IMG/VR virus record: IMGVR_UViG_3300046507_000181
Span: 1 to 39,772 of that record
DNA length: 39,772 bases
Reading direction: 5' to 3' (one strand)
From: a virus
The first letter of the stretch is position 1, and each line of letters starts with the position of its first letter. Of this stretch, positions 1 to 39,772 are shown one piece after another. The translations under genes were made by a program, and so were the position numbers. The notes below the pieces were generated by a model. That model searched no databases. It was given only the letters and a program-made list of their open reading frames with translations, and was not told where the DNA came from.

Positions 1-125
1 GGGCTCCGACGAGAGAGAACTGTTCCCCTGTTCCCCTGTTCCCCTGTTCCCCTGTTCCCCTGTTCCAGACGCCTCTTTTGCTGCAACCCTCGCGAGGGTG
101 TCGCGAATCTCAGCGGTATCGGCGT
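1..125. repeat. terminal direct repeat, left copy (identical to 39648-39772)
   Basis: The first 125 bases are repeated exactly at the right end. The base series matches through the 8-bp tandem repeat and on to the final GGTATCGGCGT. The same minus-strand reading frame continues across the join, so this is most simply an assembly overlap of a circular or circularly permuted genome. A genuine short terminal redundancy is possible but less likely. Confidence 0.95.
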
Positions 126-465
126 CTGACCTGGGGAAACGTGGCTTGTTGGGGCGGTCGATGCGCTGGTGTCGGTCCCAGTTCACAACTTCTAGGTACG
201 GGCGGCTCTCGACGCTGTATCGAACGATGCGACCGGCTGCGGCGAGCTGTTCCAACCCTCGCGATACCCTCGCGAATGTCTCGGGAGGGTTGTCCTCGAG
301 GTCACTCGCGAACAGGTCGGCCGCGATCGAGGACAGCTTGTCGACACCCACCCCGTTGTCGTCCACGTAGGACCACAGCCCGACGAACAGCAGGCGGTTG
401 TCCCAGCTCAGTGACGCGATGTCGTCAGAGCGCCAGAACTCCGGCTTGATCGATCTGATGCGCAC
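1..465 (-). CDS. replication initiator / HTH DNA-binding protein, N-terminal 155 codons (continues at 39647)
   Basis: Starts at GTG 465 after a good SD (AAGGAG, 5 nt spacing) and opens VRIRSIKPEFWRSDD, the hallmark of the actinophage HTH replication protein. Residues 1-110 look like a winged-helix DNA-binding domain of the replisome-organiser type. Residues 134-149 are a Gly/Gln/Asn-rich linker encoded by the 8-bp tandem repeat. The frame is open at base 1 and continues without shift at 39647 down to 39273, giving a full protein of 279 aa. It lies downstream of the YqaJ/RusA genes and upstream of SSB, as expected for a replication module. It probably binds the origin and loads the replisome; family recognition is strong but the exact biochemical role is inferred. 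Confidence 0.85.
   Translation of the reverse strand, partial: MRIRSIKPEFWRSDDIASLSWDNRLLFVGLWSYVDDNGVGVDKLSSIAADLFASDLEDNPPETFARVSRGLEQLAAAGRIVRYSVESRPYLEVVNWDRHQRIDRPNKPRFPRSDADTAEIRDTLARVAAKEASGTGEQGNRGTGEQGNSSLSSEP
20..67. repeat. 5.9 tandem copies of the 8-mer CTGTTCCC inside the replication gene
   Basis: Positions 20-27, 28-35, 36-43, 44-51 and 52-59 are identical CTGTTCCC units and 60-67 is CTGTTCCA. Read on the minus strand, three units make 24 nt, giving a GTGEQGNR-type peptide repeat. Nearby are several CCCTCGCGA words (88, 257, 267). Iterons inside an initiator gene are known from lambda ori/O, so this is a candidate origin. It is also a possible length-variable tract, because gaining or losing one unit would shift the frame. 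Confidence 0.9.
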
Positions 466-486
466 GGCTTCTCCTTCCTGTTGTCG

Positions 487-699
487 TCATGCGGCTGCTC
501 CTGGTGACCAAACGAGCTCAGCGCCGCCAGCAGCTATCCATTCCGACGTGAACGATCCGGCAGACTGCGACGTGCCCCACAGGCGTTTTACGTTGTGGTA
601 GCGGACGTCATCGCAGATAAAAGCCTCCGCGCCGTTTCGGACAACTACAGACCCACGAGGAAGATCCTCTAACTGCTTCGCGCTGAGCTCGCCGCCCAT
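487..699 (-). CDS. small conserved hypothetical protein (70 aa)
   Basis: Begins at ATG 699, overlapping the stop of the upstream gene as ATGA, so translation is probably coupled. Residues 14-24 (LPRGSVVVRNG) resemble the LPxGSVV segment seen at the N-terminus of many small actinophage early proteins, which suggests a small beta-barrel. No catalytic motif is visible. It ends 21 bp before the replication initiator start. Function unknown. Confidence 0.7.
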   Translation of the reverse strand: MGGELSAKQLEDLPRGSVVVRNGAEAFICDDVRYHNVKRLWGTSQSAGSFTSEWIAAGGAELVWSPGAAA

Positions 700-845
700 C
701 AGTCGTCCCCCCAGATGGATGCGTTGATAATCCGTTCAATATCGGTGATGTTGACCATGACGCTCGAGCTTTGAATGTGACTGTTCGCGATGGCGAGCTG
801 AACCCGCTCGATCACTTCGTCCAGGTGTTCGCGCTTCTGCTTCAC
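699..845 (-). CDS. small hypothetical protein (48 aa)
   Basis: Starts at GTG 845, overlapping the RusA stop as GTGA, with AGAGG 7 nt upstream. It ends in an ATGA overlap with the next gene. The sequence starts MKQKREHLDEVIERVQLAIA, a predicted amphipathic helix, followed by a short second helix. The perfect fit between two coupled neighbours supports it as real. Function unknown. Confidence 0.65.
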   Translation of the reverse strand: MKQKREHLDEVIERVQLAIANSHIQSSSVMVNITDIERIINASIWGDD

Positions 846-1207
846 GTCCACACCTCTTCCACGAGCAGTTGCAGTCCTGACGGCTGTCCGGGCCGGTAGA
901 CGATGACGGGCATGACCTTTTGCATCAGATCTGGCGTATCGTCCGGCACAACGTCGGCATCTACGAGTCCGTCGCACAACGCTTTGAGCGTCGGCACGAC
1001 ATTGTCGGCATCGCGACGTGTCGTTGTGCGGACGAACCATGTGAGGGTGACGCGCACCTTGTCGCATTTGAGGACGCCGGCTGACTTGGAGGCGTAGAAC
1101 GAAGCGGCCCTGACCTGTTTGGTCAGAGCCGCTTTCTTCGCCCAGTGCAGGCGTTGGTTCGCGTTGAGCGGTGGACGCTCGTACGGGAGGTCAAGAGTCC
1201 ACTTCAT
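842..1207 (-). CDS. rusA: RusA-like Holliday junction resolvase
   Basis: A 121-aa protein opening MKWTLDLPYERPPLNANQR, which matches the RusA family start, with the RRDADN signature at residues 64-69 (acidic metal ligands Asp66 and Asp68) and more acidic residues at 79-93. RusA resolves four-way junctions formed during phage recombination and replication. ATG 1207 was chosen over longer GTG starts because a GGAG SD lies 7 nt upstream and family homology begins there. It sits directly downstream of the YqaJ exonuclease module and overlaps the preceding zinc-ribbon gene by 17 bp. Confidence 0.88.
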   Translation of the reverse strand: MKWTLDLPYERPPLNANQRLHWAKKAALTKQVRAASFYASKSAGVLKCDKVRVTLTWFVRTTTRRDADNVVPTLKALCDGLVDADVVPDDTPDLMQKVMPVIVYRPGQPSGLQLLVEEVWT

Positions 1208-1343
1208 CGCGGCGCTCCCAAGCTCGAGGTGCGTACACGGTGCGGTGCCCGAGTGCCGGGTCCTGTTCGTGAGCGAACCGGTCTGCGCAGAGGGTGCAGC
1301 GCCATGGACGGATGCGCTTCGGCTTGCTGTCACTGCTGGACAT
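1191..1343 (-). CDS. mini zinc-ribbon protein (50 aa)
   Basis: Starts at ATG 1343 with a near-perfect AGGAGG SD 6 nt upstream, inside the 3' end of the previous gene. Central motif WRCTLCADRFAHEQ plus later His residues suggests a small Zn-binding fold (CxxC with downstream histidines). The highly basic KPKRIRPW N-terminus would suit nucleic-acid binding. Located between the recombination partner and RusA. The role is unknown. Confidence 0.7.
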   Translation of the reverse strand: MSSSDSKPKRIRPWRCTLCADRFAHEQDPALGHRTVYAPRAWERRDEVDS

Positions 1344-1902
1344 TGGCTGCCTCCTTCGCATCCTCGTACGCCGCCCGAATCTGCCCGAGTACGTCTTCCC
1401 CTGCGCCTGCGTTCTTGGCTGCATGTCCGAGCGCGTTGAGGGCGGCGGGGTCGTTGCCGGCCGTTGCGAGCTCGGACAGCCAGTCGGTCGGCGGTACGGG
1501 TGCAGGCGCGTCAGGCAGAACCTGAATCGTCGACTTAGCCGTCTTCCCCTTGGACGTGGGCAGCATGAGTGCGAGCGGCTTATCGAGGTGCGACATGGCG
1601 CAGACTCGGATACCGCCGACCTGTTCTCCTGCCCATCGGACGGCTGGATCACGGTAGAGGGTGACGGATCTGCCAACCCATGCGGTGGTGTCGGTGGTGT
1701 TCCATCCGGCGACGAGGACGCGTAGAACCGTCTTGGATGGCTTGAAGGGGCGGCTGGGTCCGAACATGTCGGTGATGATGTTGACGGGCTGGTCGGCGTT
1801 CCCTTCGCGCACTTCGAGGATGCGGACGGTGACGGGACCGCCTGCAAGATCGATCGCGTTGAGCTGGTCGGACTTGGCTTGGATTGCGGTGCTGACGTCC
1901 AT
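1330..1902 (-). CDS. conserved actinophage recombination-module protein (190 aa)
   Basis: Starts at ATG 1902, coupled (ATGA) to the YqaJ exonuclease upstream. It opens MDVSTAIQAKSDQLNAIDL and contains VGRSVTLYRDPAVRWAGEQV (about residues 80-100), a pattern I recognise from many actinophage proteins encoded next to YqaJ/RecE exonucleases. The C-terminal third is Ala/Pro rich. No RecT or Erf signature is visible, so the annealing partner of the exonuclease is not identified. By position this protein is the best candidate for that job, but this is inference. Confidence 0.75.
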   Translation of the reverse strand: MDVSTAIQAKSDQLNAIDLAGGPVTVRILEVREGNADQPVNIITDMFGPSRPFKPSKTVLRVLVAGWNTTDTTAWVGRSVTLYRDPAVRWAGEQVGGIRVCAMSHLDKPLALMLPTSKGKTAKSTIQVLPDAPAPVPPTDWLSELATAGNDPAALNALGHAAKNAGAGEDVLGQIRAAYEDAKEAANVQQ

Positions 1903-2579
1903 CAGAAGGTCAGTTCTCCGATGTCTAGGGCACGCTCTGTCTTGGGCGCACCACGTGTGCGGGTGAGGTAGGTGTTCTGCATCTCTGCGGCCGTCTTCTC
2001 GAACTGGGCGGCTGTAGCTTCGATGGCGTCGAACCAGCGCTGGTCGGGCAGGACGCGCTTGACGAACAGCGGCATCCCGCCACAGAAAGACACGTAGTCG
2101 AGCCATGCGCGCCCGGAGACGAGCAGTCCGGTCTGAATCTGGGCCATGTTCTCGAGCGGGACTTCGTTGGCGAGGATGGTGGCCAGTTGCTTCTTCTGCC
2201 GTCGCGACTTGATCTCGATCAGCCCGTCTTCACCTACGACGCCATCGGGTGAGTAGCCGAGCTTGTTCCATGCGCCGTTGTCACGGACCATGAACCCGAC
2301 CTCGGCGGCTGGTGCGTAGTGCTCCGAGTAGAGGTCCCGTGCCACCGGTTCGTCCATGTTGCCGCGTTCCATGTCGGCGCTGACGAAGGTGGGCTCGACG
2401 TACCCGGTGATGCGTTCAGCGACGAGATGCGTGGTGAGCGCCCGTGATGTGTCGTTATTGGCGGGCTTGATCGTCTTGGGGCTTATGAGCTGGCCGATGG
2501 TGGATGCGGTGAGTAGTCCGCATCTGAGGTCGAGCCATTCCTGCGAACCCTGCTCTACGTCGTGGATTATCAACGTCAT
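1902..2579 (-). CDS. YqaJ-family (lambda exonuclease-like) 5'-3' dsDNA exonuclease
   Basis: A 225-aa PD-(D/E)XK nuclease. N-terminal QGSQEWLDLRCGLLTAST (residues 10-27) is the YqaJ signature. GYSPDGVVG supplies Asp112 and LIEIKS supplies Glu122/Lys124, followed by QIQTGLLVSG (147-156). It degrades one strand of dsDNA ends for strand-annealing recombination. Starts at ATG 2579 in a 4-bp overlap with its upstream neighbour. The next gene downstream is its probable recombination partner, then RusA, making a compact recombination module. Confidence 0.93.
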   Translation of the reverse strand: MTLIIHDVEQGSQEWLDLRCGLLTASTIGQLISPKTIKPANNDTSRALTTHLVAERITGYVEPTFVSADMERGNMDEPVARDLYSEHYAPAAEVGFMVRDNGAWNKLGYSPDGVVGEDGLIEIKSRRQKKQLATILANEVPLENMAQIQTGLLVSGRAWLDYVSFCGGMPLFVKRVLPDQRWFDAIEATAAQFEKTAAEMQNTYLTRTRGAPKTERALDIGELTF

Positions 2580-2779
2580 TCGGATACCTCCAGGAGCTGC
2601 TGCGGTGGTTGTTCCTCAAATGCCGAAATCCATACGCGTGCATCTCGCTCTCGAAATCCCGAAAGCGAGATGGCCTTGCTGATCGCCCAATCACGGGTGT
2701 CTGCGTATACCACGAACGGGTTCGCATAGTCCGAGTTGCGATTGATCGGTCCAACCTTGCCCGTGAACTTGATTACCAT
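2576..2779 (-). CDS. small hypothetical protein (67 aa)
   Basis: ATG 2779 was chosen over longer frames because AAGGAG lies 8 nt upstream and the stop of the preceding 40-aa gene overlaps it. The sequence begins MVIKFTGKVGPINRNSDYAN and ends with an acidic, glutamine-rich tail. A short alpha/beta fold is likely; no known motif. Coupled by ATGA to the exonuclease gene downstream. Confidence 0.65.
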   Translation of the reverse strand: MVIKFTGKVGPINRNSDYANPFVVYADTRDWAISKAISLSGFRERDARVWISAFEEQPPQQLLEVSE

Positions 2780-2895
2780 CCCCGCATCTCCTTCTTCCAT
2801 CGCATAACCATCACCCATCGCATGATCGGTCCGGGGAGTTCCGCCCATTCGTCTGCGTTGGTGCGGTCCCAGCCGGTGCAAAACGTGCCGGTCAT
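2773..2895 (-). CDS. very small Trp-rich hypothetical protein (40 aa)
   Basis: Starts at ATG 2895, overlapping the upstream TGA (ATGA), and ends TAA inside the start region of the next gene. Opens MTGTFCTGWDRTNADEWAEL and ends in a Met/Arg/Trp-rich segment. There is no separate SD, so it would depend on coupling. It exactly fills a gap that otherwise has no gene, which supports it. Function unknown. Confidence 0.5.
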   Translation of the reverse strand: MTGTFCTGWDRTNADEWAELPGPIMRWVMVMRWKKEMRGW

Positions 2896-3224
2896 GCCAA
2901 GGCCTTCGACTTCCAGCAGACGCAATGTTTCATTTCGGTAAACCCGAACCCCCCGCAGTCTTTCTGTTCGTCGTGGGGGGCATTACGGATAGCCCACCCA
3001 TACTTGTCGCGCTCGATCTTCGCTTCGTCAATTCGATCGGCAGCGCGTTCCACTTCCTCTCCCGCACCTTCGAGGTACTGAGCCGCCAGGAACATTGCGT
3101 TAGCCCATGCCTGTGACTCCTGCTGGCCTTCTCGGTCCTGGTAGAACAATCGATAAGCAGCTGTCTTACTGGCATCTGTAGCGTAGGTCCGCAACGTTTC
3201 GATAAGTTCGTTCGGGCTGGTCAT
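2892..3224 (-). CDS. hypothetical protein with Cys-rich tail (110 aa)
   Basis: ATG 3224 with AGGAGA 6 nt upstream and ATGA coupling to the mini zinc-ribbon gene. Residues 1-75 are predicted helical (MTSPNELIETLRTYATDAS start). The C-terminus contains a cysteine plus HCVCW, possibly a metal site. Unrecognised early protein. Confidence 0.7.
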   Translation of the reverse strand: MTSPNELIETLRTYATDASKTAAYRLFYQDREGQQESQAWANAMFLAAQYLEGAGEEVERAADRIDEAKIERDKYGWAIRNAPHDEQKDCGGFGFTEMKHCVCWKSKALA

Positions 3225-3343
3225 GCTGCGTCTCCTGTGCTACTTTCGTGTCGCCATTCGCAGTCGGCTGCGAGTGACCATGAGTCGTATTGTTCTTCGC
3301 AGATCGCGCACTCATAAAAGTGGACTTCGCGCGGCATCCTCAT
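3221..3343 (-). CDS. mini zinc-ribbon protein (40 aa)
   Basis: Starts at ATG 3343 (or ATG 3337, which has the better AAGGTG spacing). Contains YECAICEEQYDSW and a later Cys/His pair (ADCEWRH), consistent with one small zinc site. ATGA overlap with the next gene. Too small to carry more than a single metal-bound module. Role unknown; similar mini-proteins recur through this operon. Confidence 0.6.
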   Translation of the reverse strand: MRMPREVHFYECAICEEQYDSWSLAADCEWRHESSTGDAA

Positions 3344-3840
3344 ATCACCTTGCCATCTGATGATCTGCTATCTGAAAAATTGTGCGTGAAGAGTTTTAGC
3401 CGCAGCCGACGAGCGGCCTCGTCGGCCTCATCGGCTGTCTTGTAATAACCGGCACTGTGCCATCGTCCGGCATGCTTCACGCGTGCGCGGAAACGTTTGA
3501 TGCGTTTGCGTGAAGTGTCGAGCGTTACGCCCCTGCGACCAGTTCTGCTATGACTGACTGTTGTTGACTTGTTTTCGGCATTCTCCTTGCTTGTCGCAAG
3601 GCGAAGGTGCATAGGGCGAACGCATGCGCGGTTGCGGCAGATGTGATCGATAACGAATGGTTCCGGAATATCGCCAAGCTCGAGTTTCCATGAAAGGCGA
3701 TGAGCAAGGGTAGCTTTACCCATCCATGCGAAACGCCCGTATCCGTCACTATTCTTGTCACCCTCCCATGTCCAGCAAGTTGGACTGCGCTCAACTTGCA
3801 TCCAAAACAGATCGATTCTCCGGCTTTGACTAAGCCTCAA
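3340..3840 (-). CDS. HNH endonuclease with C-terminal AP2-type DNA-binding domain
   Basis: The HNH core covers about residues 45-95 (HRLSW, then FVIDHICRNRACVRPMHL, typical of HNH_3 homing enzymes). Residues 103-155 (RRGVTLDTSRKR through YYKTADEADEAARR) resemble the AP2 DNA-binding domain often fused to phage HNH homing endonucleases. The TTG start at 3840 overlaps the upstream stop (TTGA) and is preferred over ATG 3801 because the family fold begins before that ATG. It has a paralogue at 4968-5444. Probably a free-standing homing endonuclease inserted into the early operon. Confidence 0.82.
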   Translation of the reverse strand: MRLSQSRRIDLFWMQVERSPTCWTWEGDKNSDGYGRFAWMGKATLAHRLSWKLELGDIPEPFVIDHICRNRACVRPMHLRLATSKENAENKSTTVSHSRTGRRGVTLDTSRKRIKRFRARVKHAGRWHSAGYYKTADEADEAARRLRLKLFTHNFSDSRSSDGKVI

Positions 3841-4058
3841 TGCCCATACTTCCTGTCGTCGTCGAACAAACCGATCTTTGATTGCTCAATGCGGACCGCT
3901 GTTTCGGCCAGGTTGGACAGGTCGCGCCGGCCGAATGCGCCCGACACAATCACTTTGCCGTCCTGCCACACACGCCATTCGCCATCTTCGTACAGCTCGA
4001 AGTCGTACATGCTGGCGATAAACACGGGAACTAGGTCGTCGTCATAAGGGTCGCTCAT
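3837..4058 (-). CDS. small hypothetical protein (73 aa)
   Basis: ATG 4058 preceded by a very strong SD (AGGAGGTGA) and overlapping the upstream TGA. Begins MSDPYDDDLVPVFIASMYDF; central YEDGEWRVWQDGKV suggests small beta strands. Its pattern (a D/E-G-E-W strand followed by a G-R-R-D-L helix) resembles the next two upstream genes, so these may be diverged duplicates. Function unknown. Confidence 0.72.
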   Translation of the reverse strand: MSDPYDDDLVPVFIASMYDFELYEDGEWRVWQDGKVIVSGAFGRRDLSNLAETAVRIEQSKIGLFDDDRKYGH

Positions 4059-4273
4059 TCCGTCACCTCCTGGTCGTAAACATCCATCGTGTTGTCGCGA
4101 ACAATCGGCAGGTATGCGGTCAACGCGGCCACATCCCGTCCGTCGAGTACACCCGACGTCCACGACTTACCGTCCAACATGAACGCCATGAACTCACCAT
4201 CCGCGTAAAGAAGAAGCCGCCCATCGCAGAGAACGAGGGGCGGCTGGCGGAACGACTCACGGGCGGAACTCAT
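4055..4273 (-). CDS. small hypothetical protein (72 aa)
   Basis: Start ATG 4273 overlaps the end of the upstream gene, and its stop overlaps ATG 4058. Contains LLLYADGEFMAFMLDGKSW and SGVLDGRDVAALTAYL, the same strand-then-helix plan as the 3837-4058 product, suggesting a duplicated small fold. No enzymatic motif. Confidence 0.7.
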   Translation of the reverse strand: MSSARESFRQPPLVLCDGRLLLYADGEFMAFMLDGKSWTSGVLDGRDVAALTAYLPIVRDNTMDVYDQEVTE

Positions 4274-4485
4274 GAGAGACGCCCTCGGTACGGCTTCAAC
4301 GCATGTCCGACTGTTTCCATGTGCCGTAATGCTTCAACGCGAACCAGCGCACGGGTCAGGTTGATTCGCCAACCGCAAGAATTGTCGTAGAGCACAACGT
4401 CACCTGAGCTTGATCGGACCTCGTAATGCCAGACCGTCCGCCCATTGGCCCGTCCGCGTGCATAGACGCGTGCCTTCACTGTCAT
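4270..4485 (-). CDS. small hypothetical protein (71 aa)
   Basis: ATG 4485, 4-bp overlap with the upstream gene. Starts MTVKARVYARGRANGRTVWH with alternating basic and hydrophobic residues (beta strands), then a helical LTRALVRVEALRHMETVG. Predicted small alpha/beta protein, basic, possibly nucleic-acid binding. Unrecognised. Confidence 0.7.
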   Translation of the reverse strand: MTVKARVYARGRANGRTVWHYEVRSSSGDVVLYDNSCGWRINLTRALVRVEALRHMETVGHALKPYRGRLS

Positions 4486-4745
4486 GCGTTCATCCGTTGA
4501 TCAGCAGCGATGATCGTCCCCGCGATGCGTTCGGCGTGATGTGACAGGTCCGAAGACATGTTGGTGTGCATGCTGCTCTGGCGGCGCTGCTCCGCGGCCA
4601 GCATCCCGTCGACCGCGTCCCACAGTTCAGGGTTGCCCGCGGTACCGACGATCAGTTCTCGGTTGTCGCCGTGATACGTGACGGCACCCGCGGCCTTCTC
4701 GCGCCACTTCGCGAGCAGATCGCGCGCTTTCTGAATGTCGTTCAC
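4482..4745 (-). CDS. conserved hypothetical early protein (87 aa)
   Basis: GTG 4745 overlaps the upstream TGA (GTGA) with GAGGA upstream, and was chosen over longer frames for that reason. MNDIQKARDLLAKWREKAA and NRELIVGTAGNPELWDAVDG form a pattern seen in many small actinophage early proteins. Two helical segments; no catalytic residues. Function unknown. Confidence 0.72.
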   Translation of the reverse strand: MNDIQKARDLLAKWREKAAGAVTYHGDNRELIVGTAGNPELWDAVDGMLAAEQRRQSSMHTNMSSDLSHHAERIAGTIIAADQRMNA

Positions 4746-4861
4746 CGCATCACTTCCTCGTTGTTGCAGATCGCCCACCAGACGACCCGTTCATGGACGG
4801 TCAATTCCACCTGTTCACGTGCCGGCGGGTCGTACACCCAACGCCAGGGGAGCTCGCTCAT
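4742..4861 (-). CDS. very small hypothetical protein (39 aa)
   Basis: Starts at ATG 4861, overlapping the stop of the upstream membrane peptide, and ends in a GTGA overlap with the next gene. Sequence begins MSELPWRWVYDPPAREQVEL. Tight coupling at both ends supports translation. No recognisable motif. Confidence 0.55.
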   Translation of the reverse strand: MSELPWRWVYDPPAREQVELTVHERVVWWAICNNEEVMR

Positions 4862-4971
4862 GACACCTGCCCAACACAGTTACCGAGGAACAGCAGCCCG
4901 AAGAGGAAAGCCACCGCGATGATGACTGCGGTGGCTTCACGGACGAACGTGCGGATATGTCTGCGGGTCAT
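4858..4971 (-). CDS. single-TM membrane peptide (37 aa)
   Basis: ATG 4971 with AAAGGAG SD. A basic N-terminus (MTRRHIRTFVRE) is followed by one hydrophobic helix (AVIIAVAFLFGLLFLG, residues 15-30), so it is expected N-in in the cytoplasmic membrane. Coupled to genes on both sides. Role unknown; early membrane peptides of phages often affect superinfection or host physiology, which is only a guess here. Confidence 0.65.
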   Translation of the reverse strand: MTRRHIRTFVREATAVIIAVAFLFGLLFLGNCVGQVS

Positions 4972-5444
4972 GGCTGCTCCTTTGTCACGTCATCGTGGGT
5001 GAAGAGTCGAGCTCGAGCGGCTTTGACGGCAACCTCGGCGTCAGCAACGGACGCGTACAAGCCGACGTGAATACCGCGCCCATTGTGGCAGACACGTGCA
5101 GCCCACTTGCCCGTTGCCTTGTGCCAGTACACGCCTCGAACGGCGCTACTGCTGTTCGACTGCGCTCCCCGTCGGTGCTCGCCGTTCTCTTTCGTGTTGA
5201 CGAGGCGTAGGTGCGCGGGGTTTACGCATCCTTTGTTGAAACAGATGTGATCAACCAGGTAGCCACCGGGGATCGAGCAATTCACACGTTCGTAGACGAC
5301 TCGGTGGACTCTCTGCATGCGCCCGTCGAGGTGACCGACCGCGTAACCCTTCTCGTTGTGCTGGCCGATCCAGATCCAGCACGGCTCAGCCGCAACCTGG
5401 ATCTTCGCCATCATCCGCGAGGGCAAGACGCTCGCTTCAATCAT
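4968..5444 (-). CDS. HNH endonuclease with C-terminal AP2-type domain (second copy)
   Basis: 158 aa from ATG 5444 (GGAG SD, ATGA overlap). The HNH core is recognisable in HRVVYERVN and YLVDHICFNKGCVNPAHLRL (about residues 50-95). The AP2-like part is RGVYWHKATGKWAARVCHNG followed by YASVADAEVAVKAAR. It is a paralogue of the 3340-3840 product but clearly diverged, so it is probably an independent homing-endonuclease insertion rather than a recent duplication. Confidence 0.82.
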   Translation of the reverse strand: MIEASVLPSRMMAKIQVAAEPCWIWIGQHNEKGYAVGHLDGRMQRVHRVVYERVNCSIPGGYLVDHICFNKGCVNPAHLRLVNTKENGEHRRGAQSNSSSAVRGVYWHKATGKWAARVCHNGRGIHVGLYASVADAEVAVKAARARLFTHDDVTKEQP

Positions 5445-5530
5445 CGCTCTCTCCATTCGGCTGCGAGAGCACTTCCATGGGGTGCCTCCTCGATCAGCGA
5501 CACGGGCACCTGCACGTACTGCTCGCTCAT
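5441..5530 (-). CDS. 29-aa small protein
   Basis: ATG 5530 has an excellent AGGAGG SD 7 nt upstream and overlaps the upstream stop (ATGA). Its own stop overlaps the HNH start. Sequence begins MSEQYVQVPVSLIEEAPHGS. The strong initiation signal argues for real translation despite the size. Function unknown. Confidence 0.55.
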   Translation of the reverse strand: MSEQYVQVPVSLIEEAPHGSALAAEWRER

Positions 5531-5697
5531 CGGTCGGCCTCCTGCTGATGAGGTTGGGCTTCGAGGATGTCGGCCACTAGGTCGACCCGCTTCCGGTATA
5601 GGTCCTGCTCCCACGGCATGATGATGTCGAATGGCAGCCCAGCCGCCGCTGCTAGAGCTTGTGCGGCGGTTTCGCGGCGGTCTTGGTTGGCGCTCAT
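5527..5697 (-). CDS. small helical hypothetical protein (56 aa)
   Basis: ATG 5697 with AAGGGGG upstream and a 4-bp overlap to the preceding gene. Begins MSANQDRRETAAQALAAAAG and is mostly alpha-helical with an acidic C-terminal part. No known motif. Positioned within a chain of coupled early genes. Confidence 0.65.
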   Translation of the reverse strand: MSANQDRRETAAQALAAAAGLPFDIIMPWEQDLYRKRVDLVADILEAQPHQQEADR

Positions 5698-6203
5698 CGG
5701 TCGGCCCCCTTCTGGAGCAGGGCGAGCACGGCGTCCATGTCATCAAGCACCGAGTCGAGGTTGCCGACACCGCCAACGCCGTTGCCCCGTGCAACCTCGT
5801 TCCACTGCCGAGCCTCGCGGACGTGCCGATTCAGCGCCGCGATCTGCTCGCGCGTCGGCAGGGGCGGAAGGTAGTGCGCATCCGTCTCGATGGACTCGAT
5901 GTGGTCGACGGCGCGGTCGAGGAGGCTCCGGAGCGCGGCGTCTTCGGTGGGCCACGCGTCCAAATCCCGGACGAGTTCGCCACCTACTGAAGCTGCAAAT
6001 TGAGACCTACGATCTTCAAGTCCCGCCGATTCCTGCAGATTGGTGGTCGGCACCGGGCGCTCGATGCGGACGATCTGGTCTGACCTGAACGTGCTGATGT
6101 CACCCGCGGTCATGGTCACTCGATCACCGCCGTGCACGTCATTCCAGGTCGGGTCGTCGCCCTTGTCCCTGTCCGCGATGACGCGGTACTGCGGCTCACT
6201 CAT
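5694..6203 (-). CDS. hypothetical early protein (169 aa)
   Basis: Start ATG 6203 with AAGGAG SD. The N-terminal 60 residues are beta-rich (SEPQYRVIADRDKGDDPTW, HGGDRVTMTAGDI) and could form a small barrel. The rest is helical and acidic, ending DMDAVLALLQKGADR. Unrecognised. Confidence 0.72.
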   Translation of the reverse strand: MSEPQYRVIADRDKGDDPTWNDVHGGDRVTMTAGDISTFRSDQIVRIERPVPTTNLQESAGLEDRRSQFAASVGGELVRDLDAWPTEDAALRSLLDRAVDHIESIETDAHYLPPLPTREQIAALNRHVREARQWNEVARGNGVGGVGNLDSVLDDMDAVLALLQKGADR

Positions 6204-6205
6204 CT

Positions 6206-6514
6206 TTATCTCCTTGGCAAATGTTGCATGTCTTTGCTGTTGCGTCGTTCACGGCCGGTCATGTCACCGCCGCGTGCGTAATCGGCACGCCATCCGTGTT
6301 CCGATGACCAGAGGATGGTGACGACGGTTGCGCGGTCTTCGCTGACGGCGAGTGTGATGCGGCCCCGGATGTAGCAGTACGCGCGATACCGGGTCGACCA
6401 GATGACGTCAGTTGGTCGGTCGTATGCATGCCGGATCTCTTCACCCGTCACACCCATCTCGAGCGCACGATCAATCGCATGCGCCGACATGGTGAACGGG
6501 AGCTGACTGGTCAT
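6206..6514 (-). CDS. DUF4258-like small protein (102 aa)
   Basis: SAHAIDRALEMGVTGEEIRH followed by YCYIRGRITLAVSED and a strand pair VVTILWSS matches the layout of DUF4258, a RelE/ParE-like fold, by eye. No partner antitoxin is evident and catalytic residues cannot be assigned. ATG 6514 overlaps the upstream stop; the SD is weak, so expression is probably coupled. Similarity to a toxin fold does not prove toxin activity. Confidence 0.6.
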   Translation of the reverse strand: MTSQLPFTMSAHAIDRALEMGVTGEEIRHAYDRPTDVIWSTRYRAYCYIRGRITLAVSEDRATVVTILWSSEHGWRADYARGGDMTGRERRNSKDMQHLPRR

Positions 6515-6927
6515 GCGGCTTTCCGATCCTTCAAACGCTGCTTATACGCTGCAGCTGCGGCGGACTGGCATGCGCGGCACCGGATCTTCCCGTGCATGTT
6601 CCTGTACGAGTAGTCGGAACGCAGATGCCCGTTGCGGCAATGCATGGAACCGTCCGACGCAGTAGCAACCGTCGCGTACACCGGCTCATGACGCGGCATC
6701 TTCTTCGTCCACGCGTCACGTGCGTCCGGGTTGAATGCCGACTCGGACGGAATCACACCGAGCATTTGAATCAGCACGTCCGACTCCGTGTTGCTGCCCG
6801 CGTACTTGCCGGCGAGTCGAATCATCGACGCAGACTGCTCAGGTGTTGGCTCGAACGTTGTCGTGTACGGATCGCCGGGGAAGTACGCGGCATACATGCT
6901 TGCGTGTGTTCCCGCCTGGCCGTTCAC
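6511..6927 (-). CDS. hypothetical protein with C-terminal zinc-finger (138 aa)
   Basis: GTG 6927 (GGAGG SD, GTGA overlap). The helical N-terminal half contains PEQSASMIRLAGKYAGSNTE. The C-terminal HCRNGHLRSDYSYRN then IRCRACQSAA supplies a Cys-His-Cys-Cys set, probably one zinc site. The basic tail (KQRLKDRK) suggests nucleic-acid contact. Specific role unknown. Confidence 0.7.
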   Translation of the reverse strand: MNGQAGTHASMYAAYFPGDPYTTTFEPTPEQSASMIRLAGKYAGSNTESDVLIQMLGVIPSESAFNPDARDAWTKKMPRHEPVYATVATASDGSMHCRNGHLRSDYSYRNMHGKIRCRACQSAAAAAYKQRLKDRKAA

Positions 6928-7232
6928 GCTGAGACCTCCACGAATCCGTAGACCCCAACGGTTTTCCCGTGCGAGCTCTTCGTCGTGCCCACCTTCTGGA
7001 TGCGACGATCCAGCCGGCGCGCGTCAGAGCAACGCTTGCGGACCGATTCCCAATCGCATACCGGCCAGTTGAAGCCGTCCAAATGATGGAAGTAATCGTC
7101 CGCGATCTGCTCATCACTTGCGGGACCGAGCGTGTACAGCCATGACACTGCTTCGATGATGACGTGCGCGCCCTCCGGGTCGAAAGCGGCTGCGGACTCG
7201 GCGGGGTCAGTGGATCTGAAGTTCGTGAGCAT
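6924..7232 (-). CDS. putative winged-helix protein (102 aa)
   Basis: ATG 7232 chosen because it overlaps the upstream stop (TGATG) and GGAAGG lies upstream. IIEAVSWLYTLGPASDEQIA followed by SDARRLDRRIQKVGTTKSSH and a short hairpin GKTVGVYGF resembles a winged helix of the kind that reads right and left rule sets in small phage regulators. No confident family assignment. Confidence 0.65.
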   Translation of the reverse strand: MLTNFRSTDPAESAAAFDPEGAHVIIEAVSWLYTLGPASDEQIADDYFHHLDGFNWPVCDWESVRKRCSDARRLDRRIQKVGTTKSSHGKTVGVYGFVEVSA

Positions 7233-7441
7233 CAGATGATCGCGCCTTCCGGGACGTCGGGAGACGACATGGCTTCGACCGCGCACTTGCCGCAACCGGC
7301 ACACGCCATGCTCGGAATGACGTACTCATGGAAGTAAGCGTCGTCGTATCCGCTGCCCTGCTGGCGGCCACCGCAGTGCTCGCATTCGTACTCGGCGTTG
7401 AAGTCGCGCCGGTACTGACTGATCTTCTGCTTGATGTGCAT
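7232..7441 (-). CDS. zinc-ribbon protein (69 aa)
   Basis: ATG 7441 with GGAGGG SD. Two CxxC knuckles, ECEHCGGRQQG and MACAGCGKCA, flank GYDDAYFHEYVIPSMAC, a layout common to small actinophage zinc-ribbon proteins. First gene after the hairpin terminator at 7477-7515, so it may head the main early operon. Probably structural zinc; target unknown. Confidence 0.75.
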   Translation of the reverse strand: MHIKQKISQYRRDFNAEYECEHCGGRQQGSGYDDAYFHEYVIPSMACAGCGKCAVEAMSSPDVPEGAII

Positions 7442-7476
7442 GATTCCCTCCATCGGGTTGTGCGTGTGCGTTGAAA

Positions 7477-7515
7477 GAGCGGCCCGCGGTGCTTCGGGTG
7501 CACTACGGACCGCTC
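7477..7515 (-). terminator. hairpin terminator after the GIY-YIG gene
   Basis: On the minus strand GAGCGGTCC pairs with GGGCCGCTC (one G-U), with an inner GTGC/GCAC stem, followed by TTTC. It lies 17 bp beyond the stop of the GIY-YIG gene and 36 bp before the next start. It would separate the immediate-early genes from the long early operon unless antiterminated. Confidence 0.55.
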
Positions 7516-7532
7516 GGCATGTGGGGCGCTGG

Positions 7533-8036
7533 TTAGGCGCGGTGGACCAGCCGCGTGAAAGCCGCTAGTACCTCGTCGTTGGGCGAAAACCACTCGCCCT
7601 CAAGTTGGTGGTCCATGAGCTCGTGGTGCAGCTCGCGCTCAAGGTCGAATCCGCCGGGAAACGTGCCGAGTACGTTCAGTTCGACAGGTGAGTGCGTCCG
7701 GAGCGTTCGCAGTCGTTTGTCGAAGTTCCGGCTCGCTCCGATCTTGATTGGACCGTCGTCGCCCTGCTGAACGAAGTAGACGAGCGCTGGTGTCGCCTTC
7801 CGGCGCATGTGGTCGGACACGTACTGGAGTGACTTCTGTTCCTCCAGAAACAGGCGGAGGAAGTTCGGATGCGCCAGGGTCGTGAGCCGCCACTGGTAGT
7901 AGCCGGCCTCGCCAGCCCATGTGTCGGTCATCGCCTCGACGTCGGGAATCATGTCGTTGATGTCCATGTAGCGAAGAACGGAGTCGAACCGAAAGTCGCC
8001 GCCGCCGGCAGGGACATACCCGCCGGACGTACGCAC
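7533..8036 (-). CDS. GIY-YIG / T5orf172-type nuclease-fold protein
   Basis: 167 aa from GTG 8036 (AGGAAGG SD, 9 nt), preferred over ATG 8066, which directly follows an in-frame stop and lies inside the upstream small gene. The C-terminal 90 residues contain VYFVQQGDDGPIKIGASRN, RLRTLRTHSP and a late ELHHELMDHQLEGEWF, the T5orf172/MUG113 branch of the GIY-YIG superfamily. The N-terminal part is helical and unrecognised. Could be a homing-type or recombination nuclease; whether it is active is unknown. Confidence 0.78.
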   Translation of the reverse strand: MRTSGGYVPAGGGDFRFDSVLRYMDINDMIPDVEAMTDTWAGEAGYYQWRLTTLAHPNFLRLFLEEQKSLQYVSDHMRRKATPALVYFVQQGDDGPIKIGASRNFDKRLRTLRTHSPVELNVLGTFPGGFDLERELHHELMDHQLEGEWFSPNDEVLAAFTRLVHRA

Positions 8037-8040
8037 CTGA

Positions 8041-8178
8041 TCACGCCTTCCTAAGAGGCACACCATTTAGCTGCTTGTAAGGGACCCATCCGCTAAACGG
8101 CTTGGGACTGCATCCCGCGTATCTCGCAACCAAGTGCTTGTCTGTGTTCTCGAATTGCCCCGTACGTGGAGGCCTCAC
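8041..8178 (-). CDS. possible 45-aa small protein upstream of the GIY-YIG gene
   Basis: An open frame bounded by an in-frame TGA, starting GTG 8178 (or the adjacent GTG 8181) and ending TGA four bases before the GTG of the GIY-YIG gene. The product starts MRPPRTGQFENTDKHLVARY and ends QLNGVPLRKA; its composition is protein-like. SD is only moderate (AGGCGG, about 9 nt). The alternative is untranslated leader. Confidence 0.45.
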   Translation of the reverse strand: MRPPRTGQFENTDKHLVARYAGCSPKPFSGWVPYKQLNGVPLRKA

Positions 8179-8225
8179 CACCGATCAGAACCGCCTGTGA
8201 CGGGGGCTACTGGTGGATCGCGTGC

Positions 8226-8264
8226 CGCGCTCCGAGCGCGACAAGTAACGCCCTTGATGGGCGT
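8226..8264 (-). terminator. paired hairpins after the Cro/Xis-like genes
   Basis: Two short perfect stems: CGCGCTC/GAGCGCG (8226-8240) and ACGCCC/GGGCGT (8248-8264). They lie just beyond the stop of the Xis-like gene. There is no U-tract, so this is a weak or factor-dependent terminator, or an attenuator. Confidence 0.4.
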
Positions 8265-8280
8265 CAAGATTTGGCAGCTG

Positions 8281-8484
8281 CTAGGCAGCCGGCCTTTCAG
8301 ACGGGAGTGATGCGAGCCAGCGCTCGCCCTCCGTCTTGGAGATGATCGGCTTGCGGCCCGCCTTGGTCGGGTAGGCCGGGATCAGATCACCGGAATCGAT
8401 CGCCTTGCGGATCGTGTCGACGCTGAGGTCGACCGCAGTGGCGAAGTTGGGGATCGAGTAAGCAAGCTTCTCGAGAGTGTTCAT
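8281..8484 (-). CDS. excisionase-like / MerR-type HTH protein (67 aa)
   Basis: Opens MNTLEKLAYSIPNFATAVDL followed by SVDTIRKAIDSGDLIPAYP and KPIISKTEGERWLASLP, the helix-turn-helix plus wing plan of small excisionases and MerR-like DNA-binding proteins. It overlaps the Cro-like gene by 4 bp (ATGA), so both come from the operator-controlled promoter. Likely a recombination directionality factor or a second early regulator; I cannot tell which. Confidence 0.75.
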   Translation of the reverse strand: MNTLEKLAYSIPNFATAVDLSVDTIRKAIDSGDLIPAYPTKAGRKPIISKTEGERWLASLPSERPAA

Positions 8485-8690
8485 GCTGCGGCTCCTGCGA
8501 ACAGGTCTTCGGGGCGCAAACGAAGAACGCCGCTGACGCGCACGATCTCGGGCATCGTGAGCTCTCCCGTGTGGAGGTGCTCAACGAGGCTCGCGACGGG
8601 CACGCCAGCGGCGTTCGCAACGGTTGCGGTGTCGGTGCCGGATGCGACGATCGCGGTGGCGATCGTCTCGGCCGTCCTCCTGAGGTTCAT
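8481..8690 (-). CDS. Cro-like HTH regulator (69 aa)
   Basis: Start ATG 8690 is 7 nt after a TAGGGT -10 box with no SD, so the mRNA is probably leaderless. The sequence MNLRRTAETIATAIVASGTD, ATVANAAGVPVASLVEHLHTG, MPEIVRVSGVLRLRP fits an XRE-type HTH. It is divergent from the repressor and first in the leftward operon, the classical position of cro. The palindromic operator at 8707-8718 lies inside its promoter. Confidence 0.75.
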   Translation of the reverse strand: MNLRRTAETIATAIVASGTDTATVANAAGVPVASLVEHLHTGELTMPEIVRVSGVLRLRPEDLFAGAAA

Positions 8691-8726
8691 GTTTGCCACC
8701 CTACGCGTCAGATCTGACCTGCGCAA
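8691..8726 (-). promoter_or_regulatory. leftward early promoter with palindromic operator in the spacer
   Basis: On the minus strand a -35 TTGCGC (8726-8721), a 17-bp spacer and a -10 TAGGGT (8703-8698) precede ATG 8690 by 7 nt. The spacer holds the perfect 12-bp palindrome GTCAGATCTGAC at 8707-8718. Repressor bound there would cover both promoter elements. Confidence 0.65.
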
Positions 8727-8744
8727 GCATGCACGGCACTTTTT

Positions 8745-8782
8745 TTGTCATATCTGGTAGTTCCGTGCGCTAGTCTCGTGAC
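8745..8782 (+). promoter_or_regulatory. putative repressor promoter and degenerate operator
   Basis: TAGTCT at 8771-8776 ends 6 nt before GTG 8783, with no SD, as in leaderless transcripts. The best -35 is TTGTCA at 8745-8750, though its 20-bp spacer is long. GTCATATCTGGT at 8747-8758 matches the operator palindrome at 9 of 12 positions and would allow autoregulation. Confidence 0.5.
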
Positions 8783-9190
8783 GTGTCAGATGCAGCAGAC
8801 TTCATCACGCGCGCCCTCGGGGCTGTGCTCACCGGTGCCTACATGAAGAAGGGGCTGACCCGGGATGTGCTCGCTGAGCGCACTGGGATCAGTAAGTCAA
8901 GTCTGGGGCGCTACCTCAACGGCAAGCTCGACCTATCAGCACCGAACTTCCAGAAGATCGTGGACGCGATCGGTGACACGCGACGCACGGCTGCTGAGCT
9001 CTACGCAGAGGCGCTGGCAGATGCGGAAGACATGGCTCGAGAAGCCGAGCGAGTGTCAGGGGTCCGTGGGCACAATCCAGTCATCCCGCTGCGGAACCGC
9101 TCCGCCGACGACCTGGAAACGTCCGGAGACGCACGGGCGGCTATGTCCCGTGATCCTGAGTCGGACGAGCCGGAGGACCAGGCACCGTAG
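8783..9190 (+). CDS. immunity repressor (XRE family HTH)
   Basis: 135 aa from GTG 8783. Residues 25-64 (LTRDVLAERTGISKSSLGRY then LSAPNFQKIVDAIG) are an XRE HTH. The C-terminal half is acidic and apparently unstructured, without an autoproteolytic LexA-type domain, so inactivation likely depends on the neighbouring ImmA-like protease. Divergent from the Cro-like gene and upstream of ImmA, as in ImmR/ImmA systems. It should bind the GTCAGATCTGAC sites. Confidence 0.82.
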   Translation: MSDAADFITRALGAVLTGAYMKKGLTRDVLAERTGISKSSLGRYLNGKLDLSAPNFQKIVDAIGDTRRTAAELYAEALADAEDMAREAERVSGVRGHNPVIPLRNRSADDLETSGDARAAMSRDPESDEPEDQAP

Positions 9191-9199
9191 GGAGAGGCA

Positions 9200-9595
9200 A
9201 TGGCTGGGCAGTACGACCCGTATGCGCACGCAGACCAGCTTGGTATCGACGTAATCCACCGGAAGCTGCGAACCGCGAACGGCTTCTGGTATCCGGATCA
9301 CAACCTCATCGTGATCCGGCAGGGCATGCGAACCGTGCACGACAGGTCCGCACTCGCCCACGAGCTCGCGCATGCGCACCTCGGCCACCGCGACTCATCC
9401 CCGAAGCACGAAAAGACGGCCGACCGCTTAGCGGCCGGCCGTCTCATCAACGCGGGTGAAGCTCTTGCTGTGTGTCAGTGGACTGATGACCCGGCGAAGA
9501 TCGCCGCCGAGCTAGGGGTCAGTCTCCGCCTGTGGCGCGTCTGGTTCGACACCTACGGTCAGGAGCTTGGACATCTTGGTGAGGGCATCGCGTAG
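9200..9595 (+). CDS. ImmA/IrrE-type metallopeptidase
   Basis: 131 aa with the zinc-peptidase motif HELAH at residues 54-58 (catalytic Glu55) and a downstream helix EKTADRLAAGRLI that can supply the third ligand. ATG 9200 has GGGAGAGG upstream, 9 bp after the repressor stop. By analogy with ICEBs1 ImmA it would cleave the repressor to induce the prophage. Its last 84 bp overlap the convergent integrase gene. Confidence 0.88.
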   Translation: MAGQYDPYAHADQLGIDVIHRKLRTANGFWYPDHNLIVIRQGMRTVHDRSALAHELAHAHLGHRDSSPKHEKTADRLAAGRLINAGEALAVCQWTDDPAKIAAELGVSLRLWRVWFDTYGQELGHLGEGIA

Positions 9596-10837
9596 TGCCC
9601 GCTGGTTCCCACGGGACCGGTAGCGCCGGGACATTCCGATGGTGGAGTGGCCGACGATCTCGGTGATGACTGCTTCGGGGACTTCGGCTTCGTAGAGCAG
9701 GTCGACCGTGGTGTGGCGGGCGTCGTGCAGTCGGGCATCGTTCACGCCCGCCCGTGAGAGAAGCGCGTGCCATGCCCGGTTGTCGACGCCTGGGTCAATG
9801 GGGGAGCCGTCGATCGGGAGCATCTCGCCTTGCGGTGTTCGCTTCTGTTCCGCGGTCCACACGAGCCCATGCGGGTTGGGTTCGGTAGCGGCAACTGCGA
9901 TGCGGCGTTCGATGATCTCCCGCAGTGGGTTGACGAGGGGGATCACGCGCCACCCTGCTGCCGACTTCGGGCGTGACAGGAACAGGCCCCCCGTGAGGTG
10001 CCGATGCTCCCAATCCACAGGGGCGTCGAGGAACCGTTGCGGGCAGTCAGCGCCGCGCTTCCACGGACACGTCGGCTGTCGCGGGTTGCTCTTGTTGCAG
10101 CCGTGCGCCCACGTGAGCCGTTGCAGCTGCCAGGAGAGGTCGAGGTGGTCCGACACTCGATCAATCTCGAGTCCGAGCACTTCCCCCTGGCGAGCGCCGG
10201 TCAGCAATGCTGTCGCCCACCGCGACCCCATGCGGTCACCGGGGCGTGCCGACTCCTGCAGGATGCGTACACCAGCATCAAGGTCGAGTACGGCGAGGTT
10301 GGTCTGCGCTCGTCGTGGTGCATCAACCAGGGTGGTGACGTTACGGGTGACGCGTCCTTCTCGTTCGGCATCGCGGAGTGCGGTGCCGAGGATGCGGTGC
10401 GCTTGTAGCGCGGTGGTCGATGAGAGTCCCTTGCCCGTGATTGCGTCGTGCATGCGACGCACGTGGAGCGGCTCAAGCTTGTCGAGCCGAGTGGTCCCGA
10501 TTGCGGGGGCGATGTGATTGTCGATGATGCCGCGTTGAGTGGCGATGGTCTTGGGTCGTACGCGCTTGCTGTGGATATGGTCGAACCAGTGCCGCAGCCA
10601 TGATTCGAGTGTCTGCGATGCGGTGGGTAGGTCGCCTACCTTCGCGAGATCTTTTTGCAGTTCGCGGAGCTTCGTCAGTGCGACGCGCTTGTCCTTGGAT
10701 CGGACGAACTTGCGCCGGCGTTCCCCGTTGCGGGGAGGGAGCTCTACCGTGGCCTGCCAGAACTTCAGCGGCTTGCTGGTGTCGGCAGGCACACGGAAGA
10801 GTGCGCCTTCGCCTTTACCTCGCGTGATGCGTGCCAT
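9512..10837 (-). CDS. int: tyrosine integrase
   Basis: 441 aa from ATG 10837 (AAGGAG, 5 nt). N-terminal arm-binding part, SAM-like core-binding domain (about 72-165), then the catalytic domain with Arg216 (LLTGARQGEVLGLE), Lys291, the HDAR box His371/Arg374, His397 (IVGHSTIG) and nucleophile Tyr406. A Cys-rich insert at 247-265 (Cys247, Cys257, Cys265) may bind zinc. It catalyses integration between attP (11361-11408) and a host Arg-tRNA(ACG) gene. The gene ends inside the 3' end of the convergent ImmA gene. Confidence 0.95.
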   Translation of the reverse strand: MARITRGKGEGALFRVPADTSKPLKFWQATVELPPRNGERRRKFVRSKDKRVALTKLRELQKDLAKVGDLPTASQTLESWLRHWFDHIHSKRVRPKTIATQRGIIDNHIAPAIGTTRLDKLEPLHVRRMHDAITGKGLSSTTALQAHRILGTALRDAEREGRVTRNVTTLVDAPRRAQTNLAVLDLDAGVRILQESARPGDRMGSRWATALLTGARQGEVLGLEIDRVSDHLDLSWQLQRLTWAHGCNKSNPRQPTCPWKRGADCPQRFLDAPVDWEHRHLTGGLFLSRPKSAAGWRVIPLVNPLREIIERRIAVAATEPNPHGLVWTAEQKRTPQGEMLPIDGSPIDPGVDNRAWHALLSRAGVNDARLHDARHTTVDLLYEAEVPEAVITEIVGHSTIGMSRRYRSRGNQRALRDALTKMSKLLTVGVEPDAPQAETDP

Positions 10838-10940
10838 CACTTCTCCTTCTCCTGTCGTGCGCGGCCCATTGGCCGCCGAGCACTCCGATGTGGGTGAAGG
10901 CGACCGGCCTCCTGCGTCGGTGGTTGCGTGTAGCGTCCAC
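10815..10940 (-). CDS. possible small basic protein upstream of int (41 aa)
   Basis: GTG 10940 is preceded by a strong AGGAGG SD at 7 nt. The frame overlaps the int start by 23 bp. Composition is very Arg/His-rich (MDATRNHRRRRPVAFTHIG start), suitable for nucleic-acid binding. The SD is the main evidence; the peptide resembles nothing I know. Confidence 0.42.
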   Translation of the reverse strand: MDATRNHRRRRPVAFTHIGVLGGQWAAHDRRRRSDGTHHAR

Positions 10941-10973
10941 GATTGGTCCTCCTGTACTGACTTACGGGTGGGT

Positions 10974-11009
10974 CCGAGGGCTGGTCCGTTGGCGCGGGCC
11001 GGCCCTCGG
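10974..11009 (-). other. inverted repeat between int and the upstream gene
   Basis: CCGAGGGC at 10974-10981 pairs with GCCCTCGG at 11002-11009, just after the stop of the 68-aa gene. No U-tract follows, so it may be a weak terminator or regulate int expression. Confidence 0.4.
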
Positions 11010-11017
11010 CTATCTGG

Positions 11018-11224
11018 TTATTGGTGCTTAGCGAGTTCGTTCAGGATGAGGCTTCGGGCTGCCTCACGAACGCTGCCACTGGCGGGCAGCTCGTCGTAGA
11101 CGAACGACGCGATCTCGACCAGTGCGTCTCGCGTACCTGCATTCCAGCCAGACACGAAAGCCTCTCGCGGCGAACCGATGCCAGCCGCGCCCATCCCGTT
11201 CCAGGTCTCTTCTGCTGCGCTCAT
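11018..11224 (-). CDS. small hypothetical protein (68 aa)
   Basis: ATG 11224 with AAGGAG 6 nt upstream. Begins MSAAEETWNGMGAAGIGSPR and is otherwise helical (EAFVSGWNAGTRDALVEIAS). Its start overlaps the stop of the 26-aa leaderless peptide by one base. Being transcribed from the second operator-controlled promoter, it may belong to the lysogeny/excision switch. Function unknown. Confidence 0.65.
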   Translation of the reverse strand: MSAAEETWNGMGAAGIGSPREAFVSGWNAGTRDALVEIASFVYDELPASGSVREAARSLILNELAKHQ

Positions 11225-11304
11225 CACGCTCTCCTTCTGCGGTGCATCCGTGTATCCGTTCGGTGTATCCATATGCCCCAGCCTGTGTCGGCTTGTGCTG
11301 GCAT
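11224..11304 (-). CDS. possible leaderless 26-aa leader peptide
   Basis: ATG 11304 lies 7 nt after the TAGGCT -10 box, exactly as for the Cro-like gene. The frame MPAQADTGWGIWIHRTDTRM plus an Arg-rich tail ends TGA, overlapping ATG 11224 of the next gene. It could couple leaderless initiation to the downstream gene or sense ribosome progress. It also spans the TGTATCC repeats. Confidence 0.4.
   Translation of the reverse strand: MPAQADTGWGIWIHRTDTRMHRRRRA
11243..11270. repeat. TG(C/T)ATCC repeats, possible integrase arm sites (int side)
   Basis: TGCATCCG (11243), TGTATCCG (11251) and TGTATCC (11264) are short direct repeats on the int side of the att core. Related TGCATCC (11426) and GTATCCC (11439) lie just beyond the core. 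Arm-type binding sites of tyrosine integrases usually flank the core in this manner. Confidence 0.45.
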
Positions 11305-11342
11305 GTTTGAGAGCCTAGCAGCCAGATCTGACCTGTGTCCAA
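11305..11342 (-). promoter_or_regulatory. second operator-controlled promoter
   Basis: On the minus strand a -10 TAGGCT (11317-11312) and -35 TTGGAC (11342-11337, spacer 19) or TGGACA (spacer 18) frame GCCAGATCTGAC (11321-11332), one mismatch from the 8707-8718 palindrome. The shared stretch CAGGTCAGATCTG and its placement match the Cro promoter. Confidence 0.6.
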
Positions 11343-11360
11343 TCAGTTTCGCATGTTTCT

Positions 11361-11408
11361 TCTGACTACGGATCAGAAGGTTGGGGGTTCGAGTCCCTTC
11401 GAGCGCAC
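11361..11408 (+). other. attP: attP core: 3' half of a tRNA-Arg(ACG) gene
   Basis: TCTGA/TCAGA stem with loop CTACGGA (anticodon ACG at 11368-11370), a T-arm with GGTTCGAGTCC, and acceptor end CGAGCGC. The 5' half (acceptor, D arm) is absent. This is the usual attP core that restores the host tRNA on integration, 0.5 kb from int. Confidence 0.85.
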
Positions 11409-11425
11409 AGGAAGTACGGATCGGG

Positions 11426-11445
11426 TGCATCCCGAGAAGTATCCC
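11426..11445. repeat. TGCATCC / GTATCCC repeats, possible arm sites (distal side)
   Basis: TGCATCC at 11426-11432 and GTATCCC at 11439-11445 repeat the motif found at 11243-11270 on the other side of the core. Candidate P'-arm sites. Confidence 0.35.
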
Positions 11446-11470
11446 ACCAGTAGAAACACCGAACAGACAA

Positions 11471-11495
11471 GCCCCCAGGCAAGATGCCTGGGGGC
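11471..11495. terminator. strong hairpin near attP
   Basis: GCCCCCAGGC pairs perfectly with GCCTGGGGGC around a 5-nt loop, followed on the plus strand by TTCGT. It may insulate the integrated prophage end from host transcription. Downstream, 11496-11703 shows no supportable gene. Confidence 0.6.
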
Positions 11496-11703
11496 TTCGT
11501 CGTGCTCTGGGGCAGGGAGCGACTTGGGGCACCTGAAGCCCGCACCTTCACTTCGCCCGAGTGAAGCAGCCCCCTTAACGCCGCACGCCCCCACCATGCA
11601 GGCAGGGGCGTACGTGACCCGCCGCTTGATTCCCGTCCGGTTGATGGACAGCGGGGGTGGTGGTGAGGGTAGCGCGGTCTGTGGTTGAAGTGTTCGCCCG
11701 TTA

Positions 11704-11841
11704 ACTTGAACGCGAGCATGAAAGCTTCGAGCCGTTCGCTTATAACTTGAACAGACTACTTGGTGCCAACATGGAAGCTACTTGCAACCTACTTGCAAGC
11801 TTCGATCCGCATGCGTGCAAGCATCTGCCGTCTACTTGAAC
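11704..11841. repeat. field of ACTTG(A/C)A(A/C) direct repeats
   Basis: ACTTGAAC at 11704, 11745 and 11834, ACTTGG at 11758, ACTTGCAAC at 11780 and ACTTGCAAG at 11791, all on the plus strand. Spacings are 41, 13, 22, 11 and 43 bp, several near helical multiples. The last copy overlaps the likely -35 of the 11869 gene. Candidates are regulator or integrase-arm binding sites. Confidence 0.6.
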
Positions 11842-11856
11842 GTCGCCGGTCGCACG

Positions 11857-11868
11857 TACCCTGCCTCC
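11857..11868 (+). promoter_or_regulatory. leaderless-type promoter of the 11869 gene
   Basis: TACCCT at 11857-11862 is followed by 6 nt and then ATG 11869, with no SD. TTGAAC inside the last ACTTGAAC repeat (11836-11841) may serve as -35 with a short 15-bp spacer. Confidence 0.45.
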
Positions 11869-12171
11869 ATGCCTGACTACCAGTGGTCCGCACCGTCCCA
11901 CCCTGATCCGCCGGAGGATCAGCCGTATGGTGTGCCGGGTGTGGAGTGGTCGGAGTTGGTGCATCATGCGCCGGTCTGGGTACGTGTGGAGTTCAGCCGT
12001 ACGGGTTGGCGGCGGTTGCCGGGGTTCGTGGACGCGAAGACGGATGCGATCGTGCTCGTACAGTTCGTCCACATGGGCCATGCGCATCGCATATGGCTCG
12101 AGCGTGACCGGGTGACGGTTCGACAGTTGAAAGCACGCAGGAACGACGAAACGCCCCGCCCCTCGAAGTAA
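11869..12171 (+). CDS. plus-strand hypothetical protein (100 aa)
   Basis: Starts ATG 11869. Pro-rich N-terminus (SAPSHPDPPEDQPYGVPGVE) followed by VHHAPVWVRVEFSRTGWRRL, IVLVQFVHMGHAHRIWLERD and a basic end (VRQLKARRN), suggesting a small beta-barrel. It is among the few genes oriented with the repressor and has a leaderless promoter, so it is probably expressed in the lysogen. Its last codons form the left arm of the 12151-12183 terminator. Function unknown; a lysogenic-conversion or superinfection role is speculation. Confidence 0.65.
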   Translation: MPDYQWSAPSHPDPPEDQPYGVPGVEWSELVHHAPVWVRVEFSRTGWRRLPGFVDAKTDAIVLVQFVHMGHAHRIWLERDRVTVRQLKARRNDETPRPSK

Positions 12172-12183
12172 GGGGCGGGGCGT
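12151..12183 (+). terminator. terminator of the 11869 gene
   Basis: ACGCCCCGCCCCT pairs perfectly over 13 bp with AGGGGCGGGGCGT around a 7-nt loop. The stop codon lies in the loop. Very stable, G+C-rich, no U-tract. Confidence 0.65.
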
Positions 12184-12198
12184 ACGACAGGTACCGCT

Positions 12199-12213
12199 TA
12201 GGATCGGGGCATC
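12199..12213 (+). promoter_or_regulatory. -10 element of the SGNH hydrolase gene
   Basis: TAGGAT at 12199-12204 lies 9 nt before ATG 12214; the intervening CGGGGCATC contains no convincing SD. It lies directly after a strong terminator, so the gene needs its own promoter. Confidence 0.45.
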
Positions 12214-12981
12214 ATGGGGACGTTCATCGGCTGGTTCGAGCGCAGCTACAAGGGGATCATCGTCGTGCTCGTGGCGATCATGGCCGTCATGCTCGTCATT
12301 CTTGCTGTGCAGCACGTGGATGCGTCGAAGCCCGCGGCCGGCACAGTCGCAGCACCGGTCCCAACGTTCACGAGCACCCCAACCACGCAGACGCTCACAG
12401 TGAAGCGTGATGGCGATGACCCGCTCAACGTCCTCTTCGCTGGCGACTCCCTCACGGGTGGCCTCTACTCGTCGACTCAGGACGCCGCGTTCAAGTGGCG
12501 CATGCTCGATAGCCTCGAGGCGTCCGGCCCGGTGAAGGAGTACAACAGCGCGCTGTCCGGCGGCACCACTCTGCAGGTTTCCGACAAGTACCCGGTGCCC
12601 TCCGACCTCGACCTCGCGGTCCTCGAGCTCGGCACGAACGATCAGGGCAACCAGGTGCCGATGGACGAGTTCAGCGACGCGTACGCCGCGCTGCTCGCCA
12701 AGGTCACCGCCGACTCCCCGGACGTGAAGATCGTGTGCGCAGGCGTCTGGGAAGCCAACGGCGGCGAACCTGGCGAGAGCGCGTACGACACCACCATCCG
12801 ACGGCTCTGCACCGACGCTGGTGGTCTGTTCGTGTCACTCCGGTCGATCTACTCGGAGAGCGACGTCATCGGACCCGTCGGCCAGGCGACCTGGCAGGGC
12901 GAGACCGACGACTTCCACCCGAACGACAAGGGCCACCAGCTCATCGCCGACGCACTCTTGAAGCGCATCGTCATTCAGTAG
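12214..12981 (+). CDS. membrane-anchored SGNH/GDSL hydrolase
   Basis: 255 aa. Residues 14-33 form one TM anchor (IIVVLVAIMAVMLVILAV), then a Thr/Pro-rich stalk (40-60), then an SGNH domain: nucleophile Ser79 in FAGDSLTGG, block II Gly at 116-117, Asn142 in LGTNDQ, and Asp232/His235 in DDFHPND. It would act outside the membrane as an esterase, perhaps deacylating cell-wall glycan or lipid. It is plus-strand with its own promoter between terminators, so it looks like a lysogenic-conversion gene rather than part of the lysis cassette. Substrate unknown. It ends 11 bp into the convergent 12971-13084 gene. Confidence 0.85.
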   Translation: MGTFIGWFERSYKGIIVVLVAIMAVMLVILAVQHVDASKPAAGTVAAPVPTFTSTPTTQTLTVKRDGDDPLNVLFAGDSLTGGLYSSTQDAAFKWRMLDSLEASGPVKEYNSALSGGTTLQVSDKYPVPSDLDLAVLELGTNDQGNQVPMDEFSDAYAALLAKVTADSPDVKIVCAGVWEANGGEPGESAYDTTIRRLCTDAGGLFVSLRSIYSESDVIGPVGQATWQGETDDFHPNDKGHQLIADALLKRIVIQ

Positions 12982-13084
12982 ACGGTGGGCGCTGAGCCTG
13001 AGCGAGTGCTGCTTCGAGTTGCGTGATCTGCACCTGATGACGGGCGATGGTCTGCAGCAGCGCCAATACCTCTTCCGGGGTCAC
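12971..13084 (-). CDS. small coiled-coil protein at the end of the late operon (37 aa)
   Basis: GTG 13084 overlaps the tail-fibre stop (GTGA). Sequence begins MTPEEVLALLQTIARHQVQI and continues as a helical heptad-like stretch. Possibly a tail-fibre accessory. Coupling is the main support. Confidence 0.55.
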   Translation of the reverse strand: MTPEEVLALLQTIARHQVQITQLEAALAQAQRPPSTE

Positions 13085-14001
13085 GAGAGCAGCCCCAGGT
13101 TCACGAGCGCGGTACGGATAGCGTTCACTGCGGTCTGCGTCGTAGCGGCGTCGGTAGCAGCAGCGGGTGAAGCGGCGCGCGCAACAGGCGTGACGCCGTA
13201 GAAACCGATCTGAGTTCCGGCAGCGGAACCGCTGACCTGCTTCGTCTCAACGGCGGTGAACCATGCAGTCGGTGCAGTGTCGCGTCCGCCTGATGTTCCG
13301 TCAGCACCCTGCAGTAGCAGCGACTGTCCGTTCTGGGCGATGCGCTTCTGCCAGTACCCGCCAGCCCCACCGTTCCAAGTCGACAGGCGCACAGCGTCGG
13401 GTTCCATAGCAGTCGAGTTGCCATCTGCCGCGATGGCTTGCACTGCCCGGACACGCTTGCCCTGCGTCGCGTTGATATCCGAGCGCCAGTAGATACTGCC
13501 GGAACGTGCAGAGATGTACCCGCCGCCGGAAACGCCGGTCGTGATGATTTCGAGCAGTTCGTTCGTCTCCACCGTGTTCTCGGACGCTACGACGCGCAGA
13601 ACATGCTTGGCACCGTTCGCCTGGTCCACGTGGATTAGGGGAGCGGTCTTTGACGACTGGTTTGCGTAGACCCCGTACGCGGTCGCCGACGTGATGGTGT
13701 CGTTCTGCTGGATCGCGATGCCAACGCCGGTCTTCTTGTTGTTGATGAAGATGCCCTGGCCAGCGTTGTCGACTCCGAGGCCGAGCAGTGCTGATGCGGT
13801 CTGAGCGTTCGCGCCCGTCATCAGGTGCAGCAGGTAGCCGGTGGGTGAGTCGTGTACAAGTTCGTACACTCCGGGCCGGGAGTCGGATGCTGGCTTCAGT
13901 ACGGTGATGTCGTCTGTGCCATGCAGGAGCGCGTTGTCCCGAACGGCCTTGGGGAACAGCTTCGTGTCGGAGTCGACGGATACAAGTCGTGGATCGCCCA
14001 T
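13081..14001 (-). CDS. tail fibre / minor tail protein (306 aa)
   Basis: ATG 14001 after GAAAGG. Contains a beta-rich repetitive body (GYLLHLMTGANAQ, GIFINNKKTGVGIAIQ, GYISARSGSIYWRS) and a C-terminal FYGVTPVARAA followed by AATDAATTQTAVNAIRTAL, a tail-fibre ending I recognise from many actinophage and other siphovirus fibres. It lies after the holin genes, so the receptor-binding or fibre module is split by lysis. Likely a trimeric fibre or its tip. Confidence 0.75.
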   Translation of the reverse strand: MGDPRLVSVDSDTKLFPKAVRDNALLHGTDDITVLKPASDSRPGVYELVHDSPTGYLLHLMTGANAQTASALLGLGVDNAGQGIFINNKKTGVGIAIQQNDTITSATAYGVYANQSSKTAPLIHVDQANGAKHVLRVVASENTVETNELLEIITTGVSGGGYISARSGSIYWRSDINATQGKRVRAVQAIAADGNSTAMEPDAVRLSTWNGGAGGYWQKRIAQNGQSLLLQGADGTSGGRDTAPTAWFTAVETKQVSGSAAGTQIGFYGVTPVARAASPAAATDAATTQTAVNAIRTALVNLGLLS

Positions 14002-14025
14002 GGTTGGCCTTTCGGGGTATGCGAA

Positions 14026-14050
14026 AAGCCGCCCTGGTGAGGGGCGGCTT
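14026..14050 (-). terminator. hairpin between the holin cassette and tail fibre
   Basis: On the minus strand AAGCCGCCC pairs with GGGCGGCTT and is followed by TTCGC. Downstream of the TM/coiled-coil gene and just upstream of the fibre SD; it may attenuate fibre expression. Confidence 0.55.
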
Positions 14051-14065
14051 GAAATAGTGGTGGGG

Positions 14066-14521
14066 CTACTGGGCGGGGCGTGGTGGTCGCGGACGTGTCG
14101 CTTCGAGCGCGGACGGGATGACGTCAGCGAGAGTCACCGCGTCGTCACCTTCCGGGTACGGCATCTCCGGTTCAACACCCCACGCGTTCATGATGTGACC
14201 CACCCAACGAGCCAGGGCGGTTCGGAAGCGGCGGTCTTCCTGCTTGAACTTCTCGAACGCACGCTCGATGCGGTCGGCTTTCTGTTCCGCCTGCTCGACA
14301 CGTTTCGTCAGCGACTCGTTCGACCGCAGCACGTCCTTGACGAACTGGCCGGGGTCAGCTGAGTACCGTGCAACCGCTTCTTGCTCTTCGTCGGACACTT
14401 CCGCGCGACGCTTCCGACGTGCACGACGCACACCGAACACTGTCCCCCACGCACCGAGCAGGGCGATGATGATCGCGCCGGCCGTACTGATGGCTGTGCG
14501 TACGGTTTCCGGATCGTTCAC
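14066..14521 (-). CDS. lysis-cassette membrane protein with coiled coil (151 aa)
   Basis: GTG 14521 (GGGGGAA upstream, GTGA overlap). One N-terminal TM helix (TAGAIIIALLGAWGTVFGV, residues 12-30), a basic cytoplasmic stretch, then a coiled coil (SNESLTKRVEQAEQKADRIE). This resembles DUF2746-type proteins seen beside actinophage holins. It may regulate lysis or act spanin-like; not demonstrated. Confidence 0.7.
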   Translation of the reverse strand: MNDPETVRTAISTAGAIIIALLGAWGTVFGVRRARRKRRAEVSDEEQEAVARYSADPGQFVKDVLRSNESLTKRVEQAEQKADRIERAFEKFKQEDRRFRTALARWVGHIMNAWGVEPEMPYPEGDDAVTLADVIPSALEATRPRPPRPAQ

Positions 14522-14985
14522 GTGTTCCCCCTCCGAGCCACACGACGACTAGCGCTCGCGTCCGCCTCCTTGCGCCCAATCTCCCCGATGATGTCGACGA
14601 CACGGATCAGCAGGAACGCGTCTGCGAGAACCACCAACGTGATTGTCAGACCGGACGACACCGATCCGTCGTCCACGTTCACGCCCAGCAGGTACGCGTA
14701 CGTGCTGAGTCCGATGATGAGCAGCCCCTTGCCGACGAGCTCAATCCAGTCGAGGCAGAAGACGAGTCCGACGCTTGCGAGTACAGCGCCGAGCGTGATG
14801 TCACCGGCCCATGCTCGTGGGAACCAGTGCAGGGTGAAGTCCTCCACGACCTTCGACCCAACCCACAGGGCGAGCATCGCGAAGATCAGCAGGCATCCGT
14901 TCACGATCGGAAGGAACACAGTGAAGATGGGACGGAACCGCTTGGGTACGAGCGGCAGGGAACCCTCAGACCAGATCGTCTTCAC
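14518..14985 (-). CDS. multi-TM holin-like protein (155 aa)
   Basis: GTG 14985 with GAGGTG SD, far better than upstream in-frame starts. About four hydrophobic segments (FTVFLPIVNGCLLIFAMLAL, LGAVLASVGLVFCL, GLLIIGLSTYAYLLGV, LTITLVVLADAFLLIRVV) and a basic C-terminus. Between the two-TM holin and the TM/coiled-coil gene. Probably a second holin or pinholin-type component. Confidence 0.72.
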   Translation of the reverse strand: MKTIWSEGSLPLVPKRFRPIFTVFLPIVNGCLLIFAMLALWVGSKVVEDFTLHWFPRAWAGDITLGAVLASVGLVFCLDWIELVGKGLLIIGLSTYAYLLGVNVDDGSVSSGLTITLVVLADAFLLIRVVDIIGEIGRKEADASASRRVARRGNT

Positions 14986-15010
14986 GATCGCACCTCCCCG
15001 GTGGTTGCGG

Positions 15011-15247
15011 TCAGGCTGCGTGCTTCGGTTCGTCGCCGAGGCCGTCACCCTTAACGAGTGCGTCGTGGGGGCCGGGAGTGGTATCCGGCTTGTTGGGCAC
15101 TGCGTAAGTTGCGATGGCCGTAAGGATCGCCAACCCGAGACCGACCCACGGCTGTGCTTCATCAGGCAGCGTGAACGCGCCGGCAGTCAGAACCGCACCA
15201 ACGAGCGAAACGATAGCCTTGGCGTACTGCTGAATGGTTGCGAGCAT
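15011..15247 (-). CDS. holin (78 aa, two TM)
   Basis: ATG 15247 with GTAGGAGA SD. Two hydrophobic helices (AIVSLVGAVLTAGAFTL and WVGLGLAILTAIATYAV) and a hydrophilic, proline-rich tail ending PKHAA. Same layout as the small actinophage holins found directly after lysA. It would make the membrane lesions that time release of, or activate, the endolysin. Confidence 0.8.
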   Translation of the reverse strand: MLATIQQYAKAIVSLVGAVLTAGAFTLPDEAQPWVGLGLAILTAIATYAVPNKPDTTPGPHDALVKGDGLGDEPKHAA

Positions 15248-15256
15248 CGGTTTCTC

Positions 15257-16015
15257 CTACTTGATCTTCTTGAGTGCGGCGCGGATCACTTCGATCTGCA
15301 AGTCGTTGAACGCTGCAGGTTCGTCAGCGGTGGACTTCTCCACACGGACCAGGAGGTCCCGCACTGCGCGTCCGTCGAACAGTTGGCCGGCGACGCGCAG
15401 CGATCCGATCTTCCAGGTGCCGCCAGTCGCTCCGATGAGCAGCCACGCGGTACCTCCCTTGATGCACTTCATGCCGATTGCCTCCTTGGGTGCCGGCTCC
15501 ACGCCGGGGATGGATTCTGCGATGGTCCCCATGAGCGGGGGATTCGTGATGGGCGGCAGCTCGGCGTCGTAGATGCCGTTGCAGTGCCACGCCTCGTACA
15601 CACGGAACAGAGCGCCCGTGTGCTGCACGCCGCGACGGTCGAGGATCCGGTACAGCTGCGGCCACTCGGCATCGTCGAGAGGCCGATTCGATCCGTCCTT
15701 GCGGGTGATGCCGAAGTCGACAGCAGTACCAATCTGTGGGCCGTGGGTCGACGTTCCCGGGTACGCGGCAAGAGCGCCGCGGCCCTGCAGGTACAGGTTG
15801 TAGAGATCCCACTGCCGGTCGAGCTCCCGCACACCCTCGTTCGGTGTCAGGTGCTCACCGTTACCCTTCAGGACGTCGCGGTCGAACTCGAGCGCTGCGG
15901 ATCGCAGCTGGTCGGCGAGGTATTGGTCAGTGACGGTCTGCATCCGTCCACGGGGTGACGTCGGGGTGCCGTCGCTGTACGAGGACACCCCGATGTCGTA
16001 CCTGTTCGCAGCCAT
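15257..16015 (-). CDS. lysA: endolysin, peptidase M15 (D-Ala-D-Ala carboxypeptidase / L-Ala-D-Glu type)
   Basis: 252 aa from ATG 16015 (GAGGAG SD). M15 zinc ligands are visible: His91 and Asp100 in STHGPQIGTAVDFG and His144 in YEAWHCN. Residues about 175-252 (KCIKGGTAWLLIGATGGTW onward) form a separate C-terminal module that may bind the wall. Cleaves peptidoglycan cross-bridge or stem peptides. No second endolysin domain and no LysB homologue in the late operon. Followed by the holins. Confidence 0.85.
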   Translation of the reverse strand: MAANRYDIGVSSYSDGTPTSPRGRMQTVTDQYLADQLRSAALEFDRDVLKGNGEHLTPNEGVRELDRQWDLYNLYLQGRGALAAYPGTSTHGPQIGTAVDFGITRKDGSNRPLDDAEWPQLYRILDRRGVQHTGALFRVYEAWHCNGIYDAELPPITNPPLMGTIAESIPGVEPAPKEAIGMKCIKGGTAWLLIGATGGTWKIGSLRVAGQLFDGRAVRDLLVRVEKSTADEPAAFNDLQIEVIRAALKKIK

Positions 16016-16033
16016 GCGGTCTCCTCATGAAGA

Positions 16034-16060
16034 AAGCCGCCCCCAATATGGGAACGGCTT
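16034..16060 (-). terminator. hairpin upstream of lysA
   Basis: AAGCCG/CGGCTT outer stem with an inner CCC/GGG stem, followed on the minus strand by TTCTTC. It lies after the tail-fibre gene stop and before the lysA SD, so it may attenuate lysis-gene expression. Confidence 0.45.
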
Positions 16061-16078
16061 AGTCGGGCTTGAATGGTC

Positions 16079-17131
16079 TTAGACGTGGATCGCTTCGACG
16101 GTAAGTGTTGAGTTCGCCGCGATGGCAAGTCCGAGCGAACGGACCGTAACCGAGCAGCCCTTCGTTGTCTTCGTTCCAGGAACGACTGCACACACGGCCG
16201 CGAGTGCCAGTCCGGATGATGTGACGGACGCGGATACGGCGTAGTTCGTGTCGGCAAATTCTTTCGGCCACACAATCGGGTACGTCTTCTCCGCGTTGAT
16301 ACCGAGCAGTGTCATCGCGGAGTTGCTGACGGTCTGCACGAGCCGCTTGTTGAACTCAGCCAACGTCGCAGTACGCGACTGCACATACGCCGACCAGAGG
16401 CCCATGATGAGCGCTTCGTATCGGAGGCCTTGCAGTTTCCCGTCGCTGGCATACGTCAGGAACTCGAGCAGCCCGGCAGCTTCAAGGTCGTCGGCAATTG
16501 GCCCCATGCCGACCATGCCGCCGTTCTTGTACTGCCAGTTGTACAACTTGGTGGCGAGGAACTTCGGCATGTCGACCGCGTATTCAGAACCGATGTCCTT
16601 CGACGCGCGGGTCGATGGCGCGTAACCGAGATTCCCATTCTGGTCGAGGTACGCGGCGACGTATCCGTTGGTGACCTGATTGTTGCGGGCACCAGAGGAC
16701 TTGATACCGGCAGGGAATGTGCCATTGCCCGATGTGGACGCGACATCACCAGTGAACGAACCGGTAGACCCGCTCACGGGGCCAGCAGACGCGAGCTGTG
16801 ACGTGGACACGGGGCCGCTGAACGTGCCCGACGTGCCCGTGTATGAGCCGCCAAGGAACATGTTCGCTTGCACTGATGTCGTGTTCACCGGACGGACCAC
16901 AGTCCCGGAAGTCAAGTCAGCTGCGGAGTGCGTGTGCGACTTGAACGCGAACCGCGTATCAGACTCGTCACGTGTCCAAAACATCAGCTTCACCGCATCT
17001 ATGACCCGTTTGTACAGGTCATCGGCAGACTTTTGAAAGGATCGAGCCACTGACGCCACATACTCGCGCAGGTTCTTCTCAAGCTTCTGCACCCGCTCCG
17101 GGGTTACAGACTTCCCAGGCATCGTGACCAT
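16079..17131 (-). CDS. tail fibre with C-terminal S74-like chaperone region (350 aa)
   Basis: Start ATG 17131 overlaps the upstream stop (TGATG). N-terminal coiled coil (ERVQKLEKNLREYVASVARS), a short HTHSAADLTSG fibre motif at about residue 67, and SG/TG-rich beta repeats (100-150). Around 180-260, SKDIGSEYAVDMPKFLATKL and LRYEALIMGLWSAYVQSRT resemble peptidase S74 intramolecular chaperones of tail spikes. The remaining C-terminus is a beta domain. Probably a receptor-binding fibre. Confidence 0.75.
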   Translation of the reverse strand: MVTMPGKSVTPERVQKLEKNLREYVASVARSFQKSADDLYKRVIDAVKLMFWTRDESDTRFAFKSHTHSAADLTSGTVVRPVNTTSVQANMFLGGSYTGTSGTFSGPVSTSQLASAGPVSGSTGSFTGDVASTSGNGTFPAGIKSSGARNNQVTNGYVAAYLDQNGNLGYAPSTRASKDIGSEYAVDMPKFLATKLYNWQYKNGGMVGMGPIADDLEAAGLLEFLTYASDGKLQGLRYEALIMGLWSAYVQSRTATLAEFNKRLVQTVSNSAMTLLGINAEKTYPIVWPKEFADTNYAVSASVTSSGLALAAVCAVVPGTKTTKGCSVTVRSLGLAIAANSTLTVEAIHV

Positions 17132-18255
17132 CAGTCAGCCGGTCCTTCCAGAACGGGGGTGATGCGCTCCAACCCGTCAAGGTCAAGCACCCAACCCATC
17201 GCACGAACAACCCCAGACATGCCGCCAGGGAACGCCGGCACACGATCCTTCCCGAACCGGTCCAAGCCGCCCACCACGAACCCGATATCGTCACCCTCAG
17301 ACCAGTCGACACCCAGACGTGGCGCGTTCTGGACTGCCGACTTCAGAGCCAACGTCCGTGACCCCTCAGCAACCTCAGCCGCACGCGCGCGAGCGAACGA
17401 ATCCAACCGGTCGTCGATATCATCCACGTCCGTGTCGGGAGTGAACCTGAGCTCAAACGTGGGACGGTTCGGATCGGGAACGACAATGTGTGACGACTGC
17501 GGACGTGACGCCCCTGCCGCCGTCGAAGTGGCCATCACGTCGTTCGCGCCACTACCATCCGTGTAGTCCCGATCCAACGACACCTCAGTGACAGGGCCGG
17601 GAATCTCAAACGTTGCAGCAGGCGACAAGCCGGCGGGGGTGCGGTTCCCAAGCTTCGTGCCCGAGATCCGGAACATGGGCGTGTACGACTGCCCCGAGTC
17701 GCGTGTCTCCCAGTTGATCGTCCACTCAGGGCCGCCGTCCAAAGCGGACAGGGTTTGCAGCACCGACAGGACTGTTTTGTCCGCCGAGTCCTGGTACGTC
17801 TGGTCGGTGACCACACCCCGCGATGTTCCCTCAACGACGATGCGCATCGGTATGCCGCCGTTGGAACCGACGAGGACGAACTTCTGCAGAATGTCGATGA
17901 TGATGTCGACAGCGCCAGTCTGATCGTACTCAACATCGCCAACGAACCGACGCGCCAGGTAACCGGACTCATACGTTGCAACCGAAACCGGCACCTGATC
18001 AGTGTGGTCCGGCACAGTGTGCGTAACCAGACCACCCCACACTGGGATCAGTGACTCGTCATCGACGAGCACAAGCGCCGAACCGCCCTCGAGCAGTGCC
18101 CGCTGCCAGTTCTCAGGTGTCTTTGCCGTCAACGGGAGATTCCCTGAAGCCGTTGAACCGTCGAGGATCTGCTTCGACACGGAATCGCATTGGAACTCAG
18201 GCAGTTCCGCGATCACCTTCCCCGTCAACGCTTCTACTGACAGCCACGAGTACAT
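17131..18255 (-). CDS. minor tail protein (Siphovirus ReqiPepy6 Gp37-like, 374 aa)
   Basis: Follows Dit and a minor tail gene. Contains GGPEWTINWETRD in mid-protein and a conserved PTFELRFTPDTDVDDIDDRL stretch, matching the Gp37-like tail-hub family common in actinophages. Likely part of the baseplate hub (Tal-like position). Start ATG 18255; the first residues MYSWLSVEALTGKVIAELPE are typical of the family. Confidence 0.75.
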   Translation of the reverse strand: MYSWLSVEALTGKVIAELPEFQCDSVSKQILDGSTASGNLPLTAKTPENWQRALLEGGSALVLVDDESLIPVWGGLVTHTVPDHTDQVPVSVATYESGYLARRFVGDVEYDQTGAVDIIIDILQKFVLVGSNGGIPMRIVVEGTSRGVVTDQTYQDSADKTVLSVLQTLSALDGGPEWTINWETRDSGQSYTPMFRISGTKLGNRTPAGLSPAATFEIPGPVTEVSLDRDYTDGSGANDVMATSTAAGASRPQSSHIVVPDPNRPTFELRFTPDTDVDDIDDRLDSFARARAAEVAEGSRTLALKSAVQNAPRLGVDWSEGDDIGFVVGGLDRFGKDRVPAFPGGMSGVVRAMGWVLDLDGLERITPVLEGPAD

Positions 18256-18264
18256 GCGCTCCCC

Positions 18265-19275
18265 TTACTGGTCGGCGATCATGCGGAAATCATCAAAGAC
18301 CACGTAGTTAACCGCCACCCCAGGCGAACCGAATACGTTCACGTTTCCGGTTGCAGCAATCACTTTCAGCCGGATCGGCGATCCGGTGGCACCGCTCACG
18401 CTGGTCACCACGTCCTGAGCGGGACGCCACCCGACAGGCAGCGTCATGAGTCGGTCGCCGTCGGTGACGGTCGACGTCTTACGGTTCAACTGACCGCGGC
18501 CACGGACTTCGCGGCCAATCTTTGTGATGCTCGCGGGAGTGCCGTTGTTGTTTTCGTACCCGGTGGACTGCTGCGGCAACGCCTGCCAACCAGAGTCAGC
18601 AGTCACCGGAACCCAAACAGTTCCGTTCCCGCGGTACAGTCCGGCGGGCTGACCAAACGGGTCAGTCGTCGCCGTCAGGTCAACGTACGTTCCAGCGAGC
18701 GGCGTCACAGCGGCAAGCTGCAACGACGACAGCGCGGGGATGATGCCGCCAGCAGCAACCGCCGCCGGAGCAACCCACGTCACAGACGGAGCGCCGCCAC
18801 CCGACTTAGGAACGTTGATTCGAGCCAACACGAACGAACGAGCAGGAGCAGCGGGAACCGGTGCAGAAGCACCAGCGGTACCAGCCAGGTAGCCGATAGT
18901 CACCGCCGGAACGGTCGAGCCATCAGACTCAGCCGGATCCGAAACCTGCACGAACACAATGTCCGTGCGTGGGTTCGAAGAGTTCGCAGCCGTCACCGAA
19001 CCCGACACGTTCGCATCGGATGCGAACGTGTAAGGGCCAGCCTCAGCAGCAGCCTCACCGTCGATAACGCCAGCAACAGGACCGCACACCCAAGTCGTTG
19101 ACGTTGCGGTGACCGTCGCAGGTGACGTACCGGGACGAACACCAGACATTGCACCCAACGGCCGGGTCGCCGTCGCACCCGCAAGGAACGGAGCATTAGC
19201 AGTCTGCCGCAAAACACGCCCCGAATACCGGGGGGCACCATTCGCCGCGTCAAGAGGCCAAGCAGAGATCGTCAT
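18265..19275 (-). CDS. minor tail protein (336 aa)
   Basis: ATG 19275 with AGGAGC SD chosen over an upstream GTG/TTG frame. MTISAWPLDAANGAPRYSGR opens a repeated Thr/Ala/Ser/Gly-rich beta protein; RTDIVFVQVSDPAESDGSTV is typical of upper-baseplate or fibre-attached proteins in actinophages. The C-terminal part resembles a carbohydrate-binding beta sandwich, but I cannot name the fold. Confidence 0.7.
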   Translation of the reverse strand: MTISAWPLDAANGAPRYSGRVLRQTANAPFLAGATATRPLGAMSGVRPGTSPATVTATSTTWVCGPVAGVIDGEAAAEAGPYTFASDANVSGSVTAANSSNPRTDIVFVQVSDPAESDGSTVPAVTIGYLAGTAGASAPVPAAPARSFVLARINVPKSGGGAPSVTWVAPAAVAAGGIIPALSSLQLAAVTPLAGTYVDLTATTDPFGQPAGLYRGNGTVWVPVTADSGWQALPQQSTGYENNNGTPASITKIGREVRGRGQLNRKTSTVTDGDRLMTLPVGWRPAQDVVTSVSGATGSPIRLKVIAATGNVNVFGSPGVAVNYVVFDDFRMIADQ

Positions 19276-19286
19276 AAGCAGGGCTC

Positions 19287-20315
19287 CTAACGCCAAGCGG
19301 GAACAGCAGTCACGGACAGCTGCGATTGAGAGTTGTACTGCGCGGCACTAAAAGCCCACGTATTCCTGCCAGGGTCGAACGCACTCCAACCACGCGACGT
19401 GATGTAGCCGGCACGGTTCGACTGACCATTCGCCAACGCGGTCCGAGCATCCATGTCGATTTCCAGGAACTCACCCTCACGCAGCACCAGTGAGCTCGAG
19501 AAGACGATCGCGTTGCCCGTCGACACATGCGTAACAACCGGGCCAACGCACGGGCCTTCGATACGCAACACGACCGTTCCGGACTCGTTACCGGGATTCG
19601 TCAAACTGACCTGACCGGTGATCGTCTTCGCGTCGATAATGAACGGCACCGTGAACGCACCAGACAGTTGCAGCACATCCACGAACTGCGCAGAAGCCGG
19701 CGAACCATCTTTCTTCAGCAGCGGGTACAGACCGTCCGTGGGCTGGTCGACCATCAGGCCGACAGCATCAGCAGCGGCTTGAGCCTGATCCGCCGTGTAC
19801 AGCCCGGACGACGACCCGGTGTCAGCACCACCGATGACAATGCCACCAGACGTCGACGGCAACTGCGTCACGGCGGATAGTTCCTCGCCAAACTTCCGCC
19901 AATCGGTCGATGACACCTGAATCGACCAAGTGCCCACGTCGGGCATCAACCAATTCGTCAGAACATCATCCGACTGCTGCACTGTCACCCACCGGGTGCC
20001 AGCCGCATCTGTGACAGCGATACGAATATCAACACCTGCTGGAAGAGCTGCGTTCAGCCGATCGAACGCGTCGGACAGCGCGGCCGCATCAGGGGCGAAA
20101 ATCTTCCCTGATGCGGAGATCGACCGGGCACCCGAATACCCGGAAGACCTCCACCCACCAGACTGGCGCGGCTTCTGCGTCACCTCGGAGGTCGACCGGG
20201 TTGAACCCGTCCAACCCTCCAACTGCTCAATCGACCAGTCCACCCCGAACTCGTCCACCTGCCCGAAGGGGATACCTCCGAGAGTGAACGACACCTGATC
20301 GGTTTCAAGCAGCAT
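19287..20315 (-). CDS. distal tail protein (Dit)
   Basis: 342 aa, start ATG 20315 overlapping the tape-measure stop by one base. N-terminal GIPFGQVDEFGVDWSIEQLE plus GYSGARSISASGKIFAPD and TRWVTVQQSDDVLTNWL match the siphovirus distal-tail family. The C-terminal galectin-like part ends YNSQSQLSVTAVPAWR. It forms the hub ring linking the tail tube to the baseplate. Confidence 0.82.
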   Translation of the reverse strand: MLLETDQVSFTLGGIPFGQVDEFGVDWSIEQLEGWTGSTRSTSEVTQKPRQSGGWRSSGYSGARSISASGKIFAPDAAALSDAFDRLNAALPAGVDIRIAVTDAAGTRWVTVQQSDDVLTNWLMPDVGTWSIQVSSTDWRKFGEELSAVTQLPSTSGGIVIGGADTGSSSGLYTADQAQAAADAVGLMVDQPTDGLYPLLKKDGSPASAQFVDVLQLSGAFTVPFIIDAKTITGQVSLTNPGNESGTVVLRIEGPCVGPVVTHVSTGNAIVFSSSLVLREGEFLEIDMDARTALANGQSNRAGYITSRGWSAFDPGRNTWAFSAAQYNSQSQLSVTAVPAWR

Positions 20316-23300
20316 CAGACATACTCCGATCGTTCACGACGCTCCAGGGCCTGAGCGACCGCAGTGGGGTCCTGAACCTGGATGTGATTGTGGACAGTCC
20401 GGTTGTTGGTCACTGGCTGGACAGCGGAAGCCGCACGGACAGGAGTTGCGTCCATGTACCGAACGTTGCCGCCCTGGTTCATTGCCTCGAGTAGCGGACG
20501 GTTAGCAGCAGTCGCGTACTGGTTCATCACGAACTCGCGACCATGCACCAAACCAGCCACCGCACCCGGATGCCCATCACCCGTGTACCCACCGACCGAA
20601 TACCCCGGAACACCCAAAGCACGGCCGATGACCCGCTGCAACTTCCGCGACTCAGCAGAAATCGCATTCGTAATCGACGACGCATTACGGTTCGCCGCCT
20701 GCAACTGCTTCTCAGCAGCCGTAATCAGCTTCCCAAAATTCGCATCAGCAACCTGATTGCCGATCTGAGTCGACGTCTTACCAACCGACGAATACTGACT
20801 GTTGATCGCCGAAATCTGCGACTTCGACGCCGCCGCCAAAGAACGCGCCAACGGCATACCCTCATCAATGCCAAGCGACGCAATCTCGTTCAGCAGCGCA
20901 GGAGCAACACCATTCTTCTGCAACTTCACCAGAAGAGACTGGAACTCCTTCAGCTTCGACGCACGACCCGTCAACGCGCGCTGTAAAGAAGAAGCCGACC
21001 GGTAATCACCATACGAGAAATCGGACAGCTTACCCGAAATCGACGACGACATAGACGCCGCCGACGACTTCAAACCATCAAGCTTATCCGACGCCTTATC
21101 AACCGCCTTCGCAGCAGCATCAGACCGCTTCTCCAAACTGATCATCGACTTCTCGGACCGGTCAGCGACACGAGCAACCGCATTACGGAACCGCTCCGGA
21201 TACTTCGAATCCGTTGCAATACCAAACGCACCCTGCACAGCCGACATGCCAGACAAGCCACCAGTACGAACCGAGGTCCGGAACTGGTACAGGTCCGTCT
21301 GCTGCGCAAGACGAGCAGCCTCAGCCTTCCGAATCGCATCAGCACGAGCCTCAGCAGCAGCCTGCGCCGCCTTCTGAGCAGCAACAGAACCACCAGACGC
21401 GTAATGACCAACAAGGCCACCATCCGCATACCGGCCAGCATTCACCCGATCCAGGAAACCAGTCCCATACTTACGGACCGACGACGCCTGGATAACATAC
21501 TCGTTATCCGACAAGTACGCAGGAATCGAATCGGACGTCTCCGTACCAGGCCCACGAACATGACCACCAGACGCCTTGAAGATGCCAACCGTGTTTTCCT
21601 TAGTTGCCGTCTCGACTCGGTTTGTGGTGATAGTGATCGTCTTAGACTGCACCAGGCCCAGCGCAGTCAGAACGTTCTGAATTGCAGTCTGGGCCTGAGC
21701 GGTCGCAGCGTTAATCTGCGTCTGCTTAGACGCCGGCAGCGCGTTCAGCTTGTCCTTGTACGTGTCGGTCGCCGCGCCAGCAGCAGGGGCGTTGTTCTGG
21801 AACAACGTCGCCCAGTCGGTCGGCGTACCCAGGATCTTGTTCGCGTAATCCTGCGCAGCCTGACCCGTCACCCCGTACTGACCGAGCGCCGCGATCAGCG
21901 ACGAACGGCCACTCTCGAGCGCACCAGTCGCCTGCTCCTGCGAACCCGTCTGCTGATACAGAGCACCCGCGTAGTTCAACGTGGACTGCGCGATCGAATC
22001 CAGCGACGCCGCGTTCGAGCGCCCCTTCTCCGTCGTCACATCAAGCGACTGACCGTTCTCCTTAACGGAGTCTGTCACCGCATCGATCGACGCCTCAAGA
22101 TCACGCTGAGCCGAGTTCACATCCAACTGCACCGAGTTGAAGCCCTTGATGGCATCAGCCGTATCCGAGATCGACTGCGTAGCATCCTCAGCCGACTCGG
22201 CCAGCGAATCCAGCCCAGAAGCAGCACCATCGGAGGCTTCGGCCGACGCGTCCTGCGCCTGCGCCATCTGCGTCGTCTGGTCCTTCGCGGCACCCAGAGC
22301 GGCACGCTGTTCCTCAACGGCCTTCAGGACACTGTTCGCCGAATCCGCAGCACGGTTCTCGGAAACGTTGCCGACACCACGAGCGTCATTCAGGTCGCCA
22401 ACGGCACCCTTGAGCTCCTTGTACGCCTTAGTGTTACCCTCAGCGGCCTTCTGGATCGTCTGCAGCGACAGGCCGGCCTTCTTCGCCTGATCGAACGTCG
22501 ATGGGCCAACCTCAATGCCGAGGAAGGTTCCCTTCGTCGCCAGGTTCGACGCCACCAGAGAACTGGTCGTCTTCGTGACGGCACCAGTCACCGAGTCGAG
22601 CGTGCTCACGAACTCCTTGGTTCGCTTCGCCGCCTCCAACTGCGGGGCAACAAACGCCGTGACCGCAAGCGCGCCCAGGGCAAGAGCAGCACCCCACGGC
22701 CCACCGAGGAAGCTCGCCACCGAACCGAGAGCAGCACGCCCCGTCACGCCACCAGCAGCGAGCGTCGCCAGGGCGGCTCGGAACTCGACGATCTTCGGGA
22801 TAGCAATCAGCAGACCGCCGGCCAGGAGACTTGCGCCACCAACCACCGCAGTCAGAGCGAGGGCAGAGCCCTTCACTGGTTCCGGGAGCTGGTTGAACGC
22901 CGTGACAACCTGCGTCATCGTCTGCACCAGCGGACGCAGCGCACCATCAGCAGCGGAACCAGCCTCGATCAGCCCAGACTGGAACGCCGACTTAAGCTTC
23001 TTCAGGTCACCGTTGAGGTTGTCGGCCTTCTTCGCCGCCTGGTCAACCGCGTACCCGGCGTCGTTGTTCTGGTCGATGTACTGCTGGATGCCGTCAGCAC
23101 CCTCCTTGTACAGAACCGTCGCAGCACGAACAGCGTCCGCACCGAAAATCTGCGACAGGGCCTGCTGACGCTGAGCATCCGTGAGGCCAGAAAGGCGCTC
23201 CTGCAGCACCTGAGCGATGTCAGCAGCCCCAAGGAACTGACCGTTTGCGTCCTCGACATTGATGCCGAGAGACTTCATCAGCTGCGCCGACTCCTTCGAC

Positions 23301-24025
23301 GGGTTCGCGAGCATCTGCAACATGCTCTTCAGCGACGTACCAGCATCAGAACCCAACAGACCAGCGTCCGCGAACGACGACAGCACACCCGTCGTTTCCT
23401 CGATCGAGAAGCCGAAGTTCGACGCAACCAGCCCAGACTGGTTCAGCGCATCACCCAGCTCCTGCACGCCACCCAGCGCCTTACCGGCACCAGCAGCAAG
23501 CAGGTCAGCGATGTGGGGAACATCGGAGCCCTCAAGGTTGAACTGCTTCATCGCGACCGCAGCGATCTGCGTCGCCTTACCGAGATCCACGTTGTCCGAC
23601 GCCGCCAGCGCCAGAACACCCGTCAGGCCGCCACCCAGGATGTCGCGTGTCGCTAGGCCCGCCTTACCCAGCTCCACCTGCGCCTCAGTAACCTGAGTCG
23701 CCGTGTAACCGAACGCAGCACCAGCCGTCAGCGCCTGCTCACGGAACTTACCCATGTCCGCCGCAGACGCATTCGTAGCCGCCTGCACCTTCGACATCTG
23801 CGCCTCGAAGTCCGCAGCCATCTTCACGATGACCGCAGAAGCTCCAACCGCAACCGCGCCAATACCAACCAGCGCCGTACCAACAGACGTCGCCGCCTGC
23901 CCAAACTTCTCGAGCTTCTCCGACTCCTTGGCCGCATCCGCAGTCGCCTTACGAACCTTCTCCATGCCGGAGACGTAGTTCGCAATAGAGGCCTGGATGG
24001 TGACCTTAACTACCCGATCAGCCAT
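20315..24025 (-). CDS. tape measure protein (1236 aa)
   Basis: Longest gene of the window. TP901-type core at about residues 70-330 (FEAQMSKVQAATNASAADMG, AMKQFNLEGSDVPHIADLLA). Hydrophobic segments occur near residues 45-70 and in AVVGGASLLAGGLLIAIPKI and the following WGAALALGALAVTAFVAP. The C-terminal half is coiled coil (SEKSMISLEKRSDAAAKAVD). At roughly 0.15 nm per residue, a tail near 185 nm is predicted. It sits after the frameshifted chaperone genes, as in most long-tailed siphoviruses. Confidence 0.95.
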   Translation of the reverse strand: MADRVVKVTIQASIANYVSGMEKVRKATADAAKESEKLEKFGQAATSVGTALVGIGAVAVGASAVIVKMAADFEAQMSKVQAATNASAADMGKFREQALTAGAAFGYTATQVTEAQVELGKAGLATRDILGGGLTGVLALAASDNVDLGKATQIAAVAMKQFNLEGSDVPHIADLLAAGAGKALGGVQELGDALNQSGLVASNFGFSIEETTGVLSSFADAGLLGSDAGTSLKSMLQMLANPSKESAQLMKSLGINVEDANGQFLGAADIAQVLQERLSGLTDAQRQQALSQIFGADAVRAATVLYKEGADGIQQYIDQNNDAGYAVDQAAKKADNLNGDLKKLKSAFQSGLIEAGSAADGALRPLVQTMTQVVTAFNQLPEPVKGSALALTAVVGGASLLAGGLLIAIPKIVEFRAALATLAAGGVTGRAALGSVASFLGGPWGAALALGALAVTAFVAPQLEAAKRTKEFVSTLDSVTGAVTKTTSSLVASNLATKGTFLGIEVGPSTFDQAKKAGLSLQTIQKAAEGNTKAYKELKGAVGDLNDARGVGNVSENRAADSANSVLKAVEEQRAALGAAKDQTTQMAQAQDASAEASDGAASGLDSLAESAEDATQSISDTADAIKGFNSVQLDVNSAQRDLEASIDAVTDSVKENGQSLDVTTEKGRSNAASLDSIAQSTLNYAGALYQQTGSQEQATGALESGRSSLIAALGQYGVTGQAAQDYANKILGTPTDWATLFQNNAPAAGAATDTYKDKLNALPASKQTQINAATAQAQTAIQNVLTALGLVQSKTITITTNRVETATKENTVGIFKASGGHVRGPGTETSDSIPAYLSDNEYVIQASSVRKYGTGFLDRVNAGRYADGGLVGHYASGGSVAAQKAAQAAAEARADAIRKAEAARLAQQTDLYQFRTSVRTGGLSGMSAVQGAFGIATDSKYPERFRNAVARVADRSEKSMISLEKRSDAAAKAVDKASDKLDGLKSSAASMSSSISGKLSDFSYGDYRSASSLQRALTGRASKLKEFQSLLVKLQKNGVAPALLNEIASLGIDEGMPLARSLAAASKSQISAINSQYSSVGKTSTQIGNQVADANFGKLITAAEKQLQAANRNASSITNAISAESRKLQRVIGRALGVPGYSVGGYTGDGHPGAVAGLVHGREFVMNQYATAANRPLLEAMNQGGNVRYMDATPVRAASAVQPVTNNRTVHNHIQVQDPTAVAQALERRERSEYV

Positions 24026-24055
24026 GCGGCACCGCCATTCAATGTGGAGTTACGG

Positions 24056-24088
24056 AAAAGAGCCACCGCCCGTAACGGGCAACGGCTC
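24056..24088 (-). terminator. minus-strand terminator at the moron border
   Basis: GAGCC/GGCTC outer and GCCCG/CGGGC inner stems (24060-24088) are followed on the minus strand by TTTT (24059-24056). It lies between the moron and the tape-measure start, where late transcripts would have to read through. Confidence 0.55.
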
Positions 24089-24111
24089 TACTCATCTGCT
24101 TCAACGCCAGC

Positions 24112-24124
24112 TACACTCGCCGTC
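24112..24124 (+). promoter_or_regulatory. leaderless-type -10 of the moron
   Basis: TACACT at 24112-24117 followed by 7 nt and ATG 24125, with no SD. No good -35. Confidence 0.4.
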
Positions 24125-24304
24125 ATGAGTGACAACAGGAGCGCGACGTCCAGCTACTACCTTGCGATCCTGCTGTCCATCGGCATCGCGGCGATCCTGC
24201 TGGGCTTCATCGTTCTCGCGGCAGGCGGAACACCCGCACTGCTCTTCATCGTTGGCGGCGTCCTGTTCGTCGCGTGGCTCATCATCAAGGCAGCGAAGAG
24301 CTAG
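24125..24304 (+). CDS. plus-strand two-TM membrane protein (moron, 59 aa)
   Basis: MSDNRSATSSYYLAILLSIG begins the protein. Two hydrophobic helices (LAILLSIGIAAILLGFIVLA and ALLFIVGGVLFVAWLII) end with KAAKS, so both termini are probably cytoplasmic. It is inserted, in the opposite orientation, between the tail chaperone and tape-measure genes, with its own -10 box and a flanking terminator, which is the definition of a moron. Probably expressed in the lysogen, perhaps in superinfection exclusion; this is inference. It ends 4 bp into the chaperone gene. Confidence 0.7.
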   Translation: MSDNRSATSSYYLAILLSIGIAAILLGFIVLAAGGTPALLFIVGGVLFVAWLIIKAAKS

Positions 24305-25295
24305 TCGCGCTCGATCACCTGCACCGGGAAGACGACGCCGTTCAGGTTCGCGCCGTCGCCGGCAGCCTTCTTGTAAGCCTCAGCCGCGTCATCATGTGCA
24401 CGCTGAGCCCAGTCAATGACCGGCGCGTACACCGTGTTGCCCTCAGGCGTCTTCACCGGCACACCAGCGCGATACACGCGCTTGCCGTCGCGATTCGAGG
24501 GATCCGAGTCCGGAGACATCGCCTCATCCATCGGCTGACCATGCGGTCCAATCAGCGCCTTGAACGCGCGCACGCCCAGCACCAACGACACCTGATCCGG
24601 CGTCCACTCCGACTCACGCTCAACCCGCGTGTACAGCAGGTTGCCGTCATCGTCGAACACGGGGACATGCCGTTCCTCAGGCATCCACCCACGCAGCACT
24701 CGAGGGGCGACCCCAAGGTCGACCGCTAAGAGGACTTCTTCGCGGAGGCGAGGGCTACGGCGCGCAGCGCTTTTCCCACCTCCACCGCCCGAGCAGAGTC
24801 ACCCTCGTTGAGCGCGAAGATCGCATCAGCGATACGACGGTGGTCGCCACCCGAGATCACACCAAACAGGTCTTCCCAATCGTCGCCAGTGAGCTCGCGC
24901 GTCTCGTCGCCCTCGACGATGACGCCACTGTCGATCGCAGCATGACGCGTCACAGCGTTCCAGTCGTACTGGAAGTACATGTCCGCCAGCACGCCAGCAC
25001 GAGGCGGGTTGTTCAACGTCAGATCCGACCAGCCCTCACCGATCAGCCGTGTGAACTTCAGCTCGACCAGCGAATCCGCGAACTCAGCACGGATGTCATC
25101 AGCCTGCTTCAGCAGTTTCGCCAGCGGAGACGACTTCGCCAGTCGACCATCATCCGGCTTCTGCTTCTCAGCCTCGATCAGCTCTTCAACCTCAGACAGC
25201 CGCGCCGCAACATCATCGTCAAGCGCAACCGTTACCGTCTTAAACGGACGCGGCTTAGCCTTCGCCGCAGCAAGCTTCTCGTTGAACGAACCCAT
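24301..25295 (-). CDS. tail assembly chaperone, -1 frameshift fusion (about 331 aa)
   Basis: At 24777-24771 the minus strand reads G GGA AAA, a classical -1 slippery heptamer, in the frame of the upstream chaperone gene. Slipping back one base continues through SAARRSPRLREEVLLAVDLG into the second frame, which has no good start of its own and runs to 24301. Join: 25295-24771, then 24771-24301. The second part contains GWMPEERHVPVFDDDGNLLY. The fusion and the short form are needed in a set ratio to fold the tape measure and recruit tube subunits. Confidence 0.82.
24726..25295 (-). CDS. tail assembly chaperone, short form (189 aa)
   Basis: The unshifted product from ATG 25295 (SD-like GGGTGAAG). 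Helical; includes TVTVALDDDVAARLSEVEEL and FTRLIGEGWSDLTLNNPPRA, similar to actinophage G-type chaperones that follow the tail-tube gene. It ends 14 residues after the slippery site. Confidence 0.85.
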   Translation of the reverse strand: MGSFNEKLAAAKAKPRPFKTVTVALDDDVAARLSEVEELIEAEKQKPDDGRLAKSSPLAKLLKQADDIRAEFADSLVELKFTRLIGEGWSDLTLNNPPRAGVLADMYFQYDWNAVTRHAAIDSGVIVEGDETRELTGDDWEDLFGVISGGDHRRIADAIFALNEGDSARAVEVGKALRAVALASAKKSS

Positions 25296-25338
25296 AAGTC
25301 TTCACCCTCACCCTTGATTCACCCTGACACTGTGGAAC

Positions 25339-25375
25339 CCCGTGCGGACGGCAGGGTGAGAACCGTCCGCACGGG
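25339..25375 (-). terminator. 13-bp stem hairpin after the tail-tube gene
   Basis: CCCGTGCGGACGG (25339-25351) pairs perfectly with CCGTCCGCACGGG (25363-25375) around an 11-nt loop; no U-tract. It lies between the tail-tube and chaperone genes, a common place to lower expression of the chaperone relative to the tube protein. Confidence 0.6.
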
Positions 25376-25390
25376 AGTAGAACCAGACGC

Positions 25391-25915
25391 TTAGGAAGCG
25401 GCCGGGGTCTGGTCGCGAACAACAGCAGCCAGCGGGTAGAACGGCTGGGTCTTGGTGAAGACCGAGTTAGCCGCCGCCTGATCACGCTGCTTGATACCAG
25501 CCTGGTTGAGCCAGAAATCAAACTCGCTCGTACCGGTGATGTCGTCGTCGTGATCAGTAGCCCACCGCACGGCAAAGATGTAGTTCTCATCCTCGACGAA
25601 CAGCGGGTCCGCGACGTTGCTCGGATCCCCGTACACATACTGAATGCTGAGCTCGTTTGACTTCTTGCCTCCGCGGCTGAAAGTCTGAGTAGCAGTCAGT
25701 CGGTCATCGGTGATGCGCTCCTGCGAAGGCGTTTCAGCCCAACCAGCGCCAGCCGTGAGGTCGTAGGTGACATCGACAAACGACGCGGCATTAAGTTGCG
25801 CAACAGTGATGTCCTTGAGCGTCTTACCTGCCGTCAGGATGGAAGCCGGAGCCGCCATCACAAGCAGATTGCCTTCGGTACCGACGGACAGCGACTGCGA
25901 TCCCTTGTTGATCAT
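25391..25915 (-). CDS. major tail (tube) protein (174 aa)
   Basis: ATG 25915, ATGA overlap with the upstream small gene. Beta-rich tube-protein pattern, e.g. INKGSQSLSVGTEGNLLVM, FSRGGKKSNELSIQYVYGD and IFAVRWATDHDDDITGTSEF. Position between tail terminator and chaperone genes supports the assignment. Forms the stacked hexamer tube. Confidence 0.85.
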   Translation of the reverse strand: MINKGSQSLSVGTEGNLLVMAAPASILTAGKTLKDITVAQLNAASFVDVTYDLTAGAGWAETPSQERITDDRLTATQTFSRGGKKSNELSIQYVYGDPSNVADPLFVEDENYIFAVRWATDHDDDITGTSEFDFWLNQAGIKQRDQAAANSVFTKTQPFYPLAAVVRDQTPAAS

Positions 25916-26079
25916 TCTGCAGGCTCCTTCTTCTTGTCTGACTTCTTCCCATCCGTGGTTACGGAGGGCTTCTCTCCCACGAGCGGGAAGAACTCAGGCA
26001 GACGCGCCTGAGTGGTCTTGTGAACCTCCATGTGCCGACCGTTCGGGCCGACCACGAGGACATGGTTTTCGTCAGTCAC
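25912..26079 (-). CDS. small tail-module protein (55 aa)
   Basis: GTG 26079 with TAAGGAG SD just after the terminator hairpin. Starts MTDENHVLVVGPNGRHMEVH and has a Lys-rich tail (KKSDKKKEPAE). ATGA overlap with the tube gene. Similar short proteins precede tube genes in actinophages; role unknown. Confidence 0.65.
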   Translation of the reverse strand: MTDENHVLVVGPNGRHMEVHKTTQARLPEFFPLVGEKPSVTTDGKKSDKKKEPAE

Positions 26080-26097
26080 GACGTGCTCCTTACATGC

Positions 26098-26119
26098 AAA
26101 AACCCCGCCGAAGCGGGGT
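26098..26119 (-). terminator. intrinsic terminator inside the tail operon
   Basis: ACCCCGC/GCGGGGT hairpin directly after the tail-terminator stop, followed on the minus strand by a run of five T. Textbook rho-independent layout, yet essential tail genes lie downstream, so it must be partial or antiterminated. Confidence 0.75.
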
Positions 26120-26562
26120 CAGGTAGTAGGTGCGGCTTGGGATCGATGGCTGTACTCGACCGTCACAAACCACATAGGCGGTGACACGTCCTTATCGATC
26201 TGCACCGGCGACACGTAATCGCGTTGCAGCGGATCATTCCTGGTGCCGACAACAGTCAAGCGCCGGCCCTTGCGACCCGGGCGCAGAACAGAATCAAGAC
26301 GCTCAGCAACCCAAGCAGCCTGATCCGGCGTCGACCCAGAACACTGGAACGTCGTCGAAGGATTACGGACAGCCTGCGAACCAGTCGCACGGTCCTGCTC
26401 GTCATCCTCACTACCCGCCTGCATGGTCAGATACCACGTGTTCGTGATCGGCTTACCGTCCGCACCGATCGCACGACCGTCGAACAACTTGCCAGCCTTC
26501 GCCAACTCCGTATCCGACAGCAGCAACGCCCTGTAAGCGGCCTTCTCAGCGATCGTCGTCAC
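26119..26562 (-). CDS. tail terminator protein (147 aa)
   Basis: GTG 26562 overlaps the upstream stop (GTGA). FDGRAIGADGKPITNTWYLT, a central PDQAAWVAERLDSVLRPGRK and C-terminal VTVEYSHRS give the strand-helix-strand plan of gpU/tail-terminator proteins. Position after the HK97-gp10-like protein supports it. Caps the tail tube at the neck. Confidence 0.75.
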   Translation of the reverse strand: MTTIAEKAAYRALLLSDTELAKAGKLFDGRAIGADGKPITNTWYLTMQAGSEDDEQDRATGSQAVRNPSTTFQCSGSTPDQAAWVAERLDSVLRPGRKGRRLTVVGTRNDPLQRDYVSPVQIDKDVSPPMWFVTVEYSHRSQAAPTT

Positions 26563-26969
26563 AGCCCCGCCGCCTTCAAACCATCCTCGATCGCCTGCTC
26601 AATCCCACGCGTGAAGCCAGGAGCTTCATTCTGCAAAGCTTTAGGGATTCGCTTACGACCAGGCGTACGCGGTGTGCCGTTCTCATCCGCCGTCCCGACA
26701 TCGACCATGCCCACGAGCGTGCCCTGATAACGCCCCTTCTCCGGACCAATCTCCGCCTCGATCCCGCCAAGCCGCGCGCCAGTCGAACCTTTGATGTCGT
26801 ACGAGATAGCGCGAGGAGCACCCGGAATGTTTCGCGCACCCGTGTACTCGTTCTTGATCAGATCCTTGATGTTGCGGGCCGAGATCTCCACCGCCTTACG
26901 CACGAACGGTGCAGTCGCCTTCGGGATCTCACCCAGATCACGAGCAAGCGCGTTCAGGTCATCAGCCAC
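26559..26969 (-). CDS. HK97-gp10-like neck / tail completion protein (136 aa)
   Basis: GTG 26969 after GAGGGTGG, overlapping the previous stop. VRKAVEISARNIKDLIKNEY and YQGTLVGMVDVGTADENGTP fit the HK97-gp10 family (helix, then beta sheet with a conserved F/V-x-x-x-G-T). A member of the neck between portal and tail. Confidence 0.75.
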   Translation of the reverse strand: MADDLNALARDLGEIPKATAPFVRKAVEISARNIKDLIKNEYTGARNIPGAPRAISYDIKGSTGARLGGIEAEIGPEKGRYQGTLVGMVDVGTADENGTPRTPGRKRIPKALQNEAPGFTRGIEQAIEDGLKAAGL

Positions 26970-27378
26970 CAGACACCACCCTCGCTGCGAACCGACGAGC
27001 AGTCGCATAAGACGAACGGAACGGTGCCTCAATACGCGCCACCGTCCCCGGCAAAGCAGGATCCGTCAACGAACCAGTCACACGCACCTGCATGCCGTTC
27101 TGCACATCCACAGACGTAGCGATCGGCAGGGACAGTGTGGCGAGCTGAGACACCAGCAGCTGCGTAGACGCCTCAACGTCCGACGCCTGCACGTTACCCG
27201 CCTTGAAACGGCACGGGCCGTCGTAGACCGGGGTGAAGACATGCTCGTACTCGCCAGTGTCCGGGTTCAGAACCTCATCGGAGGACTCGAAACCGATCTG
27301 GGCAGTGTCAGTCATCAGCGACTCAGCGTTCGACCGGAAGTCCGGCAGCATGCGCTCCACATCACTGCGCAGCGACAT
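26962..27378 (-). CDS. head-tail stopper / DUF6093-like protein (138 aa)
   Basis: Start ATG 27378, overlapping the adaptor stop. MSLRSDVERMLPDFRSNAES, EYEHVFTPVYDGPCRFKAGN and VQNGMQVRVTGS match the DUF6093 pattern of actinophage head-closure proteins as I remember it. It fills the position of the stopper after the adaptor. Confidence 0.72.
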   Translation of the reverse strand: MSLRSDVERMLPDFRSNAESLMTDTAQIGFESSDEVLNPDTGEYEHVFTPVYDGPCRFKAGNVQASDVEASTQLLVSQLATLSLPIATSVDVQNGMQVRVTGSLTDPALPGTVARIEAPFRSSYATARRFAARVVSGG

Positions 27379-27851
27379 CAGATGCCCGCCTCATAGATCG
27401 GCCGGCCAGCGATGTCCGTACCGCACGAGCAGTACGACGCCAGGAAGTACAGCGAGCACCACGGAAGGTGACGAGACGCCGTACCAACCGTGTCGTACGA
27501 GTACGCGCCACCGTTCGACTCAGTGAGCCCCAGCAGCGTCCACCACTCATCGAGGATCGTCACGCGACCCTTACCCGACTGGTAGGTCCGCGACGACGAA
27601 GCATCATCCACCGAGATGGTCACCTGCGTGGCATCGTCCGGCTTCTTCACCTGAGCGACGACAGCCTCACGGACCACATAATCCAGCTTCGCTTCGTCGA
27701 TCGTTGGCACCGGATCAGCCGCGAGACGACGAGTCTCGATCAGCATCTCAGCGTCAGTGATCCACAGCTCCCACTGCTTCCACTGCACCGAATCCGGTTC
27801 GGGGGCGGTCTGCCCAAGAGCAACCGCGATCGTGTCAGGCGTCACAGACAT
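27378..27851 (-). CDS. head-tail adaptor (gp6-like connector, 157 aa)
   Basis: ATG 27851 with GGGAAGGGGG upstream. Helical N-terminus with DSVQWKQWELWITDAEMLIE and LDYVVREAVVAQVKKPDDAT, resembling gp6/gp15-type adaptors that join the portal to the neck. Located after capsid and a small head gene. Confidence 0.75.
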   Translation of the reverse strand: MSVTPDTIAVALGQTAPEPDSVQWKQWELWITDAEMLIETRRLAADPVPTIDEAKLDYVVREAVVAQVKKPDDATQVTISVDDASSSRTYQSGKGRVTILDEWWTLLGLTESNGGAYSYDTVGTASRHLPWCSLYFLASYCSCGTDIAGRPIYEAGI

Positions 27852-27869
27852 GACCGCCCCCTTCCCTTG

Positions 27870-28010
27870 CTACGCGTCCGACTTCTTAGGGCGACCAGGA
27901 GAACGCTTCGGCTCCGCGTCAGCGGACTCCCAACCGTCCACGAAACGGTCATCCTTCGAGTCGTCGACCGAAACGACCACCTGAGTGTTCAGGTTCCGGA
28001 AACGACCCAT
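27870..28010 (-). CDS. small head-module protein (46 aa)
   Basis: ATG 28010 overlaps the capsid stop (TGATG). MGRFRNLNTQVVVSVDDSKD and a Ser/Pro/Arg-Lys tail (SPGRPKKSDA) look like the short proteins often found after capsid genes. Role unknown. Confidence 0.6.
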   Translation of the reverse strand: MGRFRNLNTQVVVSVDDSKDDRFVDGWESADAEPKRSPGRPKKSDA

Positions 28011-28927
28011 CAGACGTTCGCCACCTTGTCGACGACCGTAGAGAACCCATCCAGGTCCATAATCCCCCAGCCGTAAACAACCTCAGCGCGCAGAGCAATC
28101 TGGTTCTGACGCTTCAGGTCTCCCTGGCCATCCGGGTCACCGAACTCGATGACCTCGACCGGGATGTCCTTCTGAACGCCCCAGCGGAACAGGTCCCACT
28201 GACCGAGGATCGCCTTCACGCCGGTGTTAGCCGACGCCTCCGGAGTACCCGACACAGTGGAAGTGCTGAACGCCGACAGGCCCTCAAACGCGGTGATGTT
28301 CGAACCGAAGCCGAGCTCCGGGTACTTCTTGCGACCATCCGCGTAACGGCTCGTCGCGATCGTCCACGCGTAGGTGGGGTCGAAGGCGACGCCGTTCGGG
28401 ATGTACCCGTCCGCGATGATGAGTCCGGCAGCCTGCTCGAGCACCAGGTCGGGCGTCGTCAGGGTGCCCGTGGTCAGCTCCACACTGTTCGTGGTCGACG
28501 CGATACGGTCGCCCGCAACGATCGACGACGCAACGGTGCCCGCGAGCGGGTTGATGCCGTGGAACGCACCAAGGTCCAGCGCACGAGCAAGCGCAAGGCC
28601 AGCCTCGTCAGCGAGGGTAGACAGGACACCGAGCTGGTAGTCCTCGTCAGCCCACTGGACTTCCTGGTTGAAGCGCTGAGTCACCTGGAACTTGTGCGGG
28701 GTGACGACCTTGGTGCCGAACGTGGTAGACGTCGACCCCTTCTGCGCACCCTCACCAACAAGCTCAGCACGCGGCCGACCAGTCAGCGTCATGTGAGTGA
28801 CCTGGCCGAACTTCTGCGGCTCAGATCCGGACAGGGCGGCGATACCGGAGCCCTGAGTAGCCTTAGCGAACAGTCCGTCCGCGATTTCGACGGGCAGAGT
28901 CAGCCCGGAAGTGGCAAGTACAGCCAT
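28010..28927 (-). CDS. major capsid protein (HK97 fold, 305 aa)
   Basis: ATG 28927. Opens MAVLATSGLTLPVEIADGLF with TPHKFQVTQRFNQEVQWADE, the E-loop/spine region typical of the Phage_capsid family, and the strand-rich end (VEVIEFGDPDGQGDLKRQNQ). Directly follows the scaffold gene. No fused protease domain is seen. Confidence 0.9.
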   Translation of the reverse strand: MAVLATSGLTLPVEIADGLFAKATQGSGIAALSGSEPQKFGQVTHMTLTGRPRAELVGEGAQKGSTSTTFGTKVVTPHKFQVTQRFNQEVQWADEDYQLGVLSTLADEAGLALARALDLGAFHGINPLAGTVASSIVAGDRIASTTNSVELTTGTLTTPDLVLEQAAGLIIADGYIPNGVAFDPTYAWTIATSRYADGRKKYPELGFGSNITAFEGLSAFSTSTVSGTPEASANTGVKAILGQWDLFRWGVQKDIPVEVIEFGDPDGQGDLKRQNQIALRAEVVYGWGIMDLDGFSTVVDKVANV

Positions 28928-28942
28928 GATTGGTCCTTTGCG

Positions 28943-29437
28943 TTAGTCGCTCCGACCGAACAGGTTCTTAGCAAACTGCTTCTTGCTATCCACCTGAGCG
29001 GTAGGCGATTTGCCTTCATTGGGCACGTGCAGCGTTGTGCTGCCCGATTCACCCTTGAACTGAATAAGCGCATCCGCAGACGCCTCAAGCTCTTCCTTCG
29101 TCCCACCCGAAAGCAGGCCAACCGGAACACCCTTAGCGGCGGCGACTTCCGCACGAGTAGCCTTCGCCTCAAGCTCAACCGCACGCTTCTCAGCAGCAGC
29201 GAGACGTTCAGCGACCTTCTCGGCCTCAGTCTTCTGTGACTCCTGGATTTCCTGGAACTTCGCAGCCTGAGCCTTCAGTTCCTCGTAATCCGTTGGGATC
29301 TTTGCGCGTTCCCGAGCAATGCGAGACTGGATAGCCTTATCGAAGTCCTCCTGAGACGTGATCGCCTCGAACTTCGACTGCTCCTGGCCCTGTTCGGTGT
29401 GTTCTCCCGCGACAGCGGTTTCTGTCTGCTCCGACAC
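28943..29437 (-). CDS. capsid scaffolding protein (164 aa)
   Basis: GTG 29437 after AAAGGGG. Acidic, Glu/Gln/Lys/Ala-rich coiled coil (AAEKRAVELEAKATRAEVAA) with a GVPVGLLSGGTKEELEASAD segment recurrent in actinophage scaffolds. The basic C-terminus (KKQFAKNLFGRSD) probably contacts the capsid protein. A procapsid-assembly role is inferred from family and position. Confidence 0.82.
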   Translation of the reverse strand: MSEQTETAVAGEHTEQGQEQSKFEAITSQEDFDKAIQSRIARERAKIPTDYEELKAQAAKFQEIQESQKTEAEKVAERLAAAEKRAVELEAKATRAEVAAAKGVPVGLLSGGTKEELEASADALIQFKGESGSTTLHVPNEGKSPTAQVDSKKQFAKNLFGRSD

Positions 29438-29475
29438 GTCGGAACCCCTTTCATCCGTTTAGGGGCCGTCGCCCA

Positions 29476-29520
29476 TGACCCTCGATACAGTCGAGGTCAC
29501 TGCTCCGCGAGAGAACGCGG
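29476..29520 (-). other. paired hairpins between MuF-like and scaffold genes
   Basis: TGACCCTCGA/TCGAGGTCA (29476-29499, one bulge) and CCGCG/CGCGG (29504-29520). No U-tract. They occupy most of an 88-bp gap, unusually large in this operon, and may be a processing site or attenuator before the abundantly made scaffold and capsid. Confidence 0.5.
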
Positions 29521-29525
29521 AAAGA

Positions 29526-30200
29526 TCAGCCGGGCAGATGAGCAAAATGCTCGTTCAGATACGCCCGAAGTTCAGCCTGTTGAGCCGGCGTGCGGTTCCT
29601 GCGGCTAGCCCGGTACTGCACAACGGATGCTTCCTCGCCGTCGTAACCGACGAACGCAGGCGCAGCTGTGCAATGGCAGTTGGTGTGCGCGGCGAAACGT
29701 GCCGTCGACTCCTTGTAAACAGCACCGCGAGCGGCGAGCATCGCGCAGAATCGGCACCCGCCGGCAGACACCCGCCGCCAACCGATGGCCTGCGGGTCCC
29801 GCTTCGTGTTGCCCGTCACCGTGTCGCGGAACGGGCGTGCAGTCTCGAGCTGCACCACCTCAGCAAGCCTCGCCGCCGACAGTGCGTCATCGCCGTTGAA
29901 CAGCGGATCTGCAGCCCACGCAATCGCACGTCGGATCTTCACCGTACGATCCAGCAACACAACCTCAGCCGTGTACGAACCAACCACGTTCGCCGCCACC
30001 CGCTGATCCTCATAGAAGTCAGCGGCCAGCGCGCCCGTGCCGTCCTGGTAGTACCCGATCACCTCCGGAACGCCCCCTAGAAGGTCGTACCGGCGTTGCT
30101 CAGGACTACCCGACGTCGACCGCAGCAACTGCAACGACGTCGCAACAGCAGTGTTAGCTACCAGATTCAGCGCCGACCGCGACTGCAGGGCTGACACCAT
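29526..30200 (-). CDS. MuF-like / VG15-type minor capsid protein (224 aa)
   Basis: ATG 30200 (GGAGG, 7 nt) overlaps the portal end by 47 bp. RRVSAGGCRFCAMLAARGAV followed by HTNCHCTAAPAF is the characteristic Cys/His-rich region of the VG15/MuF family in actinophages. Inserted into the head with the portal and probably involved in DNA packaging or early infection. Confidence 0.82.
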   Translation of the reverse strand: MVSALQSRSALNLVANTAVATSLQLLRSTSGSPEQRRYDLLGGVPEVIGYYQDGTGALAADFYEDQRVAANVVGSYTAEVVLLDRTVKIRRAIAWAADPLFNGDDALSAARLAEVVQLETARPFRDTVTGNTKRDPQAIGWRRVSAGGCRFCAMLAARGAVYKESTARFAAHTNCHCTAAPAFVGYDGEEASVVQYRASRRNRTPAQQAELRAYLNEHFAHLPG

Positions 30201-31590
30201 CCGCAGCCTCCGTCGTAGTCCTCGAAGCCAAAGCCGCCAACACGTTCCGACCAGCCGCACGCTGCTTCTCACGCAGCGCCTCATCAATCTGCTGCGCATC
30301 AAGGCCCAACAGTTCAAGACCCACACGAGTGTCAGCAAGCCACGGCACCGCCGCCAGCTGCTTACTGCCCGCATCCGCCTGAGCAGACCGAGACAAGTAC
30401 AACGGCGACCGCCACTTCGGCTCAATGCTCGAATACGCGTCCGGAACCGAACTCAGCCCGTTCTGGATCGCCAACGCACGAGCAACAGACCGGCGAATCG
30501 ACACCGACCAGTCGTCCGTCGCGCCCTCGGCCTCAGCAATCAGCGCATCGCGGCCCTGAATGTACGAACCCTCCGACGTCGGATTCGCCATGTCAGACAG
30601 GGCAAAATCCGAATCGGGCAGGTCGAACTCGCGAGCCATCAGCTTCGCCTGAGCGTTCAACTGCGCCAGATGCGGCTCAGGAGACTCAGCAGACAGCTGC
30701 TTGAAGTCAGCACGCGGGTTCGTCGCATCCTCATCATCCGGGATGCCCAGGACGCGGCCCATGACCATCTGCCACGCCGGCTTCATAGCGCCGTTCGCAT
30801 CACGGAACAGCGAATCCGAACCACCCAACAGCACCATCTTCGGGATCGCGTAAATGTCCATGTGCGCCTCGAGACGCATCAGAGCACGCAGCGCACTATC
30901 CTGAATCGACATGGACGGACGCGAAATCCGCGAACGACCCATGCGCCGAGACGCACGAGGCCGATACACCAGCGGGTCAACAGGCACCCCGAAACCATGC
31001 GTCTGCCGCGTCACCGACCACTCAGCGCCAGACTTCTCCGCACTGATGATCAGATTCGGCAGATACAGCACAAACCCGGTGATCTTGTTGCCGTCACGCC
31101 CCGTCACTGACAGGAAGTTGTCCAGCTGCCGGCGACGCACGTTCCAGTCACCCGTGCTGTTCAGCGCATCACGCGCATGAACAAGCGCTCGAGGCTCACC
31201 CGCGCCACCCTGCGTCGTCACAAGGTACGAGACGCCGTAAATCAGCGAGTCAGTGCGCGCCTGAGCGAGTTCCGCAAACAGGAAATTGCTGTCCTGCAGC
31301 TCCTGCAGCCCCTCGGCGTCAAGGTCACCATCGTTCCAAACGAACCGCTCAAGATTGCATCGACGAGCGAGCCCATCCACACCCTTCGCAGTCCAACCCA
31401 ACACCATCGCCAGCTGCTCATACTGCGGCGGAATCACCGTGCCAATCTGCGACACAGCACGCCGGCCATCGTAATACGCAGCACGCTTCAGATTGCGAGG
31501 CAACTTGTTGTCAAGCTGCTCAACCAGGCCATCAAGAACACGAGTCTCATCGGAGGACAGGCCACGGATGCGGATCTTCTCCGTAGTCAC
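30154..31590 (-). CDS. portal protein (SPP1 gp6-like, 478 aa)
   Basis: GTG 31590 overlaps the TerL stop (GTGA). The body contains LGWTAKGVDGLARRCNLERF and the wing region RISRPSMSIQDSALRALMRL; the C-terminal third is helical. Length and location after TerL match the gp6-like family. Dodecameric ring for DNA entry and exit. Confidence 0.9.
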   Translation of the reverse strand: MTTEKIRIRGLSSDETRVLDGLVEQLDNKLPRNLKRAAYYDGRRAVSQIGTVIPPQYEQLAMVLGWTAKGVDGLARRCNLERFVWNDGDLDAEGLQELQDSNFLFAELAQARTDSLIYGVSYLVTTQGGAGEPRALVHARDALNSTGDWNVRRRQLDNFLSVTGRDGNKITGFVLYLPNLIISAEKSGAEWSVTRQTHGFGVPVDPLVYRPRASRRMGRSRISRPSMSIQDSALRALMRLEAHMDIYAIPKMVLLGGSDSLFRDANGAMKPAWQMVMGRVLGIPDDEDATNPRADFKQLSAESPEPHLAQLNAQAKLMAREFDLPDSDFALSDMANPTSEGSYIQGRDALIAEAEGATDDWSVSIRRSVARALAIQNGLSSVPDAYSSIEPKWRSPLYLSRSAQADAGSKQLAAVPWLADTRVGLELLGLDAQQIDEALREKQRAAGRNVLAALASRTTTEAADGVSPAVAVGAESGS

Positions 31591-33062
31591 ATGACCACCG
31601 CCGTCCTAGATCCAGTCTTACCCTGACGCTTCACGTTCTCGTTCTGCGCACCCCACAACGCCAAAGACGCCGAAACAATCGGAGTGATGTCACTCATGGC
31701 ATCCTTCCGATTCCACGCCCACGCACCCGCCAACGGCCGCTTACGAGCCACCGACAAGGCCACATTCATCTGCGGCTGATCCGTATGAAACAACTGCTGC
31801 GACATCACGCCATCAAACAACGCCGCACACGCTACAGCCATATCCCGACCCTCAGCAGCAGCCAAAGTCACGACAACGTCCGTACCCTTCAAGTACCAAC
31901 GCCCGTTTTTCCGCTTCTCCACAAGACCCGTCATCTCATCCACGACAACTGAGTGCAGCCTGTTCTTCGCAGCCCGGACCTCGACCCAAGCTGGAACCCA
32001 ATCCACGCCCTTGCGCTGCTCGTCGAGCTCCACATGCCAACGACCATCCGGACGCTTGCCAGCCAGACTCACCGAAGCGACCTTGCGATCCGGAGCCACG
32101 TCGATCGCCAGAGACAGACGCTCGATCGGCATCGAAGCCGGATCCGCTGCGAGATTCCACGAGTCCTCGTCGATGACACGGTGCTGCGAGTCCGCATCCC
32201 AGATGCCCATCGCCTCACGGAGAAACGAATCCTCAGACAGCTGCTTCCGCATGCGCAGAATCGCCTCAACAGGCGTGCGGTGCGGAAACGACGGGTTCGC
32301 TCGAGCCAGCTGCTCCATGTCATCCGGAGAAGCGTCACGGTCAGCCGAGAACTCGATGTACAGACCGTCGCCACTGCCCGAGCCGACCGTCAGCGCATCC
32401 TTGCGGAGCCGCTCGAACACCTCGCCTGGGTCGATAGGGCGAGGCGGAGTTCCCGTGAACACGGCCAGCGCGTTCGGGGAAGCGTTCATCGCCGGCAGCA
32501 TGTCGTCCAGCGCGCGCTCCGTTAGGATCTGCGCCTCATCGAACACTTCAACGTCGACACCAGCGAAACCACGGCCGAAGCCAGCCTCACGAGCACCAAA
32601 CAGCACCCGAGACTTATTCCGGAACAGGATCGCCTCTTCGCCAGAGCCGTTCATGATCTGCTCAACATGCGGGTCGACCTTGCGGCGACCAGCCATGCTC
32701 TTCATCGACTGGAAGGTTTCCTTGGCCGTCTTCAATCGGTGAGCCGTCCACAGAACGGTTGTCCCTGGAGTGTTCAGGCACAGAGCGAACACGATCGCAC
32801 CGAGTGTATACGTCTTCCCGGTCTGCCGGCTGATCGAGATCGCCACGCCACCGACAGTCGACGCGTACTTCCCATCAGCACGCTTCGCCAGGATCGCCCG
32901 ACCCATGCCGTCCTGCCATGCATCGAACGACAGACCCATCGTCTTCGCGCGATCACGGACAGCCGGCCAACCAGTCGACGCGATACCCGCAGGCAGAATC
33001 ACATGACGAGCAGCCTCAGATAGCTTCGGCGTCCCAGTCTTCGTCTGCTGTGACACCGCCAT
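31587..33062 (-). CDS. terL: terminase large subunit (491 aa)
   Basis: ATPase with Walker A SRQTGKT (78-84) and Walker B VEVFDE (171-176), followed by a TGTPP coupling motif near 204-208. The nuclease domain begins LSLAIDVAPDRKVAS (Asp321) and includes VVDEMTG. ATG 33062 has GGAGG 9 nt upstream, inside the TerS gene (47-bp overlap); GTG 33056 is an alternative. Packages DNA from concatemers. Confidence 0.95.
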   Translation of the reverse strand: MAVSQQTKTGTPKLSEAARHVILPAGIASTGWPAVRDRAKTMGLSFDAWQDGMGRAILAKRADGKYASTVGGVAISISRQTGKTYTLGAIVFALCLNTPGTTVLWTAHRLKTAKETFQSMKSMAGRRKVDPHVEQIMNGSGEEAILFRNKSRVLFGAREAGFGRGFAGVDVEVFDEAQILTERALDDMLPAMNASPNALAVFTGTPPRPIDPGEVFERLRKDALTVGSGSGDGLYIEFSADRDASPDDMEQLARANPSFPHRTPVEAILRMRKQLSEDSFLREAMGIWDADSQHRVIDEDSWNLAADPASMPIERLSLAIDVAPDRKVASVSLAGKRPDGRWHVELDEQRKGVDWVPAWVEVRAAKNRLHSVVVDEMTGLVEKRKNGRWYLKGTDVVVTLAAAEGRDMAVACAALFDGVMSQQLFHTDQPQMNVALSVARKRPLAGAWAWNRKDAMSDITPIVSASLALWGAQNENVKRQGKTGSRTAVVM

Positions 33063-33324
33063 CCTCTTCCGCCTCCTGGCGCACCTTCAGCTTGATCGCC
33101 TCAATCTCCTTGCCGAGCTCCTGAAGCCGACGAGACAAAGCCGCGAGATCACGCGGAGGGCAATTCGGATCTTCAACCGTGATCGCCACACGACGACGCA
33201 GAGCGACCAACAGCTCAAGCTGTTCGCCCGACTCCGCAGCATCGGTAATCGACATCGGTGCCGTACGATCCGGAGCCGTTTCGTTCTTCTCAACCGCACG
33301 AAGCGGCGACTTGCGAGCAGCCAT
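33016..33324 (-). CDS. terminase small subunit candidate (102 aa)
   Basis: ATG 33324 with GGGGGCG upstream. After a charged N-terminus, LELLVALRRRVAITVEDPNC and RDLAALSRRLQELGKEIEAI match the short helical TerS-like proteins directly upstream of actinophage terL genes. No HTH is obvious. It probably recognises the packaging site, and direct repeats lie just upstream. Confidence 0.7.
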   Translation of the reverse strand: MAARKSPLRAVEKNETAPDRTAPMSITDAAESGEQLELLVALRRRVAITVEDPNCPPRDLAALSRRLQELGKEIEAIKLKVRQEAEEDGGVTADEDWDAEAI

Positions 33325-33339
33325 CACGCCCCCAAGAGG

Positions 33340-33489
33340 TTGATACAAGTTCGGGTGGGTTGGTACAAGTTGCTTAATGACCGTGGAAAAATCGTCACGG
33401 ACAGACGTCATCTGCATCCGGAGGTTTCCTGTACATCGCTTGGGGGGACCTGGCCCACCGTCAGTTGGTACAAGTCATTTGGTACAAGT
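33340..33489. repeat. four TTG(G/A)TACAAGT repeats upstream of TerS
   Basis: TTGATACAAGT at 33340, TTGGTACAAGT at 33360, 33465 and 33479 (plus-strand notation). Pairs are spaced 20 and 14 bp and flank about 95 bp that carries GGGGGGACCTGGCCCACC. Includes the 33418-33489 gap between HNH and TerS, the usual place of cos or pac sites. The cut site itself cannot be seen. Confidence 0.65.
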
Positions 33490-33759
33490 TCAGTCGAGTG
33501 CACCTGATCGCCGGACGATCGGTGCGACGATCCTCGCCCGCTTGGTGCTGTTGCAGCTTCGGTGTGCCGCAGCCTTGTTCTCGAGTGTGTCTAGCCCGTT
33601 TTTGGCTAGCGGAATGATGTGGTCGACAACGAATGATCGAGGATCGAGCCAGTCAGCATCCCACGCGATTGCCTCTCCGCAGATGTGACAGTTGGGACGC
33701 GACTGCTTGATGCGTTCACGATCACGCTGTTGCTGTCTGATGTTCCGCTTGGTCGCCAC
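33490..33759 (-). CDS. HNH endonuclease next to terminase (89 aa)
   Basis: NCHICGEAIAWDADWLDPRS, FVVDHIIPLAKNGLDTLENK and AAHRSCNSTKRAR give the classical HNH fold with two CxxC-type zinc positions. GTG 33759, SD GGGAGC, in a 38-bp overlap with the upstream HNH gene. HNH proteins beside terminase genes often assist TerL cleavage in HK97-type phages. Confidence 0.85.
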   Translation of the reverse strand: MATKRNIRQQQRDRERIKQSRPNCHICGEAIAWDADWLDPRSFVVDHIIPLAKNGLDTLENKAAAHRSCNSTKRARIVAPIVRRSGALD

Positions 33760-34387
33760 TTACTCGCGCTCCCTTGCTGATGTTGCAGCGCAGATGCATG
33801 AGTGTTGTGTTGTCGAGCGAGTGCGCGCCGCCTCGTGACACTGGCGTTGTGTGGTCGATGCTCAGGCTGAGGGGATGTGGCCATGCCTGGTCGATAGCGA
33901 TGGGCTTGCTGCATGCGCTGCAGTCCAGGCCATCTCGCGCAATCAGGTCGGCAGTCAGCACCTTGTCGCCGTTGATAGCACCACCCATGCGAGCGCGACG
34001 TGCGTGCGAGTTGCTGCGGCGAGTGTCTGACCACTTGTCGCTGGGGCTGTTGACCATGCCCTGCTCGCGTGCCCATCGGCGGTAGTGCATCTTGCACATC
34101 CCCCGTGCATGGGAGGTTCTGTCGCAGTCTGCGACAGAACATGGGCGAGTCTCGTAGAACCCAGCCGCCCGACGCTGTTCGTACTCATGGTGTGCACGCG
34201 CGTTCCACGCTCGGCATTCCGCGCACCGACATCCACGCTGCCGGTAACTCTGATGCGTACCGTGCATCACCGGCTGCTCACGTCGACACTCACGGCACAT
34301 CGCTTGACCTTCTGGCAGCGATGTGGTGCTTCGCCACAGAAGCTTGCCGCATGTGCCGGCGCATGGAAGATCGGGTACTCTGGCCAT
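33722..34387 (-). CDS. large HNH endonuclease with zinc-finger N-terminus (221 aa)
   Basis: ATG 34387 with CGGAG 5 nt upstream. N-terminal CAGTCGKLLW, CRECRREQ and CRCAECRAW form zinc sites, then PCSVADCDRTSHARGMCKMH, and the HNH core LSLSIDHTTPVSRGGAHSLD with LMHLRCNISKG at 160-215. A composite homing-type nuclease just upstream of the terminase-associated HNH gene. Confidence 0.82.
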   Translation of the reverse strand: MARVPDLPCAGTCGKLLWRSTTSLPEGQAMCRECRREQPVMHGTHQSYRQRGCRCAECRAWNARAHHEYEQRRAAGFYETRPCSVADCDRTSHARGMCKMHYRRWAREQGMVNSPSDKWSDTRRSNSHARRARMGGAINGDKVLTADLIARDGLDCSACSKPIAIDQAWPHPLSLSIDHTTPVSRGGAHSLDNTTLMHLRCNISKGARVSGDQAEHQTATA

Positions 34388-34422
34388 AGCCACTCCGTTG
34401 TTCTCTCAACGTTGTTGGTTAG

Positions 34423-34456
34423 GCCCCGGCTTGAGTGTTAGCGCACTCGTCGGGGC
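34423..34456 (-). other. structured leader hairpin upstream of the HNH genes
   Basis: GCCCCG/CGGGGC outer and GAGTG/CACTC inner stems with a 6-nt loop and small internal loop. A TAGAAT word lies just upstream on the minus strand (34469-34464). The 34388-34489 gap is the largest before the late genes. Possible terminator, late promoter region or RNA motif. Confidence 0.5.
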
Positions 34457-34489
34457 TGTTTACATTCTACGGCAATGGGGTGACATTCA

Positions 34490-34594
34490 TCACCAGTTGC
34501 GTTCGTCGTCCCATGGTCGGGGCTTGTCGTTGCAGCAGTAGGTTGCGGCTGATGCGTTGGCGTATTCAGTACCGCACTGTGCACATGTACTCAC
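34490..34594 (-). CDS. mini zinc-ribbon protein (34 aa)
   Basis: GTG 34594 overlaps the upstream stop (GTGA). STCAQCGTEYANASAATYCC supplies CxxC plus CC, followed by a Trp/Asp-rich tail. One small metal site. Last gene of the early operon. Confidence 0.6.
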   Translation of the reverse strand: MSTCAQCGTEYANASAATYCCNDKPRPWDDERNW

Positions 34595-34701
34595 CGTGCC
34601 GCACTCGCTACCATCATGATCGCCCCGTACGCAATGACACCGACGACACCGATGGCGAGCACGATGCCGAGTGTCTGCCATGCGAGTTCACGCTTGGTCA
34701 T
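34591..34701 (-). CDS. single-TM membrane peptide (36 aa)
   Basis: ATG 34701 with GAGGCG, in ATGA overlap. MTKRELAWQTLGIVLAIGVV continues in one hydrophobic helix (to about residue 33) and ends SAAR. N-terminus basic, so N-in. Function unknown. Confidence 0.6.
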   Translation of the reverse strand: MTKRELAWQTLGIVLAIGVVGVIAYGAIMMVASAAR

Positions 34702-34901
34702 CGTCGCCTCTTCAATCGTCGCCATGCGTTCAGCATTCGCTCGGATCGACGCAGCGACCAAAGCGCGTTGGTGTAGTCAGCCCTTCTCGCTGCCTGCTGT
34801 TCGTAAGTGCCGTAACTCAGGGCGTGCGAGAAGTCTGTACTAGCTTGACGCCATCGATCAGAGGCCCATGCAACATGCTCAACGAGGAAGCGTTCGATCA
34901 T
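34698..34901 (-). CDS. small basic helical protein (67 aa)
   Basis: ATG 34901 with GAGGA and ATGA overlap. MIERFLVEHVAWASDRWRQA and RSERMLNAWRRLKRRR are Arg/Trp-rich helices. Possibly DNA-binding; unrecognised. Confidence 0.65.
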   Translation of the reverse strand: MIERFLVEHVAWASDRWRQASTDFSHALSYGTYEQQAARRADYTNALWSLRRSERMLNAWRRLKRRR

Positions 34902-35041
34902 TGCTTGTCCTCGATGGGTTGTTCGAATACGGCGTTGATGGCTGCGATGAGTTCAGCGGGTGGCTGCCGCTGCGTGGGCCACACGTTGGAACGGACGCGG
35001 TGTGAGCTCAGCGAGTCGTCGCCGCGAGGTTGCGCAGCCAT
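34898..35041 (-). CDS. small hypothetical protein (47 aa)
   Basis: ATG 35041 with AGGAAGC, overlapping the upstream gene by 34 bp in another frame. Residues 27-42 (PPAELIAAINAVFEQP) are helical, preceded by a polar arm starting MAAQPRGDDSLSS. Coupled by ATGA to the next gene. Unknown function. Confidence 0.55.
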   Translation of the reverse strand: MAAQPRGDDSLSSHRVRSNVWPTQRQPPAELIAAINAVFEQPIEDKQ

Positions 35042-35184
35042 TGCTTCCTAGCAGGCGCAATCGACATGTGTCCGCGCAGCCTGATGGTCGCACGTTCGGC
35101 ATCGAAGCGTGCGCGGATCAGTTCTTCCTCGATCGCTTCACGGTTGCTGTTGATGATCGTTGACTCAGCGCGATGCTTAGCCAT
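35008..35184 (-). CDS. conserved small early protein (58 aa)
   Basis: ATG 35184 with GGAGG SD. MAKHRAESTIINSNREAIEE and DAERATIRLRGHMSIAPARK form a helix-rich pattern common in actinophage early regions. Basic, possibly nucleic-acid binding. First well-supported gene after the 35205-35715 structured stretch. Confidence 0.68.
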   Translation of the reverse strand: MAKHRAESTIINSNREAIEEELIRARFDAERATIRLRGHMSIAPARKQWLRNLAATTR

Positions 35185-35204
35185 GATCGCCTCCGTTGTT
35201 GTGG

Positions 35205-35300
35205 TTACTTCCCGTCCGCCACTCGAGCCGCTTTGCTCGTCGTTGCGCCGTGCCTCATCCACTGCTTGCCTGTTGGCGTTGGCGGGGGCCGGCTAGTCAT
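35205..35300 (-). CDS. doubtful 31-aa small ORF
   Basis: ATG 35300 overlaps the TGA of the 59-aa frame (ATGA). Product begins MTSRPPPTPTGKQWMRHGAT, Pro and Lys/Arg-rich. No SD of its own. The only support is the coupling geometry and the position 20 bp before a good SD. Confidence 0.3.
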   Translation of the reverse strand: MTSRPPPTPTGKQWMRHGATTSKAARVADGK

Positions 35301-35332
35301 GTTGTTGAGACGACTGGCGGCGGACGGGAAGT
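35207..35332. repeat. perfect 14-bp inverted repeat
   Basis: ACTTCCCGTCCGCC at 35207-35220 and its exact reverse complement at 35319-35332, 98 bp apart. The transcript could form a long hairpin; the loop contains the 31-aa ORF start. Possibly a remnant of an element or a structured RNA. Confidence 0.75.
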
Positions 35333-35476
35333 GTGTGGGTGCACGACTAAGCGGGCAGGCGACACGAGCAACGTGTCATTGTCCGGTTTCTGCAACCAGA
35401 CCTGCCCACTCGTCGGCGGGTGCAGCACGGACGCCCTAGGAACCGTGCTGCTGGTGTTGGCTTCGCGACCGTGCAT
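35297..35476 (-). CDS. doubtful 59-aa ORF
   Basis: ATG 35476, preceded in frame by a stop, SD weak. Contains VLHPPTSGQVWLQKPDNDTL and LVVHPHTS, fairly protein-like. Overlaps the next ORF as ATGA. May be a diverging gene or chance. Confidence 0.35.
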   Translation of the reverse strand: MHGREANTSSTVPRASVLHPPTSGQVWLQKPDNDTLLVSPARLVVHPHTSRPPPVVSTT

Positions 35477-35635
35477 TCACAGTCCAGGCCAACGTGGTCA
35501 CGCTTACACCGTCCATGCGGATGGTTCAGCGCGCGTTTGTGGGGTGCCTCTTATGCATCTCAGAGGCGACGAGCGTGTGTTCAGTTGGCCTCGCGTGCGT
35601 CCTGATCGTTGCGATAATCAGGTCGAGCGGGCACT
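35477..35635. other. intergenic stretch with two further hairpins
   Basis: No supportable gene on either strand. GCCTCT/AGAGGC (35546-35567) and CCTGAT/ATCAGG (35601-35622) are perfect short stems. Together with the terminator that follows, this forms the largest gene-poor, structured region of the genome. Confidence 0.5.
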
Positions 35636-35667
35636 AAAAATCCCCACCAACCGTGAGGCGATGGGGA
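35636..35667 (-). terminator. intrinsic terminator after the 87-aa gene
   Basis: On the minus strand TCCCCA (35667-35662) pairs with TGGGGA (35646-35641), immediately followed by TTTTT (35640-35636). It lies about 50 bp after the stop at 35716, so it ends or attenuates the early operon here. Confidence 0.7.
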
Positions 35668-35715
35668 GCTGGCGTTGGACATGGTTATCCGACGCACTTC
35701 GAATAGTACAGCATT

Positions 35716-35979
35716 TCAGTGCGTGTCGGTATCGGTTTCTGGCTGCGACACGCTCATTTCACGGATGATGTCCCAGCCGTCGTCGTAGTGCGACGCCAAC
35801 TCCCAGAACACCTCGTCCATCTCGGCGTAGATGTCCTCGAACATCTTCCCGAGCTTGTTCGTAGCGCTGGCCATCTCTGCGTGCGCGAGGTCGAGAATCA
35901 GCAGGCCGTCCTCCTTGATTTGCTGGAACTCGAGCAGTAACTTCGCCAGACGGAACTGCTCGTCGCTCATCTCGCCCAT
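35716..35979 (-). CDS. hypothetical helical protein (87 aa)
   Basis: ATG 35979 (AGAGG, 8 nt) preferred to GTG 35985, which is too close to the SD. MGEMSDEQFRLAKLLLEFQQ and EMASATNKLGKMFEDIYAEM are long acidic helices. Last gene before the terminator at 35636-35667. Unknown function. Confidence 0.65.
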   Translation of the reverse strand: MGEMSDEQFRLAKLLLEFQQIKEDGLLILDLAHAEMASATNKLGKMFEDIYAEMDEVFWELASHYDDGWDIIREMSVSQPETDTDTH

Positions 35980-35981
35980 GA

Positions 35982-36659
35982 TCACATCCTCTCACTCACT
36001 TCTGACATCTCAACCAGTTCTTCCCTGAGTTCCTCGATCGCCCCCATCGAGTCCCACCGCGTTCTGCAACGCTGGCATGTGACCTGCTCTTCGGAGGTGC
36101 GCCCCTGTTCATCGCGCCGGTACGACAGGATGAGTCGCGCGGGCTGCCGTTCGCCGTCTGGGTCGATCCAGTGCTGGTCTTTGCAGATGACGCAGAGGTA
36201 GCCGGTTGGGATTTGTTTCACGTTGCGGTCGAGTTTGGCGGTGATGATGCGTTCCCAGCGGCGCAGTTCTCGGACGTACCACTCGGTCAGGTCGTCGGTG
36301 ACGTGTCCGCTACTGTCGGCCACGTAGGCCACGTACCAGCGCCGCAGTGATCCGGGTAGGTCGTTGCGGTCGTACGCGGTGAGGTCGTGTCGCATCCAGT
36401 CGCGGAGTTGCGTCTGGATCTTCGTGAGCTCCCACAACGAATCCGAGTCGATGACGTTGCGTTCCCGTGCGCTGGCTGACTTGGAACCACCATCGTTGCC
36501 GGCGGATGGCACTACAGCATCAGCCAACTGCCGCAACAGTGCGGGGTGTTCAACTGGGACGGTGCGCAGGTATTCGCCGTCGTCGGTGGTCTGCTTCACG
36601 TGGTCGACGGTCGGCTTCGTGAGAGCGTCTACGGCGTCGAGTAGGCGATGGTCGGTCAT
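35982..36659 (-). CDS. DUF7341-like conserved early protein (225 aa)
   Basis: Opens MTDHRLLDAVDALTKPTVDH and includes VEHPALLRQLADAVV, SASARERNVIDSDSLWELTK and a C-terminal zinc ribbon (YLCVICKDQHW, then VTCQRCRTRW). I recognise this layout from many mycobacteriophage and relatives' early proteins of unknown role. ATG 36659 overlaps the upstream stop. Probably zinc- and nucleic-acid-binding. Confidence 0.75.
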   Translation of the reverse strand: MTDHRLLDAVDALTKPTVDHVKQTTDDGEYLRTVPVEHPALLRQLADAVVPSAGNDGGSKSASARERNVIDSDSLWELTKIQTQLRDWMRHDLTAYDRNDLPGSLRRWYVAYVADSSGHVTDDLTEWYVRELRRWERIITAKLDRNVKQIPTGYLCVICKDQHWIDPDGERQPARLILSYRRDEQGRTSEEQVTCQRCRTRWDSMGAIEELREELVEMSEVSERM

Positions 36660-36841
36660 GAGTCCTCTTTCTGGCTCGGGTATGCCCGTGGAGAAATCAG
36701 GGTCACTCGCTTGCCAAGCAGGTAGTGGAATCGTTTCGGGATGTTGTACTGGCCCTGGTGGCGCTCCGAGAAGTACTCATGCGCGCGTCCAATGCGCAGC
36801 CTCCACCCGGCGATCAGATTCAGGTACTTGGGTTCAGTCAC
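36656..36841 (-). CDS. small hypothetical protein (61 aa)
   Basis: GTG 36841, 8-bp overlap with the upstream stop; GGAGG lies 12 nt away. Begins MTEPKYLNLIAGWRLRIGRA and is basic with aromatic residues (RFHYLLGKRVTLISP). Unrecognised. Confidence 0.55.
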   Translation of the reverse strand: MTEPKYLNLIAGWRLRIGRAHEYFSERHQGQYNIPKRFHYLLGKRVTLISPRAYPSQKEDS

Positions 36842-36998
36842 AGTCGCTCACGTCCTCCAAATATGCGGCGTCGGTCCCGCGTCCGAGCGGCCACCGTTGA
36901 ACAGAAGACGGCCCCGAAGTGTTGTGCACTTCGGGGCCGTTACGGGTGGCTTCTTCGAGTAGCCACCGTCGCATGCGTTGCTCGATGGTTTCAGGCAT
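36834..36998 (-). CDS. small hypothetical protein (54 aa)
   Basis: ATG 36998 with AAGGAA. N-terminal helix (MPETIEQRMRRWLLEEATRN), then a stretch encoded by a perfect 13-bp-stem hairpin (36908-36940). The hairpin may mean the C-terminal half is unconstrained. Confidence 0.5.
   Translation of the reverse strand: MPETIEQRMRRWLLEEATRNGPEVHNTSGPSSVQRWPLGRGTDAAYLEDVSDCD
36908..36940. terminator. perfect 13-bp hairpin within or after a small gene
   Basis: ACGGCCCCGAAGT (36908-36920) and ACTTCGGGGCCGT (36928-36940), loop of 7. Very stable in both directions; no U-tract. Bidirectional terminator or attenuator in the early operon. Confidence 0.55.
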
Positions 36999-37200
36999 CG
37001 TCTTCCTTTTCTGGCCGTTCGACGACGATGGGTTCGTCGAGCCAGTCGTCACGGTCAGCGCCGATGCCTGCCGTTTCGTCAGCTACCCGTGCTGCGTATC
37101 CGGTCTGCCATGCGTTGCCGGCTGATGCGATGAACGCGTTACGCATGGCACGCACGTACGCGTCACGGACCTGATCTGTGGTGGGTGTGAAGTCAGTCAT
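36991..37200 (-). CDS. conserved small early protein (69 aa)
   Basis: ATG 37200 in overlap with the upstream zinc protein. FTPTTDQVRDAYVRAMRNAF is a pattern I know from many actinophage early proteins (a helix around T-x-x-x-V-R-x-A-Y), and DDWLDEPIVVERPEKEDDA is an acidic tail. Function unknown. Confidence 0.68.
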   Translation of the reverse strand: MTDFTPTTDQVRDAYVRAMRNAFIASAGNAWQTGYAARVADETAGIGADRDDWLDEPIVVERPEKEDDA

Positions 37201-37375
37201 AGCTTTCCTTCCAAACAAAACACGTGTCGCAGTCGTCTTGGAACATGTATTCATGCTCTGGGCAGCGTAAGAATCGTGCGCTTGCCGGTTCGCTGCAGTC
37301 GTCGCAGATTGGGTCATCATCGAAGGTGACGTGCTGCGGATTCGGTCGGTGGCAGTACGCGCACTCAGTCATCAT
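37193..37375 (-). CDS. double zinc-ribbon protein (60 aa)
   Basis: ATG 37375 (then a second ATG). ECAYCHRPNPQHVTFDDDPI and CDDCSEPASARF give one CxxC pair set; LRCPEHEYMFQDDCDTCFVW gives another. Two treble-clef-like sites in 60 residues. Role unknown. Confidence 0.68.
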   Translation of the reverse strand: MMTECAYCHRPNPQHVTFDDDPICDDCSEPASARFLRCPEHEYMFQDDCDTCFVWKESYD

Positions 37376-37506
37376 CGTTCCGCTTCTCCCATCTGTCGCA
37401 GGACCCGTTCAGCGAGCCGTAGCCGTGATGCTTCCGGCAGGCCTGGTGATGCTGCGATGTATCGGTGGTACTCGTCGAGCAGTTCTGCCATGGTCGGCTT
37501 ATCCAT
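37372..37506 (-). CDS. small helical protein (44 aa)
   Basis: ATG 37506, overlapping the TAA of the upstream 25-aa gene, and ending CGATGATGA with the next start. MDKPTMAELLDEYHRYIAAS then SRLRLAERVLRQMG. Predicted two helices. Confidence 0.58.
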   Translation of the reverse strand: MDKPTMAELLDEYHRYIAASPGLPEASRLRLAERVLRQMGEAER

Positions 37507-37576
37507 TCTTCGGCTCCCATCCGAATTCGCGCATGCCGCAGAGGTCACCGCATGTTGGGCAGGCGTCGGAGGTCAT
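37499..37576 (-). CDS. 25-aa CPxC mini zinc protein
   Basis: ATG 37576, ATGA overlap upstream; TAA overlaps the next ATG. MTSDACPTCGDLCGMREFGW contains three cysteines, perhaps zinc-binding as an oligomer. Very small; supported mainly by double coupling. Confidence 0.48.
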   Translation of the reverse strand: MTSDACPTCGDLCGMREFGWEPKNG

Positions 37577-37962
37577 GCGGTGAGTCCCGTTCGCAGAAGG
37601 GGACTCCACATCGCACTCGTGTACAGAGCAGCCGGCTCGAGGTAGGCCCGCACGGCAGGCTCGTCATCCTCAGTTACGTAGATCGTGTGGTCGAGCAGGA
37701 TCCCCTTGCGTGGTAGCAGGTAGAACAGCCGCAGATAGTCGCGGTTGTCCTCGTCCGGGAACATCGCAATGTCTTCCGGACTGGTCTTGATCCAGTCGAA
37801 CCGGTACAGCCAGTTCAGGCCGTCGATCGGGCTGCCCCATCCCTCGGCAAAATCGGACCAGCTATCCCACGTCTGTGAGTAATCGCGCTGCTGAATGCCA
37901 GTTGCGAACCAGTTGCTTTCGGGGCCGCAGTAGTCGTGTTCGACTTCCCAGAGGTGCGCCAT
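37573..37962 (-). CDS. conserved hypothetical protein (129 aa)
   Basis: ATG 37962 overlaps the SSB stop (ATGA). DYCGPESNWFATG, SWSDFAEGWGSPIDGLNWLY and LRLFYLLPRKG form a Trp/Asp-rich pattern seen in many actinophage early genes of unknown role. No catalytic set. Confidence 0.68.
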   Translation of the reverse strand: MAHLWEVEHDYCGPESNWFATGIQQRDYSQTWDSWSDFAEGWGSPIDGLNWLYRFDWIKTSPEDIAMFPDEDNRDYLRLFYLLPRKGILLDHTIYVTEDDEPAVRAYLEPAALYTSAMWSPLLRTGLTA

Positions 37963-38474
37963 CAGAACGGCGTCTCGTCGTTGTATCCACCAGCAGGTGC
38001 ATCCCATGCGCCCTCTGCGCCCGCCTGTGCCCCGTTCCCCACGTTCTGCGTCTGGTTGCCCGCCGGGGTGTTGTTCGGGGCGTAGGAGGCGGACTGGAGG
38101 CCATTCGAGCCGGTAGCGCGAGTCACGGCCGCTGTCGCGTACCGCAACGACGGTCCGATCTCGTCAACCTCGAGCTCGATGCTGGTTCGCTTGTTGCCTT
38201 CGCGGTCGTCGTAGGAACGCTGCTTCAGTCGCCCCTGCACGATGACGCGCGCACCCTTCGTCAGCGAGCCGGCGACATGCTCACCGAGTTCACCCCATGC
38301 GGACGATCGGAGGAACAGCGCGTCGCCGTCCTTCCACTCGTTCGCCTGACGGTCAAACGTGCGAGGGGTGGAAGCGATTGTGAAGTTCGCGACCGCCTTG
38401 CCGTTTTGCGTGTAACGAAGCTCTGGATCGGCAGTAAGGTTGCCAATCACGGTGATGATGGTTTCGTTTGCCAT
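37962..38474 (-). CDS. ssb: single-stranded DNA-binding protein
   Basis: 170 aa; OB fold over residues 1-110 ([60 protein letters not shown]) and a Gly/Asn/Gln linker ending NDETPF, a slightly altered acidic tip. Coats ssDNA at the phage fork and recruits partners by the tip. In the replication module, downstream of the initiator. Confidence 0.93.
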
Positions 38475-38809
38475 TACGCTGCTTTCCGTTCTGCGGCTCG
38501 TGCCGCTTGTCTGATCGCGTACGACCGGATGGCCGCATCGATTTCGGTTTTGTCAGGGATGTCGTAGCCGCGTGCATGGATCTCACGGTCCGCGTCCGCC
38601 AACTGCATGTCCGCCTGCTCAGTGGTTACGTCGCTGCGCATACGTTCCCAGAAGTCACGCCGGCAGTAGTCATGCGCATGCCGCATTTCGTGGTCCCACC
38701 GTGATCCGGGCCGTTCATGGTCAAGGTCACTATGCACGCGCATCCGTTCCGACTCGAGGTCGGCCGGGTTGATGGATGCGATGAAGTTCGACCAGGCGTC
38801 ATCGGTCAT
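38474..38809 (-). CDS. hypothetical early protein (111 aa)
   Basis: ATG 38809, GAGG 7 nt before. Acidic-basic helical protein: [40 protein letters not shown], and a basic C-terminus ([12 protein letters not shown]). It lies between a zinc protein and SSB. Unknown function. Confidence 0.65.
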
Positions 38810-38948
38810 CGGCTAGCCTCGACTGCTTCCAGGTTTTGCCGCACCAGCAGCGATGCTCAACGGTGAGGTCGTCCGTGTGATTCGCCCGTGCGCATATGTG
38901 TTCAACCTGGCCGTCATTGCGGCGCTGTCCGCATCGGTCGCTATCCAT
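38799..38948 (-). CDS. mini zinc-finger protein (49 aa)
   Basis: ATG 38948 with AAGGAG. CGQRRNDGQVEHICARANHT and VEHRCWCGKTWK give Cys/His positions for one zinc. Overlaps both neighbours. Another member of the early mini zinc-protein set. Confidence 0.6.
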   Translation of the reverse strand: MDSDRCGQRRNDGQVEHICARANHTDDLTVEHRCWCGKTWKQSRLADDR

Positions 38949-39282
38949 TCGCTCGCTCCTTCCGATGCTTCTCGAGCGCTTCCCGGAACTCGGCTTCATG
39001 CGCTGCCCGGTCGAGTGTCACCGCGGCCTGTTCCAACGCGGGCCGTGACAGTCGCTGCTGCCGGTCCAACTCGTCCTGCACACGACGTGCAGCCGCGTTC
39101 ACATGTCCGGGCATGAGATAGGCCGTGGACTCCTTAAAGTGGAGTGCCACGGCCTGCTGTGCGACGGTGAGTTGCAAATGCCCGACTGCTTGATGCCAGA
39201 CGATCACCGTTTCCCGTTGCACGTTCCGGTTGTCGTACGCCGCGATGACCGTCAGCAGCTTCGCGGTTTCGTCTAAGTCCAT
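38941..39282 (-). CDS. putative helicase-loader-like protein (113 aa)
   Basis: ATG 39282 with GGAGG, overlapping the initiator stop by 10 bp. AKLLTVIAAYDNRNVQRETV and VAQQAVALHFKESTAYLMPG HVNAAARR match small proteins encoded after actinophage initiators; the A-Y-L-M-P-x-H segment resembles G39P/G40P-loader-like families. Likely a replisome loading partner; the assignment is by pattern and position only. Confidence 0.62.
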   Translation of the reverse strand: MDLDETAKLLTVIAAYDNRNVQRETVIVWHQAVGHLQLTVAQQAVALHFKESTAYLMPGHVNAAARRVQDELDRQQRLSRPALEQAAVTLDRAAHEAEFREALEKHRKERANG

Positions 39283-39772
39283 CCGTCCGCCTCCAATGCG
39301 GGCTGCTGAGTTTGGTTGAACGTGCCGACGAGAGATGCGGCACGCTGGGCGGCAGTCGGGCGCTCATCCGGCCGGCGATGCGTCCGCTGAGCTGCGAGTC
39401 TCAGCTGCTCGTACTTCTCACGCAGCTTCGACATCGACAGGATGTTCGACCGCCAGAACTCATCGGCAGTGGCCCAGACGATCGCGGCGCTGACCTGCTC
39501 GACGGTCAGCCCATCGGCGTCGAGTATGAGCCGTGCCGCGTCCCGGTTCTTCTTCGTACGGCTCGGCGTCTTCCCACCGTTCGCCGTGATGCGTTCATCA
39601 AGCAGATCGAGCAGAGAGTCCACATCGGGTCGGACGTCCGCGTCAGCGGGCTCCGACGAGAGAGAACTGTTCCCCTGTTCCCCTGTTCCCCTGTTCCCCT
39701 GTTCCCCTGTTCCAGACGCCTCTTTTGCTGCAACCCTCGCGAGGGTGTCGCGAATCTCAGCGGTATCGGCGT
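39273..39772 (-). CDS. replication initiator, C-terminal part (joins 1-465)
   Basis: Enters at the right end in the same frame as the gene at 1-465; the terminal 125 bp are the shared copy. Non-duplicated part 39647-39273 encodes residues 156-279, with MDSLLDLLDERITANGG-type acidic start (GTG internal) and DADGLTVEQVSAAIVWATAD, SKLREKYEQLRLAAQRTHRR, a DnaD-like/replisome-recruiting helical domain. Stop TAG/TAA region overlaps the next gene. Confidence 0.82.
   Translation of the reverse strand, partial: ADTAEIRDTLARVAAKEASGTGEQGNRGTGEQGNSSLSSEPADADVRPDVDSLLDLLDERITANGGKTPSRTKKNRDAARLILDADGLTVEQVSAAIVWATADEFWRSNILSMSKLREKYEQLRLAAQRTHRRPDERPTAAQRAASLVGTFNQTQQPALEADGWT
39648..39772. repeat. terminal direct repeat, right copy (identical to 1-125)
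   Basis: Exact copy of bases 1-125, including 5.9 copies of the 8-mer (39667-39714). Confirms that the window ends overlap. Confidence 0.95.

Follow-up and report, generated by a model that had tools for sequence, protein, structure and literature searches.

A predicted lysis-lysogeny switch with one operator sequence at the cro, repressor and integrase promoters of a probable temperate phage genome

The control locus

Can a single operator sequence, recurring at the promoters of a cro-like gene, a repressor gene and an integrase region, allow one protein to control early transcription, integration and its own synthesis? This question is raised by a locus in IMGVR_UViG_3300046507_000181, a viral contig of 39,772 bases that was analysed over its whole length and is referred to here as the window. 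As 125 bases are identical at both ends, the window was read as a complete circular genome, most likely that of a temperate phage. The locus is probably its lysis-lysogeny control region, and the host is an actinobacterium, probably one of the Microbacteriaceae. The genes are:

8281 to 8484, minus strand: excisionase-like gene (xis), immediately 3' of cro (PHROG 66 excisionase, E=2.4e-5)
8481 to 8690, minus strand: cro-like gene, 69 aa, start leaderless by spacing
8783 to 9190, plus strand: XRE-family repressor (rep), 135 aa (Pfam HTH_3, E=8e-9)
9200 to 9595, plus strand: ImmA/IrrE-type metallopeptidase, Peptidase_M78 (Pfam PF06114, E=7e-9)
9512 to 10840, minus strand: tyrosine integrase (int; Pfam and PHROG 1)
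11018 to 11224, minus strand: 68-aa ORF in the interval between Pint and int, with a homologue in the related locus L005
11224 to 11304, minus strand: leaderless leader ORF of 26 codons, coding doubtful; its TGA overlaps the ATG of the 68-aa ORF

AlphaFold models the Cro-like protein as an XRE-type domain of five helices (pLDDT 89.7); the closest folds in the PDB are XRE regulators, including 434 Cro, with E-values of 0.04 and above, and the protein matches PHROG 4583 (E=0.0025). The repressor model has a helix-turn-helix (HTH) domain, a long helix and a tail of low confidence. The immA gene starts 9 nt after the repressor gene, a pairing kept in relatives, and encodes an HELAH (HExxH) motif in which H54, E55 and H58 are invariant across relatives. 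No Pfam family was matched by the 68-aa ORF (11018-11224), and the leader ORF start codon is absent in the related loci L009 and L020.

Two further observations concern the layout. The int and immA genes run towards each other and share 84 bp (9512-9595), with overlaps of 41-84 bp in most relatives; a transcript from Pint would enter immA and rep antisense and could add a second level of mutual interference. On the strand of the excisionase-like gene and downstream of it, positions 7533-8066 encode a protein that has a MUG113/T5orf172 (GIY-YIG type) domain and is possibly a homing-type nuclease.

Operators and promoters

The operator and promoter features, and those of the attachment site, are (operators have no strand assigned):

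8698 to 8726, minus strand: Pcro; TTGCGC (8726-8721), 17 nt, TAGGGT (8703-8698), 7 nt, ATG at 8690
8707 to 8718: O-cro, GTCAGATCTGAC, an exact palindrome within the 17-nt spacer of Pcro, which runs leftward
8747 to 8758: O-rep, GTCATATCTGGT, weaker, with 3 mismatches, over the repressor -35 region
8771 to 8782, plus strand: Prep -10, TAGTCT (8771-8776), with a 6-nt gap to GTG at 8783; leaderless by spacing
11242 to 11270, plus strand: GTG(C/T)ATCC three times, candidate arm sites for the integrase; one more copy, the fourth, is at 11425-11432
11312 to 11341, minus strand: Pint; TGGACA (11341-11336), 18 nt, TAGGCT (11317-11312), 7 nt, ATG at 11304
11321 to 11332: O-int, GCCAGATCTGAC, with 1 mismatch, within the spacer of Pint, at a distance of 33 bp from the attP core
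11366 to 11408, plus strand: attP core, the 3' part of a tRNA gene (probably tRNA-Arg), in a stretch identical in L007, L008 and L017

A preliminary description of this DNA had placed a palindrome in the 17-bp spacer of the Cro promoter and a second copy in the spacer of a promoter on the int side. Both were recovered, GTCAGATCTGAC exactly at 8707-8718, with the promoter hexamers located, and GCCAGATCTGAC at 11321-11332, where the spacer is 18 nt. The features said to be shared by the two promoters, namely a common sequence, a TAGG(G/C)T -10 and a 7-nt gap to ATG, all hold for Pcro and Pint; CAGGTCAGATCTG is common to them, and CAGATCTGAC occurs at just two places genome-wide, O-cro and O-int. 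Pcro and Pint had been described as two leaderless promoters, and both have the expected spacing (-10 hexamer 6-7 nt 5' of the start codon), but the count has to be raised to three, as Prep is also leaderless by spacing. Downstream of Pint the order is leader ORF, 68-aa ORF, int.

The attP core also matches Curtobacterium phage Barebow. No tRNA gene was found when the window was searched for them, which is expected where the attP carries just the 3' part. Genome-wide there are five copies of GTG(C/T)ATCC, four of which flank attP, and these candidate arm repeats are also found in L005, L008 and L017, with 13-bp-spaced pairs in L005 and L008.

Comparison with chance

Palindromicity alone is at chance level; sequence plus position exceeds chance. 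The genome contains 9 perfect 12-bp palindromes (9.7 expected) and 18 matches with up to 3 mismatches (22 in shuffles). Neither is enriched and, being at chance level, both were left out of the evidence. The promoter context is rarer. TTG-N20-22-TANNNT-N6-7-RTG, searched on both strands of the whole genome, has 3 matches, 2 of which are the O-cro and O-int promoters, and only 0.34 % of ATG/GTG triplets have TANNNT 6-7 nt 5' of them. A weight matrix, trained on sites chosen by eye at homologous promoters in four relatives and excluding those of the window, placed O-cro at rank 1, O-int at rank 2 and O-rep at rank 8 genome-wide. The matrix matches at 25018, 35995, 33678, 924 and 30665 are at no recognised promoter and were taken as chance. 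When inverted repeats common to the cro-rep and int upstream regions were sought, these sites came top in the window and in L005.

The weaker third site proposed at the repressor -35 (8747-8758) was thus found at rank 8 only. It is not significant alone within the window, and the case for it is made by position and conservation. Under a region-by-region null (approximately 0.01 for an 8/8 site, 0.05 for a 7/8 site) single sites are weak evidence, and it is the joint pattern that carries the case.

Comparison with related loci

Related loci were gathered with an ImmA query from Curtobacterium genomes and viral contigs. The repressor protein as query gave no match among viral contigs or phage records, and no further viral contig matched the exact promoter patterns. 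Thirteen loci were aligned, including the near-identical pairs L003/L007, L004/L008 and L017/L018, so that there are fewer than 13 independent cases; L019 and the distant L010-L016 and L028-L033 had no clear shared site or fell outside the comparison.

The Pcro layout (a TTG-type -35, a spacer with an inverted repeat, TANNNT, 6-7 nt and a start codon) is present in all 13 loci, and the repressor -10 is 6-8 nt from the start in 13/13 relatives. The motif search in relatives that had been suggested as a check was thus positive for a spacer inverted repeat at every cro promoter, while the operator sequence shifts between branches. In the window, L007, L008 and L017 all three promoters (cro, repressor and int) have type I, GTCA-N4-TGAC, as do the cro and rep promoters of L018, which groups with L017. 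Type II, CTCC-N4-GGAG, is found at Pcro in L009, L020, L021 and L023-L027, and also adjoins attP in L009 and L020, the two loci containing that region; the repressor promoter in this branch matches weakly, at 5-6 of 8 positions, and alone does not reach significance. The cro and int regions tend to score high for their own operator type alone. L005 is mixed: its int side has GTCAGAAGTGAC, the window's type, and its cro promoter has CTCAGAAGTGAG, CTCA-N4-TGAG, with GTCA-N4-TGAC absent at both the cro and the repressor promoter.

Sites homologous to O-int were found in L005, L007, L008 and L017, and at the position of O-rep L007, L008 and L017 have GTCAGATGTGGC or GTCAGATTTGGC. The int-side site is centred in the promoter spacer in four phages; in L005, L009 and L020 it adjoins the outer edge of the -35 and is not within the spacer. 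In L009 and L020 that spacer has a further inverted repeat (GCACC-ATC-GGGTGC; CCCC-ATC-GGGG) beside CTCC-N4-GGAG.

A second operator-like site covers the cro start in L007 (4515-4526), L008 (4512-4523) and L017 (4495-4506), and one is near the cro start in L009 and L020; the window at its cro start is a poor match to the relatives' second site. In Arthrobacter phage Kumotta (L035, 3200-3360), the cro-to-repressor interval has several AGTACT palindromes, and by eye none was seen near its attP. Kumotta possibly represents a third specificity within this layout.

The repressor recognition helices also differ, being SKSSLGR, SLSTIQR or SLATVQR with type I operators vs VESTLNR or PYGTLNR with type II. 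The design is kept while the operator sequence changes across relatives; a single DNA-binding protein shared by the promoters is the simplest cause of the joint change, and the XRE repressor is the best candidate. However, operator type largely tracks phylogeny, and relatedness and co-evolution are not fully separable. The repressors also share an acidic C-terminal tail (9145-9187 in the window; consensus near A-x-x-D-P-E-x-D-T-D-E) with an N-V-T-P-L-R motif upstream of it. Tail and motif are about as conserved as the HTH, though the DNA-binding regions differ, and the tail could possibly be a recognition signal for ImmA.

Proposed switch and alternatives

The sites, the promoters, their conservation and their co-variation were read from the sequence and its comparison with relatives, and from these we infer dimer binding, repression, autoregulation, cleavage by ImmA and leaderless transcripts. 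The repressor (8783-9190) would most likely bind GTCA-N4-TGAC as a dimer. With O-cro and O-int between -35 and -10, bound repressor would exclude RNA polymerase, and the cro-xis-early operon and the leader-int operon would be silenced together in the prophage. At the weaker O-rep, which overlaps its own -35, the repressor would limit its own synthesis. On some signal ImmA probably removes the repressor, and Xis and Int would be released together, permitting prophage exit; this relief step draws on the conserved rep-immA pair with its HExxH motif and on the ICEBs1 precedent. We consider it very likely that the locus works in this way overall. That the same repressor site serves the early, int-region and own promoters, as initially proposed, is well supported by the matrix ranks, the conservation and the joint change of specificity.

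Among the alternatives, the sites could be primarily for the Cro-like protein, lowering early and int transcription late, with the repressor secondary or acting elsewhere. The confident XRE-type fold of this protein would suit such a role, cro/rep regions classically share operators, and the Cro sequences too differ between the two operator groups. However, the L005 Cro is the least like that of the window (24 %), yet the int-side GTCAGAAGTGAC is of the window's type, whereas the Cros of the CTCC group are closer (30-43 %) yet occur with another operator. Operator type therefore tracks the repressor recognition helix better than it tracks Cro, a comparison based on one divergent phage, and we regard a primary role for Cro as quite improbable. 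Less probable still is that the int-side palindrome is a recombination element, bound by Xis or an accessory factor within attP, its likeness to the cro site being incidental or secondary. O-int does have candidate arm sites to one side of it and the attP core to the other, and Apl of phage 186, excisionase and regulator in one, binds both att and pR-pL (PMC7498355). Against this, the palindrome is centred in the promoter spacer in four phages and its sequence matches the cro-promoter site, and O-int is a single dyad, unlike the direct repeats that PMC7498355 gives for excisionases.

A chance 12-bp palindrome beside promoter-like hexamers in a GC-rich genome would account for the palindrome count and the loose matches, both of which are at chance level, but is scarcely credible given how the sites rank genome-wide, how rare the promoter pattern is, and the conservation in 13 loci, which contradicts chance. 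Control by the XRE repressor remains the preferred reading. An extension of it seems unlikely, namely that repressor at O-int, flanked by candidate arm sites and the attP core, also acts on recombination itself and blocks it by occupying the att site; if true, in the prophage a single protein would silence the recombination complex as well as int transcription.

Relationship to known systems

The repressor of mycobacteriophage BPs (gp33; operators O_R and O_Rep) acts via a palindrome between the -35 and -10 of PR (PMC4557955). The window likewise has a 12-bp palindrome between the -35 and -10 of the early promoter, the only respect in which it resembles O_R. BPs is also like the window in having another site at the repressor promoter and copies at other promoters, and in its small repressor divergent from cro (PMC4557955). 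However, the 12-bp palindrome makes up one of the two half sites in a full BPs operator, and a reporter test in BPs saw no Prep control (PMC4557955). In BPs rep and int form one operon with attP inside rep (PMC4557955), whereas in the window int has its own operator-bearing promoter, immA follows rep, and the attP core (11366-11408) is outside the repressor gene (8783-9190). Nor do the sites resemble the many dispersed asymmetric stoperators of cluster A, since the window has two strong palindromic sites, both at promoters.

ICEBs1 has the same pairing of an XRE repressor, ImmR, with an ImmA metallopeptidase that cuts it at F95-M96, and ImmR acts at its own and the excision promoters (PMC8960796), as predicted for the circuit in the window. 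However, int, immR and immA are co-transcribed from PimmR in ICEBs1 (PMC8960796), whereas in the window int is on the opposite strand to repressor and immA, convergent with and overlapping immA, and has its own promoter. An M78 peptidase adjoining int, as in the window, has been reported in Curtobacterium prophages and already likened to the ICEBs1 peptidase that cleaves the immunity repressor; the main text of that paper contains neither operators nor ImmA by name (PMC9862828). The lambda CI-Cro switch has in common with the predicted one the divergent repressor and cro, common operators, autoregulation and lysogenic shut-off of Int and Xis, but its operators are tripartite and int is reached via PL and PI (PMC4557955 and general background), in contrast to a single strong site per promoter in the window.

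A spacer palindrome at an early promoter (BPs) and repressor-ImmA pairs (ICEBs1) are thus already known. Our literature search found no description of the sites reported here, of operators in Microbacteriaceae phages, of an int promoter under an operator within attP, or of a specificity switch over several promoters. What the sequences would add is an operator-controlled int promoter inside attP, starts that appear leaderless by spacing and a putative natural specificity series.

Implications

If the proposed switch is correct, it is compact and testable, with one operator coupling lysis, integration and autoregulation. The relatives would form a natural repressor-operator series with at least two specificities, which would allow superinfection immunity groups to be predicted from sequence, and the repressor-operator pairs could be put to use as orthogonal repressor parts. 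For target recognition by ImmA, the acidic tail conserved among the repressors suggests a specific hypothesis.
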